From: Litorilinea aerophila
GTDB lineage: Bacteria; Chloroflexota; Anaerolineae; Caldilineales; Caldilineaceae
Direction of reading: 5' to 3'
Length of the DNA stretch: 37,619 bases
Assembly: GCA_945905745.1 (NCBI GenBank)
Contig: CAMDQF010000021.1
Location: 1 to 37,619 of the forward strand
The notes beneath the pieces are model-generated. The model had not been told where the DNA came from. It did not search any database and saw only the letters and a list, made by a program, of their open reading frames with translations. Position numbers and translations under genes: made by a program. Below, piece after piece: positions 1 through 37,619 of this stretch (positions are counted from its first letter, which is position 1; each line of letters starts with the position of its first letter).

Positions 1-39
1 GTTACAATTGCCACCTGCCACCTGCCACCTGTGCCTTTC

Positions 40-1413
40 CTAATAGTCCAGGGTTTCCCGCTGAATCTCCAAATCCCGGAATTGGGTCAGTTCTTTGCGG
101 AAGAAGAGGCTGACGGTGCCGGTGGAGCCGTGGCGGTGTTTGGCGATAATCACATCGGCGATATTCTGCCGGTCCGTATCTTCCACGTAGTAGTCTTCCC
201 GATAGACGAATAATACCACGTCGGCGTCCTGCTCTATACTTCCACTCTCCCTCAAATCCGAGAGCATCGGGCGTTTGTCCGTGCGGCTTTCCACGGCCCG
301 GCTGAGCTGGCTGAGGGCGACGACGGGCACATTCAATTCTCGGGCCAGCTCCTTCAACGAGCGGCTGATGTAGCTGATCTCCTGCTGGCGGTTTTCGCCC
401 CGGCCCGGCGTACTGTTGCCGGACATCAACTGCATATAGTCGATGACAATCATATCCAGGCCGTGCTCGGCATAGAGACGGCGGGATTTGGTGCGGATGT
501 CCATGACCGTGGCGCCGGGGGTGTCATCAATGAAAATTTTGGTGGCCGCCAGGGTGTTGGCCGCCTCCATCAAAATCGGCCACTCCTCCTCGTAGACCTG
601 TCCCAGACGCAGCCGATGGCTGTCGATGGCCGATTCTACCGAAAGCATACGCTGGACTAGCTGCTCGTTGCTCATCTCCAGGCTAAAGATGGCTACCCGA
701 GCCGCGTGGCGTTTGGCTGCGTTCTGAGCAATTCCCATGCCCAGGCTGGACTTGCCCATACCGGGCCGCCCGGCCAGAATGATCAGATCGCTCTTCTGGA
801 AGCCGCCGAGCAGCTTGTCCATCATCACAAAGCCGGTGGGCACACCCATCAGCGTGTCCTGGTTGCGGGCCAGGAAGTCAATGGTGTCCACCACATTCGC
901 CATAATCGAGCCGATGGGGGTCAGGTCCCGGTGGATGCGGCTCTCGCTGATGCCAAAGATAATCTGCTCGGCCCGATCCACCACCTGGTCTACATCGTTG
1001 GATTCGTCATAGGCCAACTCGGCGATCTTGCCCGCGGCGCCGATGAGGCGGCGCAGGATGGCCGTGCGCTCCACAATACGGGCGTAGAAGTCTACGTAGA
1101 TGGCCGTGGGTGTGCTGTTGATCAGCTCGGTGATATAGGCCGGGCCGCCGATGGCCTCCAACTGCTCCTGCCGTTCCAACTCGTCTACCAGTGTGACGAA
1201 ATCCGCGGGTTCCCGCCGCTCGTGGAGGGCAATGAGCGCGCTGAAAATCCAGGCGTGACGCTCCCGATAGAAGTCTTCGGCGCGCACAAAGCTGGCAATT
1301 TTGGTCACCGCATCCGGGTCGATGAGCAGCGCGCCCAGAACAGCGCGCTCGGCTTCGATGTTGGACGGGATCGACTTGATGGGGGCGTCGAAAGATTCGC
1401 TCACAGTTGGCAC
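40..1413 (-). CDS. dnaB: Replicative DNA helicase DnaB
   Basis: 457 aa; N-terminal '[22 protein letters not shown]', Walker A '[15 protein letters not shown]', 'IVIDYMQLM' and '[26 protein letters not shown]', all characteristic of DnaB. Confidence 0.97.
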
Positions 1414-1607
1414 CGCTCAAAGATTGGGGGATGGGCCGGGGACGGGCTGGTGACAATTCCCACGGCGCAAAAACGGCGAGCCGTTGATGGACTCGCCGCT
1501 GTCGCTACAATTGGATCTGGCGTTGTCGGTGGAAACCGGACCGGAAAAGAGGAAGCTAATTTTGTCAGCGCAGAACAGATCTTTCTGCGCAAATCGGCGT
1601 CCCACTC

Positions 1608-2138
1608 TTATCCCAAGTTGTCGATGTCCAGCCCTTCGATGAAATCGCGGAAAACGTCCAGGTCTTCGTCCTCGGCTACAGCAACGCCGCCCTTCCCCAC
1701 AGGGCTATCTTCGTCGTCGTCCACCAGACTCAACTCTTCCTCTGGCGCCATCCCAGCCTTCTCCATCACATCGTCAGCCACGTAAATGGGGGCATCCATA
1801 CGCACGGCCAGGGCTACGGCATCACTTGGTCGGCAGTCGATCTCCACTGTCCCGCCCCGGGCCTCCAGCACAATTTTGGCGTAGAAGGTGTCATTTTGCA
1901 GGTCGTTTATGATCACGTGGGAGACTTCCCCATCCAGGGTTTCGATCAGGTTGCGCAGCAGGTCATGGGTCATGGGGCGGCTGACTTCGATACCCTGCAA
2001 CTGAATCGTAATGGCGTCGGCCTCAAAGGGGCCGATCCAGATGGGCAGGTAACGTACCCCCCCTTCTTCACGCAGCACCACAATCCGGTGCTGGGACATG
2101 AGACTTACACGGACACTATCGATAAGGACTTCAATCAT
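1608..2138 (-). CDS. Bifunctional nuclease family protein (DUF151/BFN domain)
   Basis: '[23 protein letters not shown]...[18 protein letters not shown]...[30 protein letters not shown]' is typical of the BFN domain. Start placed at the internal Met ([11 protein letters not shown]); the ORF track start is 2171. Confidence 0.92.
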
Positions 2139-2259
2139 AGAAAGACTCCCGGTCACACTCTTTTGAATCAAAAGAGGTCATACGGTGAAGGTATAAGGAG
2201 GACTGGAAACATTATAGCATAGGGCCAAATGGCTGCAAAGTGATCTGGCAGCCATTTGC

Positions 2260-3411
2260 TTGCGCCAGATTCTGATGTATGATAGCCCTATGTGGCCCCA
2301 AACACAAACGCCAACACTCTGGCTCGTCTCCCCCTATCATACTGGCAGCCATCTCTCCTGGGCAGAGGGCTATGCCAGCCACAGCCGTTTGCGGGTGATT
2401 CCGCTCACGATGGCCGGGCGTTTTTGGAAATGGCGGATGCAGGGAGGCCCCATCGAACTGGCCGAACAGGCCCGGCAACTGTTGGCGACAGAGGGCCCAC
2501 CCTCGGCGATTCTGGCAACGGATATGCTCAACCTACCGGTCTGGCTGGGGCTGCTGCGGGGAGAGTTGCCTGCGGATGTGCCTGTTTCCCTCTATATGCA
2601 CGAAAACCAGCTTACCTATCCACCCCGTCCCAACGAGCAGCCAGACCTGACCTACGCCATGACCAATTGGCTCAGTCAACTGGCCGCACAGCGGGTGATC
2701 TTCAACAGCGATTACCACCGGCGAAGCTGGTTTGGCAGCCTGCCGAGTCTGCTCAAACACTTTCCCGACTATAACCATTGGGGAAAAATCGAGGCGGTGC
2801 AGGCCCGGTCGCTTGTCCTGCCCGTAGGCATCCGCTGCGGGCGGATTGACGAGGCCCGTTCGACAATCGACCAATCGGAAGAGAAGCCGCCGCTGATCCT
2901 CTGGAATCAGCGCTGGGAGTATGACAAGCGGCCGGATCGTTTCTTTCGGCTGCTCTATCGGCTGGCTGAGGAGGGGATCGATTTTCGGCTGGCCGTGGCT
3001 GGGGAGCATTTCCGGCGTCAGCCAGAGGAATTTGAGGAAGCCCGCCAGCGTCTGGCTGACCGGATTGTCCAGTGGGGCTTTGTGGAATCAGCCAGCGCCT
3101 ACCGTTTGCTGCTCTGCCGGGCCGATCTGGTCATCAGCACGGCTGACCACGAATTCTTCGGCATAAGCATTCTGGAAGCGATTGCGGGCGGTGCATTCCC
3201 TCTGCTGCCCAACCGCCTGAGCTACCCAGAACTGATCCCGACAGAGCTGCATCCGGCCTGTCTCTATGCAGACGAAGACGATCTCTACACGAAAGCGATC
3301 CATCACTTGCGACATCCCAGCCCCGCTCCGCCTTCGCTTCAGGCCCACGTGCGGAAAAAATTCGACTGGCCTGTGGTGGCCAAAGGATATGATGGCTATC
3401 TGAGTGGCTGA
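2260..3411 (+). CDS. DUF3524 glycosyltransferase, tRNA-queuosine alpha-mannosyltransferase-like (GTDC1/QTMAN family)
   Basis: N-terminal '[44 protein letters not shown]', '[10 protein letters not shown]' and '[14 protein letters not shown]' match the GTDC1-type DUF3524 signature; C-terminal GT4-like '[40 protein letters not shown]'. Start may be at the downstream ATG near 2278. Confidence 0.88.
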
Positions 3412-3430
3412 CGAGAGCTACGTTCCACGA

Positions 3431-3808
3431 TTATCCATCGCTGCTCTTTTCTGGTTGCGCCAACAGCCGCACATCTACCGCCATCAGTCCCTTTTCGCCC
3501 TGCCCCACAGCAAATTCCACCAAATCCCCCGGCTGCACCCGGCCCATCCCGTCGAAGTTCGAACGGTGGGCAAATATCTCCGACCCGCCAGTGCGGGTGA
3601 CAAAGCCATACCGCTTGCGCTCGTTGTACCACTTGACCACCCCCCGTTCCCGCCCAGCCACGGCCAACAGCAGCCGACAGCCGGGACAGCGGTCAGGTTT
3701 GGCGTTGCCCGGTTCCTCCTGCTGACGCTGCTCCTCCGCCGTCCACAAAAACGAGACGCCGCAGCGTTCGCAAAACAACATTTCATCGCTCATCTGCCGT
3801 CGCTTCAT
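3431..3808 (-). CDS. Zinc-ribbon plus cold-shock-domain protein
   Basis: 'FCERCGVSFLWTAEEQRQ...PDRCPGCR' zinc-binding module followed by the CSD 'GVVKWYNERKRYGFVTRTGGSEIFAHRSNF'. Start taken as an internal Met; the track ORF extends to 3868. Confidence 0.8.
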   Translation of the reverse strand: MKRRQMSDEMLFCERCGVSFLWTAEEQRQQEEPGNAKPDRCPGCRLLLAVAGRERGVVKWYNERKRYGFVTRTGGSEIFAHRSNFDGMGRVQPGDLVEFAVGQGEKGLMAVDVRLLAQPEKSSDG

Positions 3809-3915
3809 CCCAGCCTCTCTCCCCGATCCCGCCCCGAATTTGACATTCCGAGAACCACCTGTTACCATCCTATCCCAATGCAGGCGGTTGCTTCAACTTT
3901 CGTCTGTGGTTTTGG

Positions 3916-3987
<72 letters not shown>

Positions 3988-3994
3988 CTCTTTG

Positions 3995-4031
3995 ATTCCG
4001 CCTCCCAAATAATTGGAGGCGGAATTTGTTT
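3995..4031 (+). terminator. Probable terminator downstream of tRNA-Cys
   Basis: Perfect 11-bp stem ATTCCGCCTCC (3995-4005) / GGAGGCGGAAT (4015-4025), then T-rich TTGTTT. Confidence 0.6.
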
Positions 4032-4166
4032 CCGGCTCTCGTGCAGAAAATGATGGCTCTCAAATTTGCGAAGCACCCTAAATACCTACAACCCCAAACA
4101 GAAAATAAGTCCCCGCTTTCTTTACGCACGCCGTGTTCCCTTCTTTCATAGCTAAAGTGATCGAGA

Positions 4167-7034
4167 ATGACAGCTCTCTTCCGTTCCGCCTTTCGTTCTC
4201 CGCTACAGGTCATCTGGCTGCTTCTGGCAGGGATGATTCTGACCGCCTGCAACGATCTGCCAGCGCCGCGCCTGCCCCGCCCGGTGGAAGAGGTGATGCA
4301 GGATTTCACCCTCTTTGCCGATCCTGTGGCTATGCTGGGCGAGCGCCCACCGGGCACAGTCAAAGATGCAACAGAGTACTATCTGCAACTCTTCCAGCCC
4401 GGCGAACAGCTTCCGCGTATCTTTGAAACCACCCGCATCTATGACCGCACGGGCACACTGCTGGCAGAACTTTTCAACGAAGGCCGACGCACGTGGGTGA
4501 CTCTGGATCGGATTTCCCCCTTTCTGATCGACGCCACAATTGCTACGGAAGACTCCACATTCTTTGTCAACACGGGCATTGATCCCCGGCGCATGGTGGG
4601 CGCGGCTATCCAAAACGTGGAAGCAGGCGGCGTCGTCTCCGGGGCCAGCACAATCACCATGCAACTGGCCCGCGGGCTCTTTCTCCTCGACAACAGCCGC
4701 TACGATCAATCCCTGGAACGCAAGTCCATCGAGGTTGAACTGGCCCGACAGCTTACCCTGCGCTTCTCCAAAGACGAACTCCTGGAGATGTATCTCAATC
4801 TCGCCAACTACGGAAATCTGACCTATGGGCCAGAGGCTGCGTCCCAGGTCTATTTTGGCAAGTCTGCCGCAGACCTGACAATGGCCGAAGCTACCCTTCT
4901 GGCAGGGATTCCCCAGCAGCCCGCCAATCTCGACCTCTTCACCAACTTTGACGCGGCCAGATCCCGCCAGCAGATCGTGCTGGAACTGATGGTGCGCCAC
5001 GATTATATGGAGCAGGCAGAGGCCAACGTAGTCTATGAACAGCCTATTGAGTTGATCCCTCGCTCGGATGTGGTCCGCTCGCTCACGCCCCACTTCACCC
5101 AATTCATTGAAGAATATCTGGACAGCTTTCTGACCGACGCCAATCGGGAACAGAGTGCCCCGGGCCGGGTGTGGGACTCCCGGCGGGCCGGGCTGGAAGT
5201 GACCACCAGCCTGGACCTCTCGATGCAGCGGCTGGCCGAGCGCATACTGGCCGAATCTATCACAGCCCAACAGGCCCGCTACGGTATGTCCAACGGTGCA
5301 TTGGTGGCTCTCGACCCGACCAGCGGTGGCATTCTGGCTATGGTGAGCAGTTTGGATTTTGACAACGAAGCCATCGACGGCCAGGTGAATGTGGCGATCA
5401 GCCGCCGCCAGCCGGGCAGCGCCATCAAACCGATTCTCTACGCCGCGGCCCTGGACGACAGCACCATCAGCCCCGCCACCGTCATCTGGGATACGCCGGT
5501 TAGTTATCAGCTAGGCGCAGGCCAGGCCTACCGACCGGTCAACTACGACGGACGCTTCCACGGCCCGGTCAGTGTGCGCACGGCTCTGGCCAATAGCTAC
5601 AACGTGCCTGCTGTGCGCCTGCTGCAAAGCGTCGGCGGCGAACGGATGCTCGCCGAAGCCCACAAACTGGGCATCGCCAGCCTGGACAAGAAAGCTTCCA
5701 GCTATGGCCCTAGCCTGTCCCTGGGTGCGGGCGAAGTGACTTTGCTGGAATTGACCGGAGCCTTCCGGGTCTTTGCCAATGCAGGCCAATTTACTCCGGT
5801 CAATGGGCTGCTGCGGGTAACAGACAGCCTGGGCCGGTTGCTGCCGACCCAACCCGCGCCTGTGCAGGCCATCTCGACAGCGACGGCTTTTCAGATTACG
5901 GACATTCTTAGCGACAATGTGGCCCGCACGCCTATCTTTGGCGCCAACAGTGTGCTGCTCCTGCCCTTGCCCGCGGCAGCCAAGACCGGAACTACTACCG
6001 ATTTCCGGGACAACTGGACAGTCGGCTACACCCGCCATCTGGTGGTGGGCGTCTGGGCCGGCAACAGTGATGGCACACCCATGCGGGGTTCCAGCGGCGT
6101 GAGCGGCGCGGCTCCTGTGTGGCGGACCTTTATGTTGGCTGTGACCGGCGACGAGGCCGCCCGCAGCCGTTTTGGTCTGCCCCTGGCCGAAGATCAGTGG
6201 CAGTTCACACCGCCGCCCGATGTGACCGCCATCGACATCTGCCCGCCGGGTGTAACCTGCCGGGAAGGGGGCGAGTATTTCAGCGCGGCCTGGTTGGCCC
6301 GCACATCGGTGGAAAATCCCATCGCCGATTCTGTGGTGACAGAAGTGGTGGTTCCTGCCTATCGGGACAGAAGCGGAGCTTCCTATTGGAACGCCTATTG
6401 CAAACCGGAAGATGCAAACGAAGGCGTTGCACGCACCCTGGCACGACTTTCCGGGTCGGTGGGTCTGGCACCAGAACAACCCCAAGCCGCAAAACCCCAG
6501 GCCTCGGGTGGTCTGCTTGCGGAGGCCCTGCGCCAGACGGCCTCCGGCCCTGTGATTGCCCAACCCGCGCCCACTGAGCCAATCGTCTACTATCCCGACA
6601 GCGAACTGGAGTTTTTCCGCCAGGTAGGCTCGGCCTTGAACCGGGGAGCCTCGGTCTACTTAGGCAACTGCGCCGACCTCAACTACTATACGGTGGCCCC
6701 TGGAGATAGCTGGACAGCCTTAGCCCGGCAGATGGGGCTGACCGTAGGCGAACTGCAAACGGCCAATCTGCACGTACTGCGTCAGAGCGGCTATCTGCTG
6801 GTGGGGGATCGGCTGCTCCTGCCCAGAGCGATTGTGATTGACCAGACCCAGGAGAGTGTTGTGCATACGGTTGCCGAAGGGGAATCGTGGACCTCGATTG
6901 CCGACCCGTACGACCTGCCTCTGCGTCTACTCCTTACCACCAATCCAGAGGTGGTGCGCGCCTTCTACATTCTGCGCCCCGGCGACCAACTACGGGTTCC
7001 AGTCAGCCTCTCCCAATCCGTAGAATTACGCTGA
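4167..7034 (+). CDS. Class A penicillin-binding protein (GT51 transglycosylase + transpeptidase) with two C-terminal LysM-like repeats; predicted lipoprotein
   Basis: GT51 'IATEDSTFFVNTGIDPRRMVGAAIQN...GASTITMQLAR'; transpeptidase SxxK 'PGSAIKP', SxN 'SYN', 'AKTGTTTDFRDNWTVGYT'; LysM-like 'YYTVAPGDSWTALARQMGLTVGELQTAN' and 'VVHTVAEGESWTSIADPYDLPLRLLLTTN'; lipobox 'LTAC' after the N-terminal hydrophobic segment. Confidence 0.95.
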   Translation: MTALFRSAFRSPLQVIWLLLAGMILTACNDLPAPRLPRPVEEVMQDFTLFADPVAMLGERPPGTVKDATEYYLQLFQPGEQLPRIFETTRIYDRTGTLLAELFNEGRRTWVTLDRISPFLIDATIATEDSTFFVNTGIDPRRMVGAAIQNVEAGGVVSGASTITMQLARGLFLLDNSRYDQSLERKSIEVELARQLTLRFSKDELLEMYLNLANYGNLTYGPEAASQVYFGKSAADLTMAEATLLAGIPQQPANLDLFTNFDAARSRQQIVLELMVRHDYMEQAEANVVYEQPIELIPRSDVVRSLTPHFTQFIEEYLDSFLTDANREQSAPGRVWDSRRAGLEVTTSLDLSMQRLAERILAESITAQQARYGMSNGALVALDPTSGGILAMVSSLDFDNEAIDGQVNVAISRRQPGSAIKPILYAAALDDSTISPATVIWDTPVSYQLGAGQAYRPVNYDGRFHGPVSVRTALANSYNVPAVRLLQSVGGERMLAEAHKLGIASLDKKASSYGPSLSLGAGEVTLLELTGAFRVFANAGQFTPVNGLLRVTDSLGRLLPTQPAPVQAISTATAFQITDILSDNVARTPIFGANSVLLLPLPAAAKTGTTTDFRDNWTVGYTRHLVVGVWAGNSDGTPMRGSSGVSGAAPVWRTFMLAVTGDEAARSRFGLPLAEDQWQFTPPPDVTAIDICPPGVTCREGGEYFSAAWLARTSVENPIADSVVTEVVVPAYRDRSGASYWNAYCKPEDANEGVARTLARLSGSVGLAPEQPQAAKPQASGGLLAEALRQTASGPVIAQPAPTEPIVYYPDSELEFFRQVGSALNRGASVYLGNCADLNYYTVAPGDSWTALARQMGLTVGELQTANLHVLRQSGYLLVGDRLLLPRAIVIDQTQESVVHTVAEGESWTSIADPYDLPLRLLLTTNPEVVRAFYILRPGDQLRVPVSLSQSVELR

Positions 7035-7042
7035 CACCTGCC

Positions 7043-7091
7043 GTAGGGCGGATTGGCAATCCGCCCGGAGCAGACGGAATACCATTCCGTC
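7043..7091. repeat. GTAG-headed double hairpin repeat
   Basis: GTAGGGCGGATT-GGC-AATCCGCCC (stem 7046-7054/7058-7066) followed by GACGGAAT-ACC-ATTCCGTC (7073-7080/7084-7091). Confidence 0.7.
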
Positions 7092-7173
7092 TTACGTGGG
7101 AGATAACGAAACATTTGCGGGCTACTGTTCGTTGTATGCCAAAGCACTGGACGAATGGAGCAACGGAAGACAG

Positions 7174-10026
7174 ATGATGCGGGAAACCAGTCAAGCCGAA
7201 CAATTTACCAAAGACATACAGGGCTGGGGTAAGGCGCTCCAGTTTGCGATCTGGCTGCTTTTCGGCACGATCTTTCTGGCTGCCTGCCAATCTTCTACTC
7301 AATCCATCGGCCCCCGCCCGGCCCTGGAACTCTCCGCGGTGGTCGAAGCCTATTTCCAGCAATACCAACCCGGCCCCCTGCCCCGGGTTTTCCAAACCAC
7401 CTATCTCTACGCCAGGGATGGCACGCTGCTGACCGAACTCTACGACGAGGGACGGCGCACCTGGGCTAAAATCGACCAGATTTCCCCTTTCCTCATCGAT
7501 GCCACCATCGCCACGGAAGATGCCACTTTCTTCACCAATACGGGTGTAGACCCGGCCCGCATTGCCGGCGCGGCCCTGCAAAATATGCAGGGGGAGGGCG
7601 TCGTCTCTGGGGCCAGTACCATCACAATGCAGTTGGCCCGCAACCTCTTTCTGGGCTATGACGAACGCTACGACCAGAATCTGGATCGTAAAATTCTGGA
7701 AGCCGGTCTGGCTGCGGAGCTGACCAATGCCTATACGAAAAACGAAGTGCTGGAGATGTATCTGAATCTCCTCAACTACGGCCATCTGGCCTATGGACCG
7801 GAGGCCGCGGCCCAGGTCTATTTTGGCAAATCCGCTGGGGACCTGACCCTGGCCGAGGCGACTCTCCTGGCCGGAATCCCCCAACAGCCCGCCAATCTAG
7901 ACCCTCTCCTCAATTTTGCAGGAGCGAAAGAGCGGCAGAAGATTGTCCTGGCTCTGATGGTGCGCCACGGTTTTTTGAGCGAAGCCGAGGCCAACGCGGT
8001 CTATGCCGAGGCAGTCATCCTCAACACAGCGACGGAAAGTCAGAACGCGACGGCCCCCCACTTTGTCAATTTTGTGATCGGGCAACTGGAGTCCCGCCTG
8101 GGCAGCGAATATGTGCGTCGGGCCGGTCTGCACATCTACACTACGCTGGACCCGGCCCTGCAAGCCGCGGCCCAGGAGGTGGTGACGAGCGAATTCGCCA
8201 AATTGCAGGGACGCTTTGACAACAACAACGCGGCGCTGGTGGCCCTGCTCCCGACCACAAACGATATTCTGGCGATGGTAGGCAGCCTGGACTTTTTCAA
8301 CGAAGAGATCGACGGCCAGGTCAATGTGGCGACCAGTCTGCGCCAGCCCGGCAGTTCCATCAAACCGATTCTCTACGCCACCGCGCTCAACGACAATCTG
8401 ATCAGCCCGGCCACAGTCATTTGGGACACCCCCATCACCTATACTGTCGGAGCGAACCAGACCTACACCCCCCTCAATTATGACCGCGGGATGCACGGCC
8501 CGGTGACGGCCCGGGCCAGCCTTGCCAACAGTTACAACATCCCCGCTGTCAAACTGCTGGATGGAGTGGGCGTAGCCCGGATGTTGGAAAGCGCCCAGGC
8601 CATGGGGCTACTCAGCCTATCTCGGGGGCCGGAGTGGTACGGGTTGAGCCTGACTCTTGGCGGCGGCGAGGTGACACTGCTCGATCTGGCGACGGCCTAT
8701 CAGACCCTCGCCAACGGGGGCCGCTATCTGCCCCCCCGCTACATCCTCGCCATCAGCGACGGCACAGGCCAGTCTTTGTGGGAGGATGCGGACCTGACCG
8801 GTGTCCAGGTCATCTCCGAGGCCGCGGCCAGTCTGACCACCGACATTCTGAGCGACAATCCGGCCCGCACGCCCATGTTCGGGGCTAACAGCTACCTGAC
8901 CTTGGACCGGCCTGTGGCGGCCAAGACCGGCACCACCGACGACAACCGGGATGCCTGGACAATGGGCTACACCCGCTATCTGGTCGCTGGCGTCTGGGTG
9001 GGCAACACCGATGGGCGGCCAATGAACAACGCCACCGGGGCATCCGGGGCTGGCCCCATCTGGAATGCATTTATGCGCCGTGTCAATGGGGACCCAGACC
9101 TGCTGGCCCGGATCGACGCGCCGGCTGATCTTTCGGCCTGGGAATTCCCCCTGGCGGAAGATGTGGAGTTGCGTGAAGAATGCCCGCCTGGTCTCACCTG
9201 TCGGCGGGGAGGCGGCGAACTTTTCAGCAAAGTCTGGCTGGAAGCAACGGGCGAAGCTGGCCCGCTCTCCGACACAGTTGTGCGGGCAGCCTCGGCGCCG
9301 GTCTATGCGGACCGGGGCGAGGGGGGACGGCTGGTGGGCTACTGCGGCTATGAGCAGGGAGCCACCCGTTCCCTATTGCGTCTACCCGCCGGTTTTGGCC
9401 TGCCCGAAAAGCTGACGGAAGGTGAATCAGCCCCAGCCGCTGCACAAAGCGACAACTCAGCAGCCGAAGCTCTGACCCCGGAACGTCAACGGGAGATCGC
9501 CGGGGCAGTGGCGTGGATTCTAAGCGCGGGCGGGCGGGTCTATTGGGGGCCGTGCGATGGGATGGAGAGCCTGGCCCTGGGAGAAGGGGTGCAACTCTCG
9601 ATTGACTTGGCCGCGGCGGGCCAGGAGGATATTGCGGAAACGGCTGGCGAGGGCGCAGTGGCCGTAGGCAGCCCGGCAGTGACCGGCGACTACCTCTATA
9701 TTCTCAATCAGCCAGTCTGGCATGACACCAACTGTCCCGGCGGCTATGTGGTGGGGCAGGTGTTGAATTGGGATGGCGCGCCGGTAGCCGGGGTGCGTCT
9801 GGAATTGGCCGACGCCTGGGGCAACCGCTACACGGCCTTCAGCAAAGCCGGGGCGAGCGACGCGGGCCAGTTTGATTTTCCCCTCTTCTCGGCCACGCCC
9901 CAAACCCTCTACCTGACTGTGCTGGATGGCGGCGGCAACCCAGCCAGCCCGGCGATTCCCGTGCTCCACAATGTGGATCCGGCCAGCACTTTTCCCTGCC
10001 ATCACGTAATTGTCAAAGGCGGATAG
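7174..10026 (+). CDS. Class A penicillin-binding protein, tandem paralogue; predicted lipoprotein
   Basis: Same GT51 and transpeptidase motifs ('IATEDATFFTNTGVDP...GASTITMQLARN', 'PGSSIKP', 'AKTGTTDDNRDAWTMGYT'); lipobox 'LAAC'; C-terminal 'GGYVVGQVLNWDGAPVAGVRLELADAWGNRYTAFSKAGASDAGQFDFPL' resembles a carboxypeptidase-regulatory-like fold. The track ORF starts at a GTG (7096) just after the upstream repeat; the ATG at 7174 is preferred. Confidence 0.93.
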   Translation: MMRETSQAEQFTKDIQGWGKALQFAIWLLFGTIFLAACQSSTQSIGPRPALELSAVVEAYFQQYQPGPLPRVFQTTYLYARDGTLLTELYDEGRRTWAKIDQISPFLIDATIATEDATFFTNTGVDPARIAGAALQNMQGEGVVSGASTITMQLARNLFLGYDERYDQNLDRKILEAGLAAELTNAYTKNEVLEMYLNLLNYGHLAYGPEAAAQVYFGKSAGDLTLAEATLLAGIPQQPANLDPLLNFAGAKERQKIVLALMVRHGFLSEAEANAVYAEAVILNTATESQNATAPHFVNFVIGQLESRLGSEYVRRAGLHIYTTLDPALQAAAQEVVTSEFAKLQGRFDNNNAALVALLPTTNDILAMVGSLDFFNEEIDGQVNVATSLRQPGSSIKPILYATALNDNLISPATVIWDTPITYTVGANQTYTPLNYDRGMHGPVTARASLANSYNIPAVKLLDGVGVARMLESAQAMGLLSLSRGPEWYGLSLTLGGGEVTLLDLATAYQTLANGGRYLPPRYILAISDGTGQSLWEDADLTGVQVISEAAASLTTDILSDNPARTPMFGANSYLTLDRPVAAKTGTTDDNRDAWTMGYTRYLVAGVWVGNTDGRPMNNATGASGAGPIWNAFMRRVNGDPDLLARIDAPADLSAWEFPLAEDVELREECPPGLTCRRGGGELFSKVWLEATGEAGPLSDTVVRAASAPVYADRGEGGRLVGYCGYEQGATRSLLRLPAGFGLPEKLTEGESAPAAAQSDNSAAEALTPERQREIAGAVAWILSAGGRVYWGPCDGMESLALGEGVQLSIDLAAAGQEDIAETAGEGAVAVGSPAVTGDYLYILNQPVWHDTNCPGGYVVGQVLNWDGAPVAGVRLELADAWGNRYTAFSKAGASDAGQFDFPLFSATPQTLYLTVLDGGGNPASPAIPVLHNVDPASTFPCHHVIVKGG

Positions 10027-10036
10027 AAAAGCTCCT

Positions 10037-11365
10037 ATGCACGCTCCTTCCCGCACGCATTTTCGCGGCTTTTCCCTGCTATTGGTCGCTCTGCTGGCCT
10101 TCGGCGTGACAGCCTGGACATCCCACGCCACGGATGCAGCCCCGGCCAGCCAAGAAATCGATACGGCCACGCCCACGGAGACTGTCACGTCCACGGAGAC
10201 TGTCACGTCCACAGAGACAGCAACGCCTACGGAGACAGTGACCCCGACGATCACACCGACGCCGACCGTCACGCCCACCAAAAATCCCTTACGCACAGAA
10301 ATCACCTTCCCCAAGGCCAGAGACGTTCTTTTTGGCACTGTTCAGATCGAAGGAGCTGCCTATCTGGACCTCTATCGAGAGTTCCAGCTATACATTTCTC
10401 CGGCCAACGCCGAGCAGTGGAGTTGGCTGACAACAGGCAGCACAGTGGTGCGCGACGGTGTGTTCTACATTTTCGACACCCGCCAGCTGCCCGACGGTTT
10501 CTATGATCTGCGTCTGCGCGCGGTCAACCAACGCAGCAACTATACGGAGACTTTTGTGCGGGGTGTGGAGATTCGCAATGTCAATCCGCCCACCCCGACA
10601 CCGACCGCAACGCTGGCCGAGGGCCAGATCCCCCCGGTCGTCTCTCCGCTGGAGACGCCCACAGTCACCCTCACCCCAGATACCAGCAGCTTCGTTCCGG
10701 GCGGTCAGGGCATCTATGAGCCACGGAACGGAGAGACACTAAAAAGCGTTCAACCGATTGTGGGGACGGTGAACAGCCGGGAGGGCCGACGTTTTCAGCG
10801 CTACGAACTCTATTTTTCCCGGGCTGGTATGGACAATTGGCAGTGGATCTACGCCAATCAGCAGGAGTATTTCCAGGATGTGATCTACCGGTTGGATACA
10901 TCCCGTCTTGCCAATGATGGCTACGATCTGCGCCTGCGCATTGTCTATCGAGACAGCAACTACGACGAATTCTTTGTGCGCAATCTGAAAGTAGCCAATG
11001 ATACAGCCCTGGTCAGCAGCGGGCCGACCCTGCGCCTGCAGAGTCCGGCCTCCGGGGCGCTGGTTGCCGGGCAAATGGACATCCGGGGGACGCTGATTCA
11101 CCCCCGGTTGAGCCGCTGGGAACTCTATTGGGCAGCGACGGATGGCAAACCAGATGAGCAGCGGGATTGGCTGTTGCTCTACACCGGCGACTATCAGGTA
11201 TTGGATGATCTGATCGCCCGGGTTGATCTGGGCCAGGTTGTGCCTGGGCGCTATGATGTGCGGGTGCGGCTGGTTCAGTGGGACGGGAATTACGAAGATG
11301 CGTTTATCCGACGATTGCTTGTCGCTCTGCCTACGGCTGCGCCGCCCCCCGTCGTGCATCGCTAG
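10037..11365 (+). CDS. Secreted/surface protein with Thr/Pro-rich linker and three copies of a beta-rich repeat
   Basis: Signal-like N-terminus 'FSLLLVALLAFGVTAWTSHA', 'TPTETVTSTETVTSTETATPTETVTPT' linker, then three units with 'YELYFSxAxxxxWxW...D.YDLRLRxVxxxSNYxExFVRxLxV'. Start at the second Met; the track start is 10010. Confidence 0.75.
   Translation: MHAPSRTHFRGFSLLLVALLAFGVTAWTSHATDAAPASQEIDTATPTETVTSTETVTSTETATPTETVTPTITPTPTVTPTKNPLRTEITFPKARDVLFGTVQIEGAAYLDLYREFQLYISPANAEQWSWLTTGSTVVRDGVFYIFDTRQLPDGFYDLRLRAVNQRSNYTETFVRGVEIRNVNPPTPTPTATLAEGQIPPVVSPLETPTVTLTPDTSSFVPGGQGIYEPRNGETLKSVQPIVGTVNSREGRRFQRYELYFSRAGMDNWQWIYANQQEYFQDVIYRLDTSRLANDGYDLRLRIVYRDSNYDEFFVRNLKVANDTALVSSGPTLRLQSPASGALVAGQMDIRGTLIHPRLSRWELYWAATDGKPDEQRDWLLLYTGDYQVLDDLIARVDLGQVVPGRYDVRVRLVQWDGNYEDAFIRRLLVALPTAAPPPVVHR
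10175..10246 (+). repeat. In-frame 18-bp tandem repeat (Thr-rich linker)
   Basis: ACGGAGACTGTCACGTCC at 10175-10192 and 10193-10210, followed by two diverged copies. Confidence 0.85.
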
Positions 11366-11402
11366 AAAGGCAGATTTTGACAACGGTTATCGTCGGGTAG
11401 AG

Positions 11403-11431
11403 TTGGATGCAAGGCCATCCGATAGTATAAT
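11403..11431 (+). promoter_or_regulatory. Putative sigma70-type promoter
   Basis: TTGGAT (11403-11408), 17-nt spacer, TATAAT (11426-11431), upstream of the 11580 CDS; implies a 5' UTR of about 140 nt. Confidence 0.6.
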
Positions 11432-11579
11432 AATCGACTGTGAATTGGTCTTCTGATCCTGTATTTGGGGACAGAATCCCAAAGACATTTTCAAGAGTAT
11501 GTCGTGTGATATTTGTTTGCCGCAGGCAGCCCCAATGTGTTGTCCGGCAATTGTAATCCATTTCCCCTTGGAGGAAAGA

Positions 11580-13493
11580 ATGAAGACAAAATCAATGAGT
11601 AAGGCCGTTAGCCTGCTCGTGCTATTGGCTCTGTTGGTGGGCGCGTTTGCCCCCGCCGTCAGTGCGCAGAGTACAGCCGTGGCTGCCAGCAGCGTAAAGG
11701 GTCTGTTGAGCGATACTGGCTCCAAACACTACCTGAGCTTGAAAGTGCTGGACCCAACCAAATCCGTCAAAGTGGTGATGGACTATCGCCAGGACAGTTC
11801 CGCCCTGGATGGTGGCGCGGGCTTCTACATCTTTAACGAAGAAGGCTTTGCCCGCTTTGTAACAGGCGCTAACCCGAACGAGACAAACCTGGCCACGGGC
11901 GCGCTGAACAGCAAGGACGGCCTGAAGCAGAAGATCGCCATCATCAGCGATCCGGTCGGCACCTTCAGCCTTGTGGCCTATAACGACTCCAACACAGCCC
12001 TGGACTACACCCTGACCGCCGAGAACGCGCTGATTGTGGATGATTCCGGCGAACAGGTAACGAACCCTGCGGCAGCAGCCAGGGAAGTTGTAGCGGTGGA
12101 GACAGAAGCAGCAGCGACGCCCGCTCCTGCGGTGACTGTCGCCGCGACCACAACCGTCAGCGAAACCGTGGCCGCTACCCCCACTGCCACCCCCGCCCCG
12201 CGCACTGTGACACCGGCGACCATTGCCCGGGCCGAGTCCTTGCAGGGCGACCTGGCCGAGCAGTTTGCCAAGCACTACTTTGATCTGGCCGTTGGCGACA
12301 TCAATAAGAGTGTCGAGATTTCGCTGGTCTACGATCCTCAGGATCAGCCAAAGCTGGACAATGGCTTCAATGTCTATGCCTTCACATCGGATCAGTTCCA
12401 GACGATGATCCGCAGCCGCCAAACACCCAGCCAGGCGGCCAACACTGCGGCGGGTACACTGACGACAGTGGGCGGGCAGAAGGCGTTGAAAGCGACTATC
12501 AACAGCCCCTTTGCCATCTACACACTGATTGTGAGCAACGACTCGACCGTCCCCGTTTCCTACACCTTGACCGTCAAAAACGGTCTGCTGGTGGATGCCT
12601 CTGGGCAGTCCAACACAGCCAAAGCACTGGTGACAACTTCTGAGGGCGCAACGGGAACCACGAGCGCCGCCAGAGGGACGACCATAGCCGCCACGACAAC
12701 CACAACCACAACCGTCAAAGCGGACCCGACCGTGGCCGCAGGCACAGTCTATGTGGTCAAGTCCGGTGACACCATCGCCACCATTGCCCGGGCCGCCTAC
12801 GGTGATGTGAATCTGTGGGATGAACTCTGCGCTTTCAACAGTCTGGCGAATTGTGACCGCATCGAAGTCGGCGACCAGATCACTGTACCCGCCAAAGCGG
12901 AACTGGGCACGGGTTCCGTGGCCGCGCCTGTCGCTGCTACGACACCGACGACTACAACCGTTCCCGTAGCGGCGACAGAGACCATAACGACAACGACACC
13001 GGTGGAGGCTACGACGCCTGTCACGACGACGGCGCCCGTCACAACGACGGCGCCTGTGACGACCACCACCCCGGCCGCGACGGGTGCCGGCACGATCATC
13101 GACGTAGCCACCAGTGCCCGGCAGTTTGAGATTCTGCTCCTGGCCCTGTCGCTCTCTAACCTGACTGACGGGCTGAAGGGTGCTGGTCCGTTCACCCTCT
13201 TTGCCCCGGCAGATGCCGCCTTTGCGGGTCTGCCAGAGAAGACCCTCGATTCTCTGCTGGCTGACACTGCACAACTGGCGAAAGTGCTTCAGTTCCATGT
13301 GGTGCCGCAGAAACTGACCGCGGCCAATATCACTGACGGTATGTCCGTCACAACGCTGATGGGCGAGACGCTGACCTTTGCAGTCTCCGGCGGCAAAATC
13401 ACTGTCAACGGTGCCAACATCAACGCCACCGAACTGCCCGCCAGCAATGGCACGGTCTTTATCATCGATTCAGTGCTCTTACCTGCTCAGTAA
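11580..13493 (+). CDS. Secreted protein: two copies of a novel N-terminal domain, one LysM, C-terminal fasciclin (FAS1) domain
   Basis: RBS GGAGG just upstream; signal peptide 'MSKAVSLLVLLALLVGAFAPAVSAQ'; LysM 'YVVKSGDTIATIARAAYGDVNLWDELCAFNSLANCDRIEVGDQITVPA'; FAS1 'FEILLLALSLSNLTDGLKGAGPFTLFAPADAAFAGLP...LLADTAQLAKVLQFHVVP...NGTVFIIDSVLLP'. Start moved from 11499. Confidence 0.93.
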   Translation: MKTKSMSKAVSLLVLLALLVGAFAPAVSAQSTAVAASSVKGLLSDTGSKHYLSLKVLDPTKSVKVVMDYRQDSSALDGGAGFYIFNEEGFARFVTGANPNETNLATGALNSKDGLKQKIAIISDPVGTFSLVAYNDSNTALDYTLTAENALIVDDSGEQVTNPAAAAREVVAVETEAAATPAPAVTVAATTTVSETVAATPTATPAPRTVTPATIARAESLQGDLAEQFAKHYFDLAVGDINKSVEISLVYDPQDQPKLDNGFNVYAFTSDQFQTMIRSRQTPSQAANTAAGTLTTVGGQKALKATINSPFAIYTLIVSNDSTVPVSYTLTVKNGLLVDASGQSNTAKALVTTSEGATGTTSAARGTTIAATTTTTTTVKADPTVAAGTVYVVKSGDTIATIARAAYGDVNLWDELCAFNSLANCDRIEVGDQITVPAKAELGTGSVAAPVAATTPTTTTVPVAATETITTTTPVEATTPVTTTAPVTTTAPVTTTTPAATGAGTIIDVATSARQFEILLLALSLSNLTDGLKGAGPFTLFAPADAAFAGLPEKTLDSLLADTAQLAKVLQFHVVPQKLTAANITDGMSVTTLMGETLTFAVSGGKITVNGANINATELPASNGTVFIIDSVLLPAQ

Positions 13494-13566
13494 AAGAGAG
13501 TGGATATTGGGTAATTGTCAGTTCGTGTGACTATTCGATATCCACTATCTGCTATCTACTACCAAT

Positions 13567-13606
13567 AAAGTAACGCCCTCGCACTCTACGCGAGGGCGTT
13601 ACTTTT
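13567..13606 (+). terminator. Rho-independent terminator
   Basis: 16-bp stem AAAGTAACGCCCTCGC (13567-13582) / GCGAGGGCGTTACTTT (13590-13605), loop ACTCTAC. Confidence 0.85.
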
Positions 13607-13644
13607 GCTTGTGATTACCGTACATTTGTGCTAAACTGTGGCCT

Positions 13645-16140
13645 ATGCAACGCAACCCATTCTCCCCCGAATTTAACCCCGGCCCGGCTGTGGACAGTCT
13701 GGATGATCCCTTTGGCGATTGGGATTTAATGGATGAGGATGGCCCCCCAGCCGACGAAGAGGAGGGGGCGCATCAGCACCACCCCTCGCTCCTGGAGACG
13801 ACCAATCTGGCCGACTTCTTTGGCGCGGGCGGTCCCTTGGCCCAGGTACTAGGTGGGTATGAACTGCGCCCTAGCCAGTTACAGATGGCCGAAGCCGTCA
13901 AGCAGGCTGTGCTGAACAAGCGCACTGCGCTGATTGAAGCCCCCACCGGCACAGGCAAATCCATCGCCTATCTCTTGCCCGCTCTGCTCAGCGGGCGCAC
14001 AGTTGTCATCGCCACCGCGAATAAATCCTTGCAAAGCCAGCTCTATACAAAAGACATCCCCTTTCTGCGCCAGGTGTTGAAGAAAGATATTTCGGCTGTG
14101 CTGGTCAAAGGACGCAGCAATTTCGTCTGCACGCTGAAATGGGAGAAGGAGAAGCAAGAGCAGCGGATGCTGGCGCTGTATGACCGGGAGAACGAGCAGA
14201 TCGCCTTTTTGCACAAATGGCTGGATACCACCGACACCGGCGACGTGGACGATCTGCCTTTCCTGCTGGAAAGCGACCTGCGCCCCCGGCTGGTCAGCTA
14301 CCCGGACGACTGCATCCACCGCAACTGCCCCCACTTCAACGACGCTTGCTTTGTCAATTTTATGCGGGACAAAGCCCGCCAGGCCCAGGTGTTGATCACC
14401 AATCACCACCTGCTCCTCACTGCCCTCCAACTGGGCGAGATGGGCTATGGCATCCTGCCCGAAGGCTCGATTTATGTGGTGGACGAGGCCCACCAGCTGG
14501 AAGCCACAGCCACTTCTGTCTACGAGGTGGAGGTAAGCGACTACGCGCTGGCCCAACTACTGACCCACAACACCTTCAAAGAACACGTGGACGCCGACCG
14601 GTTGGACGAACTGCGCATGCAGAGTCTGCTCGCCTTTTCCGAGGCGGACCGGTTGAGCAACGAAAATGTCTTTCGCATCGAGCCGAACTTGGAAGGGCTG
14701 AAAAGCCTGGCTGGTCAGGTCAAAGCTCTGCAAGACGAGATGCGGCTAAAAAATCCCTATCAGAAGGCCGACGAACCGTCCAACCCGACCCCGGACCCCA
14801 AAGACCCCAAAGACCCCAACGCCCAGGCCAAGGCTCATTACGAACTGGCCCTGACAGGGTTGGGTTCGCTCTGTGCCAAACTGGAGGCCGTGGCAACCAG
14901 CAAGCATGACGAACGGATGGTGCGCTACGCCGAGCGGGTGCGGGGACAGCGCATCAGCCTGCGTCTGCACGCTGCCCCCATCGACCCCGCCGGTCTGCTG
15001 CAGGAATATCTCTTTGGACTCGAAGAAAAGAGTGTGATCTGCACCAGCGCGACACTGGCTACCGACCGCCATTTCGAGCATTTCAAGGCCCGCTGTGGTG
15101 TAGAGGAAGGCTCCATCGATCTGGTGGTGGATACGGTCTTTGACTACCCCAACCAGGCCCTGCTCTACCAGCCCTCACTGCCTGCCTACGACTGGCGGGC
15201 CAAAGATATCTACTACAATGCGGTCTCTGCCGAGATCGAACGGCTATTGGAAGCCAGTCGGGGGCGGGCACTCTGTCTCTTTACCAACTGGAGCGGGTTG
15301 CAGCATGTGCGTGAAGGTCTGGCCCAAAGCATCTGGCCCATGCGCGCCCAGGGCGACTACCCCCGGGATGCGCTGCTGGAGTGGTTCAAAAAAACACCCC
15401 ACAGCGTTCTGTTGGCAACCAAATCCTTCTGGGAAGGTGTGGACCTGCCCGGCGACGATCTAAGTCTGGTGGTGCTGGACAAAATGCCCTTCCCCACCCC
15501 TGGCGATCCCCTGCACAGCGCGCGCATGAAAGTGCTGGACGACGCGGCCCAGGGCAGCAGCTTTGGCAAATATATGCTGCCGCTGATGGGGCTGGCCTTG
15601 AAACAGGGCTTTGGACGGCTCATCCGCCGCACGGATGACAAAGGGGTAGTGGCGATTCTGGACGAACGGCTGACCAGCAAGAGCTATGGCCGTCAGGTGC
15701 GCAACGATCTGCCCCCGGCCCGTTTCAGCCGCACTTTTGCGGACGTGCATCGCTTTTTCAAAGATGCCCTGACCAGCAAAGCTGACTTTGCCCTGAATGT
15801 GCAAGCCATCCAGGAGGAGGAGAACGATCCCATCACCTGGCGTTGGCGGCTGTTGCGTTTGCAGGACGGCAAGGCCGACGGCGAAGAGGGCACTCTGCGT
15901 CGGGGGGATCGGGTGGATGCGGAAATCCACGCCGCGGTGGAGGGGCTGAAGAATCTGCGCACCCGCATCAGCGGCGCGGGACGCACCACCCACAGTTTCG
16001 GTGTGGAACTGCGTTGCGACGCCGAGACCGAAGCGGCTCTGGCCGCTGGAGAGATCGACAGCAGTCTGCGCAAACGCTGGACGAATGAATGTGCGGTCTG
16101 GGGTAGCCTGGATGTGGTCGGGCTGGTAAAATTGAAATAG
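13645..16140 (+). CDS. dinG: DinG/XPD-family ATP-dependent DNA helicase
   Basis: Walker A 'EAPTGTGKSIAYLLPAL'; 'VVDEAHQL'; candidate Fe-S cysteines between 'FVCTLKW' and 'DCIHRNCPHFNDACFVNFMRDKARQAQVLITNHHLL'; 'LATKSFWEGVDLPGDDLSLVVLDKMPFPTPGDP'; 'KQGFGRLIRR'. Confidence 0.93.
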   Translation: MQRNPFSPEFNPGPAVDSLDDPFGDWDLMDEDGPPADEEEGAHQHHPSLLETTNLADFFGAGGPLAQVLGGYELRPSQLQMAEAVKQAVLNKRTALIEAPTGTGKSIAYLLPALLSGRTVVIATANKSLQSQLYTKDIPFLRQVLKKDISAVLVKGRSNFVCTLKWEKEKQEQRMLALYDRENEQIAFLHKWLDTTDTGDVDDLPFLLESDLRPRLVSYPDDCIHRNCPHFNDACFVNFMRDKARQAQVLITNHHLLLTALQLGEMGYGILPEGSIYVVDEAHQLEATATSVYEVEVSDYALAQLLTHNTFKEHVDADRLDELRMQSLLAFSEADRLSNENVFRIEPNLEGLKSLAGQVKALQDEMRLKNPYQKADEPSNPTPDPKDPKDPNAQAKAHYELALTGLGSLCAKLEAVATSKHDERMVRYAERVRGQRISLRLHAAPIDPAGLLQEYLFGLEEKSVICTSATLATDRHFEHFKARCGVEEGSIDLVVDTVFDYPNQALLYQPSLPAYDWRAKDIYYNAVSAEIERLLEASRGRALCLFTNWSGLQHVREGLAQSIWPMRAQGDYPRDALLEWFKKTPHSVLLATKSFWEGVDLPGDDLSLVVLDKMPFPTPGDPLHSARMKVLDDAAQGSSFGKYMLPLMGLALKQGFGRLIRRTDDKGVVAILDERLTSKSYGRQVRNDLPPARFSRTFADVHRFFKDALTSKADFALNVQAIQEEENDPITWRWRLLRLQDGKADGEEGTLRRGDRVDAEIHAAVEGLKNLRTRISGAGRTTHSFGVELRCDAETEAALAAGEIDSSLRKRWTNECAVWGSLDVVGLVKLK

Positions 16141-16186
16141 ATGTTGAACCAAAAATAAAATCAAAACAGAAAAGGTCTATGGTTTT

Positions 16187-17692
16187 ATGGCCCAGTCAAA
16201 ATTGGTTCTCCTTCTTATCGTGTGTCTGGTTGCCTCGCTGTTGCCTGCTCGCCACTTGGCGGCCCAACCCTTGTCTGCCGAAGATGGCGTCATTCAAGGC
16301 ACGCTTACCTTTGACAAGCGCTATGTAAGCGTGCAACCGCTGATTCTGGGACAACCTATGCGGGTTGTGATGGTCTTTGATCCCCAGGACCAGCAGGAGC
16401 TACGCCGTCGATCCGGATTTTTTGTGCTGGATGGGGATCGCTTGCGCCGTTTTTTTGCTGGTGCCAGTCTGATTGACAACAATCTGGCCGCAGGCAGCCA
16501 AGTCTCCGACCGAGCGGCCAACGAATTGGTGGCGGTAATCGATCAACCATCCGGGGAATATACGGTTGTAATCTATAACGATACGAATATTCCCATGAAC
16601 TTCCGTCTTTCAGTGGAAAACGGCGTCTTCTCTGGGGAAGAGAACAGCCCAGCCCCGGTCACCACCCAGCCAGAATCTAGCACCGCCCCGGCTGTTTCCC
16701 TGGCCCAGCCCCAAAGCCAATCGGCGGCGGCCAGTCGGGATGTCAGCGGCGATCGGGTACACACCGTACAAGCAGGCGAAACGCTGAGTCTGATCGCCCA
16801 AACGGTTTATGGCGATCTGACTCTGTACGCCCAACTATGCCGCTACAACAGCATCGCCAATTGTGATGTAATCGAAATCGGCCAGCGCTTATCAACACCT
16901 GCGCTGGCGGTGTTGAATGGTGCGGCTGCGCCAGCGTCCCCGGCGGTCGCGGCCAACGCAACGTCGGCACCGGCTGGGACTCAACCCGTGGTCGCCGCAC
17001 CCGCCAGCAGCACGACGAACAACAGCGGAGGCACCTATACAGTCGCGGCGGGCGACACACTGGGCACGATTTCCCAGAAACTCTACGGCGACTTTCAACG
17101 CTTCCGGGAAATTTGCACTCTGAACGGGCTGGGTGATTGCAACACAGTGAGCGTCGGTCAGATCTTGCGGCTGCCCGATGGCGCTGCTCCCCAGGCGACG
17201 GTGGCAGTTGTACCCCCAGCCGTCGCCCCGTCACAAGCAGTGACGGCCACCCCGTCTACGGCGGCACAGACAAGCAGCCTGGGCCTGGTCCCCACCCTTG
17301 AACAATCACGCGGGATGAGTGTTTTTGTCACCCTGTGGAAATCGACTGGCCTCTTCTCCTTATTGGAAGCCGCAGGTCCATTTACGCTCTTTGTTCCATC
17401 GGATTCAGCCTTTGCTCCGGTGATGGAGACCAATTTAACCAAGTGGATGGCGAACAAGCAGGTGTTGGAGCAGATTCTCTCCTATCATGTCCTGCTGCAA
17501 TCCTTTGATTCCACTATTGCAGCGTCGGGGCCGGTCGATCTCCCAACCCTGGAAGGCACGACCGTGCGTATAGAACGGGCAGTCGGCGGCAGACTGCTGG
17601 TCAACGGGAGACCAGTAGTCGGAACACCTGTTAACGCCAGCAATGGAACGATATACACGATTGATCAGGTGCTTTCCCCACCGGTGCCGTGA
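16187..17692 (+). CDS. Secreted protein: one copy of the novel N-terminal domain, two LysM, C-terminal FAS1
   Basis: Signal peptide; LysM 'HTVQAGETLSLIAQTVYGDLTLYAQLCRYNSIANC' and 'YTVAAGDTLGTISQKLYGDFQRFREICTLNGLGDC'; FAS1 'LLEAAGPFTLFVPSDSAFAPV...SYHVLLQ...NGTIYTIDQVL'. Confidence 0.93.
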   Translation: MAQSKLVLLLIVCLVASLLPARHLAAQPLSAEDGVIQGTLTFDKRYVSVQPLILGQPMRVVMVFDPQDQQELRRRSGFFVLDGDRLRRFFAGASLIDNNLAAGSQVSDRAANELVAVIDQPSGEYTVVIYNDTNIPMNFRLSVENGVFSGEENSPAPVTTQPESSTAPAVSLAQPQSQSAAASRDVSGDRVHTVQAGETLSLIAQTVYGDLTLYAQLCRYNSIANCDVIEIGQRLSTPALAVLNGAAAPASPAVAANATSAPAGTQPVVAAPASSTTNNSGGTYTVAAGDTLGTISQKLYGDFQRFREICTLNGLGDCNTVSVGQILRLPDGAAPQATVAVVPPAVAPSQAVTATPSTAAQTSSLGLVPTLEQSRGMSVFVTLWKSTGLFSLLEAAGPFTLFVPSDSAFAPVMETNLTKWMANKQVLEQILSYHVLLQSFDSTIAASGPVDLPTLEGTTVRIERAVGGRLLVNGRPVVGTPVNASNGTIYTIDQVLSPPVP

Positions 17693-17772
17693 CAGAAAAG
17701 ATGAGAGGATGACGGGCTGAGTATCCTACCTTCATCTATTCCCATCATCTTTTCATCCTTTCATCTTCTACT

Positions 17773-19056
17773 ATGCCCCAAACAACTGCCCGCTCGTCTA
17801 ATCAATACATCGAACTGGTCCGGGAAAACCCGGACTTTCGCAATCTCTGGCTGGGCCAGGTCGTCAGCCTGTTGGGCGATTGGTTCAATCTGATCGGCTC
17901 GGCCGCGCTGATCGCGACCCTCACCGACTCCGGGGTGGCACTAAGCGGCCTCTTTGTGGTGCGGATGCTGGCCCCGTTCCTCGTCAGCCCGATAGCCGGG
18001 GTGGTGGCCGATCGCTATGACCGGCGCACAATTCTGGTCGTATCAGACCTGATGCGCGCGGGCATCGTCCTCTGTTTTCTGTTTGTACGCAGCGCCGAAA
18101 TGGTCTGGCTGCTCTATGTGCTGACCGCCCTGCAACTGGGGGTCAGCGGCTTCTTCGACCCGGCCAAGAATGCCATCCTGCCTGATGTGGTTCCCCCCCA
18201 ACGGCTGGGCGCGGCCAACGCCGTCAGCTCCGCCACCTGGTCGGTGATGATGGCCTTTGGTGCGGCTATCGGCGGTCTGGTAGCGGGGACCTGGGGCGTC
18301 TACACATCCTTCGTGCTGGATGCACTGACCTTTCTGCTCTCGGCCTTCTTCATCTGGCAGGTACGCTACCGCGCCCAGCCTGTTCAGGGTCGCCAGGGCA
18401 AAAGTATCCGCGCTGCCCTGGGCGAGTATCTAGAGGGGCTGAGCTACCTGAACCGGGAGCGGGATATTTTGATGATTGCCAGCCAGAAAGGGCTGATTGG
18501 GTTGGCGGTGGCGGGCGGTTTCAATGTGGTGCAGGTAGCGATTGCCGAGCAGGTCTTCGTCATCGGGGAGGGGGGCAGCCTGAGTCTGGGCATCTTTTTG
18601 ATGATTTTTGGCATCGGCACAGGGGTGGGGCCGATTGTGGCCCGCCGGTGGAGCGGAGATCGGGATGGTCCCCTGCGCAAGTCGATCGCGATCTTCTACG
18701 GGCTGACATCAGTCGGGCTGCTGGTTTTGGCGCCCCTGGCCGATTTCTACAGCGTTAATCTGGGAATGTTCATTCGGGGCTTTGGCGGTGGGGTGGTTTG
18801 GGTCTTTGCCACCCAACTGCTGCTGCAAAATGTGCCGGCTGCTGTACGCGGGCGGGTCTTCGCCACCGAATTCGCCATTTTTGCCCTGGCCTCGGCCATC
18901 GGCGCCGCCTGGACCGGGCTGGCGCTGGATCATCTGGGCATTTCAGCCACCCTCTGGCTGATGTTCTGGTTCAATCTGGTACCCGGTGGGATTTGGCTCT
19001 GGTGGACGTTGCGGCGCAATAGAGCCATGCGGACGGCGTCGGCGCGGCATGGGTAG
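17773..19056 (+). CDS. MFS transporter
   Basis: 'NLWLGQVVSLLGDWFNLIGSAALI', 'GVVADRYDRRTILVVSDLMRAGIV', and multiple hydrophobic segments throughout. Confidence 0.93.
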   Translation: MPQTTARSSNQYIELVRENPDFRNLWLGQVVSLLGDWFNLIGSAALIATLTDSGVALSGLFVVRMLAPFLVSPIAGVVADRYDRRTILVVSDLMRAGIVLCFLFVRSAEMVWLLYVLTALQLGVSGFFDPAKNAILPDVVPPQRLGAANAVSSATWSVMMAFGAAIGGLVAGTWGVYTSFVLDALTFLLSAFFIWQVRYRAQPVQGRQGKSIRAALGEYLEGLSYLNRERDILMIASQKGLIGLAVAGGFNVVQVAIAEQVFVIGEGGSLSLGIFLMIFGIGTGVGPIVARRWSGDRDGPLRKSIAIFYGLTSVGLLVLAPLADFYSVNLGMFIRGFGGGVVWVFATQLLLQNVPAAVRGRVFATEFAIFALASAIGAAWTGLALDHLGISATLWLMFWFNLVPGGIWLWWTLRRNRAMRTASARHG

Positions 19057-19154
19057 CTCAGTCAGGCGGATTGTGCGAGATGGTCAGCACAGGGAAAAGG
19101 TGGTATGATCTGTGTCGGATAGTATGCCCAAACTCAGTCTTGCGAGGAGGAATG

Positions 19155-21230
19155 ATGTACCACACGGACAGAGCATTGCGACTCCTTAGACAGGGGTCGG
19201 GGCTAACGGGCGCTACCTTCCGCGACGGACAGGAGGATGCAATTCGCCACATCGTTGAAGGCCGGGGTCGCTTGCTGGTCGTTCAAAAGACTGGATGGGG
19301 CAAAAGTTTCGTCTATTTTATCGCCACCAAATTGCTGCGTGAGCAAGATAACGGTCCGGCTTTGCTGATATCGCCACTGCTCGCTTTGATGCGAAATCAG
19401 ATCGCGGCAGCAGAACGTATGGGAGTGCGTGCCGCTACGATCAACTCCGACAACCAGGACGAGTGGGCTGAAGTTGAAGCCAGGCTCAATCGCAATGAGA
19501 TCGACATTCTGCTGATATCGCCCGAGCGGCTGGCGAACGAACGGTTCCGCACACAGGTTTTGGCTGGCATCGCAGCGCAGATATCGCTGCTGGTGATCGA
19601 CGAAGCTCACTGTATTTCCGATTGGGGCCACGACTTCCGTCCGCACTATCGACTGCTGGAACGGATTGTCAGAACCTTGCCACCTAATTTGCGACTTCTG
19701 GCTACCACGGCAACAGCTAATAACCGCGTGATGGAGGATCTCGCTGCAGTGCTGGGTCCGAAGTTGGAAGTGTCACGCGGCGACCTGAACCGTACTTCAT
19801 TGTCGCTACAAGCCATACGTCTGCCAAGTCAAGCTGAGCGATTGGCCTGGTTGGCAGAGCAACTCGCCACGCTTCACGGCCACGGCATCATCTACACGCT
19901 GACGGTGCATGATGCTAACCAAGTAGCTGACTGGCTGAAAACTCGGGGCTTCAATGTCGAAGCCTACACGGGTGAAACGGGTGATCGCCGGCAAGAACTG
20001 GAACTAGCACTACTCCACAATCAAGTGAAGGCACTCGTTGCCACCACGGCCCTCGGCATGGGCTATGACAAGCCGGATCTAGCATTTGTGATTCATTATC
20101 AGATGCCAGGCTCGGTTGTCGCCTACTACCAGCAGGTAGGCCGCGCAGGGCGCGCACTGGACTCCGCCTACGGTGTCTTGCTGAGTGGCGAAGAAGAAGC
20201 GAGTATCACTGACTGGTTCATCAGGAGTGCCTTCCCGACCCGGCAAGAGGTCGCTGATGTGCTGGATGCGCTTGAGAGTGAGTCCAGCGGACTATCTGTC
20301 CCCGAACTTCTGGGCCGAGTGAACTTGAGCAAGGGGCGTGTCGAGAAGACGATCGCACTGCTCTCTCTTGAATCGCCCGCACCCATCGCCAAACAAGGAA
20401 GCAAGTGGCAACTCACGGCTGCAAGGCTAAGTAATGGATTCTGGGAGCGTGCGGAGCGACTCACCGCATTGCGTCGCGACGAACACCGGCAGATGCAGGA
20501 GTATGTCAGCTTGCCCTTCGGCGAACATATGGGTTTTCTTATCCGAGCGCTCGATGGCGATCCGGGTGCTGCCACCCCTCCTCCGCTGGCCCCGTTGCCG
20601 ACCAACGTGAATGCAACGCTTGTTCGAGAAGCAGTCGCTTTTCTACGCCGTACCAGTCTGCCGATCGATCCCCGACGCCAGTGGCCCACGGGCGGTATGC
20701 CGCAATACCATGTGAGTGGACGAATTCCCGAAAACTTGCAAGCGCAGCCGGGCAAGGCGCTCTGTATTTGGGGTGATGCTGGCTGGGGTAGTATCGTCAG
20801 GCAAGGCAAGTACCGCGACAGCCACTTTGCCGATGATTTGGTCGCGGCTTGCGTGAGTATGATTCGCGAGTGGAATCCGCAACCCACACCGACCTGGGTA
20901 GCCTGCGTTCCGTCGTTACGCCACCCCAATCTCGTGCCGAACTTCGCACAACGTTTGGCTACGGTACTGGGTCTACCGTTTCATAGAGTAATTGCAAAGA
21001 CAGACAGCAGGCCCGAACAGAAAACGATAGCAAACAGTACTCAACAGGCGCGCAACATTGATGGTTCACTCGATCTTACTGGTCAGCCGATTCCGCGTGG
21101 TCCAGTGCTGTTGGTAGACGATATGGTGGATTCGCGCTGGACACTAACTGTGTCAGCGTGGCTCTTACGCAGAAACGGCAGCGGCGAGGTATGGCCGATA
21201 GCGCTTTCGCAAACGGGGCATGACCAATGA
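19155..21230 (+). CDS. RecQ-like superfamily 2 helicase fused to a C-terminal ComF-like phosphoribosyltransferase domain
   Basis: Motif I '[14 protein letters not shown]'; motif II '[22 protein letters not shown]'; '[16 protein letters not shown]'; '[49 protein letters not shown]'; C-terminal '[25 protein letters not shown]...[29 protein letters not shown]'. GAGGAGG lies 4 nt upstream of the ATG at 19155; the track start 19071 has no better support. Confidence 0.9.
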
Positions 21231-22591
21231 CGCCATCTCTTTCACCCAACACCCAAGCGATTCTTCTGTTGACAGCACCGTTACTCGCCGGACGTTCCAC
21301 TTTGTCGCCAGACCTTCTGTCGCCTGGTGAGTATAAACGCCTGGCTCGTCACCTGCGTGAAATGCAGCGCCAGCCCGCAGATTTGTTGTCTCCTGATGCG
21401 GCAAGTCTGCTGCGTGCCTGCCAACCCGTTGTTGAAGAAGGCCGCTTACAGCGCTTGTTGGGGCGCGGTTTTCTATTGAGCCAGGTGTACGAGCATTGGC
21501 AAGCCCGCGCTCTGTGGGTGGTCAGTCGTGCAGATGCTGACTACCCACAGCGCTTGAAGACGCGATTGCGGGAAGACGCACCTGCAGTGCTGTACGGCTG
21601 TGGCAATATCAGTTTTCTAGAAACCGGCGGACTCGCCGTAGTTGGATCGCGTTATGTGGATGACTTGTTGATTGGTTATACGATGGACATCGGCCGACTC
21701 GCAGCCCGTGCAGGCAAGACGCTCGTCTCTGGGGGAGCAAAGGGCATTGACCAAGCGGCCATGCGGGGTGCGTTGGAGGCAGGCGGCAAAGTCATTGGTG
21801 TTCTTGCGGATAGTCTTGAGAAAACTACTATGAACCGCGAACACCGCGATCTGCTGATCAACGGTCAGTTGGTGCTGATCTCGCCCTACGATCCGATCGC
21901 TGGCTTTAACGTTGGTAATGCCATGCAACGCAATAAGCTGATCTATGCGTTGGCCGATGCTTCATTGGTGGTGAATTCCGATCTCAATATGGGCGGTACC
22001 TGGGCTGGCGCAACCGAACAACTGGACAAACTCCGGTTGGTTCCCATCTATGTGCGATCAACGGGAGATTTTTCTCCCGGTCTTGATGCCCTAAGAAATA
22101 GGGGGGCCATCCCTTGGCCGAATCCGCAAGATGTGGATGCGTTCGAGGCCGTGTTTGATATAGTCACGCCAACAGTCGCACCAACTACTTCGGCATCGCT
22201 TCAGCCCGGTCTCTCACTATTTTCAACCGATGGGCCGCTTGACACACTGCCTACACCTCCAATCATTGATGAAAGGTTGTCAGTGTTAGAAAGCGTGAAC
22301 GGGGAGTCGCCATTGATGACACAAGAACCAAAGGCTAATACGACCAACACAGTGACACAGACGGAGTGCAGCCCAGCAGATGCTCTGTTTACAGCGGTGC
22401 GTGAAGTAGTAACTCAGCGGCTTTTGAAAGTTCCGATGAAGGACGTCGAGGTTGCTGTCGCGCTGGATGTGTCAAACGCTCAGGCTAAGGCGTGGCTACA
22501 GCGCCTTGTCGACGAAGATGTAGTAAAAAGACAAAACAAACCAGTACGTTATGTAGCAAGTTTACCGCAGTTGTTTTCGAATAATAGTTGA
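21227..22591 (+). CDS. Divergent DprA/SMF-family protein with C-terminal winged-helix-like region
   Basis: '[66 protein letters not shown]', '[40 protein letters not shown]'. ATGA overlap with the upstream stop codon. Confidence 0.9.
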
Positions 22592-22619
22592 ACAAGATTA
22601 TTAAATTGTCGGACTATTT

Positions 22620-24335
22620 GTGTCTACGAGCAAAGTCATTGTGAGCTATGAACCTCAAGCGTTGTCGCTGCGTAACAAATGGCTGCTCTCCTGCGTCATC
22701 TCTTTGCTGATCCTTCTCATCTCCGCCCATCCCCTCCTGGCCCAATCCCCCGTGACCGGCGAAGCGCTGGTGCGCGGTACGCTCAATAGTCCCTATACCC
22801 GCCATATCCTCACCCTCTCTGCCTGGGACCCGGCCAAACCGATAGTCATTTTGCTCGAATACTCGCCCCAAGGGCGCTGGGAACTGGACGACAATTCCGG
22901 CTTCTTCGTCTTTGACCAGATCGGCTACGACCGTTTCCGCAGCGGAGAGCTTCCTGGCGCGGTGAGCGTGGCCGCAGGCAACCAACTGTCCGGCGAAGGC
23001 AGACGCCTGCAAGCCACCATCGGCGCGCCCGTTCCCGGAACTTTCTACGTCGTCGTCTACAACAATTCGATCCTGCCCATGGGCTATACCCTGCGCGCCA
23101 CCAATGGAGGCTTCAGCGATAACGGTGGACAGGTAATTGCTGGCAGCGCACCTGGCCCGGTTGGTGACGGCAGTGACGTCTTCCCGCTGGTGGCAGTGCC
23201 TGGCCCCACGCCCGTTCCGCTCCCTACGCCTACGCCGCTCCCACCCCTGCGCGCCTCGGCAGTGCGTGGCCTGCTGGACAAACGCTACGCCCAGGACTTT
23301 TTCCTGCTGGAAGTGGTGGACACAGGTCTGCCCATCTCAATCGAAATGGTCTACGACCCGGCGGAACAGATTCTCCTGCTGGACAGTTTCAACTTTTGGC
23401 TTTTCGACGAAGAGCAGTTCCGCACCCAGGCGATCAGCGGGTCGCGCCCGGAGTTCGAGCCGAACCGGGCCGCCGGTACACTTATCGAGCGGGACGGTGC
23501 GCCCCCGCTGTGGACAGCCACGATTGCGCAGCCGCTGGAGCGCTATTGGCTGGTAGTCAACCAACACGCGCACGCGCTTTCGGTAGGCTACCGGCTGACT
23601 GTGCAGAATGGCGTGCTGGTGGACGAAGGAGAGCAAGCCCAGGCCGTCTATACCCATCCCCGCACGTTGCCCGGTCTGGGCAGCACACTCTGGATTGTCC
23701 GCCCTGGGGAGACGCTGGGTACGATTGCCCAGGCGGTCTACGGCAACCGGGGCTATTACGCGGCCATCTGTGCCGCCAACGGCCTCTTCAACTGCAACCG
23801 GCTGGTCAGCGGTCAACGGCTGATTCTGCCGCCTGCCGCTTCTCTCCCATCCATTGCCCCCCCATCCCGCCCCCTTATCCAGTCCAGCCCATCGCCAGCC
23901 GGTGGCGCGCCTATCAGCGGCGCACCCGTCGCCGACAACCTGCTGGAAGTGGCCGCAGGGCAGGCCAGCCTGCAAGCCTTCCGGGATATGCTGGGCCAGA
24001 CATCGCTGGCCGACACGTTGCAGAGTGCAGGCGCGTACACCCTTTTTGCGTTCACCAACGATGCTTTTGACGCACTGCCCCTGGAAACCCAGGATGAACT
24101 GCTGCTGGACCCGGCGCGGGCGCTTAGCTTGCTCTCTGGACAGGTGGCAAAAGGTCGACTGCGCCCGGATTGGGTGAGTACCCGCACAAAGCATATCACC
24201 ACCCTGGACAACCGATTGCTGCGTTTGGATCCGGACGGCGCGGACGGTTTTACGGTGAATGGCTTTTCCGTCAGCACCGGGCCGATTGAGGCGGCCAATG
24301 GGGTGATTTATGTGGTGGATGGGGTGATTGAGTAG
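22620..24335 (+). CDS. Secreted protein: two copies of the novel N-terminal domain, one LysM, C-terminal FAS1
   Basis: GTG start; signal peptide 'WLLSCVISLLILLISAHPLLAQ'; LysM 'WIVRPGETLGTIAQAVYGNRGYYAAICAANGLFNCNRLVSGQRLILPP'; FAS1 'FRDMLGQTSLADTLQSAGAYTLFAFTNDAFDALP...NGVIYVVDGVI'. An in-frame GTG at about 22638 is an alternative start. Confidence 0.9.
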   Translation: MSTSKVIVSYEPQALSLRNKWLLSCVISLLILLISAHPLLAQSPVTGEALVRGTLNSPYTRHILTLSAWDPAKPIVILLEYSPQGRWELDDNSGFFVFDQIGYDRFRSGELPGAVSVAAGNQLSGEGRRLQATIGAPVPGTFYVVVYNNSILPMGYTLRATNGGFSDNGGQVIAGSAPGPVGDGSDVFPLVAVPGPTPVPLPTPTPLPPLRASAVRGLLDKRYAQDFFLLEVVDTGLPISIEMVYDPAEQILLLDSFNFWLFDEEQFRTQAISGSRPEFEPNRAAGTLIERDGAPPLWTATIAQPLERYWLVVNQHAHALSVGYRLTVQNGVLVDEGEQAQAVYTHPRTLPGLGSTLWIVRPGETLGTIAQAVYGNRGYYAAICAANGLFNCNRLVSGQRLILPPAASLPSIAPPSRPLIQSSPSPAGGAPISGAPVADNLLEVAAGQASLQAFRDMLGQTSLADTLQSAGAYTLFAFTNDAFDALPLETQDELLLDPARALSLLSGQVAKGRLRPDWVSTRTKHITTLDNRLLRLDPDGADGFTVNGFSVSTGPIEAANGVIYVVDGVIE

Positions 24336-24395
24336 GTGACAGCGTACTGCGTATCTCGTATGGCGTAGGTCGTGGCGATTATTTTCTCTTTGTAG

Positions 24396-24452
24396 AATGC
24401 CGATAAGTGGGATAAGAAGAGAGTCAATCTTCTCATCCCATTTATCGGCATT
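24396..24452. terminator. Long hairpin between convergent genes, probable bidirectional terminator
   Basis: AATGCCGATAAGTGGGATAAGAAGA (24396-24420) versus TCTTCTCATCCCATTTATCGGCATT (24428-24452): 23 of 25 positions complementary, 7-nt loop. Confidence 0.65.
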
Positions 24453-24507
24453 GTTGTTCCCGGCTGACGTTACTTCCTACGCAATTTGGAATAGCCTATG
24501 CGATTTT

Positions 24508-27003
24508 CTATCGTTGCACGCTGGGCAAATAGACAGACGACTTTTCTATATTCGTATTGGCTGATGTAGGCGTCGCAGTGGGTGTTGTTGTCGGCGTCGC
24601 GGTGACAGTGGCTGTTGCAGTCCCAGTAGGTGTCGCAGACGGTGTAGATGTAACGGTCGGTGTCCCGTTGCTGGGAGAGGTAGCCGACGGAGTCGCGGTT
24701 GGGGTCGCTGTAGCTGTAGCTGTAGCCGTAGCTGTGGCAGCCCTTGTGGCGGTTGTGGTCGGGGTCGCGGTCGCCGTGGTGGCTGGCTGGCTGAGCTTCC
24801 ACGCTTGCAGCAATTGGCGCAGGGCCTCCGGCGGGTTCTGGGGCGAGAGATTGCCCTTCTGGTCTTTGTCGCTCAGCCCGTGGCAGGCAGCGCAGACCCG
24901 CACTTCGCCAGGCTGAAAGGTGAGCCAATAGCGCTCCCGCACCACACCGTTCCCCTCGCCGTCGGTTAGCTGCCAACTCATGGCACGCCGGGCCGGAACA
25001 AAGGCCGCCATCGATCCATCGGTCGCGATCTCCACGCTGGACGGCACATCCTCGTCTAGTGTATTGGCGGCCAGGGCTTCGGCGTCATGCATATATTGGG
25101 CCAATACCCGGCGACCGTCCCGGGGCTCGTTGCCGCCAAAGCTCAATCCCCGTATCTGATCCCCCTGAAAAAATTGCATATAGGCAACCTCATAGACCGT
25201 GCCCGGTTTGCCGATTGTCTCCGCGCCGCCACCCCGCACCCGCAGGTTGAAGGGCTGTTGGATGTCGAAATCATCCCGCACAGTCACATTGCGGCTGACG
25301 GCCAGGGCCAGGTTGCGCTGGCGCATATAGGCCTGCAAATCGGCCAACGCAACCCCTTCTTCGGCCAAAATCTGTAGCTCCGGCGCCTGCAGAGGGGTAG
25401 TCAGCCGGGGCGGGCGCACGCGCGAACGCACCTCTACCGGCTGCAATTCCCAGAGAAATCCGCTGTAAGTCACCTTCACATCAGGACTCCAAAAGCTGAT
25501 CGTCTCGCTGATGCCGGTTGTCACCTCGGCCCCGGCCTCGAAGATGCCATCAACCCGGTCGGCCACAAAGCGCAGACGAAAATCGTAGCGGGAGCGGGGG
25601 CTGGCCGTGCTGCCGTCGTTGCGATCTTCCCGGGTCTCGGCGGTGTGGGTGGCCATCAGCCGCCCATTGGAGAGGGGCAGTGGGTCCCGGTAGAGGCCGG
25701 AATGATCCGCGCTGGGGTTGTCGCTAGTGGAGCGGGTCTCCTCGTGGGTGACATAGACCAGGGCGATGTGGTCGGCGTCCACAGTGGGCGGCGCGTCCAG
25801 GCGCACAATCTGGCCCGCGGCGTGGGTGGCAAATTCAGGCGCATTCACAGCAAAGTAGTGGCCTAGGCTGGTGGGGTCCTCTTTAATTTGCAGATAGTTT
25901 TCTGCGCTGTTGGGGTTGAAGCGGCTGTATTGGCCGTAGAACTCCTCGATATTGTTGTCGTCTGTGCGCCCCCCAGGGATATAGCCGTGCAGTTCGTGGC
26001 GGCCCAGGTGGTTGATCACTTCGCTTTCTGTGCCGTCTTCGTTGATGGTCCAGGGGAAGAAGTGGTTGAACCGATGGCCGGTCAAGACGCTGCCGCCCCC
26101 CTCTGGTTCAACCCTGGGTTCGGGGAAGACCTCAGCCCGGTTGGTCAGGGCCACCGAATTCAGCGCTTCGCTGCTGTAGTTGAAGGTGCAATAGGTGCAA
26201 GCGCCCCCATTTGCCTCGGCTTCGTTGTCACTGTCCGCCTGCTGATCCCGCTGCAAGTGATCCCACTGGGTAAAGAGCACCCGCCCAAAGCTGTCGATGG
26301 AGGGGGTGAAATCGCCGGAGGGCGCGTGGTTGAGCAAGAAGAGATCGCCCGTGGTTGGGTCCAAACTCCAGAGGCCGCTGACTGTCGGCGCTTCTTCGTA
26401 TTCGTCCAGTTGGGGGTAGAGATGGGCCTCGCCACCCCGGGGCCGGTCTGTGGTAAAGATGATGCGGTCGTCGGTGCCGTAGATGGGGCTGATGTTGTTG
26501 AAGTTGGCGGGCTGGTTGGACACTTTTGTGATGACCGGCGTCTGGTTCTGGCCTAGACCCGTGATTTCGTAGAGTTGCCAGTAGTAGCTATTGACCTGAT
26601 ACTGCTGGGTCGGCGCGCCGATGACCATACTGAAAAGTGCCTTTGTGCCGTCCCAATGCACCGACGGGTCGCGCACAGCGATGGCGGTCGCGCCCTGCAT
26701 CCCAGCCATACCGTAGCCCGCGGCCGCAGTTAGATTCTTCTGGGTTCCGTCCGGGTAGCGAATCCAGAGGTCGCCGCCGCGGGCTACCGAATCCATATCC
26801 GCCCGGTGGTTGCCAAAGACCGCGCCGATGGTGGTAAAGTCGGCAGCAATCGGGAATTGGGTGACAAAGAGAATGGGATTGGGCAGTTGGTTGGCCTGGC
26901 CGTGCAGAGGGGTGGAATCCGCCGGAAAGACAGAAAAAGTGACGGCGAAGGCGAAAAGGATACGGATGAAGACGCGGGTGACGAAGTGTAGACGGACGGG
27001 CAT
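24508..27003 (-). CDS. Secreted hydrazine-synthase-alpha-like (HZS_alpha) protein with one CXXCH heme motif and Thr-rich C-terminus
   Basis: Signal-like N-terminus; 'PIYGTDDRIIFTTDRPRGG...LWSLDPTTGDLFLLNHAPSGDFTPSIDSFGRVLFTQWDH', 'QPGEVRVCAACHGLSDK' (CAACH at 24880-24894), then a TPTAT-type linker ending 'IEKSSVYLPSVQR'. Confidence 0.75.
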   Translation of the reverse strand: MPVRLHFVTRVFIRILFAFAVTFSVFPADSTPLHGQANQLPNPILFVTQFPIAADFTTIGAVFGNHRADMDSVARGGDLWIRYPDGTQKNLTAAAGYGMAGMQGATAIAVRDPSVHWDGTKALFSMVIGAPTQQYQVNSYYWQLYEITGLGQNQTPVITKVSNQPANFNNISPIYGTDDRIIFTTDRPRGGEAHLYPQLDEYEEAPTVSGLWSLDPTTGDLFLLNHAPSGDFTPSIDSFGRVLFTQWDHLQRDQQADSDNEAEANGGACTYCTFNYSSEALNSVALTNRAEVFPEPRVEPEGGGSVLTGHRFNHFFPWTINEDGTESEVINHLGRHELHGYIPGGRTDDNNIEEFYGQYSRFNPNSAENYLQIKEDPTSLGHYFAVNAPEFATHAAGQIVRLDAPPTVDADHIALVYVTHEETRSTSDNPSADHSGLYRDPLPLSNGRLMATHTAETREDRNDGSTASPRSRYDFRLRFVADRVDGIFEAGAEVTTGISETISFWSPDVKVTYSGFLWELQPVEVRSRVRPPRLTTPLQAPELQILAEEGVALADLQAYMRQRNLALAVSRNVTVRDDFDIQQPFNLRVRGGGAETIGKPGTVYEVAYMQFFQGDQIRGLSFGGNEPRDGRRVLAQYMHDAEALAANTLDEDVPSSVEIATDGSMAAFVPARRAMSWQLTDGEGNGVVRERYWLTFQPGEVRVCAACHGLSDKDQKGNLSPQNPPEALRQLLQAWKLSQPATTATATPTTTATRAATATATATATATPTATPSATSPSNGTPTVTSTPSATPTGTATATVTATPTTTPTATPTSANTNIEKSSVYLPSVQR

Positions 27004-27285
27004 GGGTCATCTCCTGAAACAGACACCGGTAGCGGTTGGGCAGCGGTTGGGCAGCGGTGGCAATAGCTTATCACAAACTGGCTTCGCTGTCAGTAGCGCT
27101 ATGTACCACAAAAAGTGACATCGATCACATCCGGCCCAGGGCCAAATGTTGCGCGATTCGCGGCGAAACTGTATCCTACCGGCAGCACTTATGCTGGCTG
27201 GAATCCGCCTGCCCTGAAAATCATCCCCTGGATGCACGACAGCGCAGCAAGAACTTTTCTGACAAATCACAAAGGGATCGAATCA

Positions 27286-29103
27286 ATGATGAGCACAACT
27301 ATCCTTCTCCGCAAAGACGCACCGGTGGAAAGCACCTGGGATGTGGCTTCGGTCTTCCCCTCCTGGGATGCCTGGCAGATGGAATTCGAGGCCCTACAAG
27401 CCGATCTGCCCAGCCTGACCGCATTTGCCGGGCGGCTGGCCGAGGGTCCCGCCATAGTGGCGACCTGGCTGGAAGCCTCCAGTGCCTACCGACGGCGGAC
27501 ACTGCGGCTACAACTCTATCCCTATATGCACACAGTCGTGGACACAAACGACGGGGTGGCCAAGGGCAAACTGGGCCAGGCATCCGGGCTGATAGGCCAG
27601 TTCAGCGCGGCCACGGCCTTTGCCGAGCCAGAGCTGATGGAGCTGGGGGATACTCTGCGGGGTTGGGGAGAGATGGAGCCGGGGCTGCGACTCTACGCCC
27701 ACTACTTCGACGATCTGCTGCGCCAGAAGGCCCACCGGCGTTCCGGCGAAGTGGAGGAGATTCTGGGGATGCTCAGCGATCCCTTCCGCACGGCCTTTCA
27801 GACCTTCAGCGAGCTAACCAACAGCGATCTCAAATTCGCCGACGCGGTGGACATCCAGGGCGCGGCCCATCCCGTGCGCCAGACGACACTCCCGCCTACG
27901 GGGATTCAAGACAGCGATCGCACCCGACGACGCACAGCCTGGGAAAGCTTCAGCGACGGCCATATCGGGATGCAGAATACACTGGCCAGCAACTATATCG
28001 CCCACGTGAAGCAGTCGGTTTTCAGCGCGCGGGTGCGGGGCTACGACAGTGTGCTGGCCTCTATGCTGGAACCGTTCAACACGCCCCTCTCGGTATTCCA
28101 TACCCTCCTGGAAACCTTCCAGAAGCATCTGCCCATCTGGCATCGCTATTGGGAAGCCAAGCGGCGCATCCTGGGCGTAGAGACGATCCACCCCTACGAC
28201 ATCTGGGCGCCCATGGCAAAGGAGCCGGTGCGGGTGGACTATCGCCAGGCGGTGGGGTGGCTGGTGGAGAGTCTGCGCCCGTTGGGGCAAGAATATACCG
28301 ACATGCTGGCCCGGGCCTGTGGCGAGGAGCGCTGGGTGGATTGGTCGCCCAACGCGGGCAAGCGCCAGGGCGCGCAATCGCTACGCGCCAAGAATGTCCA
28401 CCCCTTCCTCTGGCTCAGCTATCAGAGCGACCTGCCCTCGGCCAGCTTTCTGGCCCACGAGTTGGGCCATTCCATGCACAGCCATTTCGCCGACAGCGTC
28501 CAGCCGGAACTCTACGCCGACTATTCGATGACCGCCGCGGAGACGGCCTCCAACTTCAACCAGGCCCTATTGCGGGCCTATCTGCTGGCCGAGAAGCCGG
28601 ACGACGCCAACTTCCAACTGGCCCTGATCGACGAGGCGATGATCACTTTTCATCGCTACTTCTTTATTATGCCCACCCTGGCCCGCTTTGAGTTGGCGGT
28701 CTACACCCAGGCCGAAAAGAGCCAGCCCCTGACCGCCCACTTCTTCAACGAAACCTGCGCCGACCTCTTCGCCGAAGGCTACGGCGACGCCTTGACCGAC
28801 GACCGCCCCCGCACGGCCAGCACCTGGTCCCAGTTTCTCCATTTGTATATGCCCTACTACACCTTCCAATATTCTGTGGGCATCAGCGCGGCCCACGCCA
28901 TCGCCGAGGGAATTACATCCGGCGCGGCGGGCGCGGCGGACGCAGCGGAGCGCTATCGGCAATTCCTCAGCGCGGGCAGTTCGCTCTATCCCAAAGAGCT
29001 GTTCGCCCTGGCTGGGGTAGACCTGACCAGCCCGCAGCCGGTGGAGAAGACATTTGGGGTACTGGCGGGGATGGTGGAACGGTTGGAGGGGTTGGCGGGG
29101 TAG
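27286..29103 (+). CDS. pepF: M3-family oligoendopeptidase (PepF-like)
   Basis: Zinc motif 'SFLAHELGHSMHSHFA'; 'YSMTAAETASNFNQALL', 'FNETCADLFAEGYG', 'FQYSVGISAA'. Start at the internal ATG (MMSTTILLRKDAPVES); the track start 27115 is probably too early. Confidence 0.93.
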   Translation: MMSTTILLRKDAPVESTWDVASVFPSWDAWQMEFEALQADLPSLTAFAGRLAEGPAIVATWLEASSAYRRRTLRLQLYPYMHTVVDTNDGVAKGKLGQASGLIGQFSAATAFAEPELMELGDTLRGWGEMEPGLRLYAHYFDDLLRQKAHRRSGEVEEILGMLSDPFRTAFQTFSELTNSDLKFADAVDIQGAAHPVRQTTLPPTGIQDSDRTRRRTAWESFSDGHIGMQNTLASNYIAHVKQSVFSARVRGYDSVLASMLEPFNTPLSVFHTLLETFQKHLPIWHRYWEAKRRILGVETIHPYDIWAPMAKEPVRVDYRQAVGWLVESLRPLGQEYTDMLARACGEERWVDWSPNAGKRQGAQSLRAKNVHPFLWLSYQSDLPSASFLAHELGHSMHSHFADSVQPELYADYSMTAAETASNFNQALLRAYLLAEKPDDANFQLALIDEAMITFHRYFFIMPTLARFELAVYTQAEKSQPLTAHFFNETCADLFAEGYGDALTDDRPRTASTWSQFLHLYMPYYTFQYSVGISAAHAIAEGITSGAAGAADAAERYRQFLSAGSSLYPKELFALAGVDLTSPQPVEKTFGVLAGMVERLEGLAG

Positions 29104-29155
29104 AGAACGAGGAATGGCGGATGTAAAATTGACGCTTTTCCAAAATCACCCAACA

Positions 29156-29196
29156 AAAAATGCCCGCACGTCGGGGAATGACGTGCGGGCATTTTT
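29156..29196. terminator. Bidirectional Rho-independent terminator between convergent genes
   Basis: AAAAATGCCCGCACGTC (29156-29172) / GACGTGCGGGCATTTTT (29180-29196): perfect 17-bp inverted repeat with A and T tracts. Confidence 0.92.
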
Positions 29197-29225
29197 GATT
29201 GACACACTCCATCCCCTCACAAGAA

Positions 29226-30092
29226 TCAGAGCCGTGGAATCAGGACGGGGGTGTTTTTCTTGTAAGCCTCATACGCCTTCTGTCCACCCCACTTCTTGTC
29301 CGCCTTTGCCTCCAGCAGGGGCACACCGCTGACACGAGTCAGCAGCAGCGTGACGAAGAGAGGCGAGATCAGAGCCACCCACTGCCAGCCCTGCAGAACG
29401 GGCAAAGCGATCAGCGCCACACCCACCCAAAGGACAATCTCGCCAAAGTAGTTGGGATGGCGGGAGCGTGACCAGAGACCAGTGCTGATAAACTTGCCTT
29501 TGTTGGCTGGGTCCGCGTTGAAGCGGCTCTTTTGGGAGTCGGCCATCACCTCAATACCAAAGCCGATGGCCCACGCCAGAAGACCGACAATGGCAAAGAT
29601 ATCCAATTCTTTGCGGGTGGTGGTCGTGATCGCTACCAGCGCAGCCGCCGCGGTAAAGGTGACCCACAGGGCCTGGATGGTCCAGACATTCAGGAAGCGG
29701 AAGAAAGAGGGTTTCAACTCATCGAAACGGTCGTCTTTGCCTGCCTTGTGGATGCGGCTGTAGAGAAAGCTGCCCAGACGAACGGCCCAGATTATGACCA
29801 GCGCGGCCAGCAGAAGCGACCGGGCATCCGCTGCCGGACTAAACAGAAGGGCCAGAATCGTCACAGAAATATAGGTCAGGCTGCCTGTCAGATCAAAAAA
29901 CTTTTCGGTCTGCTGCCAATAGGCAGGGAGAAAAACCAGCCATTGGATGACAAAGGCCAGCCCGACGGAGAGGGCAAAGAGGGGAATGCCAGCGATCAGC
30001 CCACCCCCCTGGCTGCCCGCCCAGGCCACCAGAACACCGATGACTATCAAAACAGGAAATGTGATCAGTGCATTGCGATCAGCTTCGTTCAT
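29226..30092 (-). CDS. DUF1295 / steroid 5-alpha-reductase-like membrane protein
   Basis: Multiple TM segments; 'FISTGLWSRSRHPNYFGEIVLWVGVAL' and 'RVSGVPLLEAKADKKWGGQKAYEAYKKNTPVLIPRL'. Start at internal Met (MNEADR). Confidence 0.88.
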   Translation of the reverse strand: MNEADRNALITFPVLIVIGVLVAWAGSQGGGLIAGIPLFALSVGLAFVIQWLVFLPAYWQQTEKFFDLTGSLTYISVTILALLFSPAADARSLLLAALVIIWAVRLGSFLYSRIHKAGKDDRFDELKPSFFRFLNVWTIQALWVTFTAAAALVAITTTTRKELDIFAIVGLLAWAIGFGIEVMADSQKSRFNADPANKGKFISTGLWSRSRHPNYFGEIVLWVGVALIALPVLQGWQWVALISPLFVTLLLTRVSGVPLLEAKADKKWGGQKAYEAYKKNTPVLIPRL

Positions 30093-30213
30093 CTGTTTGC
30101 TCTTCCCCCATATAGCCGGTCTCAAAGATCGAAAAGGGCGGCGATTCACTCTGCTTGGAACCGCCGCCCTTCTTATCTCTGGAGTTCACACACGTTGCGG
30201 ACATTCACCCCAA

Positions 30214-32454
<2,241 letters not shown>

Positions 32455-32593
32455 TCACGAGGTGGTTATTTGGCCCGAAAAAAATCATCGATTTGCCAGT
32501 CATATCATACCATAGATTCTCAAGACCTGTCTAAAGTTTTGGCAAAAAAGGGTGTGTTTCGGTTTCAAGGCGAGAAGAAGGGCAGGTCAGATC

Positions 32594-32723
32594 GCCGGGG
32601 GATGAAGTCCCCCGGCTACACAACAGCGCCCCCTGAAAGGGACCCCTCAATGGGGCTGGGTTGGCGGGTCAAGCCGGAGTTCATCCGGCGCTCTTTGGTA
32701 GCTCCGGGGCACCAGCCCGGAGC
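32594..32723. repeat. Cluster of GTAG-associated intergenic hairpins
   Basis: GCCGGGGGA-TGAAG-TCCCCCGGC(TAC) at 32594-32616; GCCGGA-GTTCA-TCCGGC at 32673-32689; (GTA)GCTCCGGG-GCACCAG-CCCGGAGC at 32701-32723. Confidence 0.7.
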
Positions 32724-32816
32724 GGGCAGCCCATTGCCAAAAAAGTGAAATGCACCCACAAAATGCGTATGGGCGAAAGCCGTCTGGTCTGGCCTGTAAT
32801 TGCCCTGCTCTGCCGC

Positions 32817-32853
32817 AAAAAACGGACGGACTTTCCACGAAAGTCCGTCCGTT
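32817..32853 (-). terminator. Rho-independent terminator for the downstream-to-left ADH gene
   Basis: AACGGACGGACTTT (32821-32834) / AAAGTCCGTCCGTT (32840-32853), with an A-tract on + (U-tract in the minus-strand RNA). Confidence 0.85.
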
Positions 32854-32876
32854 GGGAGCAATTTACGCCTGACAGT

Positions 32877-34067
32877 TTAGGCTGCGATGAGGCCGTGGGG
32901 GTCCAGAACGTACTTGACCGCCGCGCCGCCGTCAAAGTTCTTGTAGCCCCGGGGGCCGTCATCCAGGGTAATCACATTGACATTGACGGCCTTGGCGATC
33001 TGCACTTTGTCGTAGAGGATAGCCATCATCAGTTGCCGGTGATAGCGCATGACCGGACACTGGCCGGTGACGAAGGTATGGGATTTGGCCCAGCCCAGAC
33101 CGATACGAATGCCCAGCATCCCGATCTTGGCATTCTCATCCACACCGCCCGGATCCCCGGTCACATAGAGGCCCGGAATGCCGATGCCGCCGCCAGCTCG
33201 GGTCACAGTCATCACCGAGTTGAGGACAGTCGCTGGCTGTTCGTGGGTGTGGTTGTGGCCGTGGCCCCGGGCCTCAAAGCCCACACAATCCACCGCATAG
33301 TCCACTTCCCGCACGCCGAGAATGGCTTCGATCTGATCTTCCATAGAGGCTTCGGCGCGCAGGTCGATGGTTGCGCAGCCAAAACTGCGGGCCTGGGCCA
33401 GCCGTTCGGGAATCATATCCCCCACGATCACCACCGCAGCCCCCAACAGTTGGCAGGAGTGGGCACAGGCCAGCCCCACAGGCCCGGCCCCGGCCACATA
33501 GACTGTAGCCCCTGGCCCCACACCTGCCGAGACAGCCCCGTGAAAGCCGGTCGGGAAGATGTCCGAGAGCAGGGTCAGGTCCCGAATCTTGGCCATGGCC
33601 TGGTCCCGGTCGGGGAACCTGAGCAGGTTGAAATCGGCGTAGGGAATCATCACATATTCGGCCTGACCGCCGATCCAACCGCCCATGTCCACATAGCCAT
33701 AAGCGGCGCCGGGCCGGGCGGGGTTTACATTCAGGCAGATGCCGGTCTTGCCCTCTTTGCAGTTGCGGCAACGGCCACAGGCGATGTTGAAGGGGACCGA
33801 GACAATATCGCCCACTTTGATGAACTCTACATCCCGACCCGCCTCGATCACTTCGCCGGTAATCTCGTGGCCCAAAATCAGCCCCTCGGGCGCGGTCGTC
33901 CGGCCCCGCACCATATGCTGATCCGAGCCACAGATGTTGGTGGCGACGACCCTCAGGATCACCCCGTGTTCACATTTACGTGCGCCGAGGGCCAGCTCGG
34001 GAAACTCAATCGATTGTACTTCGACAACGCCGGGCTTGATATAGGCAATTCCGCGATTACCTGCCAT
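32877..34067 (-). CDS. Zinc-dependent alcohol dehydrogenase, glutathione-independent formaldehyde dehydrogenase-like
   Basis: 'VVATNICGSDQHMVRGRT..EGLILGHEITGEV', structural-zinc cysteines 'CGRCRNCKEGKTGIC', 'VYVAGAGPVGLACAHSCQLLGA', and the insertion 'YAVDCVGFEARGHGHNHTHEQPATVLNSVMTVTRAGG' typical of FdhA-type enzymes. Confidence 0.85.
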   Translation of the reverse strand: MAGNRGIAYIKPGVVEVQSIEFPELALGARKCEHGVILRVVATNICGSDQHMVRGRTTAPEGLILGHEITGEVIEAGRDVEFIKVGDIVSVPFNIACGRCRNCKEGKTGICLNVNPARPGAAYGYVDMGGWIGGQAEYVMIPYADFNLLRFPDRDQAMAKIRDLTLLSDIFPTGFHGAVSAGVGPGATVYVAGAGPVGLACAHSCQLLGAAVVIVGDMIPERLAQARSFGCATIDLRAEASMEDQIEAILGVREVDYAVDCVGFEARGHGHNHTHEQPATVLNSVMTVTRAGGGIGIPGLYVTGDPGGVDENAKIGMLGIRIGLGWAKSHTFVTGQCPVMRYHRQLMMAILYDKVQIAKAVNVNVITLDDGPRGYKNFDGGAAVKYVLDPHGLIAA

Positions 34068-34299
34068 CTTCTCTCTCCTTAAAAAGTGATTGTTGGTTGC
34101 AGCGCCAAATAAGGGCTGTGTTTGTAGGGTGGAATTCGCTCTACTTTATCACATTTCGGCGGTGTGGGCAATCGAAAAAATTCCGCATCTGTTCGCCCAT
34201 TTGCATTGTCCGTCCAAGCGGTGTTTACTAGAGCGGAGTGGTTGGAGCGTTCAATACCGAATATCCCATACCCAATACCTACCACCCCAGGAGGATCCA

Positions 34300-35073
34300 A
34301 TGACAACCCCTGTGCTCGCAGCCCAACTCTACACCGTGCGCGATTTCACCAAGTCCGTCGCTGACTTTGCCGCCAGTATGAAAAAAGTGCGGGCCATTGG
34401 CTACACAGCCGCCCAGGTCTCTGCCATCGGACCCATCCCGCCGGCCGAAGTCAAGCAGATTGCCGACGACAACGGCATCACCATCTGCATCACCCACATC
34501 GGCTGGAACCGACTCCAGGAAGATCTGATCGCGGTGATCGACGAGCATCACCTGTGGGAGTGCAAGCACGTGGCTGTGGGCAGTATGCCCGCCGAATATC
34601 GAGACAGCGGCGAGGATGGCTATCACCGCTTTGCCGCCGACGCCACGGCTGTCGGGCAAAAGCTGGCCGCCGCCGGTCTCACCTTCAGCTATCACAACCA
34701 CAGCTTTGAATTTGCCCGCTTTGGCAAGCGTAACGGGCTGGAAATCCTCTACGCCGAGAGCGATCCCCGCTATGTGCAGGCCGAACTGGACACCTATTGG
34801 ATTCAGCACGGCGGCGGCGATGTGATCGACTGGATCAAGCGTATGGCGAACCGGATGCCGGTGATCCACCTGAAAGATATGACGATTGTCGGCCACCGGG
34901 AGCAGGTGATGGCCGAGGTGGGCGAGGGCAATCTGAATTGGTCGGGGATTCTGGCCGCCTGTAAAGAGGCGAATGTGGAGTGGTACGCGGTGGAGCAGGA
35001 CATCTGCCCCGGCGACCCCTTCGAGAGTCTGGCGATCTCCTACCGCAATCTGGCCGCGTTGGGGCTGCGGTAG
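34300..35073 (+). CDS. Sugar phosphate isomerase/epimerase-like TIM-barrel protein
   Basis: 'LAAQLYTVRDF...', 'LTFSYHNHSFEF', 'AELDTYWIQHGGGDVIDWIKRMANRMPVIHLKD'. RBS GGAGG upstream of the ATG at 34300; the track start is 34090. Confidence 0.88.
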   Translation: MTTPVLAAQLYTVRDFTKSVADFAASMKKVRAIGYTAAQVSAIGPIPPAEVKQIADDNGITICITHIGWNRLQEDLIAVIDEHHLWECKHVAVGSMPAEYRDSGEDGYHRFAADATAVGQKLAAAGLTFSYHNHSFEFARFGKRNGLEILYAESDPRYVQAELDTYWIQHGGGDVIDWIKRMANRMPVIHLKDMTIVGHREQVMAEVGEGNLNWSGILAACKEANVEWYAVEQDICPGDPFESLAISYRNLAALGLR

Positions 35074-35164
35074 GTGTCGTCAAAAGATGCCTTTTCGGTT
35101 TACCACATCCAGATAAAGGATTCAGTATAACGATAGCAAAGTCTGATAGAAACCAGGAGTTTTT

Positions 35165-35217
35165 GTAGGGCGGATTTCCATATCCGCCGCCGATGGCAGG
35201 TAAGAAAGCTGCCCTAC
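35165..35217. repeat. GTAGGGC...GCCCTAC bounded hairpin repeat
   Basis: GTAGGGC (35165-35171) and GCCCTAC (35211-35217) bracket GGCGGAT-TTCCAT-ATCCGCC; enclosed by an outer 9-bp inverted repeat TAGCAAAGT (35134-35142) / ACTTTGCTA (35239-35247). Confidence 0.65.
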
Positions 35218-35405
35218 GGAACTCCGCATTTCAAAGTAACTTTGCTAGAGATGGGTATCCCTGGCGCAGGCAGTAATTCCAGCCCTGAAATGTCGTATGC
35301 ACGGTTCTGAAGCAGCGGTGGGATGGGCACCCACCCCACTGACTGTAACTGGACACTCATACTACATTCACACCACATCGTTGCGTAGAGAAATTATAAA
35401 ATTTA

Positions 35406-35611
35406 GTAACTACTCAGCCACCGAATAGCGGATTGAAATTCTGAAAACCACTACATATGGGTATTTTCGCTTCGCATATACCTGTTGCGAAGCGATCTCA
35501 AAGCCGAATCTATTGAGAACTCGCCCTATAGATTCCTATATGCAGTAGGTCAACCCGTTAGTGGTACTGTATATTGTGGTTTGGTGACTCGTTGTATGCC
35601 TGAGTAGTTAC
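35406..35611. mobile_element. Putative MITE or IS remnant with 12-bp terminal inverted repeats
   Basis: GTAACTACTCAG (35406-35417) and CTGAGTAGTTAC (35600-35611), perfect inverted repeats 206 bp end to end; no ORF inside; internal perfect 10-bp hairpin TCGCTTCGCA/TGCGAAGCGA (35467-35495). Confidence 0.55.
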
Positions 35612-35716
35612 GGCGCTTTTTGTGCTTTTTGGATGCGTCCAAACCAAAGGTGCGTTGTTTGGCGCAAGTGTTGGGTAGCCATGTGCTTGACTGGCCTGTG
35701 AAACGATGAAAGACGG

Positions 35717-36052
35717 TTAAACTGATTCGTCTAAGGCTAACGCAATGGTTAAGGCTTTGTTCAAGGCAGCCAGTTTAACCGGCGACAAGGCACCAATGTA
35801 ATGCGTGAGTACAGACTTGGGCAGACTCGCCAACTCATCACAATGAATACTGCTGTCGTGGTTGAGTCCTTCAGCGATTCCGACGGCTACTTGTGTCGAT
35901 AAGCCATCGTGTGTTGAATAAACCGGCGCACAGATGACGGTGGAAAAACGCGAGGCAAGTAACAAAGGACGGCTGACGACAACAAATACACGATACTTCT
36001 TCGGGTCAGTGCCAGGTGGCTTGGCAACGCGATAGAGTTCGCCCCGTTTCAT
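35717..36052 (-). CDS. Type II toxin, MazF/PemK-like endoribonuclease
   Basis: '[32 protein letters not shown]...VICAPVYS...[22 protein letters not shown]', the PemK/MazF fold signature. Confidence 0.85.
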
Positions 36053-36279
36053 ATCGGCACTTGATAACTGAGTACATCCAGTGCTTCCTCATTGAGGGCA
36101 TCCGCGCGCCGGTTGATAATTTCGAGATCGCGTGCGTTGCGTTCAGTGCGCTGGAGGTATTCAACAAAAGCCCAGGCCGCTGTTTCCAAAAAGATCGAGC
36201 GGTTCTTATATTCGCCAGCAAGCTGATCAATGGTCGTCAGTAAGTTTTCGGATAGAGTAATCGAAGTCTTAATTTTCAT
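36049..36279 (-). CDS. Ribbon-helix-helix antitoxin
   Basis: '[43 protein letters not shown]'; its stop overlaps the toxin ATG by 4 nt. Confidence 0.83.
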
Positions 36280-36285
36280 ACTACT

Positions 36286-36314
36286 ATTATACTACTTTTG
36301 CCCTGGTTTGTCAA
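36286..36314 (-). promoter_or_regulatory. Consensus sigma70 promoter of the TA operon with overlapping direct-repeat operator
   Basis: Minus strand: TTGACA (36314-36309), 17-nt spacer, TATAAT (36291-36286), about 7 nt from the antitoxin ATG (36279). Direct repeats ATACTACT (+ strand) at 36278-36285 and 36289-36296, 11 bp apart. Confidence 0.8.
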
Positions 36315-36566
36315 TCTTCATTTTCTGGCGGCTGACAGCATCGATTTCACACCGGATTGTCCTCTTTGGTCTTCCGGTCCATATTGGAGCCAGCCCAACT
36401 CGTTACTAGACCGTTCCCGTAATTTCCCCTCAATCCCTCGCAGCCAAAGCGGGTTAGGCTGCTGCCGCATTTCCATCCCAACCGTACCCGTACTTTTGCC
36501 TTCAAAAGTGTCTTGGAAGCCGAATCTGTTTGTAAGTGTAATGACAAAGCAGAGGGTTGTCAATCG

Positions 36567-36733
36567 GAATTTTCAAGAATATGTACTGATCAGAATGATG
36601 ATAGAACAGAAAATGGGACGCTGATTCACGCGGATAAACGCTGATCCAGAGGCAAAAATCTGCGTTTTCAGCGTTTATCTGCGTCCAGTTTTTTTTCATC
36701 ATCAGTCTGATCACTACAGAATTTTCAAGAATA
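36567..36733. mobile_element. Palindromic intergenic element flanked by perfect 15-bp direct repeats
   Basis: GAATTTTCAAGAATA at 36567-36581 and 36719-36733; inside, imperfect TIRs 36585-36602 / 36698-36715 and an inner inverted repeat (36615-36644 / 36668-36686) containing 'GCGTTTATCTGCGTCC'. Confidence 0.65.
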
Positions 36734-36779
36734 GTTTCCCTACTCCGCCAGGTGTCACTTTTTGTGTCACTGATTGCCA

Positions 36780-36808
36780 CTGACAAACTTTCTGGGCTTT
36801 GCTAGAAT
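36780..36808 (+). promoter_or_regulatory. Putative sigma70-type promoter
   Basis: CTGACA (36780-36785), 17-nt spacer, TAGAAT (36803-36808), upstream of the 36860 CDS. Confidence 0.5.
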
Positions 36809-36859
36809 AGCCGTGTCCCTTCCGTTTTGTGCGCCATAGAGTGATCACAGGAGAGAACC

Positions 36860-37619
36860 GTGAACAGTATAGGCAACCCTCGCCCTTTTGTGCCCAGCCG
36901 CTTGCCGATGAAAGCGATAGCTGCCCTGAGCGCGGTCATTTTGTTGGCGTTGGTGGCTCTCTTTTTTCTGCCATCTTCGCCTCTGAACAGCCGGACCACC
37001 AGCCAGGCCACCGGGGACGATCTCCTGCGTCAGTCCCTGGCTGCCGCTCAGGACGCTGGCAGCTATACAGTCAATATTGCGCTCAGCCAATCCATCACCC
37101 CCCAGGACCCCTTCGGGATGAAGACCCAGGAAGAGTGGTCCCGTTTTGAGATTCGGGGCGAGATCGGCGGCGCGGACCGGGCGCGCTTCGCTGTCACACC
37201 GGGTCGCAGCAGCTTTTCCGCAATGGCCGCCACCGCCCAAGAGTTGCTGGTGCGGGATGGTGTGACCTATGAATGGCGCTCCGACAGCGGCGTGGATCGC
37301 TGGAGTCGGGTGGAAAGCGCGCCCTCTCTGGTGGGAATGGATTCGGACAATCTTGCTCTGCTTTCTGTGGCGAAGGAGATAGACCGGTTGGAGCCAGCCA
37401 CCGGGCTGCCGGGACCAGACGGTCAGGCAGCCCAATACCAGCGGGTGGCCTTTGCCCTGCAAGGTTCAGACATTCTGCGCATGATGCTGGGCAAGCAGGG
37501 CGCGCTCAACGCCCAAACGATGGATGTGGCTCAGCGCAACGAGACCGGCATCTCTGGCAAAGGCGAGTTGTGGATCGATAGTCGGGGGTTGCCCGCCCAT
37601 CTGATCCTCGACCTCTCGT
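36860..37619 (+). CDS. Membrane-anchored or secreted protein of unknown function, truncated by window end
   Basis: Frame open from GTG 36860 to the window edge: 'MNSIGNPRPFVPSRLPMKAIAALSAVILLALVALFFLPSSPLNSRTTSQATGDDLLRQSLAAAQDAGSYTVNIALSQ...'. RBS AGGAGAG upstream. Missing from the track because no stop is present. Confidence 0.8.
   Translation, partial: MNSIGNPRPFVPSRLPMKAIAALSAVILLALVALFFLPSSPLNSRTTSQATGDDLLRQSLAAAQDAGSYTVNIALSQSITPQDPFGMKTQEEWSRFEIRGEIGGADRARFAVTPGRSSFSAMAATAQELLVRDGVTYEWRSDSGVDRWSRVESAPSLVGMDSDNLALLSVAKEIDRLEPATGLPGPDGQAAQYQRVAFALQGSDILRMMLGKQGALNAQTMDVAQRNETGISGKGELWIDSRGLPAHLILDLS

Follow-up and report, generated by a model that had tools for sequence, protein, structure and literature searches.

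The window, a 37,619-nt stretch of a Litorilinea aerophila (Chloroflexota) contig, contains a RecQ-like helicase gene overlapping a DprA/SMF-like gene, and it raises the question of what this pair encodes and how it came to lie between a transporter gene and a gene for a LysM/fasciclin (FAS1) protein. A sequence-only reading had noted the ATGA overlap and a phosphoribosyltransferase (PRTase)-like C-terminus of the helicase, and had taken the pair for a toxin–antitoxin (TA) or anti-phage module, namely a helicase-fused relative of ShosTA. Indeed, both frames are open and overlap as described, and the Pfam domains of the flanking genes agree with an MFS and a LysM/FAS1 gene (Table 1). The proposed class was upheld as well, but the family turned out to be another: the pair is very probably PsyrTA (RqlHI), a toxin–antitoxin operon that is intact, was acquired horizontally and occupies a defence-exchange site of a Chloroflexota host, bordered by an MFS and a LysM/FAS1 gene. 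For psyrT, we preferred the ATG at 19155 (691 aa) to an alternative in-frame upstream TTG that would give 719 aa, since homologues align from about residue 1–2 of the 691-aa form.

Table 1 Features of the psyrTA locus in the window
Feature	Position	Strand	Description
psyrT / rqlH	19155..21230	+	691 aa; RecQ-like helicase ~20–345, middle region ~346–484, predicted PRTase domain ~485–691
psyrA / rqlI	21227..22591	+	454 aa; PADLOC PsyrA, PF02481, model and folds
psyrA parts			N-terminal helical; SLOG/DprA Rossmann ~92–291; disordered linker ~324–378; winged-helix-like C-terminal ~383–444
Walker A GKS (K50)	19299..19307	+	Equals K49 of E. coli RqlH
PRPP-loop-like motif, residues 651–663	21105..21143	+	D656 corresponds to E. 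coli RqlH D663, which is critical for toxicity
MFS transporter, left border of exchange site	17773..19056	+	PF07690; orthologues in six congeners
LysM/FAS1 protein, right border of exchange site	22620..24335	+	PF02469, PF01476
Leader, MFS stop codon to psyrT	19057..19112	+	Local alignment; consensus scan

The PADLOC models PsyrT and PsyrA were the top full-length matches for the two window proteins. The psyrT product scored 921 bits (1e-277), with residues 4–690 covering profile positions 5–687 of 689, and the psyrA product scored 454 bits (1e-136) over residues 5–443, which is also near full length. The runner-up for the helicase protein, DpdF (294 bits), a RecQ-like helicase family with domains in common, was rejected in favour of the far higher-scoring PsyrT. 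The runner-up for the DprA-like protein was ShosA with 85.6 bits (9e-25), so that the match foreseen by the sequence-only reading exists, but PsyrA is far better. In Pfam, DEAD (2.9e-25) and Helicase_C (4e-16) were found in the psyrT product, which narrowly passed the cutoff of the RecQ-family NCBIfam model (224 vs 219.8 bits), and DNA_processg_A (PF02481, 2.6e-35) was found in the psyrA product. The features that mark PsyrTA/RqlHI, i.e. helicase motifs, a PRTase with a DD motif and an overlapping downstream DprA-like gene, are all present. Compared with E. coli strain FDAARGOS_497, identity is 49% for the RqlH-type protein (694 aligned columns) and 41% for its partner (348 columns). Judged by these matches, the window pair is a member of this family, and the system itself is already known: PsyrTA was cloned as a TA system in 2013 (Sberro 2013, as cited in PMC9122126), and RqlHI was characterised genetically in extraintestinal E. 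coli in 2015 (Russell & Mulvey 2015, PMC4670107). The doubt that the earlier reading itself had voiced about the novelty of the fusion was thus justified.

A housekeeping DprA was considered for the psyrA product and rejected, as the protein scored 85.5 bits with TIGR00732 against a cutoff of 191. A separate, canonical DprA is encoded on contig C24 of the same genome (268.8 bits), and we therefore do not regard the psyrA product as the housekeeping copy. The genome also encodes further RecQ-like helicases elsewhere.

The C-terminus of the helicase protein stayed below the threshold of Pfam Pribosyltran (17.5 vs 26.3 bits for the isolated C-terminus; 0.018 for the whole protein). A profile of this region made from 63 homologues matched PRPP synthetases over the motif (1.6e-5), and an AlphaFold2 model based on a 63-sequence alignment (pLDDT 92.9, pTM 0.89) had H. 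pylori ComF as its best structural match, followed by adenine PRTases (APRT), PurF, PRPP synthetases and ShosT (rank 42). The TM-scores of these matches were moderate, about 0.35–0.5, which points to a PRTase fold with elaborations of its own; the sequence matches included no solved PsyrT structure. By profile and model, the C-terminus of the psyrT product is a PRTase, in line with what had been read from the motif.

The residues expected to matter are conserved throughout the family. K50, D149, H152, R330, R333 and D655 were kept in 107 of 107 aligned sequences, and D656 and W662 in 106 of 107. Aligned with E. coli RqlH, the window protein has K50, D149 and D656 at the positions of K49, D148 and D663, so that all three residues are intact. 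The motif of the PsyrT family reads L[VI]DDx[VI]DS[RG]WT, and its PRPP synthetase counterpart in the alignment is DDMIDTGGT; Trp662 stands at a position that is taken by a small residue in known PRTases and PRPP synthetases. Because a bulky residue replaces a small one here, the reaction may differ from that of other PRTases. We tentatively propose, while regarding it as rather doubtful, that the PRTase catalyses a non-salvage reaction (e.g. breakdown of PRPP, or transfer of a phosphoribosyl group to bases that its own helicase exposes) that is released upon loss of the DprA-like partner, and that the genus also swaps such modules with restriction-modification systems at a fixed, promoter-carrying site. 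The near-invariant, atypical PRPP loop of the 107 sequences flags the residues with which the PRTase reaction could be probed.

The best structural matches of the PsyrA model included S. pneumoniae DprA and, at rank 3, ShosA. A co-occurrence survey, which the earlier reading had suggested, showed that, of 102 full-length loci that could be tested, 97 have a DprA-like gene adjoining psyrT, at a distance of no more than about 60 bp in 94 cases. With the catalytic residues kept in 107 sequences and the partner adjacent in 97 of 102 loci, the observation is far beyond chance. The PsyrT and PsyrA trees were correlated in a mirror-tree comparison (Spearman 0.66; 0 of 500 permutations as high), which is no proof of interaction, since such a correlation is expected for co-transferred neighbours. 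The phylum also harbours highly divergent, long-branch relatives of PsyrT (L093, L131 and L134), and no PsyrA was detectable within 1.5 kb of L093.

Among named genomes, the PsyrT proteins closest to that of the window come from Proteobacteria such as Solimonas (85% identity) and Mesorhizobium (81%) rather than from the host family; copies from Chlorobiaceae, Yersinia nurmii and P. syringae follow with 78%, 77% and 76%, respectively. In a quick tree without bootstrap, the window copy fell into a supported clade (SH-aLRT 95) together with the Mesorhizobium, Solimonas, Yersinia and P. syringae copies. Copies from the same family as the host (G021 and G031) are 59–61% identical to the window copy and distant from it in the tree, and full-length PsyrT is absent from all six congeners. 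In the host family, PsyrT occurs in 4 of 36 genomes, two of the four copies being truncated by contig ends; in a 400-genome sample of the phylum, a near-complete PsyrT is encoded by about 34, other matches being mostly RecQ-like helicases only. Genomes labelled as belonging to the host's phylum encode proteins identical to those of named Roseiflexus and Chloroflexi records, which agrees with a Chloroflexota host. This foreign phylogeny identifies the window copy, as far as sequence comparison goes, as horizontally acquired, and makes it a clean case of PsyrTA movement between phyla. Among 50,697 phage records, no phage-borne copy was found at E≤1e-60, and copies on plasmids were seen in just 13 records, some of which are very large replicons.

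We then compared the site in seven genomes, i.e. the window and six congeners (site regions L150–L155). Orthologues of the MFS gene (81–90% identical) and of the LysM/FAS1 gene (64–76%) are present in all six congeners. The site is empty in G001, G004 and G006, where the two genes are adjacent; in G001 and G006, the MFS stop codon overlaps or abuts the LysM/FAS1 start. In G002, the site holds about 0.5 kb without convincing genes. In G003, the cargo is a type II system of methyltransferase (440 bits) and restriction enzyme (518 bits); in G005, a nucleotidyltransferase (MNT) and a HEPN protein are accompanied by a type III system, whose methyltransferase scored 587 bits and whose restriction enzyme scored 904 bits. 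The adjacency in three of six congeners argues strongly, at the level of sequence, for an insertion at this site, as had been supposed from the envelope-gene neighbourhood of the pair. As a separate observation, the G002 stretch (L153:4627-5121) contains short palindromes and a leader-like GTGGTATTATCTG element, and may be a scar that a former cargo left behind.

The window, G003 and G005 have a leader in common after the MFS stop codon (local scores 35–78 vs shuffle maxima of 24–26); the window leader scored 48 and 35 against those of the two congeners with other cargo (shuffle maxima 26 and 24). The leader holds a predicted extended −10-like promoter element, TGGTCA-17-TATGAT, at 19081–19109. 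In the consensus scan from which it comes, promoter-like sites were weakly above chance, and terminator-like sites were not above chance. The sequence directly upstream of the LysM/FAS1 start is likewise common to the window and G005 (79 vs 25). With these borders shared, three unrelated defence cargoes lie between the same ends, which suggests that the MFS–LysM/FAS1 site is a defence hotspot. A search around the pair for a duplicated target or att sites gave nothing convincing, as the 19-bp repeat that it returned is only 79% identical and lies inside genes; our simplest guess is that cargo is exchanged by recombination between the conserved flanks. The contamination estimate for the assembly is 6.98%, and both flanks of the pair are syntenic with the congeners.

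Additional LysM/FAS1 genes lie at 11499–13493 and 16187–17692, so that the block contains three with the one at the right border; the middle gene (16187–17692) is absent from this position in two congeners and present as two diverged copies in another. Elsewhere in the window, tandem class A penicillin-binding proteins are encoded at 4167–7034 and 7096–10026, of which the first carries a LysM domain at its C-terminus. The gene at 2260–3411 encodes a protein with a tRNA-queuosine mannosyltransferase N-terminal domain (PF12038, 2e-51) and lies upstream of a tRNA-Cys gene (3917–3988). The 831-aa product of 24508–27003 on the minus strand matches the middle domain of hydrazine synthase alpha (5e-10), probably owing to domain sharing only.

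Close relatives of the window copy have defence genes as neighbours. In Solimonas, the neighbours are a WYL regulator and HsdM/HsdS, in Mesorhizobium a DRT9 reverse transcriptase, in Yersinia a DUF2326 protein and in P. syringae a capP-like protein, while one E. coli copy has an ABC-three-component system and conjugation genes next to it; this survey covers a handful of the closest relatives, without a matched control. The sequence-only reading had named vertical inheritance outside defence contexts as an observation that would count against it; instead, the homologues are patchy, transferred and found beside defence genes.

The way in which the pair might act can be drawn from E. coli. There, RqlH without RqlI causes SOS induction, filamentation, mutation and DNA-damage sensitivity via its PRTase domain, and growth inhibition and SOS induction are abolished by Δ509–690 or D663A (PMC4670107). 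The isolated PRTase domain is non-toxic in E. coli, and toxicity therefore needs more of RqlH (PMC4670107). RqlI restrains RqlH, and its co-precipitation of RqlH requires the PRTase domain; residues 1–320 of RqlI, lacking the HTH, are enough for this restraint, to which the helicase activity of RqlH also contributes (PMC4670107). The roles of the PRTase as effector and of the DprA-like protein as inhibitor, which had also been suggested for the window pair from its sequence, agree with this genetics and are assigned here by analogy to it. By the same analogy, PsyrA would hold PsyrT inactive, PsyrT's own helicase activity adding to the restraint of the toxin, and the PRTase might be set free when an invader interferes with DNA ends, with recombination or with PsyrA. 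The freed PRTase would consume PRPP or alter bases or nucleotides at DNA, and the resulting genome damage could arrest the infected cell before phages are released. For the window copy, trigger, substrate and phage protection are conjectural, as are the sensing roles that had been suggested for RecQ and the DprA-like protein. PsyrTA is classed as a defence system in PADLOC and, with Millman 2022 cited as the source, in PMC10121019. In E. coli NILS69, its overexpression led to a growth defect and phage protection was not detectable (PMC12409345), which makes the anti-phage role less secure than the TA role.

The absence of detectable protection in NILS69 would also fit a genome-maintenance or DNA-repair module that serves host recombination, with toxicity as an artefact of imbalance. 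Such a role would be in keeping with the widespread occurrence of RqlH without RqlI, apparently tolerated in Gram-positive bacteria (PMC4670107), and with M. smegmatis RqlH, which is described in PMC4670107 as an active helicase whose PRTase is dispensable. However, the pair is patchily distributed and horizontally transferred, restriction-modification systems occupy the same site in congeners, relatives have defence genes beside them, and the genome carries its canonical DprA and other RecQ-like helicases. We therefore consider a repair module improbable.

The fold comparisons bear on two further readings. H. pylori ComF tops the structural matches of the PRTase and DprA acts in transformation, so that the pair could be likened to ComFA helicase, ComFC PRTase and DprA in a competence-like DNA-uptake module, a parallel also drawn in PMC4670107 and PMC5512222. 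Yet no competence genes were recognised beside the pair in the window, a separate canonical DprA is present, few family members have the pair, and defence genes stand beside its relatives; we regard this reading as very improbable. The combination of PRTase and DprA is also the logic of ShosTA, and both ShosT and ShosA are among the structural matches, ShosA with a profile match in addition. Nevertheless, the PsyrT and PsyrA profiles are ahead by hundreds of bits, even the isolated PRTase scored 237 bits for PsyrT vs 16.7 bits (0.0012) for ShosT, and ShosT has no RecQ helicase, whereas the window protein does. A helicase-fused member of the ShosTA family is therefore hardly credible, and we rejected it. 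For the PsyrTA operon that we favour, the evidence of cross-phylum transfer and of a defence-exchange site adds to what is known of the family and changes nothing categorical. Anti-phage activity of PsyrTA is weakly documented so far, and its exchange at the same spot as restriction-modification systems speaks in favour of a role in defence.

Among named systems, PsyrTA of P. syringae has the same gene order and overlap, its copy (L053) being 76% and 60% identical to the two window proteins; the window pair differs in its Chloroflexota host and its location in a local exchange site, and its PsyrA exceeds the 398-position PsyrA model and carries a long disordered linker. RqlHI of E. coli has the same architecture, gene order and intact key residues, but is only about half identical to the window pair, which is known here from its sequence. 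M. smegmatis RqlH also joins a RecQ-like helicase to a C-terminal PRTase, but works without a DprA-like partner. ComFC and DprA of competence have the PRTase and DprA folds, respectively, but are encoded by separate genes in another context. ShosTA pairs a PRTase toxin with a DprA-like antitoxin of the same folds; ShosT is reported to have both phosphoribosyltransferase and pyrophosphatase activity and to perturb purine metabolism, and ShosA to be an antitoxin that binds DNA (Pu et al. 2025, summarised in PMC12593503). In contrast to the window pair, ShosTA lacks the RecQ helicase, and the profile similarity between the two is weak.
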